Shown: positions 1 to 64,000 of the stretch, one piece after another | How the letters are laid out: each line of letters opens with the position of its first letter | Numbering within the stretch: position 1 is the first letter of the stretch | DNA from: Gallionellales bacterium GWA2_60_142 | GTDB lineage: Bacteria; Pseudomonadota; Gammaproteobacteria; Burkholderiales; Gallionellaceae | Direction: 5' to 3' | Length of the DNA: 64,000 bases | Assembly: GCA_001801085.1 (NCBI GenBank) | Contig: MGWR01000021.1 | Span: forward strand, 1 to 64,000 | Translations under genes and position numbers: made by a program | Notes under the pieces: model-generated | The model's input: the letters and a program-made list of their open reading frames with translations, nothing else | Databases searched by the model: none | What the model was told of the DNA's origin: nothing

Positions 1-1162
<1,162 letters not shown>

Positions 1163-1219
1163 GGAAGAGTTCTACTTTCATTGATGAAGCGTAATTAAAC
1201 AGAAAGTCAGGGGATCAAC

Positions 1220-2386
1220 ATGAGCGTCCAGACTATTCGCATGGCGCAGTCGAGTGCTACGGAGGCTCGCCAGACAGTGCAGGAGTTTCACACGGCGGTG
1301 GCGCAGCCGGACATGGAGTTGGTGTTGTTCTTCTGCTCCAGCGAATATGACCTCGATATTCTGGCTGCGGAAATGAGCCGGCTGTTTGTCGGGGTTCAGG
1401 TGGTGGGCTGCACCACGGCTGGGGAAATCGGACCGGCCGGTTACCTCCAGCACAGCCTTTCTGGAGCGAGCTTCGCCGCGGGCAGTTGCGTGGCCGTCAG
1501 CGGACTGCTGGAACATTTGAACCAGTTCGATATCGCCCAAGGGCATGATTTTGCCCAAGCCCTGTTGCAGCGCCTCGAAAACAGAGCTCCGGGAGCAAAC
1601 GCGGACAACAGCTTCGCATTTATGCTGATCGACGGGATGTCGGTGCGAGAGGAGCCGGTGAGCCATGCATTGCAGTATGCCATTGGCCAGATCCCGTTGT
1701 TCGGCGGTTCGGCGGGAGACGACCAGAAATTCGTCGTGACCCATGTTTACAGCGAAGGACGCTTCCATTCCGATAGCGCCTTGCTCATCCTCATCAGCAC
1801 GACTCTGCCTTTCAGGATATTCAAGACCCAGCATTTTATTGCTACCGATGAGCGACTGGTGGTCACGGAAGCCGATCCGGCCAGGCGCATCGTCAAGGAG
1901 ATTAACGGACTGCCTGCGGCAGCGGAATACGCGAGACTTCTGGGTGTGGAAGAGCATGAGCTCAGCTCCATGCGCTTTGCCGCTTCGCCCGTGGTCGTGA
2001 TGATAGACGGCACGGACTATGTGCGCTCTATCCAGAAAGCCAATCCGGACGGCAGCCTGACTTTCTTTTGCGCCATCGAAGAAGGGCTGGTGCTCAGGGT
2101 GGCGCACGGCGTGGATATTGTGAATAACCTCAAGCAGGCTTTCGATCAGATACGGGCGGAGATCGGTTCGCCCCAACTAGTCCTCGGTTGCGACTGCGTC
2201 CTGCGCAATCTGGAAATTTCCCAGAACGGTTTGAAAGATAGCGTCGCGGAGATCTTTCGGCGCAACAATGCCATCGGCTTCAGCAGTTACGGTGAGCAGT
2301 TTCACGGTGTACACGTCAACCAGACCCTCACCGGGATTGCCATCGGCGCTGCCCCCGAGTCACCCCCGGAGGCGCATGATGCCTGA
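1220..2386 (+). CDS. FIST domain sensory protein
   Basis: A 388-aa soluble protein with the FIST_N/FIST_C architecture. Recognisable pieces are the N-terminal GCTTAGEIG-type signature (near residue 70), the GGSAGDD turn (near residue 160) and the C-terminal FSSYGEQ segment. FIST domains are thought to bind small ligands such as amino acids and to feed signal-transduction partners. Its last 11 bases overlap the start of the histidine kinase gene, so the two are almost certainly cotranslated and probably form one sensory unit. A weak purine-rich ribosome site (CAGGGG) precedes the ATG at 1220. The ligand cannot be inferred from sequence. Confidence 0.88.
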   Translation: MSVQTIRMAQSSATEARQTVQEFHTAVAQPDMELVLFFCSSEYDLDILAAEMSRLFVGVQVVGCTTAGEIGPAGYLQHSLSGASFAAGSCVAVSGLLEHLNQFDIAQGHDFAQALLQRLENRAPGANADNSFAFMLIDGMSVREEPVSHALQYAIGQIPLFGGSAGDDQKFVVTHVYSEGRFHSDSALLILISTTLPFRIFKTQHFIATDERLVVTEADPARRIVKEINGLPAAAEYARLLGVEEHELSSMRFAASPVVVMIDGTDYVRSIQKANPDGSLTFFCAIEEGLVLRVAHGVDIVNNLKQAFDQIRAEIGSPQLVLGCDCVLRNLEISQNGLKDSVAEIFRRNNAIGFSSYGEQFHGVHVNQTLTGIAIGAAPESPPEAHDA

Positions 2387-3875
2387 GCAAGCGCAGCCGG
2401 ACGAGCGAGCGCTGCGAGTCGAAATCGCGCGGTTGAACAAGGTCATTCAGGCGCTGATGAATCGCGCCGAACGCAATGCCAGCGTTCAGGGATCGGACTT
2501 CAACCTGTTCCAGACCGCAATCACGCTGGAAGCCCAGGTGCGCCGTCGCACCGAGGAACTGGAAGCGGCGCGACTGGAAAACGAGAAGATCACCCGTGCC
2601 TTGCGTGAGAGCGAAAATCACCTTCGTTTGCTCATCGAAAACGCTCCCGTGAGCATTCACGAGATAGGCCTGGATGGCAGAGTAATCTCCATGAGTCGGG
2701 CGGGTCTGCTGATGCATGATTTTAAAGAGGAAGGCGAGGTACGAGGCACTTCATATCTGGACGGAGTCAGCGCAGCCGACCGGGAGCGTATAGCAAAACT
2801 GCTCGCCGAGGCTTGCGCCGACGTAGCTAGCCACTTCGAATTCACCGCCAGCGGCCCGCGCAGACGCATATTCAAATCGTGTTTTGTCCCAATCAAAAAC
2901 AAGCAGGGCGGCGTTGAAAAACTGATGGGAATAACCGAGGACATTACCAAGCGCCATGAGGCCGAGCAGAAGGTGCGCGGTTATGTTGCGGAGCTGACCC
3001 GCACCAACAGCGAGTTGAAGAACCTCAACGCCAGGCTGCTTCAGGTGCAAAGCCAGCTTTTGCAATCCGAGAAGATGGCATCTATCGGCATGCTGGCGGC
3101 AGGCGTCGCGCATGAGATCAACAATCCGATCGGCTACATCAAATCCAACATGCAGTCGCTGGATAAATATATCGACGACCTGCTGGGCGTGCTGAATGCC
3201 TACGAACAAGTCGAGGTAAAGCTTCCGGAACATCAGGAAGTCTTTCTGGAACTGCATAACCTGAAAGATCGAAACGGCTACGAATACGAGAAGCAGGATA
3301 TTCTGGAACTGCTGTCCGAGTCTCGCCAGGGACTGGAGCGGGTGACGAAAATCGTCCTCGATCTCAAGGATTTTTCCCGCGTGGAATCCTTGGACAAGTG
3401 GGGCTTGGACGATATCCTGAAAGGGATCGAAAGCACGCTGAATGTCATCTCGAACGAATTGAAATATTGCTGCGAGGTCAGGAAGGAATACGTTCCCCTG
3501 CCGCCTGTCGAGTGCGTGCTCCCCCTGTTGAATCAGGTATTCATGAATTTGCTGGTGAATGCATCCCAGGCCATCGAAACCAAAGGCGTCGTCACGATAC
3601 GAACCGGTACTGCTGGCGACAATGTCTGGATAGAAATCGCCGATACGGGCAAGGGCATTCCGCCGGAGAACCTCAAATCCATCTTCGATCCTTTCTTTAC
3701 CACCAAGCCGGTCGGCAAAGGCACAGGCTTGGGGTTGTCGGTTTCCTACAGCATCATCCAGCAGCATCACGGCCGGATCGAGGTCGAGAGTACGCCGGGA
3801 ACAGGAAGTATATTTCGGGTATGGCTGCCGATCAGGCAACCCGTGGGCAACGGTGTCGCTGTTGACGGCGCATGA
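2376..3875 (+). CDS. PAS-domain sensor histidine kinase
   Basis: Soluble 499-aa histidine kinase, probably the signalling partner of the FIST protein upstream. The track start at 2268 lies deep inside the FIST gene; ATG 2376 (or 2379) follows a good GGAGG and is preferred. Order of parts: N-terminal coiled coil (about 10-70), PAS domain (about 75-190), a second coiled coil, an H-box with VAHEINNP (His near 246), the N-box NQVFMNLLVNASQ, then DTGKGIP and GTGLGLS of the ATP lid. No membrane segment is visible and no response regulator gene follows, so the phosphoacceptor must be encoded elsewhere. Confidence 0.9.
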   Translation: MMPEQAQPDERALRVEIARLNKVIQALMNRAERNASVQGSDFNLFQTAITLEAQVRRRTEELEAARLENEKITRALRESENHLRLLIENAPVSIHEIGLDGRVISMSRAGLLMHDFKEEGEVRGTSYLDGVSAADRERIAKLLAEACADVASHFEFTASGPRRRIFKSCFVPIKNKQGGVEKLMGITEDITKRHEAEQKVRGYVAELTRTNSELKNLNARLLQVQSQLLQSEKMASIGMLAAGVAHEINNPIGYIKSNMQSLDKYIDDLLGVLNAYEQVEVKLPEHQEVFLELHNLKDRNGYEYEKQDILELLSESRQGLERVTKIVLDLKDFSRVESLDKWGLDDILKGIESTLNVISNELKYCCEVRKEYVPLPPVECVLPLLNQVFMNLLVNASQAIETKGVVTIRTGTAGDNVWIEIADTGKGIPPENLKSIFDPFFTTKPVGKGTGLGLSVSYSIIQQHHGRIEVESTPGTGSIFRVWLPIRQPVGNGVAVDGA

Positions 3876-3909
3876 CGTGCGCCAAATCGTAGGATTGCCG
3901 AAGCGCGAG

Positions 3910-3990
3910 CGGGTTGACACCCGCAAGGGGTAGGCCGAGGTTGCCTCGAAGAGGTTCTCGTCCCCTGTGGGGATAAGGGGCTAAAGCCCC
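3910..3990. repeat. String of five short hairpins after the kinase gene
   Basis: Five consecutive perfect mini-hairpins occur in 81 bases: CGGGT-TGAC-ACCCG (3910-3923), CGAGG-TTG-CCTCG (3936-3948), GAG-GTT-CTC (3951-3959), TCCCC-TGT-GGGGA (3961-3973) and GGGGCT-AA-AGCCCC (3977-3990). The arms do not match each other. None is followed by a T-run, so they are not standard terminators. They could be a small structured RNA, a 3' UTR stability element, or a composite of short palindromic repeats. Confidence 0.6.
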
Positions 3991-4051
3991 AACAACACAC
4001 GCTCTGCGGTTAGAGAAAGGCTGATCCGGCAAGGATTAATCAGTATCAGCA

Positions 4052-4086
4052 AACAAGAAAGCCCGGCATCGCCGGGCTTTCTTGTT
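4052..4086. terminator. Bidirectional Rho-independent terminator
   Basis: A perfect 16-bp stem AACAAGAAAGCCCGGC / GCCGGGCTTTCTTGTT around an ATC loop, with T-rich ends on both strands. It lies between the plus-strand kinase gene and the minus-strand merR gene and can stop both. The core AAAGCCCGGC-nnn-GCCGGGCTTT recurs at 10.4 and 16.8 kb. Confidence 0.85.
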
Positions 4087-4106
4087 ATTTTCGGCAGGTC
4101 AGGCGC

Positions 4107-4646
4107 TTACTGCTGCCATGGCATTCTGGACCAGTTTCGAATCTCTGCGATTTCATCGGCCGACAAGTCCAGCGATGCCAGGAACTGTTCATGGACTGCG
4201 GGAGATGCCAGTTCAAACTCGGCATGCCAGCGATGCATGTCGGCATCGGACAATCCCGCATCCCTCATCAAAGTCCCCCAGGCATCTTTGTCCGCGACCT
4301 TCTCCGGAACGGAGAGTGATTCCTGCGCCAGCAACCGGGCCAGTATGATCTGCTGGTCGCGCAAGGCACGAATCTCGCCGTCGATTTCGAGCAGGCGCAC
4401 TTTCAATAGCTGCATGGAGGCAGACGAACGATCTCCCAGAATATCCTTGATCGCGGAGATCGAGATGCCTGCATCTCTGAGTGCCCGGATCGAGCGCAGT
4501 CTGTCCAGCTCATTCTGACCATACAGTCGATAGCCGCTTGCGCTCCGGCAGGCCGGGGACAACAGGCCTGCGGACTCGTAGTACAGCAGCGTCGCGCGAG
4601 ACAGCCCCGCTTGCGCGGCCAGTTGCCTGATCGTGTATGGATTCAT
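4107..4646 (-). CDS. MerR-family transcriptional regulator
   Basis: A 179-aa DNA-binding regulator. Residues 3-70 are a typical MerR winged HTH (YTIRQLAAQAGLSRATLLYY, then GYRLYGQNELDRL), followed by a dimerisation helix (about 75-120) and a C-terminal part of about 60 residues. That part lacks the cysteines of metal-sensing MerR proteins and resembles a small effector-binding or TipA-like region. Its ATG overlaps the stop of the upstream 137-aa gene by 4 bases, so the two form an operon on the minus strand. The effector is unknown. Confidence 0.88.
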   Translation of the reverse strand: MNPYTIRQLAAQAGLSRATLLYYESAGLLSPACRSASGYRLYGQNELDRLRSIRALRDAGISISAIKDILGDRSSASMQLLKVRLLEIDGEIRALRDQQIILARLLAQESLSVPEKVADKDAWGTLMRDAGLSDADMHRWHAEFELASPAVHEQFLASLDLSADEIAEIRNWSRMPWQQ

Positions 4647-5056
4647 GGTAGCGGCGATACGTCGGGAGGCATGAAAGTTCCTTTGGCGGCCTTCGAGGTC
4701 AATAGTTCGTTCGAATAATACTGCCCGAGCAATTGTTGCGCGTCCTTGAACAGTTCACGGTTTTTCGATAAGTAGCCATCCCATGAGAGGCGGGTATCCG
4801 CCGCCCCCAGGCTCGCCATGATTCGCATCAATGCTTCGGAAAGCGTCCGGTTGTACTTGTCCGGCGCGCCGAGGTGGTTGGCGAATCGCTCGATGCCATC
4901 GCAGGTGAGCCGAATGGCTTGCGCCAGCGGATAGCGCTGAAGGTGTATCCATGCGATACGCACATGCCCCTCATGATTGAAGGCCGATGGCGGTGCGCTG
5001 CAGTCGTTGAAGGCAGACAAAAAATCGTCATCGGAAAGAATGGTGTTCGCGCTCAT
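4643..5056 (-). CDS. Conserved hypothetical protein, upstream partner of the MerR regulator
   Basis: A 137-aa soluble protein with a strong ribosome site (AAGGAGAA). The notable motif is FNHEGHVRIAW near residues 26-36, followed by an amphipathic helical region; the two histidines in HEGH could bind metal or a cofactor, but this is only a guess. No signal peptide or membrane segment is visible. Its 4-base overlap with merR suggests they act together, perhaps as an enzyme and its regulator. I recognise the family as recurring small proteins without a known function. Confidence 0.7.
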   Translation of the reverse strand: MSANTILSDDDFLSAFNDCSAPPSAFNHEGHVRIAWIHLQRYPLAQAIRLTCDGIERFANHLGAPDKYNRTLSEALMRIMASLGAADTRLSWDGYLSKNRELFKDAQQLLGQYYSNELLTSKAAKGTFMPPDVSPLP

Positions 5057-5253
5057 GGCTTCTCCTTGTAAAAGTCGAAGCCTAAAGGTGTCAGTGATAG
5101 ACAGGTCAATAGTTCCTGAAACGAAAAGCCCGGCGATGCCGCAGCGGGGAAGAGGCGGGCGTCAACGTGAGTTCAATAAATGATTGCGGGAAAGCGGCGC
5201 AGATTTTAACCCAAGCCCGACCGGACATCGCGTGCCGGAGATATCTCGACGTG

Positions 5254-6141
5254 CTACTTCCCGCGAGGTTTCCCCCGGTTTGGAGGGCGCTCCGGTTTGG
5301 ATGCTTGGGGTCGTTGTCCCTGCAGGCGTTCCTTGAGCACTTGCATGAGATCGATCACGTTGCTTTCGGCTTCAACCGCTTCGGGTTCCTCAGGGGCCGG
5401 CAGCACATCGGTGCCGGCCTTGAGTTTCGCTTCGATGCGCTGCATCAGATCCCGGGTGTGCCGGTCGCTCAAAAGTTCGCTGTCGAATCGTTTGCGCATA
5501 GCCTTGCCGATGGCGGCGCGCATGCGCTCGACGAGCGCTTTATCGGCGGGCTGCCGCTTGGGCAGGCCGACTTGCTCGGGCGTGCGCAGTTCGTCGTGGA
5601 AGCGCAGCGTCTCCGCCCTCAGGATGCCGCGCTCGGCGATGATCGCCACCAGATAATCCTTGCCGTGCATCACGAAGCTGGCGATGCCGACCCGCTGCTC
5701 GTCTTCCATGCTCTTGGCCAGCAGGCGGTAGGCCTTGGTCGTATCGCTGTCGGGCACCAGAAAATAGGCGCGTTCGAAATAGACCGGATTGATCGAGCTT
5801 AAGGGCACGAACCGTTTTAGATCGATCTCACGCGACTTCTTCGGCTCCAGCGCTTCCAGCTCCTCGTCTTCGACCACCACATAGTGATACTTCTCGATCT
5901 CGTAACTGCGCACGATGTCGTCGCGCTCCAACGGCTGCCTGTCGTTCTCGCTGAAGAACTGCCGCTTGAGCAGCATCCCGTTGGCATCCACCATCTTCAG
6001 CGCGATCTTGCCGCGATGCGCGGGGAACAGGCTTACCGGAAGGCTCACCAGCCCGAACGCGATGATCCCCGACCAGATGGCGTGCGGCTGTTCCTGTTCC
6101 AGGTCTTCTTTCTCAACTTGATTCGTGTCGTCGTCTTTCAT
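5254..6141 (-). CDS. ku: Non-homologous end joining protein Ku (copy 1)
   Basis: Ring-forming DNA-end-binding protein of bacterial NHEJ; it recruits LigD to double-strand breaks. This 295-aa protein carries the Ku core (IWSGIIAFGLVSLPVSL at about 22-38, then the DIVRSYEIEK and YFLVPDSD segments) and a long C-terminal extension that is acidic and then Pro/Arg/Lys-rich. Extended basic tails are known to aid DNA threading and LigD binding. An acidic N-terminal extension (MKDDDTNQVEKEDLEQEQ) precedes the core. RBS GAGGTGAGC fits ATG 6141. It lies 8 bases after the second ku gene in the same operon. Confidence 0.93.
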   Translation of the reverse strand: MKDDDTNQVEKEDLEQEQPHAIWSGIIAFGLVSLPVSLFPAHRGKIALKMVDANGMLLKRQFFSENDRQPLERDDIVRSYEIEKYHYVVVEDEELEALEPKKSREIDLKRFVPLSSINPVYFERAYFLVPDSDTTKAYRLLAKSMEDEQRVGIASFVMHGKDYLVAIIAERGILRAETLRFHDELRTPEQVGLPKRQPADKALVERMRAAIGKAMRKRFDSELLSDRHTRDLMQRIEAKLKAGTDVLPAPEEPEAVEAESNVIDLMQVLKERLQGQRPQASKPERPPNRGKPRGK

Positions 6142-6149
6142 AGCTCACC

Positions 6150-6926
6150 TCATGCGTGTTTGCGTACCTGGCGGATGCTGGCCTCCAGCGCCTGCGCCAC
6201 ATCCATGCCGCGTTCGTGTTGCGGCGGCACCAGCGTGCGCACCTGTTTGCCCTGCGCCTTGGCATCCAGCATTGTCAGCACGCGCTCGCGGAACTCGTCG
6301 TGATATTCCTGCGGCTCGAAATCCGCCTCCAGCATCTCGATCAACTGCCGCGCCATGCCCAGCTCGCGCGGGTCCAGCGGCGGCCCCTCGGGAGCGGCGA
6401 GCGATTCCACCGGAATCACTTCTTCCGTGTGGTGCAGCGACATCAGCATCGGATAGCCCTGATACAACTGCAGCGCGCCGACATAGGACTTGTTGCGCAT
6501 CACCCAGCGCGCCAGCCCTTCCACCTGCATGGACTCCAGCGCATCGGCCAGTGCTGCGAATTCCGCGCTGTCTTCATCCGGCCCGAGGTAATAGGGGCGG
6601 TTGTACCAGCGGTGGTCGATCACTTGGTGCGGCAGGAAGCCGAGGATCTCGATATCGCGCGAGGGCTCCGGTTCCAGCGCCTCCAGCTCCGACGGGTTCA
6701 GCAATACCCGCTCGCCGGATTCGGTGATGTAGGCGCGTCCTGTGTTGGCATAAGGCACCACCTCGTCGGTCTCCGGATTGACGAAGAATTGATGCACCGG
6801 CTCCAGATCGCCGCGGTGCAGCAGCCGGAAATGCACGTTGCGATCTTCGATGGCACCGTACAACTTCACCGGCACCCGGATCGCATCGAAATGAATCACC
6901 CCTTTCCACATTGCGCGGATAGTCAT
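6150..6926 (-). CDS. ku: Non-homologous end joining protein Ku (copy 2)
   Basis: A second Ku paralogue of 258 aa. The track begins at 6992, but ATG 6926 follows GGAGGAGG by 8 bases and begins directly with the Ku core (MWKGVIHFDAIRVPVKLYG), so it is preferred. Core signatures include VHQFFVNPETDEVV, YYLGPDEDS and EFRERVLTMLDAK; the C-terminus is short and lacks the basic tail of copy 1. The operon order is ligD, ku2, ku1. Two dissimilar Ku proteins could form a heterodimer, as reported for some rhizobial Ku sets, or act under different conditions. Confidence 0.93.
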   Translation of the reverse strand: MTIRAMWKGVIHFDAIRVPVKLYGAIEDRNVHFRLLHRGDLEPVHQFFVNPETDEVVPYANTGRAYITESGERVLLNPSELEALEPEPSRDIEILGFLPHQVIDHRWYNRPYYLGPDEDSAEFAALADALESMQVEGLARWVMRNKSYVGALQLYQGYPMLMSLHHTEEVIPVESLAAPEGPPLDPRELGMARQLIEMLEADFEPQEYHDEFRERVLTMLDAKAQGKQVRTLVPPQHERGMDVAQALEASIRQVRKHA

Positions 6927-6955
6927 CTTGCGCCTCCTCCATTTTGAAAAACGTA

Positions 6956-7029
6956 AGTAGGGTGGGCACGCTTGTGCCCACGCGGTTAACAACGAATTTC
7001 AGCGTGAGCACAAACGTGCCCACCCTACT
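6956..7029. repeat. 74-bp palindromic mini-element between ligD and ku
   Basis: Perfect 15-bp terminal inverted repeats, AGTAGGGTGGGCACG (6956-6970) and CGTGCCCACCCTACT (7015-7029), flank a 44-bp core with a further small hairpin. The right arm contains the TAG stop codon of ligD (7025-7027). It resembles widespread TAGGGTGGGCA-type non-autonomous repeats, but no transposase is seen. It could act as a processing or attenuation hairpin inside the ligD-ku transcript. Confidence 0.8.
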
Positions 7030-9559
7030 GTCCTGCTTTGAGCATGGCCGCACTCAACGGCACCGCCGCCTCGAAAAATCCATCCCACGGGTCCACCTTC
7101 AGCGCCCCGAGTCGGCGCTGCAGCGTCTCCACCGTGTAGTGATCGGAACGCACCGCGGGGCCGAGTTCGTCCCAGCGCAGCGGCACCGCCACCGGCGCAC
7201 CGGGGCGGGCGCGGGCCGAGTAGCTGGCGATGGCGGTCGAGCCGCGCGCGTTGCGCAGATAGTCGATAAATATCCTGCCGTGCCGTTTCGCCAGGCTCAT
7301 ATGGGTGGTGAGCAGCTGCGGCTCGTCCCTCGCATGCAGTTCAGATACCGCACGTGCGAACGACTTCACCGATTCCCAGTCCGCTTGTGGGTGCAGCGGC
7401 ACCACCAGATGCAGCCCCTTGCCGCCGGTGGTGCGCGGGAAGGCCGTCAAGCCCAATCCATGCAGGCGCTCGCGCAGTTCGCGTGCAGTGCGCAGCACCT
7501 CTGGCCAGGCCACTTCGGGCGCAGGATCGAGGTCGAACACCAGCAGGTCTGGGTGCTCGATGTCTTCCACCCGGCAACCCCAAACGTGAAACTCCAGCAC
7601 CCCGTGCTGCACCAGCGTCAGGATGTCGGTCAGCGAGCGCACGTAGACGTAGTCGCGCACTTCATCTTTTTCGAGGATCGCGATGCGCGGCACCGAGCGC
7701 GCCTGGCTCTTGACCAGATGCTTCTGGTAGAAGCAGGCCTCGCGTCCCTCGGGGCAGCGCAGCAGCACCAGTGGGCGATGTGCGAGATAAGGCAGGGCCC
7801 ATTCGTGGATGGACTCGTAATAGCGGGCCAGCGCCAGTTTGGTCACGCCGAGTTCCGGGTAGAGGATACGCTCGGGGTGTGTGAGTGAGGTTGCCGCGAT
7901 CTTCACCGCGCCGGCTGTCGCATGCCGCATGGGGCGGGCGGGACTCGCGGGCGCAGCCTCTTCCAGATTCGCGTCGGACGACTTCACCTGCTCCGGCTCC
8001 ACGTCTTCGCGTATGCCCAGAAAACTCGGCTGACGCAGCAGCCCCTCGCGCGTGCGTTCGGCGTACTGGACCGCGACCACCAGCGCGGGCTGCACCCAGT
8101 GCACACCGCGCGCACCTAAGTTGCTTGAATGGGGCAGCGATGCCGAGGGGGCAAAAGGCGATTCGGCGATCTCCTGTTTCTGCAGCAGCGCGTGCAACTG
8201 TTCGAGCTGGCGGTTGCTGAAGCCGGTGCCCAGCCGCCCCGCATATTCCAGCCGCCCATCGCGATAGCTGCCGAGCAGCAAGGCGCCGAAGCCGCTACGC
8301 GCGCCGGCGGGCGGCGTATAACCGCCGACCACGAACTCGGCGTGCTGCTGCGAGCATTTCACCTTCTGCCACAGCGTGCTGCGGCCGCTGCGATAGGGCG
8401 CATCGGCCCGCTTGGAGATGATGCCTTCCAGCCCGAGCGTGCAGGCCTGCTCGAAGAAGTCCGGCCCCTGTCCCTGCATATGATCCGAATAACGCACGAC
8501 ACCACCGGCTTCGTAACCCGCCGCCTGCAGCAACTGCAGCAATGCCTGCTTGCGTGCCAGCAACGGCAGCGCGGAAAGGTCATGCCCATCCAGATACACC
8601 AGATCGAAGGCCTGATAGCTCAACTGTGCGGTCTGCTTGCGGCTCAGCGCCTCTTGCAGTTCGCGGAAACTGCTCGCGCCGCCCGCGGTGAGAGCTACCA
8701 GCTCGCCATCGAGGATGGCCTGCTGCACCGGCAACGTTTCCAGTTGATGTGCCAAGACGCGCAAGCGCGCTGTCCAGTCGAGACCGTTGCGCGTCATTAG
8801 GCGCGCCTTGCTGTGCTCGATGTGCGCCACGATGCGATAACCGTCGAACTTGATCTCGTGCAGCCAGGCGCTGCCCTTCGGCGCGCGTTCAACGGCGGTG
8901 GCAAGCTGCGGCGACAGGAGGGCGGGGGCGGGGGCCGGAAGAGCGTCGTGGAGTTCTGCTGCGACGGGCGGCGCAGGGCGAGAAGGCGGTCCGGCTTCGT
9001 GGTCTGGCTGGTTCGCGGCGATCTCCTCCATGCTGCGGCCGCTGCGTACGCTCAGGTCGTCGGGATGCAGATCGTGTTGCGGATGGTCGGTGCGCTTGAT
9101 CAGCAGCCACTGCTTGTCGCTTCCGCGACCGGCCCACTTGCGCATGCGCACCAGCGTCCAGGCCCCCTTGAGTTTCGTGCCGGTGAGGATGAAGTCGATC
9201 TGCTCGTCGTCGTTGCGGCCATCGGCTTGCCACCGGCCCGCATCCCACAGCATCACCGTCCCACCGCCGTATTCGCCCTTGGGGATGGTGCCCTCGAACT
9301 CGCCGTATGCAAGCGGGTGATCCTCCACGCCGATTGCGAGGCGCTTCTCGCCGCGCTCCAGCGGCGCTCCCTTAGGTAGCGCCCAACTGCGCAGCACCCC
9401 GTCTTGCTCGATGCGCAGATCGAAATGCAGACGCCGCGCGGCATGTTTATGCATCACATAGAGATGTCCGGACTGCACCGCCGGCTCCGCGCCAGCCGGT
9501 TCGGGGCTGCGGCGGAAGTCGCGCTTGCGCTTGTATTCGTTGATGGAGGGAGTGGCCAT
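7025..9559 (-). CDS. ligD: Multidomain ATP-dependent DNA ligase LigD
   Basis: End-processing and ligation enzyme of bacterial NHEJ, acting with Ku. ATG 9559 (MATPSINEYKRKRDF) is chosen over the track's 9703 because AAAGG lies 9 bases upstream. The 844-aa protein has three domains in Pseudomonas-like order: 3'-phosphoesterase (about 20-165; HAARRLHFDLR, GTIPKGEYGGG), ATP ligase (catalytic Lys near 237 in EIKFDGYR, then LDGELVAL and GIISKRAD), and primase-polymerase (about 560-835; LILRCPEG-like segment, LVFDLDPAPEV, TTGGKGLHLVVPL). All catalytic motifs look intact. The two ku genes follow on the same strand. Confidence 0.95.
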   Translation of the reverse strand: MATPSINEYKRKRDFRRSPEPAGAEPAVQSGHLYVMHKHAARRLHFDLRIEQDGVLRSWALPKGAPLERGEKRLAIGVEDHPLAYGEFEGTIPKGEYGGGTVMLWDAGRWQADGRNDDEQIDFILTGTKLKGAWTLVRMRKWAGRGSDKQWLLIKRTDHPQHDLHPDDLSVRSGRSMEEIAANQPDHEAGPPSRPAPPVAAELHDALPAPAPALLSPQLATAVERAPKGSAWLHEIKFDGYRIVAHIEHSKARLMTRNGLDWTARLRVLAHQLETLPVQQAILDGELVALTAGGASSFRELQEALSRKQTAQLSYQAFDLVYLDGHDLSALPLLARKQALLQLLQAAGYEAGGVVRYSDHMQGQGPDFFEQACTLGLEGIISKRADAPYRSGRSTLWQKVKCSQQHAEFVVGGYTPPAGARSGFGALLLGSYRDGRLEYAGRLGTGFSNRQLEQLHALLQKQEIAESPFAPSASLPHSSNLGARGVHWVQPALVVAVQYAERTREGLLRQPSFLGIREDVEPEQVKSSDANLEEAAPASPARPMRHATAGAVKIAATSLTHPERILYPELGVTKLALARYYESIHEWALPYLAHRPLVLLRCPEGREACFYQKHLVKSQARSVPRIAILEKDEVRDYVYVRSLTDILTLVQHGVLEFHVWGCRVEDIEHPDLLVFDLDPAPEVAWPEVLRTARELRERLHGLGLTAFPRTTGGKGLHLVVPLHPQADWESVKSFARAVSELHARDEPQLLTTHMSLAKRHGRIFIDYLRNARGSTAIASYSARARPGAPVAVPLRWDELGPAVRSDHYTVETLQRRLGALKVDPWDGFFEAAVPLSAAMLKAGQ

Positions 9560-9693
9560 CGTCATCCGCCTTTCAAGCCTAGACAACATGAACTGGATGC
9601 ACATTGAACCGCGCTGACCGTGCGCTGTATATAAGGGGAATTGTGTAGAGCGACTTGGCGGGTTCGCCAGTTTGTCGAAGGGTGTTGTACTGA

Positions 9694-9722
9694 TTGACAA
9701 CATGTTGCGCTGTTGTTATTGT
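9694..9722 (+). promoter_or_regulatory. Predicted tumEA promoter with palindromic operator
   Basis: TTGACA (9694-9699), a 17-bp spacer and TATTGT (9717-9722) match a sigma-70 promoter. The perfect palindrome CAACATGTTG (9698-9707) lies in the spacer and is a candidate operator for autorepression by the HTH antitoxin. The predicted start of transcription falls at or next to the ATG at 9730, which would give a leaderless or nearly leaderless message. Confidence 0.6.
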
Positions 9723-9729
9723 CTCCAAC

Positions 9730-10026
9730 ATGAAAGCCCGCGAATTATTCAACCGCCGCGTGCCTGTCGCGGAACAGGCGTTTGCGGAACTGGTGCTATG
9801 GGAAGTGCCCGAGCCGCTTTCCGGCAGCAAGCATTGCTGCAAGTACCGGCTGGCGTTCGTGGCTGCGGGGGAGTGTGTGCTGCGTTACGACAACGAGGCG
9901 GGCAAGGGCGACCACAAGCATGAAGGCGGCAAGGAGGTGAAATACCGTTTCGTTTCGGTCGACCAATTGGTGGCGGATTTTTTCGAGGATGTGAAGAGGT
10001 GGCGCGATGAAAACAGTAACGATTGA
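9730..10026 (+). CDS. tumE: TumE-family toxin (DUF6516-like)
   Basis: A 98-aa protein with the TumE/DUF6516 pattern: an N-terminal helix, a YRLAFVAAGECVLRYDN core and the signature GKGDHKH(E)GG followed by YRFVSVDQLVADFFEDV. In the described TumE-TumA modules this is the toxin, and it precedes its HTH antitoxin as here. The track start at 9694 lies on the -35 box, so ATG 9730 is more likely. The stop lies 20 bases inside the next gene, giving coupled translation. The molecular target of TumE is not known to me; an RNA target is plausible. Confidence 0.78.
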   Translation: MKARELFNRRVPVAEQAFAELVLWEVPEPLSGSKHCCKYRLAFVAAGECVLRYDNEAGKGDHKHEGGKEVKYRFVSVDQLVADFFEDVKRWRDENSND

Positions 10027-10351
10027 TATCCGGCCTCTGGCCGACACGCTGGGCGACTTCACCCAGACATGGAAGGGCGGCAAGGCTACTGCGCCGCGCA
10101 TCAGCTTCGAATCGCCCGAGCTGCTGTTCAAGACATTGTCCGGCAAACGCTGGGAGCTGCTGAATGCGATGACGGGCGCGGGAGCCATGTCCATCCGCGA
10201 AGCCGCGCGGCGCGTGGAGCGCGACGTCAAGGCCGTGCACGGCGACGTGACCGTATTGCTTAATGCCGGGCTGTTGTCGAAAACGGACGACGGCATGATC
10301 GTATTCCCTTACGACGCCATCCATGTGGACTTCATGCTCAAGGCTGCGTGA
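10007..10351 (+). CDS. tumA: TumA-family HTH antitoxin
   Basis: A 114-aa winged-HTH protein. The helix-turn-helix is seen at about 60-100 (LLNAMTGAGAMSIREAARR, then RDVKAVHGDVTVLLNAGLL), ending with the conserved tail AIHVDFMLKAA. It overlaps tumE by 20 bases and has its own RBS (AAGAGG). It probably neutralises TumE and represses the shared promoter through the CAACATGTTG palindrome. A degenerate copy of its last codons is found after higA at 16.7 kb. Confidence 0.8.
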   Translation: MKTVTIDIRPLADTLGDFTQTWKGGKATAPRISFESPELLFKTLSGKRWELLNAMTGAGAMSIREAARRVERDVKAVHGDVTVLLNAGLLSKTDDGMIVFPYDAIHVDFMLKAA

Positions 10352-10396
10352 TGCGGTTCGAGTAGGTCTGATCGCCGTGTCGAAGATTGGAATGAG

Positions 10397-10421
10397 AAAG
10401 CCCGGCATCGCCGGGCTTTTT
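10397..10421 (+). terminator. Rho-independent terminator after tumEA
   Basis: AGCCCGGC-ATC-GCCGGGCT stem followed by TTTTT, 46 bases after the tumA stop. It has the same core as the terminators at 4.06 and 16.78 kb. Confidence 0.85.
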
Positions 10422-10492
10422 GCTATCTGCTGCTTCCGTGAGACGAGAACCGTGGGGCCGTCTTCTATCGTTGCTTTCGCCGACATCGGCGT

Positions 10493-10642
10493 TTAGTGAT
10501 GAGTGGGATCGGGAGTAATCAGCGGCTGAACATCGTGCATATGCTTCTTCGCACGTTTGGCCATCTTTTTCTCCTTCGGCGTCATCATAGGCTCCTTTTT
10601 CATGTCTCTGTCCCGGTTGGTGTGATGTGATGATTTGGGCAT
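10493..10642 (-). CDS. Unlisted 49-aa His/Lys/Met-rich small protein
   Basis: This short gene is absent from the ORF track because of its length. It reads MPKSSHHTNRDRDM, a central run KKEPMMTPKEKKMAKRAKKH, and ends PTHH. An ideal ribosome site TAAGGAG sits 7 bases before the ATG at 10642. The product is strongly basic, with five His in 49 residues at the two ends and centre, seven Met, no Cys and no membrane segment. It lies between tumA and the rlmN-like gene on the minus strand. Function is unknown; nucleic-acid or metal binding would fit the composition. Because it has a clean RBS and start, I consider it real. Confidence 0.62.
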   Translation of the reverse strand: MPKSSHHTNRDRDMKKEPMMTPKEKKMAKRAKKHMHDVQPLITPDPTHH

Positions 10643-10708
10643 GATTGAACTCCTTATATCGATTAAGGAAGTACCATGCTACTCCAATAAATTAGCCTTG
10701 TGCGGATC

Positions 10709-11725
10709 TCATTTGGTCAGGTTTTTTGCTTTGGCCGCCCGCGCCCGCAACTGCCCGCAAGCCCCCTCGATCTCCTGTCCCGCCGAGTCGCGCAACTGGG
10801 TGACGAGGCCGCGCTGTTTGAGTGTGCCGACGATGTGCGCGGCGCGTTCGGGGGATGGGCGGCGGTAGTCCAGGCCGTCCACGTCGTTGAAGGGGATGAA
10901 GTTCATGATCGCGTATTTTCCGGAGAGCAATTCGACGATGCGCTCCAGTTCGGCGTCGTTGTCGTTCACGCCCTCGATCAGCGTCCACTGGTATTGCACC
11001 GGATAGCCGGTCGCGCGAGCATAGGCTTCGGCGCGTTCGACCAGTTCCTCGACGGAGATCTGAGGCGCATGCGGCAGCAGTTGGGCGCGCAGCGTATTGT
11101 CGGTGCTGTGCAGCGAGAGTGCCAATGCCGGTTTCACCGTCTCCTGCGGCACGCGCTCGAACACCCGCAAATCCCCCACCGTAGAAAGCACCAGATTCTT
11201 GTGGCCGATGTTGCCCTGCGTGCCCAGCACATCGATTGCCTCCAGCACGTTGTCGAGGTTGTGGGCCGGTTCGCCCATGCCCATGAACACCACCTTGCTC
11301 ACCTCGCGACGTTTGCGCGCGAGCGCCACCTGCGCGACGATCTCGGCGCTGCCAAGCTGGCGCAGGAGTCCCGCGCGGCCGCTCATGCAGAATACGCAGC
11401 CCACCGCGCAGCCCACCTGCGTCGATACGCACAGTCCGCCGCGCGGCAGCAATACGCTTTCCACCATTTGGCCGTCGTTCAGTTCGACCAGCAGCCGCGC
11501 GACGCTTTCGCCGGCAGGATGTTCGCCGCGCAACTGCGCCAGCCCATCCAGCTCCGCCTCGATGGCCGGCAGCTCGCGGCGCATGGCCGCTGGAAAGAAA
11601 GTCGCCGCAGGGCTGCCCTTGCGGTCGTTCGAACTCACCTGGCTCCAGCCGCGCAGCAATCGGTCTTCGTGGCAAGGTTTGGCGCCGAGGCCGCGCAGAC
11701 GTTCGCGGAGATGGGAGATACGCAT
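10709..11725 (-). CDS. RlmN/Cfr-type radical SAM RNA methyltransferase
   Basis: Radical SAM enzyme predicted to methylate C2 of adenosine in 23S rRNA or tRNA. The [4Fe-4S] motif is CAVGCVFC (near residue 105), preceded by STQVG and followed by VVFMGMGEPAHNLDNV. The C-terminal half has LSLHSTDNTLRAQLLP and the YQWTLIEGVND segment; the cysteine used as methyl carrier lies near the end (GACGQLRAR). At about 338 aa it is shorter than housekeeping RlmN and may be a second, divergent member. ATG 11725 is chosen over the track's GTG 11749; neither has a clear RBS. The longer frame 10692-11915 is a shadow. Confidence 0.85.
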   Translation of the reverse strand: MRISHLRERLRGLGAKPCHEDRLLRGWSQVSSNDRKGSPAATFFPAAMRRELPAIEAELDGLAQLRGEHPAGESVARLLVELNDGQMVESVLLPRGGLCVSTQVGCAVGCVFCMSGRAGLLRQLGSAEIVAQVALARKRREVSKVVFMGMGEPAHNLDNVLEAIDVLGTQGNIGHKNLVLSTVGDLRVFERVPQETVKPALALSLHSTDNTLRAQLLPHAPQISVEELVERAEAYARATGYPVQYQWTLIEGVNDNDAELERIVELLSGKYAIMNFIPFNDVDGLDYRRPSPERAAHIVGTLKQRGLVTQLRDSAGQEIEGACGQLRARAAKAKNLTK

Positions 11726-11818
11726 CGGAGAGGGGGTGGTGGGAATCACGGCAGCTTTGAAAATAATCGAGGAAAAACGCCGTGGATTTTACTCCATGCT
11801 GTGACCGGGCAGACTTGA

Positions 11819-12271
11819 TCAAAAGGGCGTGTGTGGCGATCCCACGCAATACATTTTGCTGGGGGTATTCCTGTCGCGATAGCGGATAAGCACGCCATAG
11901 GATGAACTTACCCATTTCTCCGTACTGGTCTGTTTGTATTCGGTCCCAGTCGCCTCTCTGATATTGGCGATCAGCTCGGCAGGGCTGCTTTTGAATGTGG
12001 CGCCGATAAAATCCAGGTCGACGCCGACAAAAACATACTCAGCCGAAGAATTGAATAGATTTTCGTTCACCTTCCACCAGTTAGCCCCTCCGCCACTGAA
12101 TGCAGGCGAGCCAAAGAATTTCTGCATGTACTCGTTGAAGTAAATCGCGCTGACACTATCTCTGCACATAAGCGCAGAACCGATCACCGCAGTGAAATGA
12201 CCGGGCGCCGAAAATGCCGTGTTGCCGAGCAATAGCGACAGTAGTATCAAACGGCGCACCATCGAAATCAT
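11819..12271 (-). CDS. Secreted hypothetical protein
   Basis: A 150-aa protein with a clear Sec signal peptide (positive start MISMVRR, hydrophobic LILLSLLLG, probable cleavage after AFSA). The mature part is polar and contains two cysteines (CRDS near the start, MYCVG near the end) that could form a periplasmic disulfide. GGAGACC precedes the ATG. It faces the glycine-zipper lipoprotein gene across a 206-bp divergent promoter region. I do not recognise the family. Confidence 0.68.
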   Translation of the reverse strand: MISMVRRLILLSLLLGNTAFSAPGHFTAVIGSALMCRDSVSAIYFNEYMQKFFGSPAFSGGGANWWKVNENLFNSSAEYVFVGVDLDFIGATFKSSPAELIANIREATGTEYKQTSTEKWVSSSYGVLIRYRDRNTPSKMYCVGSPHTPF

Positions 12272-12477
12272 GTCGGTCTCCAGACCTTCCGGCAGTTAGC
12301 GTAAAAATCGCAAGGCCAGATGGAATCGGAGATGAGCTTGCACGATCAAGTGTGATGCTATCTGTGCGCAACAACGCATACGGGGGCGGTACGGCAGCCC
12401 TGCTCGTTAAGTACGCTACAGCACAGAAGCGCTACCGATTGGCGAGCAGACTGCGATTTCGGAATAAGGAGGCTTCA

Positions 12478-12906
12478 ATGAAAACAAACAGAATAGTCGG
12501 CGCAATTTTTCTGGTTGCGGTAACGCTGATGAGCGGCTGCGCGAATACCGGTTCTCAATCTCAAGCCGCATCGTCTCGTGTTTATGGGGTGGTTGATGCC
12601 ATCGAATCGACTCGGGGCGGTAGCGATGGGATAGGTGCAGGCGCTATCATCGGCGGAGTCGTCGGGGGCGTGCTCGGAAGTCAGGTCGGCGGCGGCACCG
12701 ACAAGGATGTTGCGACCGTGGCGGGCGTCGTGGGCGGCGCAGTGGCCGGACACCAGATTGAGAAAGGTCGTCAGCAGCAGGATTCATATCGCATACGGGT
12801 GCGGCTCGAAAACGGCGGTCATCAGACAGTGACGCAGCCAGATATTGATGGCTTGCGTGTTGGGGATCGGGTTCGTATCGAAAACGATCGCGTGTCCCGG
12901 TATTAG
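12478..12906 (+). CDS. Glycine-zipper (SlyB/17-kDa antigen-like) outer membrane lipoprotein
   Basis: A 142-aa lipoprotein. ATG 12478 is set by an ideal AAGGAGG 6 bases upstream; the longer track frame from 12214 is not real. The lipobox is LMSGC (Cys near 19). Residues about 45-95 hold a glycine-zipper hairpin (GAIIGGVVGGVLGSQVGGG, VAGVVGGAVAGHQIEKG), typical of outer-membrane SlyB-like proteins, followed by an OB-like tail (YRIRVRLENG, GLRVGDRVRIEND). Members are stress-induced envelope lipoproteins. The next gene, an OmpA-type protein on the same strand, suggests an envelope pair. Confidence 0.88.
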   Translation: MKTNRIVGAIFLVAVTLMSGCANTGSQSQAASSRVYGVVDAIESTRGGSDGIGAGAIIGGVVGGVLGSQVGGGTDKDVATVAGVVGGAVAGHQIEKGRQQQDSYRIRVRLENGGHQTVTQPDIDGLRVGDRVRIENDRVSRY

Positions 12907-12989
12907 TTCGGCATGATTGGCTGGACGATGGCGTTTCGGTCGGATCGTCCCAATATGTTTATCGATTTAATTACGCAAAAGGTGAAAAC

Positions 12990-13664
12990 ATGAAAACCTC
13001 AAAAATGATGATCAGTATCCTGGCCATTGCCAGTGTGGGCCTGGCCGGCATGAGTTACGCGGATGAAACGACGAAGCAGGGCTACCTGGTCGACAGCAGT
13101 GGCGAGGTGGTCAGGAGTGGATCAGGACTATGCTGGCACACTTCATTCTGGACGCCTGCCGATGCGATCGCCGAATGCGACCCGGTTCCGATGAAGCAAG
13201 CGATGCCGATAATCTCGCAGGCAGAGAAACCCGTAGCGGCTCCAGTCGCGCCCAGAAAAATGGTTGCTCCTCCCATCATCCTGAAAACGGACGCGTTGTT
13301 CGACTACAACAAAGCCGATATCCGTATGCGCGGAAAGGCGCGGCTGGATACTCAAGTCGTCGAGGAGATCAAGGGTTATGCGCAGGTGGGCGTGATACTC
13401 GTGACCGGTCATGCCGACATCATCGGCAACGACGACTACAACCTGAAGCTGTCGCAGCGTCGTGCGGATGCGGTGAAGGAATATTTGGTCGAGGAGGGGG
13501 TCGATTCCAATCGTATCGAAACCGTAGCCAAGGGCTCATCCGAGCCGGTGGTCTCTTGCGACACTGTAAAAGGCAAGGTCAATCGCTATAACAAGGAACT
13601 GATCGAATGCCTGCAACCCAACCGCCGCGTAGTGGTGGAAGTCAAGGTTCAGAAGCCGCTATAG
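12990..13664 (+). CDS. OmpA-family outer membrane protein
   Basis: A 224-aa exported protein that anchors the outer membrane to peptidoglycan. It has a signal peptide (cleavage after MSYA), a short N-terminal region with CWHTSFWTPADAIAECD (two cysteines), a Pro-rich linker, and a C-terminal OmpA domain (about 105-220) with ALFDYNKADI, VTGHADIIGNDDYNLKLSQRRAD and NRRVVVEV. The peptidoglycan-binding Asp and Arg of the DxxxxxxLSxxRA pattern are present. No eight-strand barrel is encoded, so it is a short OmpA-like protein. AAAGGTG precedes the ATG. Confidence 0.9.
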   Translation: MKTSKMMISILAIASVGLAGMSYADETTKQGYLVDSSGEVVRSGSGLCWHTSFWTPADAIAECDPVPMKQAMPIISQAEKPVAAPVAPRKMVAPPIILKTDALFDYNKADIRMRGKARLDTQVVEEIKGYAQVGVILVTGHADIIGNDDYNLKLSQRRADAVKEYLVEEGVDSNRIETVAKGSSEPVVSCDTVKGKVNRYNKELIECLQPNRRVVVEVKVQKPL

Positions 13665-13688
13665 CAGTCCTGTATTCGATTCCCCCTA

Positions 13689-13726
13689 ACGCCATTCCGC
13701 ATCGCTTGCGGAATGGCGTTTTTTTT
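13689..13726 (+). terminator. Rho-independent terminator after the ompA-like gene
   Basis: A 12-bp stem ACGCCATTCCGC / GCGGAATGGCGT with loop ATCGCTT and a run of eight T. It starts 25 bases after the stop codon. Confidence 0.9.
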
Positions 13727-13766
13727 GGCTTGCCATACTGTCGTGCCGAGCTTCCCCCGGCCCGCA

Positions 13767-14462
13767 TCAATCGAATCGATTGCGCAGCTCGTCGCGGTCG
13801 AACCACCATGCGTCGCCGACGATGACATCGATCACCTGACTCAGGCGCGGCAGGAACACTTTCGGATCGCGCAGTTCCAGTCTGTCCATCCACTTGTCCA
13901 ACGCGACTTGGTCGCGCACGTTGCTGTGGCGTGCGGCCACTTGCGCGATCAGGTGGTTGGCGAACAGGCCCAGATTCTCGTGTTGCGCGTCGTCGGCGCG
14001 CAGGTCGATCACATAGCGCGCGGCGACGGCGGCGAGCGCCGCGCCGTCCGCATGGTCGGGCGTCTCCTCCACGATATGCATCAGCATCGCCAGCGTCAGC
14101 TCGGGATCGACAGGGAAGCTGACCGCCAGCCACACGCCCATGCCCAGCGCCGCGACGGAGCCATCCTGCTCGCACTGGTAAAGCACGTCGCAGGCCTCCA
14201 CGGCGTCCTTCCATGCGTCTTGCGCCAGCGCGGCGGCAAACGCCTCGCGCGCCAGCGTCCACGCCTCGGGCTTGCGCTCCAGCGCTACCAGCAGCTCCGC
14301 GACATCCAGTTGCAGGCGCGCACGCGCCAGCGGTGCAGTATCGGTCAGGCCGTTCAATTCCTGCAATTTCCCGACCAGTTGTTTCGTCAGCTCGGCACGT
14401 TCATTGTTTTTCGGGGCGCCGTCTTTCAGGCCGTCCTTGATCTCGACAAAATTTTCACTCAT
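13767..14462 (-). CDS. Conserved hypothetical helical protein
   Basis: A 231-aa soluble protein without signal peptide, rich in Ala, Leu and Asp and almost wholly alpha-helical by composition. Repeated helix pairs (for example LARARLQLDVAELLVALER and AWKDAVEACDVLYQCEQD) suggest a TPR-like or other helical-repeat scaffold. The C-terminus ends in a Trp-containing segment (DAWWFDRDELRNRF). The ribosome site is weak. It heads a run of three minus-strand conserved small genes. Function unknown. Confidence 0.72.
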   Translation of the reverse strand: MSENFVEIKDGLKDGAPKNNERAELTKQLVGKLQELNGLTDTAPLARARLQLDVAELLVALERKPEAWTLAREAFAAALAQDAWKDAVEACDVLYQCEQDGSVAALGMGVWLAVSFPVDPELTLAMLMHIVEETPDHADGAALAAVAARYVIDLRADDAQHENLGLFANHLIAQVAARHSNVRDQVALDKWMDRLELRDPKVFLPRLSQVIDVIVGDAWWFDRDELRNRFD

Positions 14463-14483
14463 GGGAGTCTCTTAATCGTTCGT

Positions 14484-14607
14484 CATTCCGGCGCAGGCCG
14501 GAATCCAGCTCATCATATAAGGCCGCGTAGCGGGCAACGCCGTGTTTCGAGTGTTGTCCCACTGCGTGGGGATTTTTCAATTATCTGGATTCCGGCCTGC
14601 GCCGGAT
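14484..14607. repeat. Inverted CATTCCGGCGCAGGCCGGAATCCAG-type repeat pair
   Basis: Two near-identical arms, CATTCCGGCGCAGGCCGG (from 14484) and CCGGCCTGCGCCGG (to 14607), face each other about 75 bases apart, each also self-complementary. A small hairpin TCCCAC-TGC-GTGGGGA lies between them. This is a typical dispersed REP-like palindromic unit of proteobacteria. It lies just upstream of the 231-aa gene and could influence its message. Confidence 0.75.
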
Positions 14608-14608
14608 A

Positions 14609-14657
14609 ACCAGCGACTTGCCCGCTTTCGGGCTTAGTCGAATGGCTAGTAGTTTTA
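14609..14657 (+). repeat. Dispersed hairpin repeat ACCAGYGACTTG, copy A
   Basis: Begins ACCAGCGACTTG, forms the hairpin CCCG-CTTT-CGGG, then reads CTTAGTCGAATGG and ends in AGTAGTTTTAC. Two further copies with variable loops are at 51.5 kb (inverted) and 51.6 kb. The outer boxes are conserved while the stem bases covary in pairing, which is the pattern of an RNA or DNA hairpin repeat. Confidence 0.65.
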
Positions 14658-14687
14658 CCAATGACGGTTGCTGTTGCTCGCCGTCCT

Positions 14688-14963
14688 CTACTCTCTGGAC
14701 GGCTTCACGAAACTGATCACCTGCGCATTCGGTTGCTCGCCGTCCTTGTAATAGGGCTTGGCCTGATCGAAGTCGAGCAACTCGGCCAACTCCCTTTCCC
14801 GATCCGAGATCAGCGCGAAACAATCCTTGATGTCCTGGATGGTGTCGCCCGTCAGCGGGTTGGGGCGCCCGCCCAGCGGCGTGACATCCCTGACGACGTT
14901 GCCCAGCGTCTTGCGCATCGCGCGCAGGATGGCCTGTTCCTTGCTCAATTCTGCTGTGTTCAT
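14688..14963 (-). CDS. Small conserved betaproteobacterial protein
   Basis: A 91-aa protein starting at ATG 14963 (MNTAELSKEQAILRAMRK); the extra 70 residues of the track frame are low-quality and unlikely. It has an N-terminal helix, a conserved TLGNVVRDVTP segment, DTIQDIKDCFALISDRERELAEL, and a short tail. I recall similar proteins being labelled segregation/condensation protein A in genomes, but the length and lack of SMC-interaction motifs make that label doubtful. It lies between two other hypothetical genes on the minus strand. Confidence 0.65.
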   Translation of the reverse strand: MNTAELSKEQAILRAMRKTLGNVVRDVTPLGGRPNPLTGDTIQDIKDCFALISDRERELAELLDFDQAKPYYKDGEQPNAQVISFVKPSRE

Positions 14964-15060
14964 GGGGGTATACCGGAGTGGATGACGGGGCGACTTTACT
15001 GGAATGGCTGCGGTGTCGCTATGCCCCGTTCGGGTCGGTGTCGGCCTAACCCTGTTGCCG

Positions 15061-15438
15061 TCACGCTGCCGGCCATTCCGCGTCGAAGGCCCGCTCGCAC
15101 TCGGCCATGATGGATTGGCCGATCTCGGACTGGTAGCGGGTGTCCAGCGACTCCTGCATCTCGTGGGCGACATACAACCCCGCGTCGCGCGAGGTGGTCG
15201 AGGCGATCTGCCGGGCGAGCCGGTCGCTCAGGTCGGACAAACGCTTGCGCAGCGCCAGCGGCAACTGGCGTTTGGAGCGGGACAGCCACTTCGCGGCGAG
15301 CGTGGCGCCCTGCGACTGGCTCAGCCATTGCCCGTGCTCGTAATGGACGGACAGGCGTTCGGCCACGAGGGCGTAGATCAGCGCGACGCAGCCGCCGCGA
15401 TCCGTATCGTCCCCTTCGTTTCCCCTGATTTCCTGCAT
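15061..15438 (-). CDS. Hypothetical helical protein
   Basis: A 125-aa soluble protein; ATG 15438 follows GGGGAAC and is preferred to the track start at 15528. The sequence is helical with many Arg and Ser residues (KWLSRSKRQLPLALRKRLSDLSDRLA) and a conserved-looking HEMQESLDTRYQSEIG stretch. It is divergent from the S24-like gene across about 140 bases. No known domain is recognised. Confidence 0.6.
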   Translation of the reverse strand: MQEIRGNEGDDTDRGGCVALIYALVAERLSVHYEHGQWLSQSQGATLAAKWLSRSKRQLPLALRKRLSDLSDRLARQIASTTSRDAGLYVAHEMQESLDTRYQSEIGQSIMAECERAFDAEWPAA

Positions 15439-15577
15439 GCCTGTTCCCCGGATTTTCCGCTGTCGATGTGGTGTCCTGCCGCAGATTTCCCTGCGCCGGC
15501 ATTGTAAGGCAGCAAGGTTATTCAGCATTTGCTAATTTGCCGCTATCATCCGGGACGTTCAATCAGGAGCTTCCCGC

Positions 15578-15988
15578 ATGCACACGCGCAAACCCATCAA
15601 CATCCCCGTCGTTGCCGCCGCCGCGCAGCAAGACGACCCGGCCAGCTGCAATAGTTCCGGCAGCAACTGCTCCGGCAACGAGATCGTCGCGCTGATGGTG
15701 CTGGGCGACAGCATGGCGCCGGAATTCGTCGAGGGCGAGATACTGGTCATCGAGATGGGCGCGCCCGCAACGGACGGCGCGTTCGTGGTCGGCACGGCGA
15801 ACGAAGAATTCATCTTCCGCCAGCTCCAGCGCGATGAGCAAGGCGGCTGGCGGTTGCATGCGCTCAACCCCGCTTATCCCGATATCGCCATCCCCGGACT
15901 GGACGAGATCAAGGGCGTGGTCACCCACAAGAAGAAGCCGGGATCGCGCAAGTCGGTCAAATACTATGGGGCGCAGGCGGGGCACTGA
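15578..15988 (+). CDS. S24/LexA-like peptidase-domain protein without HTH
   Basis: A 136-aa protein with the S24 fold: nucleophile motif MVLGDSMAPEF (Ser near 46), EGEILVIEMG, DGAFVVGTANEEFIF and a NPAYPDI segment. Unlike LexA or CI it has no N-terminal DNA-binding domain; instead residues 1-34 are Ala/Asn/Ser/Cys-rich (ASCNSSGSNCSGNE). When the strand EEFIFRQL is aligned with LexA EVTVKRL, the catalytic Lys position is Arg, so proteolytic activity is doubtful. AGGAG precedes the ATG. It could be a degenerate SOS-type sensor. Confidence 0.8.
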   Translation: MHTRKPINIPVVAAAAQQDDPASCNSSGSNCSGNEIVALMVLGDSMAPEFVEGEILVIEMGAPATDGAFVVGTANEEFIFRQLQRDEQGGWRLHALNPAYPDIAIPGLDEIKGVVTHKKKPGSRKSVKYYGAQAGH

Positions 15989-16070
15989 GGCGGGTGGGGG
16001 AGGGCGCTTGTCGCGCTACAAAGTATTTCGATGCTGGCCCCGTTAGCTCGGTTAGCTCGTTTGACTTGGC

Positions 16071-16099
16071 TTGACAAGTGTTAACTGTCAGTTTACAGT
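16071..16099 (+). promoter_or_regulatory. Predicted higBA promoter and operator
   Basis: TTGACA (16071-16076), a 17-bp spacer and TACAGT (16094-16099), with the inverted repeat ACTGT-CAGTTT-ACAGT (16084-16099) covering the -10 region as a likely HigA operator. The toxin ATG is only 6 bases after the -10 hexamer, so the message is predicted to be leaderless. Confidence 0.62.
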
Positions 16100-16105
16100 C
16101 AAAAT

Positions 16106-16384
16106 ATGATTAAGACGTTTCGTCACAAAGGTCTTGAGGCATTCTTCCGAAAAGGGAGTAAGGCTGGCATACAGCCGCACCACGCCGGAAAGTTACGCAT
16201 CATGTTGACCATGTTGGACAGTGCGAAGCGCCCTGATGATATGAACGCACCCGGCTGGAGATTTCACCTGCTGACTGGCGATCTTGCCGGACATTATTCG
16301 GTGACGGTAAACGGAAACTGGCGTATGACCTTCCGGTTTGAAAGCGGCGATGCCGAGTTGGTTGATTATCAGGACTACCACTAG
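16106..16384 (+). CDS. higB: HigB-type mRNA interferase toxin
   Basis: A 92-aa RelE-superfamily toxin of the HigB branch, predicted to cleave mRNA in the ribosome. Diagnostic features are the start MIKTFRHKGLEAFF, the turn DMNAPGWRFHLLTGDLAGHYSVTV and the C-terminal NWRMTFRFESGDAELVDYQDYH, where basic and aromatic active-site residues lie. It is followed after 12 bases by higA. The gene is moderately less GC-rich than its neighbours, consistent with mobility of the module. Confidence 0.9.
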   Translation: MIKTFRHKGLEAFFRKGSKAGIQPHHAGKLRIMLTMLDSAKRPDDMNAPGWRFHLLTGDLAGHYSVTVNGNWRMTFRFESGDAELVDYQDYH

Positions 16385-16396
16385 GAGATATTTGAA

Positions 16397-16684
16397 ATGA
16401 GCAGAATGCAAAACCCGGCACATCCCGGCGAAGTATTGCGGGAATGGATACCGGAAGATATGACAGTCACGAGCGCGGCAAAGGCATTACAGGTATCCCG
16501 TGTCACGCTTTCCAAGGTGCTGAACGGAAAAGCTGGTGTAACGGCAGGGATGGCCTTGCGCCTCTCGGCGTGGCTTGGCACCACCCCGGATGTTTGGCTT
16601 GGAATGCAAACACAGTGGGACTTGTGGCAAGCCGAGCAACAGCCAAGCCCTAAGATCAAGCCGCTGGACAGAATGGCCGCATAA
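16397..16684 (+). CDS. higA: HigA-type XRE antitoxin
   Basis: A 95-aa Cro/CI-type HTH protein that binds HigB and its own promoter. The HigA signature NPAHPGEVLREW is followed by the HTH (VTSAAKALQVSRVTLSKVLNGKAGVT) and the helix MALRLSAWLGTTPDVWLGMQ. GGAGATATTTGAA supplies the ribosome site. A tumA tail fossil and a GCCCGGC terminator follow it. Confidence 0.92.
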   Translation: MSRMQNPAHPGEVLREWIPEDMTVTSAAKALQVSRVTLSKVLNGKAGVTAGMALRLSAWLGTTPDVWLGMQTQWDLWQAEQQPSPKIKPLDRMAA

Positions 16685-16694
16685 TTAACTCGAG

Positions 16695-16743
16695 TCCCTT
16701 TTGCCTTTTCATCCACGTGGACCGCATGCTCAAGGCGGCGTGA
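16695..16743 (+). pseudogene. Remnant of a tumA 3' end
   Basis: In the frame ending at TGA 16743 the codons read IHVDRMLKAA, matching the last residues of the intact tumA (IHVDFMLKAA) with one change. Upstream, TCCCTTTTGCCTTTTC resembles the tumA codons for FPYDA with small indels. No start or HTH remains. The same terminator core follows as after the intact tumEA. It looks like the fossil of a second TumEA locus. Confidence 0.6.
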
Positions 16744-16777
16744 AACCTGAACAGGTTTCTTGCTTGATCAGCAAATA

Positions 16778-16803
16778 GAAAGCCCGGCGATGCCGGGCTT
16801 TTC
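16778..16803 (+). terminator. Rho-independent terminator after higBA
   Basis: AGCCCGGC-GAT-GCCGGGCT stem followed by TTTT, the third close copy of this terminator core in the window. It also faces the 3' end of the helicase gene from the other side. Confidence 0.82.
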
Positions 16804-16915
16804 TGTGGGAAGCAATTCGATGACCCCGTTTAGCTCGATTGTTACATTGAGCCTGTCGAACCGCGGTTGGCGATGGAGACTGTTGACGTGCGCTTGGCGC
16901 CAGCGGGCAGGGCGT

Positions 16916-18949
16916 TCAATGCCCAAGCGCCTCACACTGCCGCGTGAATTCGCTTTCGTTGTGGCAGGTGACGATCAGTTGGGCGGTGGAGCGGGTCAGG
17001 GCGACGTAGAGCAGCCGGGCATCTTCTTCTGGCGTGGATTTCGCGCAGGGCATGCAGCCAAGGTCGGGGATGACGACGCTATCGAACTCCAACCCCTTGC
17101 TCGAATGCATGGTCAGCACTTTCACCGAATCGCTCGCCGGGTCGTAGGCTTTGCCGTGCGACTTCTTGCCGGCATTCTCCGCATCGATGGCAAAGCCGTT
17201 GCGCGCGAGCAATTCCCGCATCTTGTTTACCTGGCTGTTGTAGCGGCACAGCACGGCCATTTCGTGCAGGGGCACACCGTCCTGCACGCGCCCTTTCAGC
17301 CAGCCCACGATGTGCGCATGCTCCTGCATTGCATCGCCAAAACGCAAAAGTTCGGGTTTCGGGCCGCTGCGTCCGCCTACCTCCGGATGCACCAGAGGCA
17401 TATCCTCGCTGCCGGACATCTGTTCGATATAACCCGAAACAAAGCGGTAGGCGAAATCGAGAACCTCCACCGTATTGCGATAATTTACCTTCAGGATCGT
17501 GGTGCGGCCGGCGGCGTTGACGCCTACGCTGGCCCACGTGAACTTGCGCCGCTTCGGCCCGCCGTAGATGTTCTGTGCATCGTCGTACATCAACAGCAGC
17601 GAATTGGTCTGAGGGTCTATCATCTGCACCAGCAGCTTGTACCACTCCGGCTGGAAATCGTGGCCTTCGTCGATCAGCACTGCCGAATATTGTGCGAGCG
17701 GTACACGGCCCTGTTCGCAGCCGGCTATCACTGCCGCCACCTGTCTTTCCCATAAATCCTGCGATTCGTCGCCGGGCAGATCGAGCTGGGAGAGGTCGCA
17801 CATCTGTTTGCACCAGCCGTGGAAATGGTAGACATGCACGCCGTCGCCCGCCCCGCGCTCGGCGAGCATCTGCTTCAGCCGTGCAGCCAGTTTCGTGTTG
17901 AAACACAGCACCAATACCGGCTTTGCATGACCCTGCTGGCCCAGATGCAATGCCCGATAGGCGAGGATCAGCGTCTTGCCCGAGCCTGCCACACCGTGAA
18001 TAACGCGATGGCCCTCTCCAAGATTGCGCGCCAGCACCTCCTGCGCCATGTCCATCGCCTTCACGATGTCGGGGGCAAGCCGCGCAATGGACTGCGTCTC
18101 GTCCGGCAGCTCCTCAGGGGCGCTGAACAGGCTGCCTTGCTGGATGCGAATTTCGGGAAACAGATGCCAGCGCACGCGGTCGATGCGCGCCAGAGAAAGG
18201 ACTCCGCCGAAGCTGTAGGTGAACATCCCCCACAATTTTTGTTGAAGCGACTCCGCTTCCACGCCCTCGGCGAAATCTTCCTTGAACAGCGCGCGATCGA
18301 GGGGGATTGCCTGATCCAGTTGCTTACGCGCGAATTCCTCGCGCGAAATGTTCGTGAACACCACGCCGTAGCCCCAGGGGAGCAAAAGTTTGCCCTTGTA
18401 GCGGCCTTCCTCCTGCTGCACCAGCAGCGGGTCGCGTTCGAGCAGTTCCTTGATCTCGATGGCATAGGCATGCGCCTGTTCGAGCGGATTGGGCACGGTC
18501 TGCCAGCCGCGATCCGTGTGGATTTCGGCATCGTGTCGCGTCATCTTCCGGATCGTGTTCGGCTTCCAGCCTCTTACCTCTGCTTCCTTGGTTCGCGCAT
18601 GAGCAAGCAATTCATTCTTGTTAATTTCTGGCGTAACAAAGTACCAGTGTCCAAGTTTGGTAGAGCCGAGCCGCCGAGCTAATTCGTTTTCATATTTCCT
18701 TAGTTTGCCTAGATCCTCTGTTATTTTGTCACGCTGCTTGTCGTACAACTCTTGTTGGGTGTAATGCTTATTCGGGCAGTAACACTGAAACCCAATGCCC
18801 GTAAGCAAGGTGAATCCTTCAAGACCAAAATCACCTGGCGATGTCGGTATCGTCTGATAGCCTTCATTTGTGAACTTCTTCTTGAATACCTGTTGGCATA
18901 GCGCTTCCCATGAATCACCGTCGAAAGCACCAAAACTTGTATTAAACAC
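16916..18949 (-). CDS. UvrD/NERD-type helicase with an unusual nuclease-like N-terminus
   Basis: A 677-aa superfamily 1 helicase. Residues about 150-677 match NERD-associated helicases: FTNISREEF, Walker A GVAGSGKTLIL (near 322), HFHGWCKQM, Walker B VLIDEGHDFQPEW, motif III YDDAQNIYG, TMHSSKGLEFDSVVIPDLG and LLYVALTRS. Residues 1-145 are not a usual NERD domain; PGDFGLEGF...GIGFQCYCP resembles a Mrr-like nuclease core with the lysine of QxK replaced by Tyr. DNA coding this part (18601-18960) is about 44 percent GC by hand count, against 60 and 68 percent in two sampled lines further in. Start is GTG 18949 behind AGGGAG. A role in DNA repair or phage defence is possible. Confidence 0.85.
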   Translation of the reverse strand: MFNTSFGAFDGDSWEALCQQVFKKKFTNEGYQTIPTSPGDFGLEGFTLLTGIGFQCYCPNKHYTQQELYDKQRDKITEDLGKLRKYENELARRLGSTKLGHWYFVTPEINKNELLAHARTKEAEVRGWKPNTIRKMTRHDAEIHTDRGWQTVPNPLEQAHAYAIEIKELLERDPLLVQQEEGRYKGKLLLPWGYGVVFTNISREEFARKQLDQAIPLDRALFKEDFAEGVEAESLQQKLWGMFTYSFGGVLSLARIDRVRWHLFPEIRIQQGSLFSAPEELPDETQSIARLAPDIVKAMDMAQEVLARNLGEGHRVIHGVAGSGKTLILAYRALHLGQQGHAKPVLVLCFNTKLAARLKQMLAERGAGDGVHVYHFHGWCKQMCDLSQLDLPGDESQDLWERQVAAVIAGCEQGRVPLAQYSAVLIDEGHDFQPEWYKLLVQMIDPQTNSLLLMYDDAQNIYGGPKRRKFTWASVGVNAAGRTTILKVNYRNTVEVLDFAYRFVSGYIEQMSGSEDMPLVHPEVGGRSGPKPELLRFGDAMQEHAHIVGWLKGRVQDGVPLHEMAVLCRYNSQVNKMRELLARNGFAIDAENAGKKSHGKAYDPASDSVKVLTMHSSKGLEFDSVVIPDLGCMPCAKSTPEEDARLLYVALTRSTAQLIVTCHNESEFTRQCEALGH

Positions 18950-19064
18950 GAATCATGTCTCCCTAGAATTAAATGAGTTACCTCAGCTTTTAATTAATTC
19001 TCTCCCTATCGGCAACTGTCGCATTATTCCCCCCCCAACCACGCATCCGAAGTCCGCAACATCT

Positions 19065-19739
19065 TCAGCGCCCCCCGCCATATTCCTTCGCCACATCATC
19101 GTAATGCGCATGCGCCTCGGTTTCCTGCAGCGCGGCCGTATACCATTCCTGCATCGCCGGGTGCGCCAGCAGTGCGTCGCGATAGGCTGCCGCCACGTCG
19201 GGCAGCGGCACGTTGTAGATGTGGAAGCGCCACGCGACGGGGGCGAACATGGCGTCGGCTATCGAGAATGCGCCGAACAGCCAGGGGCCTGCGGGCGTTG
19301 CGAACCGGGTGCGGGCTTCGATCCATATCTCGACGATGCGGTCGATGTCGCGCTGTACGGCTGCCGTGGCCGGTTTGCCCTTGAGCTTGAATTTCAGGTT
19401 CATCGGCATCGCCTTGCGCAGATCGACGAAGCCGGAGTGCATTTCCGCCGAGATGCTGCGCGCACGGGCGCGTGCCTGGGTGTCTGCCGGCCACAACTGC
19501 GGATGCTGTTCGGCCAGGTATTCCGCTATCGCGAGGCTTTCCCATATCTGGAATTCGTCGACGTGCAGGCAGGGCACCCTGGCATTGCCGGCGATGGGGC
19601 GCAGGGCCGGGTTGTAGTCGCGCCCGCCGACCGAGACCATGTGCTCGGTGAAGGGGATGCCCAGGTGCTTGAGCAGCAGCCACGGCCGCAAAGACCATGA
19701 CGAATAATTCTTGTTGCCGATATACAGGTCCAGACTCAT
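19065..19739 (-). CDS. Glutathione S-transferase family protein
   Basis: A 224-aa cytosolic GST. The thioredoxin-like N-terminal domain is clear (LYIGNKNYSSWSLRPWLLLKH, with SSWS as the likely catalytic Ser region; ARVPCLHVDEFQIWESLAIAEYLAE as the glutathione-binding cis-Pro and Glu-Ser part), followed by the helical C-terminal domain with WLFGAFSIADAMFAPV. The NYSSWSLRPW motif is typical of a subgroup in proteobacteria. ATG 19739 is preferred to 19793, with AAAGGGAA upstream. The specific substrate is unknown. Confidence 0.9.
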   Translation of the reverse strand: MSLDLYIGNKNYSSWSLRPWLLLKHLGIPFTEHMVSVGGRDYNPALRPIAGNARVPCLHVDEFQIWESLAIAEYLAEQHPQLWPADTQARARARSISAEMHSGFVDLRKAMPMNLKFKLKGKPATAAVQRDIDRIVEIWIEARTRFATPAGPWLFGAFSIADAMFAPVAWRFHIYNVPLPDVAAAYRDALLAHPAMQEWYTAALQETEAHAHYDDVAKEYGGGR

Positions 19740-20266
19740 CGCATTCCCTTTCTGTTTTGTCATTTCACGCCTGTGTCCAGCCTGTGGTTGCACTGCATTC
19801 TTTGCGCATGCTGGAGGCAGGTTGGGGTGGACGGCGACTTCCGTGCTCGGCAGTTTTTTCGTTTGAGATCACAATTTGTGATTTCAAGTTTGAGGTGCCA
19901 TATCGGGACCTCAAAGCTGCAAATTCCTTAAATGAATAGGGTGCAGGCCACGACTTATCTGGCCCGAAAAGTAGCTGCGCTGGATGGTGTGACAAGTGCT
20001 CCCCTTTTTACAGTCGTGTGCCGGCAATACTCCCGTCGATGCGGGATGATTGTTTGCGCCAGCCTCCTGTTCTGGGGATTGTGCCGTGAGCCTCGCGCCG
20101 TACGTGCGGCGGGATGTGCGTCAGGTAAATCTGCAAGTGGGCCGAACTTTATTTGAGCGGGGCGGGGGTGTCAATGCCGGCAAGCGCAGAGGCGAGACGG
20201 GTTTGAGTTCGAAGGCTATGCACTGCGTCGCGCGAGTTTGTATCGGGAATCGGATAAACTTGCCCC
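19740..20266. other. 527-bp intergenic region with one perfect palindrome
   Basis: I see no credible gene here; the track ORFs lack family features and good starts. The one structured site is the perfect palindrome ATCACAATTTGTGAT (19868-19882) in a locally AT-rich part, which has the look of an operator for a dimeric regulator. It does not match a CRP site (TGTGA-N6-TCACA) or an FNR site (TTGAT-N4-ATCAA) in spacing. The rest is GC-rich and unremarkable. Confidence 0.5.
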
Positions 20267-20608
20267 ATGCAGATCAAACAAATTTCCTATACCTCATCCC
20301 ATCGTCCCAGCCTGTTGCGCAAGGTCGTGACGCTAATCGGCATGGTCGCGCTGGGCATCGTGGCGCTGATGTTTTCGGCGGTCTTGCTTGCGGTCATCCT
20401 GGTCGTCGTCGTGTTCGGCGGCACTTACCTGTGGTGGAAGACGCGCGCGGTGCGCAAGATGATGCGGGAGATGCAGAGCCACGCGGCCCGCAATGCCCAG
20501 GCGGAAAACGATGCATTCCGGGGCGAGGTCTTCGAGGGCGAAGTGATCGAGGGCGAGGTGATTGAAGTCGTGGCCGTTCGCGTGCAGGAGTCCGAGGTCA
20601 GGCGCTGA
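20267..20608 (+). CDS. Small membrane protein with GEV/EGEV repeat tail
   Basis: A 113-aa protein with a basic N-terminus, a long hydrophobic stretch (about 18-56; VVTLIGMVALGIVALMFSAV and onward) that can form one long or two short membrane helices ending in TYLWWK, a basic segment, and an acidic tail carrying three tandem copies of a GEVxEGEV-like unit (RGEVFEGEVIEGEVIEVV). The sequence repeat suggests a beta-hairpin or binding tail facing the cytoplasm. Function unknown. Start lies just downstream of the long intergenic region. Confidence 0.62.
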   Translation: MQIKQISYTSSHRPSLLRKVVTLIGMVALGIVALMFSAVLLAVILVVVVFGGTYLWWKTRAVRKMMREMQSHAARNAQAENDAFRGEVFEGEVIEGEVIEVVAVRVQESEVRR

Positions 20609-20625
20609 GGATCGTCCCTCTGCTG

Positions 20626-20784
20626 TCACTTTCTGCGGGATCGCACCTGGATACGATACTGTTCCATCAGGGCTAGCGCTTGCTTCTTGATCGCGGCGGA
20701 CTGCACGGGTTTGCAGCCTTCGATCCGCATCGAGGTCTGGACGGCTTGGGCGATTTTCTTGCTCAGATGGGCACTTATCTTCAT
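20626..20784 (-). CDS. Unlisted 52-aa VbhA/YhfG-like Fic antitoxin candidate
   Basis: Too short for the track. It reads MKISAHLSKKIAQAVQ, then TSMRIEGCKPVQS, then a helix ALALMEQYRIQVRSRRK. The core S-MRI-E-G fits the Fic inhibitory motif [S/T]xxxE[G/N] found in VbhA-type antitoxins and in YhfG. No Fic toxin is encoded within the window, so it would be an orphan or pair with a distant gene. No strong RBS is visible, so expression is less certain. It sits 61 bases downstream (in its own direction) of the brnTA operon and could be its third gene. Confidence 0.5.
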   Translation of the reverse strand: MKISAHLSKKIAQAVQTSMRIEGCKPVQSAAIKKQALALMEQYRIQVRSRRK

Positions 20785-20845
20785 CGTTCAAGCCGTCTGC
20801 GCGCTGACATTTTCATCGAGGTGATTGTGCGCATGACAGCGCCGA

Positions 20846-21112
20846 TCAATGACTATGCAGCTTTTCTTGCAGCCATACCTTGATGAGCGATTGATACGGC
20901 ACATCCCTGGAGTTCGCTGCCGCCTTGATGGAGTCCAGCATATGTTGGGGCAGGCGTAGCGAGATAGTCTTGGTCGTCGGCTTCAGGTTCGGCAGCACGG
21001 CTCGTTTCGCCTTCGTCCAGTCCACATAGTCGGCGGAGTCGTTGGTTTCCCAAAACGCGCGCTCTTCGGCCTCGCTGGCGAACGTCGGGATTTGTTTAAG
21101 TGGTTTGTTCAT
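20846..21112 (-). CDS. brnA: BrnA-type antitoxin
   Basis: An 88-aa antitoxin. The N-terminal part (PTFASEAEERAFWETNDSADYVDW) is the toxin-wrapping region typical of BrnA/CopG-like partners, and the C-terminal part (TKTISLRLPQHMLDSIKAAANSRDVPYQSLIKVWL) is a ribbon-helix-helix DNA-binding domain. Its ATG overlaps the end of brnT by 17 bases. It should neutralise BrnT and repress the operon. Confidence 0.88.
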   Translation of the reverse strand: MNKPLKQIPTFASEAEERAFWETNDSADYVDWTKAKRAVLPNLKPTTKTISLRLPQHMLDSIKAAANSRDVPYQSLIKVWLQEKLHSH

Positions 21113-21398
21113 AGCTCTTGCGCTCCTTCTTGTGCATGTCTCTGGCCGAAATCACGCGTATCTTTTCTCCGCTGTGCCGTAGCGTGAAGGTGATGTGCAG
21201 TAGCCTTCCTTCGTCCGTTATGCCGAGCGCATGGTTGCGTTTCTCGCGCTCGCTATGTTTTGCATCGTCCAGCAATAACAGCGGGTCGTTGAAGAAAATC
21301 TGCTCGGCTTCGGCCATCGATACGGCGTGCTTCGCCTCGCTCTTGCGGGCATTGCCATCGTCCCAGTCGAAGCCCGTGATTTTGGTCAGATCGATCAT
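21096..21398 (-). CDS. brnT: BrnT-type ribonuclease toxin
   Basis: A 100-aa toxin of the BrnT family (RelE-like fold). Signature parts are FDWDDGNARKSEAKHAVSMAEAEQIF, NDPLLLLDD, EKRNHALGITDEGRLLHITFTLR, and the active-site-rich end IRVISARDMHKKERKSYE. ATG 21398 is chosen over the TTG 21434 of the track, which coincides with the putative -35 element. The toxin gene precedes the antitoxin, as is usual for BrnTA. Confidence 0.9.
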   Translation of the reverse strand: MIDLTKITGFDWDDGNARKSEAKHAVSMAEAEQIFFNDPLLLLDDAKHSEREKRNHALGITDEGRLLHITFTLRHSGEKIRVISARDMHKKERKSYEQTT

Positions 21399-21404
21399 CG
21401 GCTG

Positions 21405-21434
21405 TATATTATGAACACATACGCAATAATGCAA
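21405..21434 (-). promoter_or_regulatory. Predicted brnTA promoter
   Basis: Read on the minus strand: TTGCAT, then TATTGCGTATGTGTT, then CATAAT (15-bp spacer) or TAATAT (17-bp spacer), with the toxin ATG 7-9 bases after the -10. The predicted transcript would begin within about two bases of the start codon. The -35 is weak. Confidence 0.45.
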
Positions 21435-21493
21435 GTCGGGATTGCCGATTGGCTTGGGATGCTCGCTGCCCTTACCCGGCCATGCCCCCGAAG

Positions 21494-21898
21494 TCAGGTC
21501 GCTACCCAGTTCTCCAGCAGTAATCCCGGAACCCGTTCGAACTCCCGCAGGTTGTTGGCCACCAGGGTCAGTCCGTTGCTGCGCGCGTGGGCGGCGATGT
21601 GCAGGTCGTTCACGCCTATCGGCTGGCCGATTTTTTCGAGGGCGGCGCGGATTTGGCCGTATTGCCAGGCCGCCTTGTCGTCGTAGGGCAGCACGGCAAG
21701 CCGGCTGGCGAAGTCTTCGACTACGCGAATGTTGCGCGCGACATCGCTGCTCTTTTCGGCGCCGTGCACCAGTTCGGCCAATGTGACGGACGAGATCGCC
21801 ATGTGTCCGTGATGGCGGTTGAATATTGCCAGCGCTTCCGGCGGCCGCCGTTTGATGACGTAAATGACGATGTTGGTGTCGAGGAGATATTTCAGCAT
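21494..21898 (-). CDS. vapC: VapC-type PIN-domain ribonuclease toxin
   Basis: A 134-aa PIN endoribonuclease. Catalytic acidic residues are visible: Asp in KYLLDTNIVIYVI (near residue 6), Glu in SSVTLAELVHGAEKS (near 43), Asp in GVNDLHIAAHA (near 99) and the following NNLREFERVPGL end. ATG 21898 is used because the 34 extra track residues overlap vapB. It lies 8 bases downstream of the antitoxin stop. Typical targets are tRNA or rRNA loops. Confidence 0.93.
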   Translation of the reverse strand: MLKYLLDTNIVIYVIKRRPPEALAIFNRHHGHMAISSVTLAELVHGAEKSSDVARNIRVVEDFASRLAVLPYDDKAAWQYGQIRAALEKIGQPIGVNDLHIAAHARSNGLTLVANNLREFERVPGLLLENWVAT

Positions 21899-21906
21899 CG
21901 CCGCAC

Positions 21907-22140
21907 CTACAGGCTTTCGCGTTCGGGCTGGGTCTGGCTGGCGCGTTCGGTCATGAAATCTTCGGTGGCTGTCGCGGCACCCTGAAAGAAGCTGTCCCAT
22001 GCGGATTCCGCGGGCGCGATGATGCGCTCCTGGCCGACTATCCGTACTTCCACTTTTTTGACCGAATCCGGGAAGCGCATCTCGGCGGGCAGGCGAACCG
22101 CTTGGGTGCGGTTGTTGTTGAAGACGGTGCTGGCGGACAT
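21907..22140 (-). CDS. vapB: VapB-type antitoxin (AbrB-like)
   Basis: A 77-aa antitoxin. The swapped-hairpin AbrB-like DNA-binding start STVFNNNRTQAVRLPAEMRFPDSVKKVEV is characteristic, followed by the VapC-binding tail. GGAGGAACC precedes ATG 22140, so unlike the three toxin-first TA modules of this window it has a normal leader. It probably autoregulates the operon. Confidence 0.9.
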   Translation of the reverse strand: MSASTVFNNNRTQAVRLPAEMRFPDSVKKVEVRIVGQERIIAPAESAWDSFFQGAATATEDFMTERASQTQPERESL

Positions 22141-22253
22141 GGTTCCTCCGATGTGGGTGCTATATACACAGAGGATATACGGGATGTTCATGTTGGTCAA
22201 ATCATTGATCTGGAATGGGTAATAGCGGATTCTCTAAGAGGGAGTAGCGGTCA

Positions 22254-22372
22254 GCCCCCCCTTTATGAAAGGGGGCGAGGGGATTTGCGGGAGGAGAGAG
22301 AGTAATGCCGCATTTTCAAATCCCCCTCGGTCCCCCTTTTACAAAGGGGGAAGCCGTTGGAATCACCAACGG
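22254..22372. repeat. Palindromic CCCCCTTT-AAAGGGGG repeat pair upstream of vapB
   Basis: Two facing units, CCCCCCCTTT-ATG-AAAGGGGGCGAGGGGATTT (22254-22286) and its near-complement (22318-22350), followed by the hairpin CCGTTGG-AATCA-CCAACGG (22354-22372). The same unit type occurs inside addA at 57.2 kb. The pair lies between the vapBC promoter and the 3' end of the sigma-54 activator gene. Confidence 0.75.
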
Positions 22373-22421
22373 GAGTTGCCGGGGGTTAATTTAGCCGAGA
22401 GCGAGGAGGGTTTGATTCGCC

Positions 22422-23774
22422 TCAGGGCAAGTCCGGCCCCGAGTTCCTGAGCTTCCGATACAGCGTGCGTTCGCTGATGCCCAGCCGTTCCGCCAGGGCT
22501 TTGCGGTCGCCTTGGAAGTTTTCCGTTGCCCATGTCAGGTAGCGTTTTTCCAGAGTTGCCAGCGGGGCGATCTCTTCGGCCGGGCTGGTTGTCGGCGTCT
22601 CCTGTATTCCGCTTTTCGGCATTCCGCTTTTCATCGCGTCCAGATACAGGTGCTGCGGCAGGATGGTGTTGCCGTCGGCCATGATCAGCGCGCGCTCCAG
22701 GATGTTGCGCAGTTCGCGCACGTTGCCGGGGAAGTCGTGGCGCATCAGCGCGGCCAAGGCTTCTTCGCCGAGCGTGATCTTGCGCGTCGCATCCAGGTGG
22801 GACAGCAGGCTGGCGGCCAGCATAGTCAGGTCTTCCATGCGCTCGCGCAGCGGCGGCAGCGGGATGGGGAAGACGTTGATGCGGAAGAACAGGTCCTGGC
22901 GGAAGCTGCCTTCGCGCACCATTTGCGCGAGGTCGCGGTGGGTCGCGGCGACCAGGCGGAAGTCGGCGCGCAGCGGCTCCAGTCCGCCGACGCGCCGGTA
23001 GGTGCCGGCCTCCATCAGGCGCAGCAGTTTGACCTGTAGCGACAGCGGGATGTCGCCGACTTCGTCCAGGAACAGGGTGCCGCCGCGCACCGCTTCCACC
23101 AGTCCGATCTTGCGGCCGACCGCGCCGGTGAATGCGCCTTTCTCGTAGCCGAACATTTCGCTCTCGAACAGGGTTTCGGTCAGGCCGGAACATTCGACCG
23201 CGACGAAGGGCGCGGCGGCGCGCGGGCTCATGTCGTGGATGGCGTGGGCGACGAGCTCCTTGCCGGTGCCGGATTCGCCCAGCAGCAGCACCGAGCTTTC
23301 GTGTCCGGCCACGCGTTTGGCGAGTTCCAGCATGCGGTTGAACGGGCGGGAGTAGCCGACCATCTTCCGTTCGGGCGCGCCTTCGGCATGACGCAGGAAA
23401 TGCATGGTCTCCATGAAATAGACCGTGCTGCCGGCCTCGTTCCTGACCGGCGCGACTTCCACTTCGACATGCTCCCTGCCCGCGGAGGTGTGATGCACAT
23501 GCAGCACGCGGCTGGGGTGGCCGCTCTCCATGCAGTCCCGCAGCGGGCAGTTCTCGCCGGCCTGGTCGCAGGGCTTGTCGTAGTGATGGGAGAGTTCGTA
23601 GCAGTAGCGCCCGACGACATCCCGGTCCGCGCCGAATTCCCGCAGGTAAGCGGTATTGGCCGCGACGATGCGGTATTGCCCGTCGAGCAGAATCTTGGGC
23701 TCGGCGAAGCTGTCCAGCAGATTCAGCGTCTCCGCCGGGATATGGCTGGAACTTGTGTCGTTAATGGCTGTCAT
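22422..23774 (-). CDS. Sigma-54-dependent PAS-domain transcriptional activator
   Basis: A 450-aa NtrC-class enhancer-binding protein. The N-terminal PAS domain (about 15-125) is cysteine-rich ([24 protein letters not shown]), which suggests redox, metal or Fe-S sensing. The AAA+ core (about 138-370) has GESGTGKE, the sigma-54 contact loop GAFTGA, and [10 protein letters not shown]; a Fis-type HTH ends the protein ([19 protein letters not shown]). It is divergent from the ferredoxin-ccoG pair, which has a consensus -24/-12 promoter, so that pair is its likely target. No receiver domain is present, so the PAS domain should be the direct sensor. Confidence 0.92.
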
Positions 23775-23889
23775 GGCAGTGAGTATATGACAAATATGGC
23801 ATGCGCTCCAGTTTTCCTGTTTGTATGTTCTTTGCTAGAAATTGATTATCCAATTGAAGACAAAGGGTATTTGCCTGAAGTGCGCCGGG

Positions 23890-23905
23890 TGGCACGGTGA
23901 TTGCT
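23890..23905 (+). promoter_or_regulatory. Consensus sigma-54 promoter for ferredoxin-ccoG
   Basis: TGGCAC-GGTGA-TTGCT matches the -24/-12 consensus TGGCAC-N5-TTGCW with correct spacing. The predicted start of transcription is near 23914-23916, about 150 bases before the ferredoxin ATG. The divergent gene is a sigma-54 activator, which supports the call. Confidence 0.85.
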
Positions 23906-23912
23906 AAATAGA

Positions 23913-24005
23913 GATCGGGTTACGGTGACGTAAACCTCCCTGATCTGACAGGACGTGCAGTCCGTCAGCTTTGGCCTGTGGTGCGGTGCGCCACAGGTTC
24001 TTTTT
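23913..24005 (+). promoter_or_regulatory. Structured 5' leader with terminator-like hairpin
   Basis: Three hairpins follow one another from the predicted transcript start: GATCGGGTTACG...CGTAAACCTCCCTGATC (23913-23945), CTGACAGGAC-GTGCA-GTCCGTCAG (23945-23968), and GGCCTGTGG...CCACAGGTTCTTTTT (23973-24005). The last has the form of a Rho-independent terminator although the coding region lies further downstream. This suggests attenuation or a riboregulator; the ligand is unknown. Confidence 0.6.
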
Positions 24006-24034
24006 GGCGCGCATGGTGCGCGCTGCAGGATTGA

Positions 24035-25743
<1,709 letters not shown>

Positions 25744-25757
25744 GCGCGCACCGGTCC

Positions 25758-25803
25758 GGCCGTTCTGTTACTTGGAGGTTTGGTAACGGAGCGGCCTTTT
25801 TTC
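25758..25803 (+). terminator. Rho-independent terminator after ccoG
   Basis: A 14-base stem GGCCGTTCTGTTAC / GTAACGGAGCGGCC with two G-U/mismatch positions, followed by TTTTTT. It starts 15 bases after the ccoG stop. Confidence 0.9.
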
Positions 25804-25898
25804 AACGCGCCTACACCGTCTTCGCGTTCACGAATTCGAGCATGCCCAGCCTGGACAGGTTGCGCCCGTCGCGCGCCGGTGAGGTGAATCATCCCTGG

Positions 25899-26234
25899 CT
25901 AGTCTGGGATGGCGGTCAGTTTTAGCAACCAGTACATGAGCGCCGCGCCGATGAGGACGCCGGCGAAAAACAGTTGGAGTCCGACGGCGGTGCGTTCTTC
26001 TGGTTTGGCTTTCTCATCCGGTGGCTGTAGCGCTTCCCATTCGCCGACGATGCGCCTGGCCTCGTCGTAATCCAGCTCGGCAACCATTACCCGCACGAAC
26101 CCCATCGCCTGCAGTTCGCCGATGCCGCCCTGCAAATACTCGCCTTCGATTTGTCCGCTAATGCCGCGCTGCTCCAGCAGACTCAGGATCATGTGGGCGT
26201 CGAGTCCGCTGGATGCTTCAAATACGCTTTTCAT
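25899..26234 (-). CDS. DUF2007-type protein with C-terminal membrane helix
   Basis: A 111-aa protein. Residues 1-70 match the DUF2007 signal-transducing fold (SGLDAHMILSLLEQRGISGQIEGEYLQGGIGELQ, then VRVMVAELDYDEARRIVGEWE), and a single membrane helix lies near 85-105 (LQLFFAGVLIGAALMYWLL). GAGGGATAC precedes the ATG. It is 12 bases downstream of the next membrane protein gene in the same direction, so they are likely cotranscribed. Confidence 0.8.
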   Translation of the reverse strand: MKSVFEASSGLDAHMILSLLEQRGISGQIEGEYLQGGIGELQAMGFVRVMVAELDYDEARRIVGEWEALQPPDEKAKPEERTAVGLQLFFAGVLIGAALMYWLLKLTAIPD

Positions 26235-26246
26235 GTATCCCTCGCG

Positions 26247-26585
26247 TCACGCCAGCCCGATGTACGCCACCGCGCACAGCGAAACGACGGAAATGACGAA
26301 TGATGCGTAGCCCAACATCATCGCGCGCCGATAGCTTTTTTCGGCGAGCGCGGTTCCTTTCTCCAGCGCCTCGACGGCATTCTGCATCTGCAGGGCCAGT
26401 GCCTTGATGTGGGCGTCGTTGCCGGATGTCGCGGCCTGGAGTTCGATGATCTGCTGCTGTAACAGCGCCGATTGATTGGCGGCGGCGTCCGCGGTCTTGC
26501 GGGTAAACACCGGTGCGGCCGCAGAAACGATGGCGCCGACATGGGGCAGGACGGACTTGAGAACGGGAATGAGCCATGCGTGCAT
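26247..26585 (-). CDS. Small coiled-coil membrane protein
   Basis: A 112-aa protein with an amphipathic N-terminus (HAWLIPVLKSVLPHVGAIVSAAAPVF), a central coiled coil (about 38-82; QSALLQQQIIELQ, AHIKALALQMQNAVEALEKG) and a C-terminal membrane helix (MLGYASFVISVVSLCAVAYIGLA). CAGGAGTCC provides a good ribosome site. No known domain is recognised; the layout resembles membrane-tethered accessory or scaffold proteins. Confidence 0.65.
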   Translation of the reverse strand: MHAWLIPVLKSVLPHVGAIVSAAAPVFTRKTADAAANQSALLQQQIIELQAATSGNDAHIKALALQMQNAVEALEKGTALAEKSYRRAMMLGYASFVISVVSLCAVAYIGLA

Positions 26586-26679
26586 GTGGGACTCCTGATT
26601 GTGTGCCGGTCATGAATGAGGATGCGGGCAATCTTACGCGATAAAATGATGCCATTCCTTTCGATCCGGGCCCGACATC

Positions 26680-27105
26680 ATGTGGCTACAAAAAGAGATA
26701 CGCCTGCAAGCGAAGCCGCGCGGCTTCCATCTGGTCACCGACGAGTTGCTACGCGAGCTGCCGGAACTGCGCGACTTCTACGTCGGGATGATGAACGTGT
26801 TCATCATGCACACCTCGGCATCATTAACGCTGAACGAGAACGCCGACCCGACGGTGCGGCAGGATTTTGAGAGTTTCTTCAACCGCGCGGTGCCTGAGGA
26901 CGAGCCTTACTACCGCCATCGCGACGAGGGCTCGGACGACCTGCCCGCGCATATCAAGTCCAGCCTGCTGGGCAGCAGCCTGAACATCCCCGTCTTCAAC
27001 GGACGTCCCGCGCTGGGAACCTGGCAGGGCATCTATCTGTGCGAACATCGCGACCACGGCGGCAGTCGCCGCATCGTGGTGACGGTGCAGGGGGAACGAG
27101 CATGA
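26680..27105 (+). CDS. yjbQ: YjbQ/UPF0047 family protein
   Basis: A 141-aa protein of the conserved YjbQ family, described as having a promiscuous thiamine-phosphate-synthase activity. Signature parts are [36 protein letters not shown] (conserved His and Asn), [23 protein letters not shown] and [17 protein letters not shown] with metal-binding His. It is the first gene of a four-gene chain whose members all overlap by 4 bases (ATGA), a sign of strong translational coupling. Confidence 0.93.
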
Positions 27106-27386
27106 GCGATACGATCAAGACGTTGCGACTGGTGATGCATGGCCGTGTGCAGGGCGTGTGGTTTCGCGACTCGATGCGCCGCGAGGCCGAGCATCTGGGC
27201 GTCAGCGGCTGGGTGCGCAACCGCAGCGACGGCGCGGTGGAGGCGATGGTGCAGGGCGCGGCGGGCGCGGTGGACGAGCTGGTGCGCTGGGCGCATCGCG
27301 GCCCGCAGCTCGCCGAGGTGGAGCGCGTCGAGGCCGAGCCGGGCAGCGGGAGTTTTGCGGGCTTCGAAGTGCGGGGTTCGGCATGA
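27102..27386 (+). CDS. acyP: Acylphosphatase
   Basis: A 94-aa enzyme that hydrolyses acyl phosphates. The active-site loop [16 protein letters not shown] carries the catalytic Arg, and [17 protein letters not shown] holds the catalytic Asn. ATG 27102 overlaps the yjbQ stop by 4 bases; the longer track frame starts inside yjbQ. The C-terminus [10 protein letters not shown] is typical. Confidence 0.94.
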
Positions 27387-28030
27387 ACACTTTCGTGCCG
27401 CCCGACGCGCTGCTGTTCGTCACTTCGGATTGTCCGCATTGCGCGACGGTGAAGCGCGGGCTAGACGAGCTGGTACGGCAGGGGCTCATCGGCAAGGTGG
27501 CGGTGGTCGATGCGTCCGCGCATCCCGAACGGGCGGCGGAACATGGCGTGCGCACCGCCCCTTGGCTGCGGCTGGGGCCGTTCACGTTGACCGGGGCGCA
27601 GAGTGTTTCAGAGTTGCGCCAGTGGGCGGAATGGGCGAGCGGCGAGGAGGGCATCGCGCGCTATGTCGTGCATCTGTTGAAGCTGGGCGAGTTCCAGCAT
27701 GCCGTCGCCTTCGTCTCTGCGGATGCGCAGCGCCTCAAGCCGCTGCTGGACATCCTCGCCGACACCGATGCAGGCATTGATCAGCGTCTCGGTGTCAGCG
27801 CGCTGCTGGAACGCTATGCCGACACACCCGAACTGCGAGCCTTGCTGCCGCAACTGGCCGAACTCAGCCGCGATGCAGACCATCGCGTGCGCGCTGATGC
27901 CTGCCATCTGCTCGGCCTGACAGGCAGCGCCGAGGCGCTCGGCCATGTCGAGGCCCGCCTGGCCGACGAAAATGAAGAAGTGCGCGAGATCGCGGCGGAG
28001 GCGATACAAAGACTGGGAGGGACGGCATGA
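27383..28030 (+). CDS. Thioredoxin-like protein fused to HEAT repeats
   Basis: A 215-aa protein starting at ATG 27383, overlapping acyP. Residues 1-85 form a glutaredoxin/thioredoxin-like domain with active site TSDCPHCATVKRGLD and the cis-Pro segment VRTAPWLRLG. Residues about 95-215 are helical HEAT-like repeats (LRALLPQLAELSRDADHRVRADACHLLGL and the next copy ALGHVEARLADENEEVREIAAEAI). The fusion suggests a redox-active protein that docks onto a partner. It overlaps yrbG at its 3' end. Confidence 0.82.
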   Translation: MNTFVPPDALLFVTSDCPHCATVKRGLDELVRQGLIGKVAVVDASAHPERAAEHGVRTAPWLRLGPFTLTGAQSVSELRQWAEWASGEEGIARYVVHLLKLGEFQHAVAFVSADAQRLKPLLDILADTDAGIDQRLGVSALLERYADTPELRALLPQLAELSRDADHRVRADACHLLGLTGSAEALGHVEARLADENEEVREIAAEAIQRLGGTA

Positions 28031-28995
28031 TTACCGCATCGCTCGCGGTCGTGCTGGGGCTGGCGCTGCTGGTTTACAGCGCCGACCGTTTTATCGAGGG
28101 CGCGGCTGCCGCCGCACGGCATTGGGGCATGCCGCCGCTGCTGATCGGCATGGTGGTCGTCGGCTTCGGCACCTCCGCGCCGGAGATGACGGTCTCCGCG
28201 CTGGCGGCTTACCAGGGAAATCCTGGCATCGCGCTCGGCAACGCCTATGGTTCGAACATCGCCAACATCGCGCTGATCCTCGGGGTGACCGCGCTGATCA
28301 GCTCTATCCCGGTGCATTCGCAGGTGTTGCGCAAGGAGTTGCCGCTGCTGACCGCGGTGACGCTGCTGGCGGCGTGGCAGTTGCACGACGGCGAAGTCTC
28401 CCGCGCCGATGCCTGGGTGTTGTTCGGCGTGTTCGCCGCGGTGATGGGCTGGAGCATCTGGCAGGGGACGCGCAAGCGGCGCGATGCGTTGGGGCGCGAG
28501 ATGGTGCAGGAGTTGCGCGAACATGCGATGCCGTTGCGGCAGGCGCTGTTCTGGGTGGTTGCCGGCCTGCTGCTGCTCGTGGTCAGTTCGCGCCTGCTGG
28601 TCTGGGGCGCGGTGGAGATCGCGCAGGCGCTGGGCGTCAGCGACCTGATCATCGGCTTGACCGTGGTCGCGGTGGGCACCTCGCTGCCGGAACTGGCCTC
28701 TTCCATCGTCGCCGCGCGCAAGGGCGAGCACGACATCGCATTGGGCAACGTCATCGGTTCCAATATGTTCAACACGCTGGCCGTGGTGGGCATCGCCGGG
28801 ATGATCTCGCCTATGCAGGTCGGGCTGGAGGTCTTCTCGCGGGACATGCCGGTGATGGCGCTGCTGACGGTGTCGCTGTTCGTTTTCTGCTACGGCTTCC
28901 GCGGGCCGGATCGCATCAGCCGCCCCGAAGGCGGGATGCTGCTGCTGGCTTACGTCACCTACACCGTCTGGCTGCTGGGGACGGCCTTCGGCTAG
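28027..28995 (+). CDS. yrbG: CaCA-family Na+/Ca2+ antiporter-like protein
   Basis: A 322-aa inner-membrane exchanger with about ten helices. The two inverted alpha-repeat motifs are clear: VVGFGTSAPEMTVS with GNAYGSNIANIALILG in the first half, and VAVGTSLPELASS with GNVIGSNMFNTLAVVG in the second. The acidic residues of PEM and PEL are the ion-binding ones. It ends the four-gene overlapping chain and converges with the reductase gene 9 bases away. Ion specificity cannot be read from sequence. Confidence 0.92.
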   Translation: MITASLAVVLGLALLVYSADRFIEGAAAAARHWGMPPLLIGMVVVGFGTSAPEMTVSALAAYQGNPGIALGNAYGSNIANIALILGVTALISSIPVHSQVLRKELPLLTAVTLLAAWQLHDGEVSRADAWVLFGVFAAVMGWSIWQGTRKRRDALGREMVQELREHAMPLRQALFWVVAGLLLLVVSSRLLVWGAVEIAQALGVSDLIIGLTVVAVGTSLPELASSIVAARKGEHDIALGNVIGSNMFNTLAVVGIAGMISPMQVGLEVFSRDMPVMALLTVSLFVFCYGFRGPDRISRPEGGMLLLAYVTYTVWLLGTAFG

Positions 28996-29004
28996 CCTGA
29001 GCGC

Positions 29005-30498
29005 TCACTTCACATTTGCCACGGCGACCCGCGTCTTGGGCAGGCCGCGGTCCAGGAAGAAGCGCTCGGCGATGTTCACCGCATCTTCCGGGCCGGCGAT
29101 GTAGATGTCTCCCTGAAGCAGTTCCGCATCGGCCGCGACGATATCGCCCAGTTGCCCGAGCAGCGTCTCTTTGCGTTTGCCGCTGACGGTGCGCAGGTCG
29201 AAGCCGGCGATATGTTCCTCGTGGCGGAAGTTGTCCAGTGCGTCCTGCCAGGCCTGTGCGATGTTCTGAAGGTAGATGTGCTGCGGGCTGGAGCCGAACC
29301 AGTGCAGGCATATGCTTTCCGCTTCGAGCGACAGCGCGTGTTCGATCAGGCTCTTGATCGGAGCGAAGCCGGTATCGAAGGCGAAGAAGTACAGGGGGCG
29401 CGGGGATTTCTCGTGCAGGATGAATTCGCCCTGCGGCCCCTCGATCTCCACCACGTCGTTGTGGTGCAGGCGGTCGAAGACATAATCCGAGAACAGGTTG
29501 CCGGGCTGCCTGTGGATGTGGAACAGCAGGTTGCGGTCGTCGCAGGGGCAGCTGGCGATGGGTAGTTCTGCGCTATAGGCTTGCCCGACGCGCAGCGTGA
29601 CGCTCTGTCCCGCGAGGAAGCGCAGGCGCTGGGTGCGCGGGGTCTGCAGGTGCAGCAATAGCATGTCGTCGTTGAGATGCCCGGTCGTTTTGACATGGGC
29701 TTCGATCTGCTGGAAGGGGATGTCCTGCACGCCGCCCGCCACGGGTGCCTCGATCACCAGATCGCTGACGGCGGTATTGCTGCACAGCAGGATATAGCCC
29801 TGGTTCTTTTCCGCCTCGGAGATGACGAAGTCGTGCGACCGCGTCTTCTTCACTTCGCCGGACACCACCCTGGCCTTGCACAGGCCGCAGTTGCCGCCGC
29901 TGCAACCGTAGTTGAGCGGTATGCCCGCCCTCATTGCCGCCTCCAGCAGGGTGTCGTGCCCTTCGACCAAGAAGTCGTGTCTGCTCGGCAATATGGTCAC
30001 CTGGGCGGCGATGATGCGCAGGACGCTGTCTTTGATCTCCAGCGGATTGATGAATCCAGGTTCCATCGCCGACTCCACTTCCTGTTTGATCCATGTTTTC
30101 AGTTCCGCCATCGTCATGCGCGATTCCGGGGGCAGCCGGGATTCGGTCTCGGCCAGCTTGTCCCATAGCTTGCCCAGCAACGTATTGAACTGCCTGACTT
30201 GCCCCTGATTGATCGCCAGCGTCTTGCCGAGTTCGGTGACGCGCGCGGCCAGTACTTCCGCATCGGGCAGGGCTCGCTCGAATACGCGTTTGCCGAAAGC
30301 CCGTTCCTTGATCTGGGCGACCCGTCTGGACTCGGCGGTGTCTTCCAGTTGCGCGTCCGGATAGCAGACCAGCAGATTGCCGACCGTGACCATCCCGTCG
30401 TGGGAGATCATCTCGCCGCGCTGGATCTTCTTCTGCAGTTCCGCGCGCGTCACGCCGATCAATCTTGCGGCGCGCGTCAGGCTCAGCATCTCGTTCAT
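29005..30498 (-). CDS. [2Fe-2S] ferredoxin-FAD reductase with HTH-like N-terminus
   Basis: A 497-aa electron-transfer protein. C-terminal two thirds: plant-type ferredoxin (about 168-255; NYGCSGGNCGLCKARVVSG and later ILLC supply the four cysteines), FAD-binding barrel (about 260-360; SVTLRVGQAY, LPIASCPCDD), and NAD(P) domain (about 370-495; FFAFDTGFAPIKSLIEH, GDIYIAGPEDAV). This is the phenol-hydroxylase/AscD reductase type. The first 150 residues are unusual: an HTH-like SLTRAARLIGVTRAELQKKI and a coiled coil. GGGGGATG precedes the ATG. No oxygenase gene is adjacent. Confidence 0.85.
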   Translation of the reverse strand: MNEMLSLTRAARLIGVTRAELQKKIQRGEMISHDGMVTVGNLLVCYPDAQLEDTAESRRVAQIKERAFGKRVFERALPDAEVLAARVTELGKTLAINQGQVRQFNTLLGKLWDKLAETESRLPPESRMTMAELKTWIKQEVESAMEPGFINPLEIKDSVLRIIAAQVTILPSRHDFLVEGHDTLLEAAMRAGIPLNYGCSGGNCGLCKARVVSGEVKKTRSHDFVISEAEKNQGYILLCSNTAVSDLVIEAPVAGGVQDIPFQQIEAHVKTTGHLNDDMLLLHLQTPRTQRLRFLAGQSVTLRVGQAYSAELPIASCPCDDRNLLFHIHRQPGNLFSDYVFDRLHHNDVVEIEGPQGEFILHEKSPRPLYFFAFDTGFAPIKSLIEHALSLEAESICLHWFGSSPQHIYLQNIAQAWQDALDNFRHEEHIAGFDLRTVSGKRKETLLGQLGDIVAADAELLQGDIYIAGPEDAVNIAERFFLDRGLPKTRVAVANVK

Positions 30499-30576
30499 CG
30501 CATCCCCCGTTAAAGGTGTCAGGCTCGAACTGCGATCGCTTGCTTATCTCCTCTTGGTGCTAACGTCCGTCGGTGT

Positions 30577-31518
30577 TCACGGCATGCCAGCTACATGGCG
30601 GGTCTCGTTCAGCTTAGCCAGTTTTGCCTTCAGTTCCGGCAGGATCGCGGCAACGGCTTTTTCGCCTTCGAGCACCGCCTTGTTGCGACCGCTCGTGTCG
30701 GCTGCGGGAAGGCCTGCGATGACCGGGCGAATCACAATGTCCGCGCTGGAGTGCTCGTGGCGATTGAGCGTCTGTCCGAAGATGGAAAAACTCTGGCGCA
30801 TGATATCGACCATCCCGGTCGTTTTCCTGTCCTGCGGGCGGTCCGAAATATCGACGGCGATGACGAAATCCGCGCCCGCCGCGCGGGCAGCGCTGGCCGG
30901 AACCGGGGCGACGAGCCCGCCGTCCACGTACTCTTGACCGTTGATGGCGACCGGCTGGAAAAACACCGGAATGGACGAGGAGGCGCGTACCGCCATGCCG
31001 GTGTTACCAGAGCGGAATACGATCATCTCGCCGTTACCCAAGTTGGTGGCGACTGCGCCGAAGGTCTTCCGGAGTTTTTCTATCGGACGACCGCCGACAT
31101 TTTTGTTGATGAAGTCTTGCAAGGCCTGCCCCTTGATGCAGCCCCGCTTGTCCGAGATCATGGCCTCGGCCATGCAGCGGTAGAAACCCGAGCCGTCGAG
31201 CACTTGCTCTTCTTCCAGCGTCATGGACAGTTCTTGAATCTGGAAGCCGTTGAGTCCGGACGCATAGAGCGCGCCCACGACCGAGCCCGCGCTGGTCCCC
31301 ACGACGATGTCGGGAGAGATGCCTTGCGCTTCCAGCGCCTTGATTACGCCGACGTGCGCAAAGCCGCGCGCCGCGCCGCCGCCCAAGGCGAGCGCGATTT
31401 TGGCGGGCGGACGCTCCACGATAACGGGCGTGGGCGGAGACGGTGTCTGTTCGGGCGGCTTGGGTGTGCTGCATCCGGTTACGGAGAGCAGGAGGAGGGC
31501 GAAGGCGACTTTTTTCAT
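30577..31518 (-). CDS. Patatin-like phospholipase lipoprotein
   Basis: A 313-aa lipoprotein of the RssA/patatin family. ATG 31518 (MKKVAFALLLLSVTGC) gives a lipobox with Cys near 16, whereas the longer track frame runs into the kinase gene. The acyl-hydrolase motifs are intact: oxyanion hole GGGAARG (near 47), nucleophile GTSAGS (near 75) and catalytic Asp in DGGLVAPVP (near 199). After the lipobox is a Pro-rich linker. Predicted as an envelope-attached phospholipase or esterase; the substrate is not known. Confidence 0.9.
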   Translation of the reverse strand: MKKVAFALLLLSVTGCSTPKPPEQTPSPPTPVIVERPPAKIALALGGGAARGFAHVGVIKALEAQGISPDIVVGTSAGSVVGALYASGLNGFQIQELSMTLEEEQVLDGSGFYRCMAEAMISDKRGCIKGQALQDFINKNVGGRPIEKLRKTFGAVATNLGNGEMIVFRSGNTGMAVRASSSIPVFFQPVAINGQEYVDGGLVAPVPASAARAAGADFVIAVDISDRPQDRKTTGMVDIMRQSFSIFGQTLNRHEHSSADIVIRPVIAGLPAADTSGRNKAVLEGEKAVAAILPELKAKLAKLNETRHVAGMP

Positions 31519-31571
31519 GGTTCGGGTTCGGGAGCTTTCGGCGACGGGACGGGATTCGTAAGCGGGAGAAA

Positions 31572-32879
31572 CTATACCGCGAGCTTCGCCAGTTCGCCGC
31601 AGATTTCCGCGAACAGCGGACGCAGGCTCGTTTCTGCGTGATCGCAGCGTTGCTGTAGTGCGTGCAGCGCGGCCATATCTTCGGGCGATGCATCGCAGCG
31701 ATCCAGCAACTCTTCCAGCAGGCAGGCATAGGCGCGCACTTCGAGGCGTTGCAATGCGATGGCTTGTTGTGGGTCGGGCGGCAGGAAAGAGGCCGCGCCG
31801 AAATCTCCGAGCAGGCAGTCGCCTTCGTCGCTCCACAGGATGTTGTGCGCGTACAGGTCGCCGTGCATGATGCCTTGCGCATGGAGATGCTCCGCGACAG
31901 ACGCGATGCCGAGCGCGATGTTCAGCGCGACGGGCAGCGTGAAGCGGAGTTCCTGCGGGTAGATGTCTCGGGTGCAGGATTCTAGGCTGGGCGGGCTGGC
32001 GAGGTTGCGGAAGCTGGGGGCGATCAGCGACATCACCAGACCCGGCATCTGCTCTGGATGTTCGCAAACCTTGCCGATCACGGGTATCAGTCCGGGGTGC
32101 GCGCCGGCCGCGAGGCTGGCGGCCTTCTCGCTACGCGGCAGGCCGTCGCTGGTGAGCACGCCCTTGAACATCTTCACGGCCACCGGCTCGTCGCTCGCAT
32201 GGTGATGCGCGCGGTGGATCACGCCGGACGCGCCTTCGCCCAGCCTGTGCTGCAATTCCAGCGTGTGCCACTCGACCTCTGCGATATGCAGATGCTCCAG
32301 CGCGGCGGCTTCGCTGCCGTCGCTGCACGGGTTGCCGGAACAGGCCAGCCAGGCGAGGCGGGGCAGGGTGAGCAACCAGTCGGGCAGATGCTCGAAACGG
32401 TTCGCGGCGATGCGCAGCAGTTCCAGGTTCTTGCAGTCAGCCAGTTCGTCCGGCAGGCGCTGCAACTGGTTGCCGGCCAGCATGAGTTTCTGCAGCCGCG
32501 AACACTTGCGGATCTCTGCGGGCAGTTCGTGCAGGCGGTTGTCGGTGAGGATCAGCCAGCGCAGTCTTGCGGGCAGGGCTGCTGCGGGCAACTCGCTGAT
32601 CTGGTTGGCCTTGAAGCCGATCATCTCCAGATTCGCGCAGCGTCCCAGCACTTCCGGCACGCGGGTGAAGTCGTTGTCGGAGCAGAAGATCACGCGCAGC
32701 CTGTGCAGGCGGTGCAGGTCGTCCGGCAGGCTGGAAAGCCGGTTGCCGGAGAGGTTGAGTATCTCCAGCGAGTCGGCCAGATCGAATATCTCGCGCGGGA
32801 ATTCGGTCAGCCCGCAGGAAAGATCGAGACGCTTGATGCCGGCCAGTTCGCCGGCGCGCAAGGATGCCAGAGTGTGCAT
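31572..32879 (-). CDS. Leucine-rich-repeat protein kinase
   Basis: A 435-aa soluble fusion. Residues about 15-205 contain seven to eight LRR units (SLEILNLSGNRLSSLPDDL, LRVIFCSDNDFTRVPEVL, LRWLILTDNRLHELPAEI and so on). Residues about 215-435 form a protein kinase-like domain: Gly loop LGEGASGVI, VAVKMF, catalytic loop HGDLYAHNILW (HxDxxxxN pattern) and DFGAA in place of DFG. Such LRR-kinase fusions occur in some proteobacteria, but no target is known. It lies between the lipoprotein and a diguanylate cyclase gene, all on the minus strand. No export signal is seen. Confidence 0.88.
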   Translation of the reverse strand: MHTLASLRAGELAGIKRLDLSCGLTEFPREIFDLADSLEILNLSGNRLSSLPDDLHRLHRLRVIFCSDNDFTRVPEVLGRCANLEMIGFKANQISELPAAALPARLRWLILTDNRLHELPAEIRKCSRLQKLMLAGNQLQRLPDELADCKNLELLRIAANRFEHLPDWLLTLPRLAWLACSGNPCSDGSEAAALEHLHIAEVEWHTLELQHRLGEGASGVIHRAHHHASDEPVAVKMFKGVLTSDGLPRSEKAASLAAGAHPGLIPVIGKVCEHPEQMPGLVMSLIAPSFRNLASPPSLESCTRDIYPQELRFTLPVALNIALGIASVAEHLHAQGIMHGDLYAHNILWSDEGDCLLGDFGAASFLPPDPQQAIALQRLEVRAYACLLEELLDRCDASPEDMAALHALQQRCDHAETSLRPLFAEICGELAKLAV

Positions 32880-32900
32880 GAGGAAGGGGACTCTGGCTGG

Positions 32901-35297
32901 TCAGGAATGTTCCGGATCTTGAGGGCCGGAAGGCGGTGACTGATCGCGGATTCCGATATGGTATGTGTTCTTGCCGGCCACCTTGGCCATGTACATGGCA
33001 TGATCGGCTTGTCTTACCAGCTCGTCTTCGTTGCGGGCATCTTCGGAGTAGCGCGCGATGCCGATGCTGATACCGATATGCACCCGGTTTCCATCTATGT
33101 CGAAGGGGGCGGAAATGGCGTCGATGATTTTCTGCGCGATGGCGACGACATCTTCCTGCTTGTGCGCATCGTTGAGGATGATGGTGAATTCGTCACCGCC
33201 CAGGCGCGATACGGTGTCGCTTTCCCGAACGCAGGCGGACATGCGCTCTGCCGTGATTTTCAGCACCATGTCTCCGGCATGATGCCCTTGGGTGTCGTTT
33301 ACCTTTTTGAAGCCGTCCAGATCTAGGTACAGCAGAGTCAGTCCGACCTCGTGCCGTTTCGCCAGCACCAGAGCCTGACGCAGGCGGTCGTAGAACAAGG
33401 CCCGGTTCGGCAGGCCGGTCAGTGTGTCGAAGTGCGCCATGCGCTCGATGCGTTGTTGGATCTCCTGCTGTTCGGTAATGTCCTGAATGGTGCCGACGGA
33501 GCGTATCGGGGCGCCTTTCGTGTCAAAAGAGGTTTGGCAACGTTCGTGTACCCACTTGATGCGTCCATCCCGCATGAGCAGGCGATGGACGATTTCATAA
33601 GGCTGCCGGGTTTGCAGCGAATCGGTGTAGGCGCTATTCACCGCGTCTCGGTCTTCAGGATGAACGGCATTGAGGAATCCTTCGTAGGTCGGTGCGAAAT
33701 CATGCGATTCGATTTCGAACAGCCTGAAAACCTGTTCCGACCAGAAGAGCTCGCCGCTGATGTGATCCAGCGCCCAGTTGCCGAGATGCGAAATACGCTG
33801 GGCTTCCACCAGTCTTTCTTCGCTCTCGCGCATGCGGGCCTCTGCCTGGATGCGTTCGGAGATGTCTCGGTTGGATGCCCGCCGTCCCAGGTATTTTCCC
33901 GTTGCGCTGAATACCGCCTGGCAACGGTGTTCCAGCCAACGTGTCTGGCCGTCGGGCAGCACGATGCGAACTATCAGTTCCGCGGGCTCGTCTTCCTCTT
34001 TCTCCAGTTGGTGAAGATGCTCCCTCATGTGCGGGCGGTCTTGCGGGTGGGTGATTCTGATCAGCAGATCCGGGTCGGCGATGAATTCTTCGACGGTGCG
34101 GCCGGTGATGCGCTCGCAGGATGGCGAGCAATAGACGTAATTTTCCGCTGGGTCTATCCAGGTTTCCCAGTTGTAGGTGTAATCCGCGACGGCTTTGTAG
34201 CTGACGTTTGCTTCGGCCAGCAAATGCCATGAGCGGGCCAGCACCCAGCAAGCCACGCCGGTCAGGGTTAGCAGCAAACCCAGGATCCATGCCGCCTTGC
34301 GCCAGATTGCCTGCCGAAGCGCGTCCAATTCACCTGCGGAATAATGTGTGATCGATTTCCATAAATACTGCCGGTATTCGAGTTCGCTGTGGCTCGGGGC
34401 GAACGCTACGCCGGTGCCGGAGGCGGTTTTCTGATTGGACAGGAGGGGATAAACCGTTCCCCATGTCCATATTCCGTCATCGAGTATGACTTGACCGCTA
34501 TCGCTGGCGCGTATGCGTTCCCATGCGGCCGGGGCGCGTGCCGCAAGGGTTAGTTCCTGACGATTGAATATGAATCCCCATTCGTCGGACGGGGCGGGGC
34601 TCATCAGCCAGTAACCTGCGCGATTGACGAGCATGCGGTGTTCGGCGATGTCGGCCGTTGCCTTGGTGTAGGCCTGCAGCAATTTGGCGCCGTAGTAGTT
34701 GAGTATGACGATCCCGCGATTCCGGCCTGTCGCGTCGGCAACCGGGGTGGCGATGCGGATCATGGGTTTGTAGGGGATCTCGATTTTTTCTTGCTCGATG
34801 TTGAGGTCGAGCGGTGAAACGAATATTTCGCCGGGATTGAGCCTGATCGTGTCGGTGAAATAGTAGCGGGCGCTTTTGTCCTGTAGTTTGTCTGCAGGTA
34901 CGGTTACGGGTTTGCCATTGATGAAATCGACGCGAACCATTTCCATGCCGTTCTCGTCGATCCAGCGTATCTGGTCGTAATCTTCCTTGCTGCTGGAAAA
35001 AATCGCGAAGTCTTCGGCCAGGTGCGTGAGGTGTTCCGGCGCAGGTTGCTCGATGGCGTTGCGCAGGGCGCTGTGCCCGGACAGGAACATGAGGTCTTTG
35101 GCGATGAATTCGATCTTGTCCGAGAGGGCGCTCGCTCCCAGCTTGGCGTTCGATTCCTGAAGATGGTGCAGTTGCGCGAGTTCGTTCTTGATCGAGTTAC
35201 TGGCAAAGAAAATCGCGCCGCCACTCAATAATAGAACCAGCGGCAAGAACAGTTGCAGGAACAGCGAGACGAGGCTTTTTGACTTGCTTTGTAACAT
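32901..35297 (-). CDS. Membrane diguanylate cyclase with double PAS
   Basis: A 798-aa sensor that makes c-di-GMP. Layout: TM helix (about 10-33), a long periplasmic sensor (about 34-335, double-Cache-like, IRWIDENGMEMVRVDF), second TM (about 338-360), PAS (about 375-490; YNWETWIDPAENYVYCSPS), PAS (about 500-620) and GGDEF domain (about 625-790). The active site is SRLGGDEF and the inhibitory I-site RESD lies five residues before it, so feedback control is expected. The Cache-type sensor points to a small external ligand. Confidence 0.92.
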   Translation of the reverse strand: MLQSKSKSLVSLFLQLFLPLVLLLSGGAIFFASNSIKNELAQLHHLQESNAKLGASALSDKIEFIAKDLMFLSGHSALRNAIEQPAPEHLTHLAEDFAIFSSSKEDYDQIRWIDENGMEMVRVDFINGKPVTVPADKLQDKSARYYFTDTIRLNPGEIFVSPLDLNIEQEKIEIPYKPMIRIATPVADATGRNRGIVILNYYGAKLLQAYTKATADIAEHRMLVNRAGYWLMSPAPSDEWGFIFNRQELTLAARAPAAWERIRASDSGQVILDDGIWTWGTVYPLLSNQKTASGTGVAFAPSHSELEYRQYLWKSITHYSAGELDALRQAIWRKAAWILGLLLTLTGVACWVLARSWHLLAEANVSYKAVADYTYNWETWIDPAENYVYCSPSCERITGRTVEEFIADPDLLIRITHPQDRPHMREHLHQLEKEEDEPAELIVRIVLPDGQTRWLEHRCQAVFSATGKYLGRRASNRDISERIQAEARMRESEERLVEAQRISHLGNWALDHISGELFWSEQVFRLFEIESHDFAPTYEGFLNAVHPEDRDAVNSAYTDSLQTRQPYEIVHRLLMRDGRIKWVHERCQTSFDTKGAPIRSVGTIQDITEQQEIQQRIERMAHFDTLTGLPNRALFYDRLRQALVLAKRHEVGLTLLYLDLDGFKKVNDTQGHHAGDMVLKITAERMSACVRESDTVSRLGGDEFTIILNDAHKQEDVVAIAQKIIDAISAPFDIDGNRVHIGISIGIARYSEDARNEDELVRQADHAMYMAKVAGKNTYHIGIRDQSPPSGPQDPEHS

Positions 35298-35474
35298 GAT
35301 GATCTCTGGACTCCCGGCTTGATATTATGCCGGAATCTCTCCTGCGTCATTCGGTCGATGGGAGCGGCTGCGCGGTTCGATGAGGACGGATTCCTCGAAT
35401 CTCCGCAAGCGGAAGAATGTGTTTCCACCGCCGGGTGACCGGCAGGTCGATTGCCTGGCGTCAGGACTTGCCGG

Positions 35475-37337
35475 TCAGTATCCCAGCGCTCGCGCACCCT
35501 GATAGAAGACGAAGCTGACCAGCCAGGCCAGCAGCAGCGACCAGCCGAGCGCGAACAGCGTGTAGCGCATGTCTTTCGCCTCGCTTCGCAGCGTGGCGAT
35601 CGCGGACAAACAGGGGGTGTAGATCAGCGTGAACAGCATGAAGCTGTAGGCCTGTACCCAGTCCAACTGCTGCGCCAGCGCGCCGCCCAGCGCCTCGCCG
35701 GAAAGGCCGTAGATCACCGCGAGCGAGCCGATGACGATCTCCTTGGCGACGAAGCCGAACAGTAGCGCGATGGTGAGGTTGGCATCGATGCCGATGGGCG
35801 CGAATATCGGCTGCAGCGCGCCGCCCAGCATGCCGGCCAGCGTGTCGGCGCTCGCCGGTGCGGCGGAGAACGGCAGATGGGTCAGCAGCCACACCAGTAC
35901 GACACCGGCGACGATGAACTTGGTGGCGCGGCGCAGGAAGTGCTGCACCTCCAGCCAGCCGCGAACCACCATCTGGCGCGGCGTGGGGAAGCGGTAGGGC
36001 GGCAGTTCCAGCACGAAGGGTTCCTGGCTGTGGAACTTGCCCCTGAACAGCAGTGCGGTCAGGATTGCCGCGGCGAAGCTGAACAAGTACAGGCTGAACA
36101 GCACCAGTGCCGCATTGGCGGGGGCGAACAGTGCGGCAGTGATGAACACGAACACCTGCAAACGCGCGGAGCACAGCGAGAACGGGATCACCAGCATCGT
36201 CAGCAGGCGTAGCGAGCGCGAGCGCATCACGCGCGTGCCCATCAGCGCGGGCACGTTGCAGCCGAAGCCCATCAGCAGCATCACGAAGCCGCGCCCGTCC
36301 AGCCCCATCCTCGCCATCAACGCGTCCATCAGGAAGGCCGCGCGCGACAGGTAGCCGCTGTCCTCGACCATCGCCATGAACAGGAAGAACAGCACGATGA
36401 TGGGCACGAAGGCCGCGACGGTCAGGTAGCCGCTGTCCTCGACCATCGCCATGAACAGGAAGAACAGCACGATGATGGGCACGAAGGCCGCGACGGTCGC
36501 GACGCCGTTGTAGACGCCGTCCAGCAGCAGGCCGGACAGCCAGGCGGGCGCGTTGGCGAATGCCGGGTCGAGCACAGTCTCGCGCAGCCAGCCCAGCAGT
36601 TCCGCGACGCCGCCCTGCAGCGGCTGGCCGAGCAGGAAGATGCCCTGAAACAGCAGATACATGATGCCGAAAAAAATCGGCAGTCCGGCCCAAGGGTGCA
36701 GCATCACGCGATCCAACTTGTCGGTGAGGTGCTCCGGCATCTGCGCCGGGACCTGCACCGCGTGTTTCAGCACGCGCGCCATCTCGGTCTCGATGTGTTC
36801 GTCCTGTTCCAGTTGCGAGCGCAATTGCTCGGCCATGCCGGGCGTGGGGTAGCGCAACGCTTTCGTGACGGCCTGCAGCGCCTCCTGGTAGCCGGTGCCG
36901 TATTTTCCGCTGAGCAGGAAGATGGGCATGTCCAGCAGCTCGGCCATCTTTTTGACGTCTATCGTGATGCCGTATTTCTTCGCCTCGTCGGCCATGTTCA
37001 GCAGCACGACGACGTTCATGTTCAGCTGCTTCAGTTGCAGCAGCAGGCTCATCTGGCGCTCGATCTGGGTCGCGTTCAGGATCACCAGCGCGAGGTCGGG
37101 CACGTTGTCGTGCAGGAAGTGGCGCACCACCTGCTCGTCGTCGGAGAAGCCGTGCAGGTCGTAGATGCCGGGCAGGTCGATGATCTCGACCATGTCGCCG
37201 CCGAGCAGAATTTTTCCGGAGAGCAGCTCGACGGTGATGCCGGGCCAGTTGCCGACGCGGGCAGCACCCCCGGTCATACGGTTGAACAGCGTGGACTTGC
37301 CGGTGTTCGGCATGCCTAGCAGGGCGATACGCTTCAT
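35475..37337 (-). CDS. feoB: Ferrous iron transporter FeoB with an internal tandem duplication
   Basis: A 620-aa Fe2+ transporter of the inner membrane. ATG 37337 overlaps feoA by 4 bases. The G domain shows GMPNTGKST (G1), WPGITVE (G2), DLPGIYD (G3) and NMAD (G4). The membrane part has two gate regions with GFGCNVPALMGTR and FGFVAKEIVIGSL. A 25-residue segment, FVPIIVLFFLFMAMVEDSGYL with flanks, occurs twice in a row (about 281-305 and 306-330) from an exact 75-bp repeat, adding one membrane span. The C-terminus lacks the extended tail of E. coli FeoB. Confidence 0.93.
   Translation of the reverse strand: MKRIALLGMPNTGKSTLFNRMTGGAARVGNWPGITVELLSGKILLGGDMVEIIDLPGIYDLHGFSDDEQVVRHFLHDNVPDLALVILNATQIERQMSLLLQLKQLNMNVVVLLNMADEAKKYGITIDVKKMAELLDMPIFLLSGKYGTGYQEALQAVTKALRYPTPGMAEQLRSQLEQDEHIETEMARVLKHAVQVPAQMPEHLTDKLDRVMLHPWAGLPIFFGIMYLLFQGIFLLGQPLQGGVAELLGWLRETVLDPAFANAPAWLSGLLLDGVYNGVATVAAFVPIIVLFFLFMAMVEDSGYLTVAAFVPIIVLFFLFMAMVEDSGYLSRAAFLMDALMARMGLDGRGFVMLLMGFGCNVPALMGTRVMRSRSLRLLTMLVIPFSLCSARLQVFVFITAALFAPANAALVLFSLYLFSFAAAILTALLFRGKFHSQEPFVLELPPYRFPTPRQMVVRGWLEVQHFLRRATKFIVAGVVLVWLLTHLPFSAAPASADTLAGMLGGALQPIFAPIGIDANLTIALLFGFVAKEIVIGSLAVIYGLSGEALGGALAQQLDWVQAYSFMLFTLIYTPCLSAIATLRSEAKDMRYTLFALGWSLLLAWLVSFVFYQGARALGY
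36348..36497. repeat. Exact 75-bp tandem duplication within feoB
   Basis: Two identical 75-base units (36348-36422 and 36423-36497), beginning CAGGTAGCCGCTGTCC and ending GCGACGGT on the plus strand, lie head to tail in frame. I compared them base by base and found no difference, which indicates a very recent event or an assembly error. Confidence 0.95.
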
Positions 37338-37579
37338 GTTCCGGACACTCCCTTGCATACATTGATCTTGGCCGCCTCGTTGCGGCGCAGCAGCACGTCG
37401 GTGGTGCCGACGCGCACCTGCAGCGGGCCGGAGAACGCGGCGCGGCGTATCAACTCGACCTGTTTGCCGCTGCGGAACCCCAGCGCCAGCAGCCGTTGGT
37501 GCAGCGCCTCTTCGGCGTGGATAGCCACTATCGTGGCGGTGTCGCCCGGTTGCAGGCTGGCAAGTGTGATCGAGGACAT
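37334..37579 (-). CDS. feoA: FeoA iron transport protein
   Basis: An 81-aa SH3-fold protein that binds FeoB and is needed for Fe2+ uptake. ATG 37579 starts MSSITLASLQPGDTATIV; typical parts are LHQRLLALGFRSGKQVELIRRAAF and VRVGTTDVLLRRNEAAKI. It overlaps feoB by 4 bases. The promoter region faces fur and holds a Fur-box-like sequence. Confidence 0.94.
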   Translation of the reverse strand: MSSITLASLQPGDTATIVAIHAEEALHQRLLALGFRSGKQVELIRRAAFSGPLQVRVGTTDVLLRRNEAAKINVCKGVSGT

Positions 37580-37609
37580 GGGGTGTATCCCGTAGTGATT
37601 TGCGTAGAT

Positions 37610-37628
37610 GATAATAGTTCTCATTTGC
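37610..37628. promoter_or_regulatory. Candidate Fur box between feoA and fur
   Basis: On the minus strand GCAAATGAGAACTATTATC agrees with the 19-base Fur consensus GATAATGATAATCATTATC at 14 positions. It lies 31 bases before the feoA start and 53 bases before fur, so it could control both divergent transcripts. Confidence 0.62.
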
Positions 37629-37680
37629 AACTGCAAGCGCTTTCAGGCAAGATACCCAAAAACGACAGGAGAGCGTTGAT

Positions 37681-38112
37681 ATGGATAAACCCCAACCCGA
37701 TGACTTGAAAGACGCAGGCCTCAAATCCACCGTGCCGAGGCTCAATATTCTTGCCCTGTTCAAGTCCGGTCAGGAGCGCCACATGAGCGCGGAAGACGTG
37801 TACAAGCAACTGCTGGCCAAGGGCGACGACGTGGGGCTGGCTACGGTCTATCGCGTGCTGACGCAGTTCGAGCAGGCCGGGCTGCTGGTGCGCCATTATT
37901 TCGAGGGCGGCAAATCGGTGTTCGAGCTCAATCAGGGCAAGCATCACGACCACATCGTCTGTCTGCAATGCGGTCACGTCGAGGAATTCTACGATGCGGA
38001 TATCGAGTCTCGTCAGGAAAAGGTCGCTACCGAACGCGGTTTTGCCGTTCACAACCACTCGCTTCACATCTATGCGGATTGCAACAAGAAGGCGTGCCCG
38101 CACAAGCACTAA
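37681..38112 (+). CDS. fur: Ferric uptake regulator Fur
   Basis: A 143-aa metal-dependent repressor. The N-terminal winged HTH has STVPRLNILALF and DDVGLATVYRVLTQFEQAGL; the metal sites show GKHHDHIVCLQCGHVEEF (HHDH and first CxxC), HNHSLHIYADC and the C-terminal CNKKACPHKH. RBS AGGAGA precedes the ATG. It is divergent from feoAB, matching an autoregulated iron-uptake locus. It is more like Fur than Zur or PerR in the HHDHxxC region. Confidence 0.95.
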   Translation: MDKPQPDDLKDAGLKSTVPRLNILALFKSGQERHMSAEDVYKQLLAKGDDVGLATVYRVLTQFEQAGLLVRHYFEGGKSVFELNQGKHHDHIVCLQCGHVEEFYDADIESRQEKVATERGFAVHNHSLHIYADCNKKACPHKH

Positions 38113-38221
38113 GGTATCGCCAGGGGCGTTGTTCGATGGCGCTGCATCTTTTGTCGCGCGGCCCTTTGGCCGCGTTGGCGTATTGCGGTAGAATGCCGCA
38201 TTTATTTTGGTGGCAGGCAAA

Positions 38222-39118
38222 ATGATCAAGGGCAGTATCGTAGCAATCGTCACCCCCATGCATGAGGATGGCAGTCTGGACTTGGCGTCGTTCCGCGCGC
38301 TGATCGATTTCCATATCGAACAGGGGACGGACGGCATCGTCGTGGTTGGCACGACCGGCGAGTCTCCCACCGTGGACGTCGAAGAACACGAGACGCTGAT
38401 CGCCGAGGCGGTCAAGCATGTCGCGGGGCGCATCCCGGTGATCGCCGGCACCGGCGCGAATTCCACCAAGGAAGCCATCGAGCTGGCGTTGTTTTCGAAG
38501 AAGGCCGGCGCGGACGCATCGCTGACCGTGGTGCCTTATTACAACAAGCCGACCCAGGAAGGCCTGTACCTGCACTTCAAGGCCATCGCCGAGGCGGTGG
38601 ACATGCCGCATATCCTGTACAACGTGCCGGGCCGCACCGTGGCCGACATGAACAACGACACCGTGCTGCGTCTGGCGCAGATCCCCAATATCGTCGGTAT
38701 CAAGGATGCGACCGGCAACATTGAGCGCGGCAGCGATCTGTTGCAGCGCGCGGCTGCATTGAAGCAAACCATCGGGGACTTCGCGGTCTACAGCGGCGAC
38801 GACGCCAGCACACTGGCGCTGATGCTGCTCGGCGCGGCAGGCACGATCTCGGTGACCGCTAACGTTGCACCGAAACTGATGCACGAGATGTGCGCGGCCG
38901 CGCTGGTCGGCGATCTCGCCCGCGCGCGCGACATCAACTTCCAGTTGCTTGGGCTACATCGCAACCTGTTCGTCGAGGCGAATCCGATCCCGGTGAAGTG
39001 GGCGGTGGCGCGCATGGGCAAGATGAAGAATACGTTGCGCTTGCCGCTGACGCCGCTTTCCACAGGCGGGCAGCCGGCGGTCGAAGCGGCGATGCGTCAG
39101 GCCGGCGTCATCAATTAA
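38222..39118 (+). CDS. dapA: 4-hydroxy-tetrahydrodipicolinate synthase
   Basis: A 298-aa TIM-barrel aldolase that condenses pyruvate with aspartate semialdehyde in lysine and diaminopimelate synthesis. Seen: [21 protein letters not shown] (catalytic Tyr), [18 protein letters not shown] with the Schiff-base Lys, and SGDDAST. ATG 38222 is preferred over the TTG of the track, with AGGCAAA upstream. bamC follows after 27 bases, the conserved dapA-bamC order of proteobacteria. Confidence 0.96.
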
Positions 39119-39145
39119 TCGTACGGAATCACCGGAGAGAAATAC

Positions 39146-40261
39146 ATGAAGGCTTTGCATATCGGGATTTCCACTGTCGTGCTGCTCTCCTTGGCGGGAT
39201 GCGGCGCGATGGGGTTGGGCAGCAAGCGTATCGATTACCATGCCGGCGCGGTGCAGGCGCCGTCGCTGGAAGTGCCGCCCGGTCTGACATCGCCCGGCAG
39301 CGATGATCGTTACAAAGTGCCGGGGGGCGAGGCGGTTGCGACCTATTCCGATTACAGCAAGGGCGGAGAGGCGGCACAAGGTTCGCGCGCCGCAGCAGTG
39401 CTGCCCGAGGTGAAGGGCGTGCGTCTGGAACGTAACGGTGCGCAGCGCTGGCTGGTTGTCAGCGACAAGGCGGAGAACGTCTGGCCGGTGGTCAAGGCGT
39501 TTTGGCAGGAAAATGGCCTGAGCATCGCCAGCGAAGATCAGGCGGCGGGCGTGATGGAGACCGATTGGGCGGAGAATCGTGCAAAAATCCCGCTGAGCGG
39601 CGTTCGCAGTGTGATCGGCAAGGTGTTCGATAATCTCTATTCGTCCGGCGAGAAGGATCAGTACCGCACCCGTCTCGAACGCGGCAAGGACGGCGCGAGC
39701 ACCGAGGTGTACATCACTCATCGCGGCATGGAAGAAGTAGTGGCTGCCGACGGGAATACATCGAAGTGGCAGCCGCGCGCCAACGATCCCGAGATCGAGG
39801 CTATCCTGTTGCAGAAACTGTTGGTGCGTTTCGGCGCCAGCGAGGCTGAAGCCGCGAATGCAGTTCCGGCGAATGCTCCGGCGGGAGCGGCCGCATCGGT
39901 CGGCGGTGACGGCAAGGCCAATTTGCGGGAAACATTCGACGGCAGCAAGGTCATCGTCGTGAACGATGCATTCGACAGGGCATGGCGTCGCGTTGGTTTG
40001 GCGATAGAAGGCGCGGGCCTGGCGGTCGAGGACAAGGATAGAGCCAAGGGTGTTTACTTCCTGCGCCTGTCCAAGGCGGAGAAGGGTTGGATGGATACGC
40101 TGATGTTCTGGCAGGACGACGAAGCGGCTGGTCGCCGCTATCGCGTGAACGTCAAGGACGGCGGTGCGTCAAGCGAGGTGACGGTGACCGACCAGGAAGG
40201 CGTCAGCGACGATGCGACCGCTGCCTTGATCGAGGCTATCTACAAGAATATCGGGCAGTAA
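39146..40261 (+). CDS. bamC: Outer membrane assembly lipoprotein BamC
   Basis: A 371-aa lipoprotein of the BAM complex that folds outer-membrane barrels. Signal peptide and lipobox are clear (VVLLSLAGC, Cys near 19), followed by the BamD-binding unstructured stretch (QAPSLEVPPGLTSPGSDDRYKVP) and two helix-grip domains (RWLVVSDKAENVWPVVKAFW; VVNDAFDRAWRRVGLAIE). GGAGAGAAATAC precedes the ATG. Confidence 0.92.
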   Translation: MKALHIGISTVVLLSLAGCGAMGLGSKRIDYHAGAVQAPSLEVPPGLTSPGSDDRYKVPGGEAVATYSDYSKGGEAAQGSRAAAVLPEVKGVRLERNGAQRWLVVSDKAENVWPVVKAFWQENGLSIASEDQAAGVMETDWAENRAKIPLSGVRSVIGKVFDNLYSSGEKDQYRTRLERGKDGASTEVYITHRGMEEVVAADGNTSKWQPRANDPEIEAILLQKLLVRFGASEAEAANAVPANAPAGAAASVGGDGKANLRETFDGSKVIVVNDAFDRAWRRVGLAIEGAGLAVEDKDRAKGVYFLRLSKAEKGWMDTLMFWQDDEAAGRRYRVNVKDGGASSEVTVTDQEGVSDDATAALIEAIYKNIGQ

Positions 40262-40272
40262 CGCGCAGTCCC

Positions 40273-41040
40273 ATGCGTTTTGCCTCTCTGGGCAGCGGCA
40301 GCGAGGGCAACGCGCTGCTGGTCGAGGTCGCCGGCACGAGACTGCTGATGGATTGCGGTTTCGGGCTGAACGACAGCATCGCCCGTCTGGCCCGCCTCGG
40401 CATCTCTCCCGAACAGCTCGACGGCATCCTCATTACCCATGAACATGGCGACCACAGCAGCGGGGTGGCGCGTCTGGCGCGCAAGTTCGCCCTGCCGGTC
40501 TGGCTGACGCACGGCACGCTGCGCAGCCTGTCGGGCAAGCTGTCAGGCGTCGGGCGGATATGCGAAATCGATCCACATCAGTCTTTCGCCATCGGCGACA
40601 TCGAAATCACTCCTTATCCCGTTCCTCACGACGCCGCCGAGCCGGTGCAGTTCGTCTTCGGCGATGGCGCGCAGCAGTTGGGCGTGCTGACCGATGCCGG
40701 CAGCAGCACGCCGCACATCGAGGCGGTGCTGGGCGGCTGCGATGCGCTGGTGCTGGAATGCAACCACGACAGCGACATGCTGATGAACGGGGATTATCCC
40801 TGGAGCCTCAAACAGCGCGTCGGCGGGCGTTTCGGGCATCTGAACAACCGCGATGCCGCGGCGATCCTTTCGCGGCTGGACAGGAGCAGGCTGCAGCATC
40901 TGGTCGCTGCGCATCTGAGCCGCAGCAACAATACCGAGGCGCTGGCGATTTCCGCACTGAGCGGTGCAATGGGATGCGAGGCGGGGTGGATAACGGTGGC
41001 GACGCAGCAGGAAGGATGCGGTTGGCGCGAGATTCGTTGA
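40273..41040 (+). CDS. Metallo-beta-lactamase fold hydrolase (YycJ/WalJ-like)
   Basis: A 255-aa MBL-fold protein, ATG 40273, 11 bases after bamC; the longer frame from 40087 is a shadow. Metal ligands: LITHEHGDHSSG (HxHxDH), PVPHDAAEPV, LTDAGSSTPH and HLSRSNNTEA. The start MRFASLGSGSEGNALLVE is typical of the YycJ/WalJ group, which are 5'-3' exonuclease-like proteins proposed to act in mismatch repair. Likely cotranscribed with dapA and bamC. Confidence 0.9.
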   Translation: MRFASLGSGSEGNALLVEVAGTRLLMDCGFGLNDSIARLARLGISPEQLDGILITHEHGDHSSGVARLARKFALPVWLTHGTLRSLSGKLSGVGRICEIDPHQSFAIGDIEITPYPVPHDAAEPVQFVFGDGAQQLGVLTDAGSSTPHIEAVLGGCDALVLECNHDSDMLMNGDYPWSLKQRVGGRFGHLNNRDAAAILSRLDRSRLQHLVAAHLSRSNNTEALAISALSGAMGCEAGWITVATQQEGCGWREIR

Positions 41041-41065
41041 GATGCAATCGGCGAATGCCGGAAAT

Positions 41066-41092
41066 AAAAAAAGCCGACTTGCGTCGGCTTTT
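41066..41092. terminator. Bidirectional terminator between the MBL gene and the lipoprotein gene
   Basis: AAAAGCCGAC-TTGC-GTCGGCTTTT, with A-run and T-run on opposite sides so it can serve both converging genes. Confidence 0.88.
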
Positions 41093-41112
41093 GTCGCCCG
41101 TAGGCTAGTTGC

Positions 41113-41325
41113 TTACTTTGCAGCAGGAGCGGCAGCGTCAGCAGCAGGAGCAGCAGCAGCTTCGGAAGCAGCAGGAGCAGCAACAGCGTCGGAAGCAGCA
41201 GCAGGAGCAGCTTCGACAACAGCGGAAGCAGCAGGAGCTTCAACAGCAGGAGCTTCAGCAGCCTTTTCGCCACAAGCGGTCAGAGCCAGAGCCAGCAGAG
41301 CAGCAACGAGAGCGGACAATTTCAT
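41113..41325 (-). CDS. Ala/Pro-rich small lipoprotein
   Basis: A 70-aa lipoprotein with signal peptide MKLSALVAALLALALTAC (Cys 18). The mature 52 residues are almost only Ala, Pro, Glu, Ser, Val and Asp, with reiterated APAAS and EAAAAP-like units. It is a disordered, probably extended tail attached to the outer membrane. GAGG precedes the ATG at a longer than usual distance. It resembles small stress or cell-envelope lipoproteins. The plus-strand Q/K-rich frame at 41109 is its antisense shadow. Confidence 0.75.
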   Translation of the reverse strand: MKLSALVAALLALALTACGEKAAEAPAVEAPAASAVVEAAPAAASDAVAAPAASEAAAAPAADAAAPAAK

Positions 41326-41482
41326 TTTTATATACCTCGGGAGTCGTTAATTAAATAGAAGGTTCAATGTCTTTTTGCCTCGATTGCGATTGTTCCCGTA
41401 ATCGAAGGCGGCGCATTCTAGCACTTGCATAGAGGAAATCTAGTGGTTGCGCAACTATTTTTTCAAGTCTGTATTGGCTGTG

Positions 41483-41974
41483 CTATAACCCCAGACGAGC
41501 AGTGGTCAATGCGGAGTGCGAACCCTCCCACATTTCGAGGAATCTCGACCTCAGCGCCCGTGCATTTTCAGGGTCGTTCCGGGCCAGGATGCCGCGCGGG
41601 TCGTCGAAGTGAAAGCGGCGTACATAATGCGATTCGTCGGCCACAGAGAAGGGGGCGGTGATGTGCTGCAAGCTCTTCGGCGTCTGGTGGATGGACATGC
41701 CGGTGCCAAACTGGCCGAGCAGCGTCATCATGCGCGGGCATCGGGTGGACAGGTAACGCGTGTCGTGGGCCAGCACGAACAAACGATGCGCCGGGCTTTC
41801 CAGCAGGAAACGGCGCAGCGTCTCGTAGCGTGCCTCGCCGTTGAAGCCCAGGCCGTCGAAGTCGTTCTCGAACAGGTAGAGGTTGTGTTCGGCCAAGCCG
41901 CACAGTGTATCGAGTGCGGCGGTGTAGTCGGCGATGCCGTCTAGGTGGATATGTTGCAGTTCATCGTCGCTCAT
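41483..41974 (-). CDS. Conserved hypothetical protein downstream of the RoxA-like hydroxylase
   Basis: A 163-aa soluble protein starting at ATG 41974 behind AAGGAGCG; the 566-aa track frame is mostly an out-of-frame shadow of the hydroxylase. It shows LYLFENDFDGLGFNGEARYETLRRFL, HRLFVLAHDTRYLSTRCPRMM and a C-terminal FDDPRGILARNDPENARALRSRF. I recall similar proteins next to cupin hydroxylases in betaproteobacteria, with a PLD-like fold proposed, but no active HKD motif is present here. It follows the hydroxylase by 17 bases in the same operon. Confidence 0.72.
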   Translation of the reverse strand: MSDDELQHIHLDGIADYTAALDTLCGLAEHNLYLFENDFDGLGFNGEARYETLRRFLLESPAHRLFVLAHDTRYLSTRCPRMMTLLGQFGTGMSIHQTPKSLQHITAPFSVADESHYVRRFHFDDPRGILARNDPENARALRSRFLEMWEGSHSALTTARLGL

Positions 41975-41991
41975 CGTGCGCTCCTTGCCGC

Positions 41992-43116
41992 TCAGCGTGG
42001 GGTGAGATAGCCGTCCTGATACCACTGGTAAAGCAGTTCGGCGCATTCGTCCGAGATGTCCGTCGCTGCGGGCAATTCGCGGTGGTCTGCCAGTTCGCGC
42101 AGCAGCGGGTAGTCGTCCTTGCCGGCTTCGAACTCCTCGCCGTTGATGAATATCCAGCCGGCATGGCACAGCATCTGGCTCTTCAGATCCAGTTCCACCC
42201 CTTGTTTTTGCACGGCCTGCCGGAACTTCGCCTCGCTCAGCGGGCGTTGCGGCGAGTCGAAGAAGATGTGCGGCTTGGGTTCGGAGAGGTAGCAGCCGAG
42301 GAAGTTTGCGATGTCTTCCTTGTCCCAGCGCACCTGCTTGATCGCCTGTTCCACCTGGCCCAGCATTGCCGAGCCGATTTCCGACGGGTGCTTCTGCGCC
42401 TTGAGGTCGGGGTCGGCGTACATGCCGTTCACTTCGATGCGATCCTGTAAATACACCAGGAACTGTTCTGCTAGTTCCTGATACGACGGCGTGCGGAAGC
42501 CGATGGAATAGGTCATGCAATCGTCTTCGGCGATGCCGTTGTGTGCGCAATGCGGCGGCAGGTAGAGCATGTCGCCCGCTTCCAGCACCCATTCCTGTTC
42601 GACGCTGAAATCCTTGAGGATGCGCAGCGGCGCGCCTTCGATTAGCGTCTGATCTTTCTGCGTCGAAATTTGCCAGCGACGGTGTCCCGCGCCTTGCAGC
42701 AGGAACACGTCGTAGGAGTCGAAGTGCGGCCCGACGCCGCCGCCCGCAGGCGCATAGCTGACCATCAGGTCGTCCAGTCGTGCGTGGGGAATGAAGGAGA
42801 AGAGTTTCAGCAGTTCGGTGCCTTCCGGCAGGTGATGGTTCACGCCCTGCACCAGCACGGTCCATTTCTTCTTGCCGAAATGGCCGAAATCCTCGGGCTC
42901 GAACGGCGAGTGTTGCAGCCCGAATTTGCCGCCGTGCTGCGTGACGAGGCGCGCCTGCACATCTTCCCCGCAGGCGAGGTCTATCAGTTGTTGTGGATCG
43001 AGCAGGCCTTCGAAGGAGGGGAGCGCCTTGCGGATCAGCAGCGGCTTCTTCTGCCAGTAGTCGCGCAGGAATTCGGCTACGCTCAGGCCGCCGAGTAGTG
43101 TCTGTATGGTTTTCAT
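41992..43116 (-). CDS. roxA: JmjC/cupin-4 ribosomal oxygenase (RoxA-like)
   Basis: A 374-aa 2-oxoglutarate/Fe(II) oxygenase of the YcfD/RoxA family, which hydroxylates an arginine of ribosomal protein L16. The N-terminal part has YWQKKPLLIRKALPSFEGLL, the cupin core has GGGVGPHFDSYDVFLLQ (HxD iron ligands) and LYLPPHCAHNGIAEDDCMTYSIGFR (distal His), followed by the helical and winged-helix C-terminus. It is the first gene of a minus-strand pair. Confidence 0.9.
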   Translation of the reverse strand: MKTIQTLLGGLSVAEFLRDYWQKKPLLIRKALPSFEGLLDPQQLIDLACGEDVQARLVTQHGGKFGLQHSPFEPEDFGHFGKKKWTVLVQGVNHHLPEGTELLKLFSFIPHARLDDLMVSYAPAGGGVGPHFDSYDVFLLQGAGHRRWQISTQKDQTLIEGAPLRILKDFSVEQEWVLEAGDMLYLPPHCAHNGIAEDDCMTYSIGFRTPSYQELAEQFLVYLQDRIEVNGMYADPDLKAQKHPSEIGSAMLGQVEQAIKQVRWDKEDIANFLGCYLSEPKPHIFFDSPQRPLSEAKFRQAVQKQGVELDLKSQMLCHAGWIFINGEEFEAGKDDYPLLRELADHRELPAATDISDECAELLYQWYQDGYLTPR

Positions 43117-43217
43117 GCCGGCGATTATAGACGCACAGAATGCCGTTCGGGCAGGGCGTAAAAACTTTTATGGCGTATCGCAAATGTGTTTAAAATGCCC
43201 GCAAGGGGGATAGGATC

Positions 43218-43697
43218 ATGCAAGCTGTCCAGCTCGCGGAAGGAATGGAGGCGCCGCATTTCGAGTTGCCGGATGCGGACATGGAAAGCTTCGTGCTCAC
43301 CTCGCTGAAGGGCAAGCGCAACATCGTGTTGTATTTCTATCCCAGGGACGACACGCCGGGCTGCACGATGGAGGCCAACGAGTTCAGCAATCTCGACGAC
43401 GATTTTGCGAAACTGGACGCCATCGTGGTGGGCATCAGCCGCGACGATTGCTTGAGCCATGCGACGTTTCGCGACAAGCACGGGCTGTCCGTGTTGCTGC
43501 TTTCCGATCCGGAAGCCCGCGTCTGCAAACGTTATGGCGTGATGGTGGAGAAGGAAGCCGACGGGCACAGGAAACAGATGATCCAGCGTTCCACCTTTGT
43601 AATAGACAAGCAGGGCAAGCTTCGCCATGTTCTATACGGCGTTCACGCACACGGACATGCGCAGGAAATTTTTAATTTGATAAAGGAAATGAAATGA
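43218..43697 (+). CDS. bcp: Bcp/PrxQ-type thiol peroxidase
   Basis: A 159-aa peroxiredoxin that reduces hydroperoxides. The peroxidatic Cys is in YPRDDTPGCTMEANEF. The usual resolving Cys five residues later is Asn here, so it would be a 1-Cys type or use a later Cys (DDCLSHATFRDKHGL or ARVCKRYGV). The rest (VVGISRDD, STFVIDKQGKLRHV) is typical. It overlaps the slyD-like gene by 4 bases. Confidence 0.9.
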   Translation: MQAVQLAEGMEAPHFELPDADMESFVLTSLKGKRNIVLYFYPRDDTPGCTMEANEFSNLDDDFAKLDAIVVGISRDDCLSHATFRDKHGLSVLLLSDPEARVCKRYGVMVEKEADGHRKQMIQRSTFVIDKQGKLRHVLYGVHAHGHAQEIFNLIKEMK

Positions 43698-44182
43698 AGA
43701 TCGCCAAAGACACCGTTGTATCGCTGCGTTACGAACTTTTCGATGCCGATGGCGAACAGCTGGAGAAGGTCGAAGACCCGGTCAGTTATCTGCATGGCGG
43801 CTATGACGGCATCTTCCCGCTGGTCGAAGAAGCGCTGCACGGCAAGAGAGTCGGCGATACCTGCAATGTCACGATGAAGCCGGATGACGCTTTTGGCGAA
43901 TACGATCACCAGTTGGTGGAAGTCGAAGCGCGCAACGCGTTCCCCAAGGATGTCACGGTCGGCATGCAGTTCGAGGGGGGCCCGGAGAATTCCGACGAGG
44001 ACGACTTCATGCTCTACACCGTCGTTGATGTGACCGACGATGAAGTCACCGTGGACGGCAATCATCCGCTGGCCGGCAAGACCCTGACTTTCAACTGCAT
44101 CGTTGTCGGTGTGCGCGCGGCCACCGAAGAGGAGTTGGCGCACGGTCATGTGCATGAGGGCGACGGGGAACATCTGCACTAG
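43694..44182 (+). CDS. slyD: SlyD-like FKBP peptidyl-prolyl isomerase
   Basis: A 162-aa FKBP-type isomerase/chaperone. FKBP half-domains: VVSLRYELFDADGEQLEKV, YLHGGYDGIFPLVEEALHGKRVGD, DDAFGEYDHQLVEVEARNAF; the IF domain is between, and LAGKTLTFNCIVVGVRAATEEELAHGH ends the fold. The C-terminus has only five His (HGHVHEGDGEHLH), a reduced metal-binding tail. It is translationally coupled to bcp. Confidence 0.93.
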   Translation: MKIAKDTVVSLRYELFDADGEQLEKVEDPVSYLHGGYDGIFPLVEEALHGKRVGDTCNVTMKPDDAFGEYDHQLVEVEARNAFPKDVTVGMQFEGGPENSDEDDFMLYTVVDVTDDEVTVDGNHPLAGKTLTFNCIVVGVRAATEEELAHGHVHEGDGEHLH

Positions 44183-44294
44183 TTCTCGCCGCAATCCGAG
44201 AGGCCGCCGTCAGAGTGGCCTTTATTCCTGGTAGCTACAGGGCGGGGTGTCCCAGAAAGGTGAGGTTCGAAGTGTCTTTCCGGTTTGTCGTCGT

Positions 44295-45335
44295 ATGAAA
44301 AACAGGTATACGCAGGACAAGGTAGCCAGTGCCGAGATATTGAGGCTGCTGCTGCAGAAAATGGCCGCTCATCCGGCCGCGTTCACTCCGTTCGCCTACG
44401 CCTTGTGGTATGAGTTCATCACCGGCATCAATCCGCCGCTGAGCAAGGCGGTGAATGCGTTGCTCGACAACAAGCAGCAACTCACCGACGATTTGGTGCA
44501 TGAGTTGTATGCCAGCCATATCGCCGACGGCAACGTCGAGGCGGAGCAGGCTTTCAAGCAGAACATGCAAAAGGTGCTGGAGAATCTGGCGCGATTCACC
44601 GAAGCGACCGGCGACGAGGCCGGGAAGTTCAACGCGGGCTTGCAGAAGCATGGCGAGCGTTTGTCCCGCGGGCTGGATGCCGACTCCCTGCAGGGACTGG
44701 TCGGCGAGATTGCCCAGGAGACGGCGGTCATGCGCTCTTCGGTCGATTCGTTGCAGGACAAGCTGCAGGAAAGCAAAAGCGAGGTAGAGCGGCTGCAACA
44801 GGAGCTGATGAGTGCGCGCAGCGAGGCCTTGCTGGACCCGCTGACCGGGGTGTTCAACCGGCGCGGTTTCGAGGCGCAGATGCGCAACCTGGCCGCCAAT
44901 CCGGAGATGCAGGGCAAGCAGGTCAGCTTCCTGATGCTGGACATCGATTTCTTCAAGAAGATCAACGACACCTACGGACACCTGTTCGGCGACAAGGTCA
45001 TTCGCGTCATTGCCGAGGTGCTGAAGGCTCAGGTCAAGGGGCAGGATTCGGTCGCGCGGCTGGGCGGCGAGGAATTCGCCGTGATCTTGCCCGACACGCC
45101 GCTGCAGGGCGCCAAGGTGGTTGCCGAGCATATCCGTCAGTTGATCGAACGGGGCAAGATACGCCGCATGGACAAGGACGAGAGTGTCGGCGGCATCACC
45201 GTCTCGATTGGTATCGCAGGCTGCGATATCGGCGCCGACTGGCTGGCGACACTGGGCCAGTCCGACGAGGCGCTCTATGTTTCCAAGCAGGGCGGGCGCA
45301 ACCGTTCCACGATTTATACGCCGCCGCAGGACTGA
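44295..45335 (+). CDS. Cytoplasmic GGDEF diguanylate cyclase
   Basis: A 346-aa soluble protein. Residues 1-165 are helical and end in a coiled coil (VDSLQDKLQESKSEVERLQQEL) that should drive dimerisation; residues 170-340 are a GGDEF domain with DPLTGVFNRRGFE, MLDIDFFKKINDTYGH, and active site RLGGEEF. The I-site position reads KGQD rather than RxxD, so product inhibition is probably lost. Start: ATG 44295 or GTG 44247; neither has a good RBS. The sensory signal is unknown. Confidence 0.9.
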   Translation: MKNRYTQDKVASAEILRLLLQKMAAHPAAFTPFAYALWYEFITGINPPLSKAVNALLDNKQQLTDDLVHELYASHIADGNVEAEQAFKQNMQKVLENLARFTEATGDEAGKFNAGLQKHGERLSRGLDADSLQGLVGEIAQETAVMRSSVDSLQDKLQESKSEVERLQQELMSARSEALLDPLTGVFNRRGFEAQMRNLAANPEMQGKQVSFLMLDIDFFKKINDTYGHLFGDKVIRVIAEVLKAQVKGQDSVARLGGEEFAVILPDTPLQGAKVVAEHIRQLIERGKIRRMDKDESVGGITVSIGIAGCDIGADWLATLGQSDEALYVSKQGGRNRSTIYTPPQD

Positions 45336-45339
45336 CGCG

Positions 45340-46404
45340 TCATATCTCCAGTCTGGCGGACAGCCATTTCGCGACCTGTTCGCCACCCGATGGAACCGGT
45401 GTCGGCGACCGTGCCATTTCCCTTAACCGCTCCATTTCGGTTGCGATGTTTCCATCTTCCAGAGTCTGCCGCGAGATATTGCGGCATCGTCCATGGTTTT
45501 GCAGCCATTCGACCAGCGCCGGAGATTCCGGCCAGTCCGGGCGGTCTGCATAAAGCACGGGCACACCGCTGCAGGAGGCTTCGACGAAGCTGCCGTAGCC
45601 CGGTTTGCACAGCAATACGTCGCAACTCGCCAGCAGGTCGCCGAAGCCCATGGTCAGCGATTCCAGTTCGATCGAATCCGGATGGCGCACCTGCCAGCTC
45701 GCCTGCACCAGATAACGCACGCCCTCTATGCGCGGCCAGCGTTCCATTGGCAGGCGGCTATCGATGCCGCCCATGCTGACCAGCACCAGTTTTTCTTCTC
45801 CGGATAAGCGCAGCAAACGGTTCAGTTCGTCGCGGCGGTTCGCGCCGATGTCGGCGATGGGGGAAGCCGGGACGAGGTTGGGCAGATAGCCCATCGTCAT
45901 GCCCGGCGTCGCTCGCAGAAAGGCATCTGCATGCGCATAGCATCCGCGTATCTGCGCGGCGATATCGTCGTCGCCGCAGTAATGGCGGTAGATGTCGTGC
46001 CAGTTCAGCGAGCACAGCGCCGCATTCGGGATGCCGGCACGCTGCGCGCCCGCCAGCGGCAGGTAGCCGACGTTGGAAAGCACCATGTCCGTACCGAGAT
46101 CGCGCAGCAGTCCGGCTTCGTCTTCGACGCGCGCCTGCCAGTCCGCGTGAAAAGCGCGATAGGCCGCGCGACTGTCCTCGACGCGCACATCCAGCGCCGA
46201 GGACATCAGCATGCCGATGTCGCCGTGGCTTTGATGATGCTCGAACGGCGCGTGGATGCGCGAACGCAGATGGGATGCCGGCACAGCCGAACGCACCGTG
46301 ATGCGCAACTGCGGCATCAAGCTATGCAGTTCGTTCAGGACAGGTGCGGTCTGTGCGACATGGCCGTAGCCGTGGCCGGAGATCGAGACGACGAGATGGG
46401 GCAT
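45340..46404 (-). CDS. Glycosyltransferase-like protein (GT-B fold)
   Basis: A 354-aa protein with the GT-B nucleotide-sugar transferase plan. N-terminal HLVVSISGHGYGHVAQTAPVLNEL is the Gly-rich loop typical of GT1/MurG-like enzymes; the C-terminal donor site is seen in CDVLLCKPGYGSFVEASCSGVPVLYADRPDWPE. No membrane segment is present. The donor and acceptor are not deducible. It converges with the GGDEF gene, with 4 bases between stops. The start lies next to the hemerythrin gene. Confidence 0.85.
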   Translation of the reverse strand: MPHLVVSISGHGYGHVAQTAPVLNELHSLMPQLRITVRSAVPASHLRSRIHAPFEHHQSHGDIGMLMSSALDVRVEDSRAAYRAFHADWQARVEDEAGLLRDLGTDMVLSNVGYLPLAGAQRAGIPNAALCSLNWHDIYRHYCGDDDIAAQIRGCYAHADAFLRATPGMTMGYLPNLVPASPIADIGANRRDELNRLLRLSGEEKLVLVSMGGIDSRLPMERWPRIEGVRYLVQASWQVRHPDSIELESLTMGFGDLLASCDVLLCKPGYGSFVEASCSGVPVLYADRPDWPESPALVEWLQNHGRCRNISRQTLEDGNIATEMERLREMARSPTPVPSGGEQVAKWLSARLEI

Positions 46405-46460
46405 GTTGCGATAAGGCGTTGCTTGTTCGGGCCGGGATTATCCCATGGGCGGGACGAGCG

Positions 46461-47003
46461 TCAGGGGGAACTCGGCATGCCGACGCCGCGCCGTGCCGCC
46501 ATGCATGCGCCGATCTGCCGCAACTGCTCCGGCGTCAGCAGGCGATTCGCCAGCGGCAATAGCTCGGAATTCTCCACCGCGATGTGTCCGGTATAGCCGT
46601 TGATGAATCTTTCCGCGAGCCTGTCGTCCAGACGCGCATTCGCGCCTTCGGCCAGTTGCAATAGCGCCGGGCGCAACTCGTCCCATGCGGCAAGCATCAC
46701 GACATGCTCTTGCAGCAGGCGATGCAGCAGCGCATTGAGCTGTTCCGGATCGTCGCCGGCGCTTGTCCGCAACGCGGGGAACAGGTTCTCTTCCTCGTCC
46801 CGGTGATGGAACTGTCCCGCAGTATCGAAGTAGCGCAGGATGCCGTATGCGGCCTGCCGCACTTGCTCGTCGCAGCCGTGAGTCCTCAGGTGTGCCGAGA
46901 GTTTCTGCAGCGTGTCGCACTGGCGCAATATCTTGCCGTGGCAGGCAAGTAGCATCTCCAGCGGATGATCGAAGGTCGGGGCACTGGATTCGAGTCCAAG
47001 CAT
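46461..47003 (-). CDS. Hemerythrin-like cation-binding protein
   Basis: A 180-aa four-helix-bundle protein. Iron ligands fit the pattern DHPLEMLLACHGKIL (His), QFHHRDEEENLFPAL (HHxDEE), LLQEHVVMLAAWDEL (EH) and GYTGHIAVENSELLPLA (HxxxE). GGAGG precedes ATG 47003; the track start 47060 is too early. In many proteobacteria such proteins respond to NO or oxygen, which fits the neighbouring NsrR and NnrS genes. Confidence 0.88.
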   Translation of the reverse strand: MLGLESSAPTFDHPLEMLLACHGKILRQCDTLQKLSAHLRTHGCDEQVRQAAYGILRYFDTAGQFHHRDEEENLFPALRTSAGDDPEQLNALLHRLLQEHVVMLAAWDELRPALLQLAEGANARLDDRLAERFINGYTGHIAVENSELLPLANRLLTPEQLRQIGACMAARRGVGMPSSP

Positions 47004-47016
47004 TATTTTTCCTCCA

Positions 47017-47412
47017 TCATAAGAATGGCAGCGGGTCGTGGCGCAGCGCGACCAGCGCAATGTAGCCGAATATCGCCTGTGCCGCGAGCCAGGCAGATAC
47101 TCTCATGGTTTTGCTCCTGCCGTATTTCAGCGCGACAAAACCGAGCGCGATATACAGCAGCAAGGCAGTGACTTTTGCGGTCAGCCAGCTATCGACGAAG
47201 GGATATTGTCCTATGGTCCAAGCCAGCGCGACGGCGCTGCCCAGCAGCACGGTGTCCACCATGTGCGGCACTATCTTCACCCAGCGCTGCCGCATTATGG
47301 CGGAGTCGCGCAGCATCCAGATTCCGCGCAGCAGGAACAGCGTATAGCTGGCTGCGGCGCAGGAGATATGCAGGTGTTTGAGCAGGGCGTAGCTCACGTC
47401 GTTTTTGTCCAT
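47017..47412 (-). CDS. SirB2 family membrane protein
   Basis: A 131-aa integral membrane protein with four helices (LLKHLHISCAAASYTLFLLRGIWML, VDTVLLGSAVALAWTIG, VTALLLYIALGFVALKYG, AIFGYIALVALRHDPL). The SirB2 family has conserved His and Arg residues at the first two helices (KHLHIS, LRGIWMLRDS) suited to heme or electron transfer. It is 13 bases upstream of the hemerythrin gene on the same strand, so they are probably cotranscribed. Confidence 0.85.
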   Translation of the reverse strand: MDKNDVSYALLKHLHISCAAASYTLFLLRGIWMLRDSAIMRQRWVKIVPHMVDTVLLGSAVALAWTIGQYPFVDSWLTAKVTALLLYIALGFVALKYGRSKTMRVSAWLAAQAIFGYIALVALRHDPLPFL

Positions 47413-47483
47413 TCGTTCACGGTTGCGCCAAGATAACATAAAACATGTATTATTCGCGCATCATTAAATCGGTGCGGGTGAAG

Positions 47484-48395
47484 ATGGCTGCGAAGACGAT
47501 ATTGAAGCTGCTGGGTGTGGCGCCGGATGCCACGGGGCATAGCGAGAAGCTTATCGCTGCAACGGGCGCGCTGGTCGCGATCGCGGCGACGATGGCGACC
47601 AGTCTGCAGTTCGTCGGCGCGCAGGGCGCGGCATTGCTGGTGGCCTCGATGGGCGCATCGGCAGTCCTGCTGTTCGCGGTGCCGCACGGTGCCTTGTCCC
47701 AACCCTGGGCGCTGGTCGGTGGACATCTGGTGTCGGCGCTGATCGGCGTCAGCTGCGCCATGCTCGTATCCGATCCCTTCGTTGCCGGGCCGCTGGCCGT
47801 CGCGCTGGCGATCTACGCGATGCATCACCTGCGCTGCATCCACCCGCCCGGCGGTGCGACCACGTTGGCGGCCGTGGTCGGCGGTGCCGAGGTGCATGCG
47901 CTGGGCTACCAGTTCGTGCTGACGCCTGTGCTGCTGAATGTCGCCATCATGCTGCTGGTTGCCGTGGCGGTGAACTACCCCTTCCCGTGGCGGCGCTACC
48001 CGGCAGGCCTCAAGCCGGCATCGCCGCGTCTGGCAGCGCCGGCGAAATTGAATCATGCCAATTTTTCCTATGCCTTGCGCGAGATCGGCTCCTATCTGGA
48101 CGTCACCGAAGATGATTTGGCCAAGGTGTACCGGCTGGCATGCAAGCATGCGACGCGAATCTCGGACGACGAAGAAACGCTCGCGCCTGGCAATTACTAC
48201 AGCAACGGCGAGTTCGGCGATCGACTTTCGGTGCGCAAAGTAATCGAAATCGATGGCGATACGGTGAGCTTCATGTTTTCCGCCGGCGTAGGCGAGGGCG
48301 ACGAGGGAACGGCGAGCCGCGCGGAGTTCATGTCCTGGCAGCGCTACGAAGTGATCCCGGCGGATGGCGCGTGGCATCGCATCATGCGGCTTTGA
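47484..48395 (+). CDS. HPP-family membrane protein
   Basis: A 303-aa protein. N-terminal about 165 residues hold four to five membrane helices with the family motif HPPGGATT (near 115-122); HPP transporters in plastids and cyanobacteria carry nitrite. The remaining part is a soluble domain (NFSYALREIGSYLDVTEDDLAKVY...). ATG 47484 is preferred because a TATTAT -10 box lies over the 47445 start, but this is uncertain. Context with NsrR and NnrS supports a nitrite or NO link. Confidence 0.82.
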   Translation: MAAKTILKLLGVAPDATGHSEKLIAATGALVAIAATMATSLQFVGAQGAALLVASMGASAVLLFAVPHGALSQPWALVGGHLVSALIGVSCAMLVSDPFVAGPLAVALAIYAMHHLRCIHPPGGATTLAAVVGGAEVHALGYQFVLTPVLLNVAIMLLVAVAVNYPFPWRRYPAGLKPASPRLAAPAKLNHANFSYALREIGSYLDVTEDDLAKVYRLACKHATRISDDEETLAPGNYYSNGEFGDRLSVRKVIEIDGDTVSFMFSAGVGEGDEGTASRAEFMSWQRYEVIPADGAWHRIMRL

Positions 48396-48403
48396 GTCGA
48401 ATA

Positions 48404-48553
48404 CGATGATTGAAATGGAATCATGAAGACACATCGAGAAAACGTAGCGAGCACCTTGAGTGCAAGGCGCACGGAACGCAGAAACCGGAATGTACTTAAA
48501 GTACATGAGGATTTCGAGTACCGCGCAACGCAGCAATCGAGGTGCGCAGTAGT
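48404..48553. repeat. Dispersed repeat upstream of nsrR (copy 1)
   Basis: Begins ACGATGAT, contains AAAACGTAGCGAG, AAGGCGCACGGA, the palindrome ATGTACTTAAAGTACAT (48490-48506), ACCGCGCAACGCAGCA and ends CAGTAGTTTTA. A second, longer copy with two insertions lies at 51.4-51.7 kb. The first part also holds ATGATT-N7-AATCAT, a possible operator. Confidence 0.75.
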
Positions 48554-48568
48554 TTTATCGGGGTGTCT

Positions 48569-49051
48569 ATGAAACTCACACAGTATTCCGACCTCGGCCT
48601 GCGGCTGACGATGTATCTGGCGCTGCGCCAAGGCGAGCCGGTGACGATAGGCGAGGCAAGCGAGCGGCTGTCGGTGTCGAAGAATCATCTGGTCAAGGTA
48701 TCGCATCAACTGACATGTGCTGGCCTGATCGAGAGCATACGCGGCCGCAACGGCGGCGTGCGGCTGGCGATGACGCCGGAACAGCTCACGGTCGAGCAGG
48801 TGTTGCGCGCAACCGAAGACAACTTCGATCTGGTCGAATGCCTGGGCGGCGCGAACACCTGCGTGATCGCAGGGGCCTGCAAACTGGCGGCGGCGCTGGA
48901 AGATGCGCGCGAAGCGTTCTTCGCGTCGTTGCGTCAGGTCAGCATGGCCGACCTGGTCAAGAACGGCCGGGCGCTGGAGCGCTCTCTGCTGCCGCAGGAG
49001 GCTGTCGCACGCATAGCAGTCAAACGCGCTCCGAAACGAGGTCGCCCGTAG
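48569..49051 (+). CDS. nsrR: NsrR-type Rrf2 nitric oxide-sensing repressor
   Basis: A 160-aa regulator. Residues 1-75 form an Rrf2 winged HTH (MKLTQYSDLGLRLTMYLAL, SERLSVSKNHLVKVSHQL, SIRGRNGGVRLA). The Fe-S ligands ECLGGANTCVIAGACKL (C-x7-C-x5-C) fit the NsrR arrangement, in which NO destroys the cluster and relieves repression. GGGGTG precedes ATG 48569. The DUF2249 and NnrS genes that follow are its probable targets. Confidence 0.92.
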   Translation: MKLTQYSDLGLRLTMYLALRQGEPVTIGEASERLSVSKNHLVKVSHQLTCAGLIESIRGRNGGVRLAMTPEQLTVEQVLRATEDNFDLVECLGGANTCVIAGACKLAAALEDAREAFFASLRQVSMADLVKNGRALERSLLPQEAVARIAVKRAPKRGRP

Positions 49052-49125
49052 GGGCAATTCATTGCGCCCAGGCGTTCGCTCGCGCAATGAGGCAATAGTT
49101 TTTCAACCAACCGAAGGAACACATC

Positions 49126-49389
49126 ATGGAACACAACTGCGCCAACAGCTTTACCCAGGACATGCGCTATCCGTTCGACGCACGCGCCGTCGCCAAACGC
49201 TTTCGCCATGCCGCGATCTTCGGCGCGCTGGACTCGCTGAATCCGGGTGAAACGATGGCGTTCGTCAACGATCACGATCCGTTGCCGCTGCTCGCGCAAC
49301 TGCAACAACGCTACGGCGCGGGGATAGAGATCAAGTACGTCGCCCGCGAACCGGGCAACATCGCCATCGACTTCACTCGCCGCCAGTAA
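49126..49389 (+). CDS. DUF2249 domain protein
   Basis: An 87-aa protein of the DUF2249 family, small redox or metal-associated proteins that often accompany hemerythrins and NO-response genes. The core is DARAVAKRFRHAAIFGALDSLNPGETMAFVNDHDPLPLLAQLQQRYG, with NDHDP as the conserved motif; NIAIDFTRRQ ends the protein. GAAGGAAC precedes the ATG. It lies 7 bases before nnrS, so they form one operon. Confidence 0.9.
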   Translation: MEHNCANSFTQDMRYPFDARAVAKRFRHAAIFGALDSLNPGETMAFVNDHDPLPLLAQLQQRYGAGIEIKYVAREPGNIAIDFTRRQ

Positions 49390-49396
49390 TCGCCGC

Positions 49397-50548
49397 ATGA
49401 GTCATCCGTTCTGGCAAGTCGGCTTCCGGCCGTTTTTCGCGCTGGCGATGCTGTCCGGGTTGAGCCTGCCGGCATTGTGGGCGCTGCTATTTGCCGGCGC
49501 GGTTGCAGCGCCCGAGACCACGTTCACGACGGTGCAGTGGCATGCCCACGAGATGTTCTTCGGCTTCGGCTGGGCGGTGCTGGGCGGCTTCCTGCTGACC
49601 GCGACCAAGAACTGGGTCAATGTGCGCGGCTATCACGGGCAGGCGCTGATGTTCCTCGCGTCCGCCTGGCTGTTCGAGCGCATCGGCATGTGGTTTGAAG
49701 GCAGCTGGCCGCATGCGCTGTTCCTGCTGTCGAATAACCTGTTCCTCGGTTCCATCGTCGCGATGCTGGTCTGGACGCTGGTGAAGAACCGCGCGACCGA
49801 TGCCTACCGCGACAACTATCTGTTCCTGCTGGTCTTGCCGACCTTCCTGATCGCGAAGCAGCTGATGCTGAGCGCCGACTATTACCTGCTCGGCTGGAGC
49901 ATCGCGCTGGGCCTGTTCCGCATGGCCTTCCTGGTGATGCTGGAGCGCACGCTGGTGCAGTTCATGAAGGGCGCGTTCCAGGTCGGCATCCTGCAGCATC
50001 CGCTACTGGACAAGGCCATCAAGCTGCTCGGCTTGCTGCTGGTATTCGCGGGACTGCTGCCGCCTGTACTGGCCGCGTATGCCGGGCTGGTGCTGGCTTT
50101 GCTGTTGGCGGTGCGCTTCGCGTACTGGAAGCCGCAGCTGGCGCTGACGCGGCTGGACATCGGCATCATGTATCTGGGTTATCTGGCTATCGTCGCGCAA
50201 CTGCTGGTCGAGTTTTTCCGGCTGGCCATGACTATGCCGGAGCTCGTCTCGTTGTCGATACATGTGTTCACCTTCGGCGCGATGGGATTGATCGTCCCGG
50301 CGATGCTGATCCGCATCTCGCAGGGACATACCGGCAGGAAGGTGGTATTCGATAAAATCGACAAGCTCGCGCTGAGGATCATGATGCTGGCCTTCGTGCT
50401 GCGCATCGTCGCACCGCTGTTCCATCCGGCAAGCTACATGCTGTGGATCGCATCGGCAGCGGTCTGCTGGTTCGCCGCTTTTGCGCTGCTCGCTACACGT
50501 TACATTCCGCTGTTGTTGCGGCCGCGCGTCGACGGAAAACCGCATTAG
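49397..50548 (+). CDS. nnrS: NnrS family heme-copper membrane protein
   Basis: A 383-aa inner-membrane protein with about twelve helices that protects metabolism from NO-related stress. The start FWQVGFRPFFALAMLSGL is the family signature, followed by VQWHAHEMFFGFGWAVLGGFLLTATKNW, RMAFLVMLERTLVQFMKGAF and HVFTFGAMGLIVPAMLIRISQGHTGR. Conserved His residues are those expected for heme and copper. It follows the DUF2249 gene downstream of nsrR. Confidence 0.94.
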   Translation: MSHPFWQVGFRPFFALAMLSGLSLPALWALLFAGAVAAPETTFTTVQWHAHEMFFGFGWAVLGGFLLTATKNWVNVRGYHGQALMFLASAWLFERIGMWFEGSWPHALFLLSNNLFLGSIVAMLVWTLVKNRATDAYRDNYLFLLVLPTFLIAKQLMLSADYYLLGWSIALGLFRMAFLVMLERTLVQFMKGAFQVGILQHPLLDKAIKLLGLLLVFAGLLPPVLAAYAGLVLALLLAVRFAYWKPQLALTRLDIGIMYLGYLAIVAQLLVEFFRLAMTMPELVSLSIHVFTFGAMGLIVPAMLIRISQGHTGRKVVFDKIDKLALRIMMLAFVLRIVAPLFHPASYMLWIASAAVCWFAAFALLATRYIPLLLRPRVDGKPH

Positions 50549-50623
50549 CTATACCGTTTGCCGTAGCGTGCGCTCTGCTAGAATGGCCGCATCGCCATAC
50601 GCAAAGCCGATGCTTTTCCATAC

Positions 50624-51388
50624 ATGACTGTTATCGCCGTATTCAACCAGAAGGGTGGTGTAGGCAAGACTACCACGGCGGTCAATCTCGCCGCTGCTTT
50701 GGCGCGTCGCGGACACCGGACCACGGGTATCGACCTCGATCCCCAGGCGCAGTTCGGTTCCACTGTGGGCATCACCGCAGCATCCGGCGACGACAGCCTG
50801 TACGGTCTGTTCCAGCGCAGTCGTCCGTTGCGCGAAATGATCCAGATGACGGCTAGCGGCATCGGCATCATTCCCTCTCATGTGGAGATGTCCAAGGTGG
50901 ACGCGTTGTACGGCAAGGGCTACAACGCGATCAATAAACTGAATCTGGGGCTGAAAGCCGAAAATGCGGAGGGCGAGGTTCACCACTGGGTGCTCGATTG
51001 CAGTCCGGTGGTCGGCGTGCTTTCGCTGAATGCGATCTTCGCCTGCGACGGCATCATCGTTCCGATGTCGGCGGATTATCTGTCGATCAAGGGGGCGATT
51101 CAGATCCAGAAGACCCTCAAGGCGCTCGAACTGGTGCTGAAGCGCCGCGTCAACCGCCGCTATTTGCTGACGCGCTACGACTCGCGTCGGCGTTTGTCGC
51201 GCAACGTCCTGCTGATGGCGGAAAAGGAATTCGGCACAGATGTCTGCCGCACGCTGATTGCGGAGAACGTGAGTCTCGCGGAAAGCCCTTTGATGAACAA
51301 GACGATCTTCGAGCATGCGCCCAGCAGCCGCGGCGCGAAGGACTACGATGCGCTGATGAACGAACTGATCGCGGACGGGTTCATCTAA
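50624..51388 (+). CDS. ParA/MinD-family ATPase
   Basis: A 254-aa P-loop ATPase with deviant Walker A (FNQKGGVGKTTTAVNLAAAL), switch I (GIDLDPQAQ) and Walker B (VLDCSPVVGVLS, where Ser replaces the usual Pro of DCPP). It is close to ParA-like proteins of the chromosome-partition group, but there is no parB partner. The C-terminal half carries the usual VPMSADYLSIKGAIQIQKTLK and YDSRRRLSRNVLLMAEKEFG. Possible roles are positioning of a cargo or of the divergent small gene products. Confidence 0.85.
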   Translation: MTVIAVFNQKGGVGKTTTAVNLAAALARRGHRTTGIDLDPQAQFGSTVGITAASGDDSLYGLFQRSRPLREMIQMTASGIGIIPSHVEMSKVDALYGKGYNAINKLNLGLKAENAEGEVHHWVLDCSPVVGVLSLNAIFACDGIIVPMSADYLSIKGAIQIQKTLKALELVLKRRVNRRYLLTRYDSRRRLSRNVLLMAEKEFGTDVCRTLIAENVSLAESPLMNKTIFEHAPSSRGAKDYDALMNELIADGFI

Positions 51389-51397
51389 TCCAAAGAA

Positions 51398-51667
51398 ACG
51401 ATGATCGGGTACTGGAAAACGTAGCGAGGACGGTTGGCTGTAAGGCGCACGGAGCTTTGCATGGCCAATCGACTAAGCTGGCCAAAAACGCCAGCCAAGT
51501 CGCTGGTCAGCACAGAAACTGGAATGTATTTTAGTCTGCCGTTACACGGCCCCGGATTTCGAACACCGCGCAACGCAGCAGGCGACCGCCGCATAACCAG
51601 TGACTTGGCCGTTGTCTTTTGACGGCCTAGTCAAATGCCTAGTTGTTTCATCAGTAGTTTTACAGTG
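51398..51667. repeat. Dispersed repeat copy 2 with two inserted hairpin units
   Basis: Same landmarks as the copy at 48.4 kb: ACGATGAT, GAAAACGTAGCGAG, TAAGGCGCACGGAG, AACTGGAATGTA, ACCGCGCAACGCAGCA and CAGTAGTTTTAC. It has one insertion after CACGGAG and another after GCAGCA. These are inverted relatives of the ACCAGYGACTTG hairpin (copy B at about 51454-51513 on the minus strand, copy C at 51597-51650 on the plus strand). Copy A is at 14.6 kb. This 284-bp gap has no gene. Confidence 0.78.
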
Positions 51668-51672
51668 CCCGA

Positions 51673-51888
51673 TCAACTGTGTTTGACGATCAGCGTCAGG
51701 ACATCCTCGATATCCGCGGATTGGGGCAACTCCTTCTCGACGACGATAGTCTGGCTGTGGACGATTTCGCAATTGAGGTACATCTGGCGCAGCTTGCGTT
51801 CGGCATCGGCTTGATCCTTGCCGAATATCCGGATGTTTTCGACCAGATGGCCGTTCCGTGTCTTTACCGTGAAGTCGTATTTCTGCAT
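51673..51888 (-). CDS. Small hypothetical protein
   Basis: A 71-aa soluble protein starting at ATG 51888 (MQKYDFTVKTRNGHLVENIRIFGKDQADAERKL); the 51 residues before it in the track are unlikely coding. It has a mixed alpha/beta pattern, the segment RQMYLNCEIVHSQTIV and an acidic end. It is divergent from the ferredoxin gene. Function unknown, but the length and composition suggest a conserved small protein. Confidence 0.6.
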   Translation of the reverse strand: MQKYDFTVKTRNGHLVENIRIFGKDQADAERKLRQMYLNCEIVHSQTIVVEKELPQSADIEDVLTLIVKHS

Positions 51889-52052
51889 GGTCGAATAAGA
51901 AGATATGTGAGCTATCTGACGTTCAGAGTAGATGCATAGCAGGCGATGCGTCAAGCAGAGAAATATTGGGCAGAGAGATACTGGGTGCACCGGATTTCTC
52001 GCGCCGGGTCGCTCTGCTAGAATGCCGCGACTGTTGAGCATTGGAGAATGAC

Positions 52053-52376
52053 ATGACCTACGTGGTTGCCGAGAACTGTATCAAGTGCAAGTACACCGAC
52101 TGCGTGGACGTGTGCCCGGTGGACTGCTTCCGCGAGGGGCCGAACTTTCTGGTGATCGATCCGGACGAGTGCATAGACTGCACCTTGTGCGTCGCCGAAT
52201 GCCCGGCCGAGGCGATCTACGCCGAGGACGACCTGCCGCAGGCCCAACATCATTTCATCGAACTGAACGCCGAACTGGCGAAGCTGTGGAAACCCATCGT
52301 CGAGAAGAAACCGGCGCCGCCCGACGCCGACCAGTGGCGCGGCGTGCCGGACAAGCTGCGTCTGCTGGAACGTTAA
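52053..52376 (+). CDS. fdxA: FdxA-type 7Fe ferredoxin
   Basis: A 107-aa ferredoxin with one [3Fe-4S] and one [4Fe-4S] cluster. Pattern: [18 protein letters not shown] and [16 protein letters not shown], with a C-terminal extension ([21 protein letters not shown]) typical of FdxA. ATG 52053 with GGAG upstream is preferred to 52041. It serves as a low-potential electron carrier. Confidence 0.94.
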
Positions 52377-52377
52377 A

Positions 52378-52612
52378 CCTAGACACCTCGGTTGACCGCG
52401 CCCAAAGGTACGCAAGCCAATGAACGGTAATTTCAGAATTGTTCCATACCCGCTCACCCGATTGGTGAGGCGCTACGAGGCGTATTGCACGTCCCTCGCA
52501 GTGCATGGCGGCATTGCTTCTCCTCGGAATGGGATAACCATTCCTCGTCGGCGCGCCTTGCCCTGCGCCGCGATGAACGCACACTACACCTCGTCCAACC
52601 GAGGAATCTAGG
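52378..52612. repeat. 235-bp element with 17-bp inverted ends, upstream of addB
   Basis: Left end CCTAGACACCTCGGTTG (52378-52394) and right end CCTAGATTCCTCGGTTG on the minus strand (to 52612) match at 15 of 17 positions. Inside is the hairpin GGAATG-GGATAAC-CATTCC. No ORF is plausible. It looks like a MITE-like or other palindromic element. Its right end supplies GAGGAATCTAGG just before the TTG start of addB. Confidence 0.72.
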
Positions 52613-55291
52613 TTGCTCCCCTCCTTTTTTCATCATGTAGCGCAGCGCATCCTGCATGTGCAGGGTGACCGCGACCTGCGCGCGGCGACCGTGTTGTTGC
52701 CGAACTATCATGTCGCGCAGCCGTTGGCACAGGCATTCGGCGAGGCCGCGGGTACTACCGTGCTACTGCCGCGCATGCTCACGCTCACCGACTGGGCGCA
52801 GACCGTCCGGCTCGATACCCCGATACAACCCGACACCCGGCGCATCGCGTCGTTGTACCAAGCGCTGCGCGAGCGCGACTGGTTCGGCGACGCCGACCTG
52901 TGGAGCCTGTCGCGTGAACTGATGGGGCTGATGGATGAGCTGACGCGCCACCATGTCGTGCTGCCCGAATCCGAAGCCGACTTTGCCGCACAACTGACCG
53001 AGGCCTATCGCGCGCGCAGCGGACAGGCGTTACAGTTCGAGGCGCGCGTGGTGCATGAGCTGTGGTACGCGATGACCTCCGGTTCTGAGCTGGATAACGA
53101 ACGCGCCTGGCAGCAGCGACTGGCGCGGCTGGTCGAAGCTGTCGATGGCCCGCTGTATGTGTTGCAGACCTGCAATCTTGCTGCGCCCGAACGACATTTT
53201 TTGCAGGCCTGTCGCGAGCGCGTGCCGGTCGAGGTATTCGACCTGCGCGAGATGGTCGCCGAGTCTTGCGAATGCGCATTGCTGTCGCGCGCGTTGCAGC
53301 GCGACGCGAACAGCGCCGACCTGCGCAGCGATGCATCGTTACTGGAACGGCAGCCGGAAGCGTGGCTGAGCAGCCGCTTGCAACTGTTCGGCGCGCACGG
53401 CCTTGAGCAGGAGGCGCAGGCCGCCGACGTGCAAATCCGCCGCTGGCTGCTCGAAGGCAAGCAATCCATCGCGGTCGTCGTGCAGGACCGGCTGGTCGCG
53501 CGGCGCGCGCGCGCGCTGCTGGAGCGCGCGCAGGTGCAGGTGCGCGACGAGACCGGCTGGACGATGGCGACGCTGTCGGTCAGCACCGCGCTGATGCGCT
53601 GGCTGGAAGCGGTGCAGGGCGATTTCTATTATCAGGACGTGCTCGATCTGCTGAAGTCTCCGTTCCTGTTCGCCGACGCGCCGCCCGCAGAACGCAAGCA
53701 GGCCGCCTACCTGTTCGAGCAACTGGTGCGCAAGCACGGCGCGGTCGCGCAACTGGAGAGCTATATCGAACTGGCCGAGCGCGAGCAGCGCGAACTGGTG
53801 CAGCCGCTGGTGCGCCTGCGCCAAGCGATGCAGGCGCTGCCGAAAAAGAGCGTGCCGTTGGCCGAATGGCTGCATGCATTGAGCGACAGTTTGCAGATAC
53901 TCGGCGTGTCGCAAGGCTGGGCGCAGGATGCGGCGGGACAGCAACTGCTGGGTTCGCTCGGACAATGGGAAGATGAGCTCGGCGACGACAATACGCGCTG
54001 CAACTTCGCCGAATGGCGGCGCTGGCTGGCGCAGCAGCTCGACCTGAACACCTTCCGCGACCTCGGCGTGGAAAGCCCGGTGCTGTTCACCCATCTCGCC
54101 GCGACGCGCTGGCGCAGTTTCGACGCGGTGCTGCTGCTCGGCAGCGACGCGGCGCATCTGCCCGCGCCGGCGAACGCAGGGCAATGGTTCAACGACACGG
54201 TGCGCGCCTCGCTCGGCCTGCCGCTCGCGAGCGCGCAGCAGGCGCAGGTGCGCGACGACCTGTTGGCGTTGCTGGCGCTCAATGAGACCGTGCTGGCGAG
54301 TTGGCAGGCGAGCAAAAACGGCGAACCCAATCTGCTCAGCCCGCATCTGGAGATGCTGCGCGCCTTGCATCTGCTGGCGTATCGAGACGACCTGGCCGCC
54401 GATGAACTGGGCGATCTGCTCGCGCAAGCCAAGGTGCAAGGCGAGGCGTTCGCGCTGCCGCCTGCGGGCGAAATGCCGCGACCTGCGGTGCTGCCGGAAC
54501 TGGTTCCGCAGCGTGTCTCGCCGTCCGGCTACAACAGCCTGGTCGCCTGCCCGTACCAGTTTTACGCGCGCCACATGCTGCGCCTGAACGAACTCGACGA
54601 GGTGCGCGAAGAGCTCGATAAGCGCGACTACGGCACCTGGGTGCATGCGGCGTTGCAGCGTTTTCACGACGAATTCAAATCGCTGCTGGAGCATGAGCGC
54701 GACGTTGCCGAAGCAGCGCTGCGCCGCATCAGCGCGGAGGTATTCGCCGGAGCGCTGGCGCATGACTATCTGGCGCAGGCCTGGCTGCTGCGCTGGCAGG
54801 CGCAGATACCTGCCTATATCGACTGGCAGTTAGCCAACGAGCGTGCAGGCTGGCGCTATTCCGGGGCTGAAACGGAATTCGAGATCGGCGTGATGGAGAA
54901 TCTGACATTGCGCGGACGCATCGACCGTATCGACTACCAGAGCGAGGACATGGAAGTGCTGCGCGTGCTGGATTACAAGACGCAGGCGGTCGCACCGTTG
55001 CGCAACAAACTGAAAGAGCCCGGCGAAGATGTGCAACTGGCCTGTTATGCATTCGACCTCCACGCGAGCGAAGCCGCCTTCGTCGCGCTGGACGGCGGCA
55101 AGGTCGATGCGGTGACGCCGCCGCAAGACATCGCCGAACTGGCGCGACTGAACATCGAGCGGCTGAAGAGCGTGTTCGAACGCATGCATCAGGGGGTGGC
55201 GCTGCCCGCACACGGCGCGGAATCGGTGTGCGGCTATTGCGAAATGCGCGGCCTGTGCCGCCATGGACAGTGGGAGGAGGCGCATGGATAA
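52613..55291 (+). CDS. addB: AddB-like nuclease subunit of the helicase-nuclease
   Basis: An 892-aa subunit that processes double-strand ends for recombination together with AddA. The N-terminal helicase-like part lacks a Walker A motif. The C-terminal nuclease shows VACPYQFYARHML (first Fe-S Cys), GTWVHAALQRFHDEF, GRIDRID and VLDYKT (PD-(D/E)xK), then CGYCEMRGLC, giving the C...CxxCx5C cluster of AddB/Cas4-type nucleases. The start is TTG 52613 with GAGGAA upstream. It overlaps addA by 8 bases. Confidence 0.88.
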   Translation: MLPSFFHHVAQRILHVQGDRDLRAATVLLPNYHVAQPLAQAFGEAAGTTVLLPRMLTLTDWAQTVRLDTPIQPDTRRIASLYQALRERDWFGDADLWSLSRELMGLMDELTRHHVVLPESEADFAAQLTEAYRARSGQALQFEARVVHELWYAMTSGSELDNERAWQQRLARLVEAVDGPLYVLQTCNLAAPERHFLQACRERVPVEVFDLREMVAESCECALLSRALQRDANSADLRSDASLLERQPEAWLSSRLQLFGAHGLEQEAQAADVQIRRWLLEGKQSIAVVVQDRLVARRARALLERAQVQVRDETGWTMATLSVSTALMRWLEAVQGDFYYQDVLDLLKSPFLFADAPPAERKQAAYLFEQLVRKHGAVAQLESYIELAEREQRELVQPLVRLRQAMQALPKKSVPLAEWLHALSDSLQILGVSQGWAQDAAGQQLLGSLGQWEDELGDDNTRCNFAEWRRWLAQQLDLNTFRDLGVESPVLFTHLAATRWRSFDAVLLLGSDAAHLPAPANAGQWFNDTVRASLGLPLASAQQAQVRDDLLALLALNETVLASWQASKNGEPNLLSPHLEMLRALHLLAYRDDLAADELGDLLAQAKVQGEAFALPPAGEMPRPAVLPELVPQRVSPSGYNSLVACPYQFYARHMLRLNELDEVREELDKRDYGTWVHAALQRFHDEFKSLLEHERDVAEAALRRISAEVFAGALAHDYLAQAWLLRWQAQIPAYIDWQLANERAGWRYSGAETEFEIGVMENLTLRGRIDRIDYQSEDMEVLRVLDYKTQAVAPLRNKLKEPGEDVQLACYAFDLHASEAAFVALDGGKVDAVTPPQDIAELARLNIERLKSVFERMHQGVALPAHGAESVCGYCEMRGLCRHGQWEEAHG

Positions 55292-58200
55292 CCGCGCCGC
55301 GCTCGACCCCAAGAATAGTGTCGTCGTCGAGGCCTGCGCCGGCAGCGGCAAGACCTGGCTGCTGGTGTCGCGCGTCGTGCGCCTGTTGCTGGCCGGCGTG
55401 CCGCCCGGCGAGATACTGGCGATCACTTTCACGCGCAAGGCCGCGCAGGAGATGCAGGCGCGGCTGCGCGATTGGCTGTACGAGTTGGCCTCCGAGGACG
55501 ACGACCATGTGCGCGGATTCCTGCGCCATCGCGAAGTGGACGAGGCCGACATCGAGCGCCTGCTGCCGCGCGCGCGCAGCCTGTACCAACAGTTTTTGCT
55601 GGCGCAGCCCAACATCACCATCAGCACCTTCCACGGCTGGTTCATGCAGGTGTTGCAGCGCGCGCCGCTGAACGCCGGTATGGCCGGCGGCGTGCAACTG
55701 GTGGAGCAGACTTCCGCATTGCGCGACGAGGCCTGGAAGACGATGCTCGACAAGCTGCACAGCCATCCCGATTCGCCGGAGGCGCAGAGCATGCTGGCGC
55801 TGTTCGCCGAGCTGGGGCTCTCCAGTACCGAGCAGCTGCTGTTCAACTTTCTCGCCAAGCGCAGCGAGTGGTGGGCCTACAGCACGGGGCAAGGCGATCC
55901 GCTGGCGTTCGCGCTGGACAGCCTGCGCGCCGAGCTCGGCGTGGACATGGCGTTCGACCCGGTCGAGGACTGGGGCATGTGCGGCAACAACGAAGAGAGC
56001 TTCTTCGCGTTTGCTCGCCAGCTCGCGGCCAGCGGCACCGAGACGCAGCAGAAGAACGCCTCCGAGCTGGAACGCGCGTGGACCGACTCGGAACCTGAGG
56101 TGCGATTCGATGCGGTGTCGCCGCTGCTGTACACCAAGGCGGGCGAGCCGCGCAGCCTGAAGCCGACCAAGAAGCAGCAGGCGGAGGCGTTTCTACTGAC
56201 GCGCGAGTCGCTGTTTGCCAGCTTGCAGGAGGCGCGCGACACGCTGGCCGAGCAGCAGGCCTACCGCATGAACGAGCACGCGTTGCGCTGCGGCGTCGCG
56301 TTGCTGGACAGCTATCAGGCGCTGAAGCAGCGCCAGCAGATGCTGGACTTCGGCGATCTGGAATGGCGCGTATGCCAGTTGCTGAACGACAGCGACCACG
56401 CCGAATACCTGCAATACAAGCTCGACAGCCGTTACAGCCATGTGCTGCTGGACGAGTTTCAGGACACCAACCCGCTGCAATGGCAGATATTGCAGTCATG
56501 GTTCGCCGCCGCCGACGCGGTGGACTCGCGCCCGACGGTGTTCGTCGTCGGCGACCCGAAGCAGTCGATCTACCGTTTTCGCCGCGCCGACGCGCGGCTG
56601 TTCGGCGTCGTGCGCGAGTTTTTGCAACAGCATTACGGCGCGCACCACCTGACGCAGAACATGACGCGTCGCAACGCGCCTGCGGTGCTGGACGCGGTCA
56701 ACGGTGTGTTCGACGGATTGCCGGAATACGAGGGGTTCGAACGGCACGGCGCGCATCAGGTTGAGCTGCCGGGCTATGTCGAAGTGCTGCCGCTGTGCGC
56801 GATGCCGGAGTCCGAAAAAGAAGCCGAGGGCGGCGCGCTGACGTTGCGCGACCCGCTGACCGAGCCGCGCGACGAGCGCGAAGAAAGCGCGCGCGAACTG
56901 GAGGCGCAGCAGTTCGCCGCGAAGGTCAGAGAGATCGTCGGCAACTGGCAGGTCAACGACGAAGGCGAGATACGCCCTGCGCAATACGCAGACATCATGG
57001 TGCTGGTGCGCCGTCGCACCCATTTGAAGATTTACGAACACGCACTGCGTCAGCGCGGCATCCCCTGCCTCACCTCGCGCCGCGGCGGCCTGCTGGAGAC
57101 GCTGGAGGCGTCCGACATCCAGGCGCTGCTGACCTTTCTGATCACGCCGTTTGCCGATCTGCAACTCGCGCATGCGCTGCGCACGCCGATGTTCTCCTGT
57201 AGCGACGAGGATTTGATGGCGCTGGCGAAAATCCCCCCCGCCCCCCCTTTGGCAAAGGGGGGAGAACAAGCGGCAGTGGAAGGCTCATCGCTTCCCCCCT
57301 TGGTAAAAGGGGGGGCAGGGGGGATTCGCAGTTGGTGGTTGCGCCTGCAACAGCTTGTAACCAGCGGCGAGGCTACCTCTCATCTGCAACGCGCCCATCG
57401 TTTGCTGCAAGGCTGGTTGAGGCTCGCCGACAAGCTGCCGGTGCACGACCTGCTCGACCGCATCTATTTCGAGGGCGACGTGCAGAGCCGTTATGCCGCA
57501 GCCGTGCCGGAGGCGATGCGCGCGACCGTGCTGGCGAACTTGCAGGCCTTCATCGAGATCGCGCTGAACGTCGATGCCGGGCGCTATCCCAGTCTGCCCG
57601 GATTCCTGCGCGAACTGGCCGAGTTGCGCCGTGCGGACGACAGCGAGTCGCCCGACGAGGGAAAAGTCGCGCATGCCGGCAACGCGCTGCGCATCTACAC
57701 GGTGCACGAGTCCAAGGGGCTGGAAGCGCCCATCGTCTGGTTGCTGGACACGAACGCCAAGCCGCCCGTGGACAAGGGCTACGACGTGCTGCTGGACTGG
57801 CCGACCGCGAGCGCGCGTCCCGCGCATTTCTCGCTGTACGGCGACAAAGCCAGCCGCGGCCCGACGCGCGAGCGCTACTTCGAACAGGAGGCGCAACTCG
57901 CCCAACGCGAAGACCTGAACTTGCTGTATGTCGCGATGACGCGCGCGAAGCAGGCGCTGCTGGTCAGTGGCAACGGCGAGCGCATCGAAGGCATGTGGTA
58001 CGACCGCATCACGAATGCGCAACCGCAAGCGGGCGAGAATCCGCTGCTGGCGGTATCCGCGGCTCCTGTACGTCATGCTGCAATCGGAGCCGCTGCAGCG
58101 GTCGATATCCGTCTGACGCAGCCGCTGCCGACCGGATCGCGCAAGGCCGCGACTAGTGCGCAGCAGCAGCGTGGCATCTGGCTGCATGCATTGCTACAGC

Positions 58201-58592
58201 ATCTGCTGCCGCCCGCCGAGGCTGCGGTCGAGGCCGAACTGTGCCAGCGCTGCGGAATTCCCGAGGCTGAATTCGACGCGCTGCTGGAACAGGCGCAAAG
58301 CCTGCTTGCGCAGCCGCATCTGCAGTGTTATTTCGATCCGCTGCATTACCGCATCGCCTGCAATGAGATGCCCTACGTAGACGCGCAAGGCGAACTCAAG
58401 CGCATCGACCGACTGGTCGAGTTCGACAGCGAGGTGTGGGTACTGGACTACAAGCTGGGCGACAGCGGCGATGTGGTGCGACATCGAGCGCAGATGCAGG
58501 GATACCGCGACGCGATGCGAACGGTGTATGCGGGCAGGCCGGTGCGCTGCGCGCTGGTGTTCGCGGATGGAACATTGCAGGAGATGGAGTAA
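55284..58592 (+). CDS. addA: AddA-like UvrD helicase-nuclease with in-frame repeat insert
   Basis: A 1102-aa SF1 helicase/nuclease. Helicase motifs: ACAGSGKTWLL (Walker A near 25), ITFTRKAAQEMQ, LLDEFQDTNPLQW, VVGDPKQSIYRFRRAD, TVHESKGLEAPIVWL, LLYVAMTRAKQALL. The C-terminal nuclease has GIWLHALLQ and RIDRLVEF with VWVLDYKLG. ATG 55284 follows GGGAGGAGG. Residues about 650-681 (IPPAPPLAKGG... PPLVKGGAGGIR) are encoded by an inverted repeat and have no counterpart in the family; the frame is kept. Confidence 0.9.
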   Translation: MDNRAALDPKNSVVVEACAGSGKTWLLVSRVVRLLLAGVPPGEILAITFTRKAAQEMQARLRDWLYELASEDDDHVRGFLRHREVDEADIERLLPRARSLYQQFLLAQPNITISTFHGWFMQVLQRAPLNAGMAGGVQLVEQTSALRDEAWKTMLDKLHSHPDSPEAQSMLALFAELGLSSTEQLLFNFLAKRSEWWAYSTGQGDPLAFALDSLRAELGVDMAFDPVEDWGMCGNNEESFFAFARQLAASGTETQQKNASELERAWTDSEPEVRFDAVSPLLYTKAGEPRSLKPTKKQQAEAFLLTRESLFASLQEARDTLAEQQAYRMNEHALRCGVALLDSYQALKQRQQMLDFGDLEWRVCQLLNDSDHAEYLQYKLDSRYSHVLLDEFQDTNPLQWQILQSWFAAADAVDSRPTVFVVGDPKQSIYRFRRADARLFGVVREFLQQHYGAHHLTQNMTRRNAPAVLDAVNGVFDGLPEYEGFERHGAHQVELPGYVEVLPLCAMPESEKEAEGGALTLRDPLTEPRDEREESARELEAQQFAAKVREIVGNWQVNDEGEIRPAQYADIMVLVRRRTHLKIYEHALRQRGIPCLTSRRGGLLETLEASDIQALLTFLITPFADLQLAHALRTPMFSCSDEDLMALAKIPPAPPLAKGGEQAAVEGSSLPPLVKGGAGGIRSWWLRLQQLVTSGEATSHLQRAHRLLQGWLRLADKLPVHDLLDRIYFEGDVQSRYAAAVPEAMRATVLANLQAFIEIALNVDAGRYPSLPGFLRELAELRRADDSESPDEGKVAHAGNALRIYTVHESKGLEAPIVWLLDTNAKPPVDKGYDVLLDWPTASARPAHFSLYGDKASRGPTRERYFEQEAQLAQREDLNLLYVAMTRAKQALLVSGNGERIEGMWYDRITNAQPQAGENPLLAVSAAPVRHAAIGAAAAVDIRLTQPLPTGSRKAATSAQQQRGIWLHALLQHLLPPAEAAVEAELCQRCGIPEAEFDALLEQAQSLLAQPHLQCYFDPLHYRIACNEMPYVDAQGELKRIDRLVEFDSEVWVLDYKLGDSGDVVRHRAQMQGYRDAMRTVYAGRPVRCALVFADGTLQEME
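57230..57325. repeat. 96-bp palindromic repeat inserted in frame in addA
   Basis: Facing arms AATCCCCCCCGCCCCCCCTTT (57230-57250) and AAAGGGGGGGCAGGGGGGATT (57306-57325), each with an inner mini-hairpin (CCCCCCTTT-GGC-AAAGGGGGG). Length is 32 codons, so the reading frame is not disturbed. The same unit type occurs in non-coding DNA at 22.25 kb. Confidence 0.85.
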
Positions 58593-58621
58593 GTATGAAA
58601 CTGAGACTAGTCGCGATGCTG

Positions 58622-58807
58622 GCTCGTCTTCGAGTTCCTTAAGGCGCGCCATCAGGGATGCGTCCATGCCGCCAAGTTTGCTGCGCCATTTGTAAACGTG
58701 GCGGAACTGATGCCGTGTTCCCGGCAGAGCTCGGGAACCGGGCTGCCGGCCTCCGCTTGCTTGAGTACGGCAATGATCTGGCTGTCTGAAAATCGTGATG
58801 TCTTCAT
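58622..58807 (-). pseudogene. IS3-family transposase OrfA fragment, frameshifted
   Basis: From ATG 58807 (AGGAGTTTT upstream) the minus strand reads MKTSRFSDSQIIAVLKQAEAG, then PVPELCREHGISSATF, the HTH start of an IS3-group OrfA. One base is then missing (TTTACAAATGG for TTCTACAAATGG), and the other frame continues KWRSKLGGMDASLMARLKELEDE. Similarity stops near 58622. No OrfB is present; the remnant is dead. Confidence 0.8.
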
Positions 58808-59052
58808 GTAAAACTCCTCGCTTCCTAATTGAGAAAATTCTACTTTTAACTGCGGCTAATTTCAGGGGGGATTACCGTTTCACCTCGCTGAGTGAAGTTG
58901 CGCGCAATCTGGAGGAATATCTCAGCGAATTCGCACAATCCAAAACAGCGCCTAACGAAGAGCAACATCAGCGAATCCAGGAAAAGTTGAACGAACTTTT
59001 TCAAGTGGATATACGCAGGGAAGATATAAGGCGGCTTGGGGGCGAAGATTGA
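58808..59052 (+). pseudogene. Truncated small gene next to the IS end
   Basis: The track ORF from 58795 begins inside IS-derived sequence (58808-58875 contains the likely IS end, GAGAAAATTCTACTTTTAACTGCGG). Only the part from about 58870, RFTSLSEVARNLEEYLSEFAQSK and VDIRREDIRRLGGED, looks like a former helical protein; its true start is lost. It may be an accidental fusion and not expressed. Family not recognised. Confidence 0.4.
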
Positions 59053-59096
59053 GACCGAACGGTAATGCCACGCGCTTTTCCTCTTTATGGCAGAAA

Positions 59097-59128
59097 CAAA
59101 AAAGGCCGACGGTTAAGTCGGCCTTTTG
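59097..59128 (-). terminator. Terminator after hppA
   Basis: On the minus strand AAAAGGCCGAC-TTAACC-GTCGGCCTTTTTT: a perfect 9-10-bp stem with a T-run, 22 bases after the hppA stop. It can also act on the opposite strand. Confidence 0.88.
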
Positions 59129-59149
59129 TACTGCAACGAACTATAAAAT

Positions 59150-61186
59150 TTACAGCAACGGCACGATCATCAGTGCGACGATGTTGATGATCTTGATCAG
59201 CGGGTTCACCGCCGGGCCGGCGGTGTCCTTGTAGGGATCGCCCACGGTGTCGCCTGTCACGGCGGCCTTGTGCGCTTCCGAGCCCTTGCCGCCGTAGTTG
59301 CCTTCCTCGATGTACTTCTTCGCGTTGTCCCATGCGCCGCCGCCGGTGGTCATCGAGATCGCGACGAAGATGCCGGTGATGATCGTGCCGACCAGCACGC
59401 CGCCCAGCGCCTGAGCGCCCAGCGTCAGGCCGACGATCACCGGCACGGCGACCGGCAGCAGCGAGGGTACGATCATTTCGCGGATCGCGGCCTTGGTCAG
59501 CATGTCGACGCAGGTGCCGTATTCCGGTTTGGCTGTGCCTTCCATGATGCCGGGGATTTCCTTGAACTGGCGGCGCACTTCGACGACCACCGAGCCCGCT
59601 GCGCGGCCGACCGCTTCCATGCCCATCGCGGCGAACAGGTAGGGCACCATGCCACCGATGAACAGGCCGATGATGACCATGTGGTTGGACAGGTCGAAGG
59701 TCAGCGCCGGGCCGCCGTGTGCACTGAGCGCATGCGTGTAATCGGCGAACAGCACCAGTGCCGCCAAGCCGGCGGAGCCGATCGCATAGCCCTTGGTCAC
59801 CGCCTTGGTGGTGTTGCCGACCGCGTCGAGAGGGTCGGTGATGTTGCGGATGCTCTCGTCCAGACCGGCCATTTCGGCGATGCCGCCGGCGTTGTCGGTG
59901 ATCGGGCCGTAGGCGTCGAGTGCCACGATGATGCCGGCCATTGACAGCATCGAGGTCGCGGCGATGGCGATGCCGTACAGGCCGCCCAGTTCGAATGCGC
60001 CCCAGATCGACAGACACACCGCCAGCACCGGCGCGGCGGTGGACTTCATCGACACGCCCAGGCCCGCGATGACGTTGGTGCCGTGGCCGGTGGTGGAGGC
60101 CTGCGCGATGTGGCGCACCGGGCTGAATTCGGTGGCGGTGTAATACTCGGTGATCCAAACCATCGCCGCGGTCAGCGCGAGGCCGATCAGCGAGGCCAGA
60201 TACAGGTTCATCGACGAGACCAGCATGCCGTCTATCATCACGCCGTCGCCGAGTATCCAGGTGGTCACCGGGTAGAACGCGACGATAGCCAGCACGCCGG
60301 AGACGATCAGGCCGCGATACAGCGCGTTCATGATCTTGCCGCCTTCGCGCGCCTTGACGAAGAAGGTGCCGATGATGGAGGCGATGATGGACACGCCGCC
60401 CAGCACCAGCGGATAGATCACCGCCTCGGGCGAACCGGTGATGAGCAGACCGCCCAGCACCATGGTCGCGATGATGGTCACCGCGTAGGTCTCGAACAGG
60501 TCGGCCGCCATGCCTGCGCAGTCGCCGACGTTGTCGCCCACGTTGTCCGCGATCACCGCTGGGTTGCGCGGGTCGTCCTCGGGAATGCCGGCTTCGACCT
60601 TGCCGACCAGATCGGCGCCGACGTCTGCGCCCTTGGTGAAGATGCCGCCGCCGAGACGGGCGAAGATGGAGATCAGCGAACCGCCGAAGGCCAGGCCGAC
60701 TAGCGCATGTGTGGCTTCAGCGGTGGTGGTGCCGACCATCAGCGAGAGGAAGGCGTAATAGCCGGCCACGCCCAGCAGGCCTAGGCCGACTACCAGCATG
60801 CCGGTAATCGCGCCGCCCTTGAACGCGACATTCAGCGCGGCATTGAGTCCGTTGCTGGCAGCCTGCGCGGTGCGAATGTTGGCACGCACCGAGACGTTCA
60901 TGCCGATATAGCCGGTCAGTCCGGATAGTACTGCACCGAGTATGAAACCGAGCGCCGTTTGCCAGCCCAGCGCCAGCAGGATGGCGACCAGCAGGATCGC
61001 GCCGACGATGGCGATGGTGGTGTACTGCCGGTTCAGGTAGGCCTGCGCACCTTCCTGCACGGCGGCGGCGATCTCCCGCATTCGGTCGTTGCCGGTCGGC
61101 AGCGCGAGTATCCATTTGATTGAGAATGCGCCATAGAGTATGGCGACGATGGCGCAGAACAGTGCAAATCCGAGACCAGCTGACAT
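59150..61186 (-). CDS. hppA: Membrane proton-translocating pyrophosphatase, K+-independent type
   Basis: A 678-aa integral pump with about sixteen helices that couples PPi hydrolysis to H+ transport. Seen: [48 protein letters not shown] (catalytic acidic loop), [35 protein letters not shown]. The Lys in NTTKAVTKG occupies the position where K+-dependent enzymes have Ala, so it is a K+-independent H+ pump. ATG 61186 is preferred since GGAGGGAAAC lies just before it. It likely supports energy conservation at low ATP yield, as useful in a chemolithotroph. Confidence 0.95.
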
Positions 61187-61348
61187 GTTTCCCTCCATTA
61201 GGTTGATACCGACAGGACTTTCGTATCATGGTGATCGGGATATCCCGACCATAATTTCATGATAGCAATCATGCCGTGATTCGTCGCGGGGAATTTTGCC
61301 GGCGGAGACTAGGATTTTTCCGAGAGGTGCGATGCGCTATTCCCTTGC

Positions 61349-63913
61349 ATGTCGTTTCGCGAGCCGTGGTTTCGGATGGAATGCGGTGGTTATGACAGGC
61401 TGGTTTATGCGATGATGCAGATGCCTTTTTATTCGTTTGGAGTGGCGTTGGAAAATCCGGATATCTGCCGTGTGTTGCTGGTCGAGGACGATCCTGGCGA
61501 TGCCAATCTGGTGCGCCAGATGCTGCGGCTCGGCGGCGAGGGCCGCTTTGCGGTGACCTGGGCGGTTACGCTGGCCGATACCAGTCAGCAGCTGCACGCA
61601 GCGGAATTCGATGTCGTACTGCTCGACCTGTCGCTGCCGGATTCGTCCGGGCTGGCTACCGTGCAGGCTTGCCGCCAGTTGAATGCCAGGCTGCCGATCA
61701 TCGTGCTGACCGGACACGACGACAAGGTGTTTGCGTTGCAGACCATCGAGGCCGGCGCACAAGACTATCTGGTCAAGGGCAGCTTCGACGAGGATGCGCT
61801 GATTCGCGCGATGCGCTATGCGATCAGCCGCGCCAGCCTGGAACATAACCTGGCCGAAACCGGCATGCAGTTGCGCACGCTGATTAATGCGATGCCGGAC
61901 ATTGTCTGCTTCAAGGATGGGCAGGGGCGCTGGCTGGAGGCCAACGATTTTGTCGTTCAATTGTTCGAGCTGGAGTCTTTCGACTATCGCGGCAAGACGA
62001 ATTCGGAGATCGCGGCTTACCAGGATTTCTACAGCGAGGCGTTGCTGGACTGCGAGTCTCACGACGAGATCGCCTGGCAGGCGCGCAAGATGATACGCAT
62101 CGAACTGGTCATACCGCGGCCGGACGGCGCCATGCTCACATTCGATATCATCAAGGTGCCGCTGTTTGGTCCGAACGGCAGCCGCAAGGGCTTGGTCATG
62201 GTCGGGCGCGACATCACCCAGCGCAAGCGGTCCGAGGAGCGGCTGAATCTCGCCTCCCATGTGTTCGACACCACCGGTGAGGGCATCGCCGTGACCGATA
62301 TGCACGCCAATATCGTGGCGGTCAATCCGGCATTCACCAAGATCACCGGTTACAGCGAGGCCGAGGTGATCGGACAGAATCCCCGTATCCTCAAGTCTGG
62401 GCAGCAGGATAAGAGTTTCTACCTCGCTCTCTGGCGCGAACTGACCACGCGCGGCGAATGGCGGGGGGAGCTCAGAAACAAGCGCAAGAACGGCGAAATC
62501 TATCCGCAGTGGTCCACGATCAGCGCGATCCGCAACGAGGCGGGAGAGAACGCCAGCTATGTCGCGGTGTTTTCCGACATGACTGAGATACAGCAGGCGC
62601 AGCAGCGTGCCGATCAGCTTGCATGGCGCGATCCGCTGACCGGGCTGGCGAACCGCGCGCTGTTTCTGCGCCAGGTCGAGCAGACGCTGGCCGGCGCAAA
62701 GCGCGAGAAGCATTATGCCGACGTGTTGTTGATCGACCTCGACCGCTTCAAGGAAATCAACGAGGCGCGGGGATTGGCCGCCGGGGATGCGTTGCTGAAG
62801 GCGGTGGCGGAGCGTTTTGCTCTGCTGTTGCATGAGGACGACCTGCTGGCCCGTCTCGATTCGGACGAATTCGCGGTGCTGCTGCCGAGGCTGCGCACAT
62901 CGCGCGAGGCCGCCGCGCGCGAGGCGCTGGCGGTGGCCGAGAAATTGCGGGCCGCATTGCGCGAAACCATTGAAATCGACGGCGAAGCCATGCATGTCGA
63001 GGCCAGCATCGGTATCGCGTTATTGCCGGATTCTCCGGAGGGACTGGCCATCGACGTGGTGCGCCAGGCCGAGATGGCGCTGGCCAGGGCCAAGGCCGAG
63101 GGCGGTGCGCGCTCGATGTTCTTCGAAGCCGCGATGGGCGAAACGGCGAAGAATCGTTACCAGGTCGAGACCGAGTTGCGCGCCGCCATCGCCGGCGAGC
63201 AGTTGCGGCTCTATCTGCAACCGCAGGTGAATGCGGTCGGCAAACAGGTCGGTGCCGAGGCGCTGGTGCGCTGGCAGCATCCCGAGCGCGGTCTGGTGAT
63301 GCCGGGCGCGTTCATCCCGCTGGCCGAAGCCTCCGACCTGATTGTCGCCATCGACCAGTGGATGCTGTCTTCCGTGTGCCGCTTGCTCGCGCGGCTGGAT
63401 GGCGAGGGGAGGACGCTGCGCATCGCGGTCAACATCAGTCCGCGCCATTTCCAGCAGGCGGGCTTCGTCGCCGATGTGCGCCATCACCTGCACAGCAGCG
63501 GTGCCGATCCGACCCATCTGGTGCTGGAAGTGACCGAAGGTTTGATGATAGGGGACATCGACGACGTGATCGTCAAGATGTCCGCACTGTCCGCGATGGG
63601 CATCCATTTCTCCATCGACGATTTCGGCACCGGCTATTCTAGCCTTGCCTACATCAAGCGCCTGCCTATCCACGAACTGAAGATAGACAAGAGTTTTATT
63701 CAGGACGCCGCCACCGACCAGAACGATGCCGCGCTGGTCGAGACCATCGTCGCCGTAGCGCGCCACCTGCACTTGCAGGTCGTCGCCGAAGGCGTAGAAA
63801 CGCAGGCGCAGGCCGACCTGCTGAATTCCTATGGCAACGTGATCCATCAAGGCTATCTCTATGGCAGGCCGGAACCGGTCGAGATATGGCTGGAGCGCCT
63901 GGACCGAGACTGA
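61349..63913 (+). CDS. REC-PAS-PAS-GGDEF-EAL regulator, probable c-di-GMP phosphodiesterase
   Basis: An up to 854-aa soluble protein. Domains: receiver (about 40-160; VLLVEDDPGDANL, DVVLLDLSLPDSSG with phospho-Asp, YLVKGSF), PAS (about 170-290), PAS (about 295-415; TDMHANIVAVNPAFTKITGY), a degenerate GGDEF (active site SDEF in ARLDSDEFAVLL) and an intact EAL domain (EALVRWQHPERG, NISPRHF, IDDFGTGYSSLAYIKRLP, KIDKSFI, EGVETQAQ). The GGDEF site should not make c-di-GMP, so the EAL activity dominates. Starts at 61412 or 61415 are equally possible. No kinase is adjacent. Confidence 0.9.
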   Translation: MSFREPWFRMECGGYDRLVYAMMQMPFYSFGVALENPDICRVLLVEDDPGDANLVRQMLRLGGEGRFAVTWAVTLADTSQQLHAAEFDVVLLDLSLPDSSGLATVQACRQLNARLPIIVLTGHDDKVFALQTIEAGAQDYLVKGSFDEDALIRAMRYAISRASLEHNLAETGMQLRTLINAMPDIVCFKDGQGRWLEANDFVVQLFELESFDYRGKTNSEIAAYQDFYSEALLDCESHDEIAWQARKMIRIELVIPRPDGAMLTFDIIKVPLFGPNGSRKGLVMVGRDITQRKRSEERLNLASHVFDTTGEGIAVTDMHANIVAVNPAFTKITGYSEAEVIGQNPRILKSGQQDKSFYLALWRELTTRGEWRGELRNKRKNGEIYPQWSTISAIRNEAGENASYVAVFSDMTEIQQAQQRADQLAWRDPLTGLANRALFLRQVEQTLAGAKREKHYADVLLIDLDRFKEINEARGLAAGDALLKAVAERFALLLHEDDLLARLDSDEFAVLLPRLRTSREAAAREALAVAEKLRAALRETIEIDGEAMHVEASIGIALLPDSPEGLAIDVVRQAEMALARAKAEGGARSMFFEAAMGETAKNRYQVETELRAAIAGEQLRLYLQPQVNAVGKQVGAEALVRWQHPERGLVMPGAFIPLAEASDLIVAIDQWMLSSVCRLLARLDGEGRTLRIAVNISPRHFQQAGFVADVRHHLHSSGADPTHLVLEVTEGLMIGDIDDVIVKMSALSAMGIHFSIDDFGTGYSSLAYIKRLPIHELKIDKSFIQDAATDQNDAALVETIVAVARHLHLQVVAEGVETQAQADLLNSYGNVIHQGYLYGRPEPVEIWLERLDRD

Positions 63914-63963
63914 ACGCGCCCTGAATAACCGCATATGAACGGCATGGACAGGGTGGAAGCAAA

Positions 63964-64000
63964 ATGAATCGACCGGTAATGAGCGTAGCGCCGATCGGCC
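63964..64000 (+). CDS. Start of a further gene, truncated by window end
   Basis: ATG 63964 follows GGTGGAAG and reads MNRPVMSVAPIG before the window stops. Too short to identify; the VAPIG start is compatible with TrmO-like proteins, but that is a guess only. Confidence 0.4.
   Translation, partial: MNRPVMSVAPIG

Follow-up and report, generated by a model that had tools for sequence, protein, structure and literature searches.

The closest described counterpart of the protein considered here is the FeoB of other Gallionella, which is encoded in a feoA-feoB operon. All of the full-length, intact congener FeoBs that we extracted were 595 amino acids long, with a single EDSGY motif. The cytosolic domain of G. 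capsiferriformans FeoB (NFeoB) also has solved structures, PDB entries 3w5i and 3w5j. For the change in gene structure itself, the nearest parallel is in Streptococcus pneumoniae, where capsule genes (type 3 locus, cap8E, tts) undergo spontaneous internal tandem duplications that are reversible and switch expression, according to the accounts of that work in PMC4243769 and PMC4022640 (citing Waite 2001, 2003). A third comparison is technical, as scaffold joins in metagenome assemblies can keep duplicate sequence despite overlap, with Ns between the copies, and repeat numbers can also be wrong (Chen et al. 2020, PMC7111523).

The feoB gene described here shares its operon arrangement, identity and domains with the 595-amino-acid Gallionella type, but its product has 25 additional residues because the first Gate helix is repeated exactly. 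As in the pneumococcal capsule genes, the change is an exact, short tandem duplication within an open reading frame that is in principle removable. It differs from them in that it is in frame, lies in a transporter and is known here from sequence alone, whereas the capsule duplications are known to switch expression.

The host is an uncultured iron-oxidising Gallionella represented by a draft genome in 71 pieces (80.5% complete), and the closest named relatives found are metagenome-assembled Gallionella and Sideroxydans. Within the window, by which we mean the whole 64,000-nucleotide stretch of DNA analysed, feoB occupies positions 35475–37337 on the minus strand and encodes 620 amino acids plus a stop codon, equivalent to a 595-residue Gallionella-type FeoB with 25 duplicated residues. 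The gene had been called feoB in a first-pass annotation, and profile searches agreed, with a TIGR00437 score of 561.5 bits (cut-off 315.65) and matches to Pfam FeoB_N, Gate and FeoB_C. The G domain with the FeoB signature is present (PF02421, 169 bits against a cut-off of 27), and residues 2–202 match 3w5i with an E value of 1e-116. The membrane core is represented by Gate (PF07670, 121 bits, in two stretches) and FeoB_C (PF07664, 51 bits). The TIGR00437 match to the two-copy protein is split into three stretches, one of which begins at the second copy.

Upstream of feoB and slightly overlapping it is feoA (37334–37579, minus strand, ATG at 37579), and a fur-like regulator gene is divergent from the pair (37681–38112, plus strand); both were annotated from the DNA sequence. 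Between fur and feoA, a Fur-box-like site, GATAATAGTTCTCATTTGC (37610–37628), was recognized by eye against the consensus GATAATGATAATCATTATC, and a similar site occurs in the nearest relative (locus L002). This candidate site suggests that Fur may control both the fur-like gene and feoAB. Elsewhere in the window, we observed a GCAGCA-type repeat tract at 41120–41262, just above a terminator-like stretch and within an apparent small minus-strand gene for an Ala-rich secreted protein or lipoprotein.

The duplication is an exact head-to-tail array of two 75-nt units at 36348–36498 (151 nt, no mismatches). Shifted by 75 nt, the sequence matches itself without interruption for 76 nt, such that 36348–36423 equals 36423–36498, a match that cannot arise by chance. 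Our analysis confirmed the exact in-frame 75-base duplication reported in the first-pass annotation, and the array is one base longer than the 36348–36497 given there. Each full unit comprises 25 codons in the feoB frame and encodes TVAAFVPIIVLFFLFMAMVEDSGYL; the 21-residue peptide reported earlier is present but is just the last part of this repeat. On the minus strand, the first (5', N-terminal) copy lies at 36423–36498, including one base of extra identity, and encodes residues 281–305, while the second (C-terminal) copy at 36348–36423 encodes the same peptide as residues 306–330. The junction between them on the coding strand reads GGCTACCTG followed directly by ACCGTCGCG. In approximately 1.25 Mb sampled of the host genome, no other exact tandem duplication had a period greater than 21 nt, apart from one low-complexity repeat gene, and 24-mers of the 75-nt unit did not recur elsewhere in the sampled sequence. 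In the low-complexity gene, 15- and 18-nt repeats form long arrays interrupted by a 17-N gap (L122; G000:C55, 10761–13200); the gene is likely repetitive, with an unreliable length in the draft. A transposon or other mobile origin for the feoB duplication was rejected, as no insertion sequence or target-site feature was seen at the junction and the 24-mers of the unit are absent elsewhere in the sampled genome.

To place the duplication among relatives, we used a 51-residue peptide spanning both copies as a query against 76 genomes of the genus and against the order, where 203 of 399 genomes gave matches. Apart from the host, none of the 76 genus genomes or the 203 matching order genomes contained a full-length match to this junction peptide. 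Two of the longest partial matches (G383 and G333) were opened and both proved to be single-copy. Since relatives are single-copy and the junction was found in the host only, we interpret the second copy as derived and private. The comparison thus gave one copy in all other species examined, and the earlier expectation that the duplication is either recent or an artefact was borne out: the copies are identical and the duplication is absent from all relatives searched.

The nearest relative (G009) has feoB DNA about 91% identical to that of the host, and its single unit differs at two bases, both silent. At the protein level, the host FeoB and that of the nearest metagenome-assembled genome are 96% identical over aligned columns. 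Synonymous divergence between the two genes is about 0.33 (dS), compared with dN values of 0.016 and 0.037 for the parts of the gene on either side of the array, and feoB is thus under strong constraint between these genomes. In another Gallionella draft, feoB is in pieces in different frames, with a 577-amino-acid frame (L022 and L042; G020:C32, about 9417–11106), which is probably a frameshift or an assembly error. Six Gallionella drafts (G026, G030, G032, G034, G035 and G096), one of them 95% complete, had no strong match to the host FeoB; they have perhaps lost it or carry a different FeoB type in its place.

The duplicated segment is the first Gate helix, with the invariant TVAAF...EDSGYL, and both copies retain EDSGYL. 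It is the most hydrophobic span of FeoB (Kyte-Doolittle mean 2.71 over 19 residues), and the extra membrane helix predicted by the first-pass annotation is accordingly seen as one strongly hydrophobic span contributed by the insert. The two hydrophobic cores are separated by just six residues, EDSGYL. The loop that follows the helix (SRAAF...RVMRSRSLR) contains seven Arg by direct count and, under the positive-inside rule, should stay cytoplasmic; one added span would place it outside. It is therefore reasonable to expect, as was proposed, that adding a single span would flip the remainder of the transporter. Either the remaining membrane domain would invert against the positive-inside rule, or one helix copy would stay uninserted. 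From these features, the most likely result would be a protein that misfolds, inserts partially or loses its function, and Fe(II) import by the two-copy FeoB would most likely be reduced or lost.

Structure prediction was too poor to test topology, as the AlphaFold models had low confidence (mean pLDDT 55 for the duplicated protein and 64 for the sister protein). In the duplicated model, copy 1 was an unstructured loop (pLDDT 24–39) and copy 2 a helix, to which we give little weight. The best 50 matches of a fold search were to cytosolic-domain structures only. We note that losing FeoB function would be costly to this organism, given the strong conservation of the gene, the single FeoB_C match in the 80.5% complete draft genome and the fact that Nramp was not found in that same draft.

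Two explanations for the array are near even, and we place a real event slightly ahead of an assembly error. Under the first, which we hold at even odds, the array would be a recent, lineage-private, in-frame duplication of 25 codons, probably produced by slipped-strand mispairing, that probably impairs FeoB and is revertible. Directly after the array is a possible slippage partner, GTCGCGCGCGGCCTTC (36333–36348, minus strand), which is an imperfect direct repeat of the start of the unit, GACCGTCGCGGCCTTC; the two match at 12 of 16 positions, 10 of them consecutive, in register 75 nt apart. These two imperfect 16-nt repeats lie on either side of the first Gate helix. If they mispaired during replication and synthesis resumed from the terminal matching G, precisely this array would result, with a second helix copy and its invariant EDSGYL placed after the first. 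Slippage or recombination that removed one of the exact copies would bring back ordinary FeoB, so the two-copy allele should be transient.

We estimated how often a comparable flanking repeat, taken as a match of 10 or more lying no further than 16 nt from a breakpoint, occurs by chance. The frequency was 0.04% of positions across the window's first 36 kb, 0.14% for the sister feoB when in-frame periods were considered, and 0.46% for the feoBs of congeners with the period set at 75. This support is moderate, because the junction homology is one base and the repeat had been noticed before the test was set. Perfect homology extends over just 1 nt at the junction, and the 10-nt match is offset by 5–6 nt, which is not the textbook product of slippage and counts against a real event. 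Also counted against it are the strong conservation of FeoB, with the cost that a knockout would carry, the fragmentation of the draft into 71 pieces and the 44–94 nt overlaps between its contig ends. In its favor, the unit length (75 = 3 x 25) keeps the reading frame. There is also no evident cause for a contig break at this site, since the unit is not shared whole with the congeners examined and its 24-mers do not recur in the sampled genome. In particular, a break caused by a stretch common to a co-occurring relative was considered and rejected, as the examined congeners share at most 47 nt of the unit. Hairpin-driven slippage was likewise rejected, the inverted repeats around the site being weak and not convincing.

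The competing explanation, to which we assign a probability a little below one half, is that two contig ends with an overlap inside feoB were abutted unmerged, or that a gap closer re-used reads, and the 75-nt stretch was written twice. The identity of the two copies and the lack of the duplication in any other genome searched are consistent with such an error, and both duplicated scaffold-join sequence and wrong repeat numbers belong to the error types described for metagenomes. The host scaffolds are N-gapped drafts, and the unjoined contig ends that were readable share exact overlaps of 44, 47, 61, 62, 73, 89, 91, 92 and 94 nt, a range that brackets 75; abutting two such ends would leave a 75-nt duplicate. 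The feoB array thus resembles scaffold-overlap errors in being exact and of similar length, but it differs in having no Ns at the copy-copy junction, whereas the described class retains them. The six N gaps, of variable size (8 to 39 Ns), lie elsewhere, and the flanks of the five that were examined share no overlap. Several further points argue against an error: no second such duplication was found in the roughly 1.25 Mb sampled, an in-frame length would be expected by chance one time in three, the in-register flanking 10-nt repeat would be a coincidence, and exact overlaps are the simplest for an assembler to merge.

It is very unlikely that the array is a selected functional variant, with gating or iron flux changed by the extra helix, or a phase-variable switch operated by copy loss and gain: the frame is kept, the invariant EDSGYL is intact in both copies and the pneumococcal capsule genes offer a precedent for switching, but the duplication was seen in no relative and so gives no hint of selection or recurrence, a single additional span fits poorly with the topology, and a switch would have just two copies in a gene that is single-copy in all other species examined. 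We consider it a shade less probable again that the FeoB allele is real and reversible in a Gallionella population, and that a helix copy gained or lost by slippage tunes Fe(II) import on or off under high Fe(II).

If the array is instead an assembly error, it illustrates how an exact in-frame duplication in a draft genome from a metagenome can slip past gene calling and family cut-offs. If the slipped-strand duplication is real, it would be a natural experiment on the way a polytopic transporter deals with an additional helix, and it would represent a conserved iron importer reversibly knocked out where Fe(II) is plentiful.
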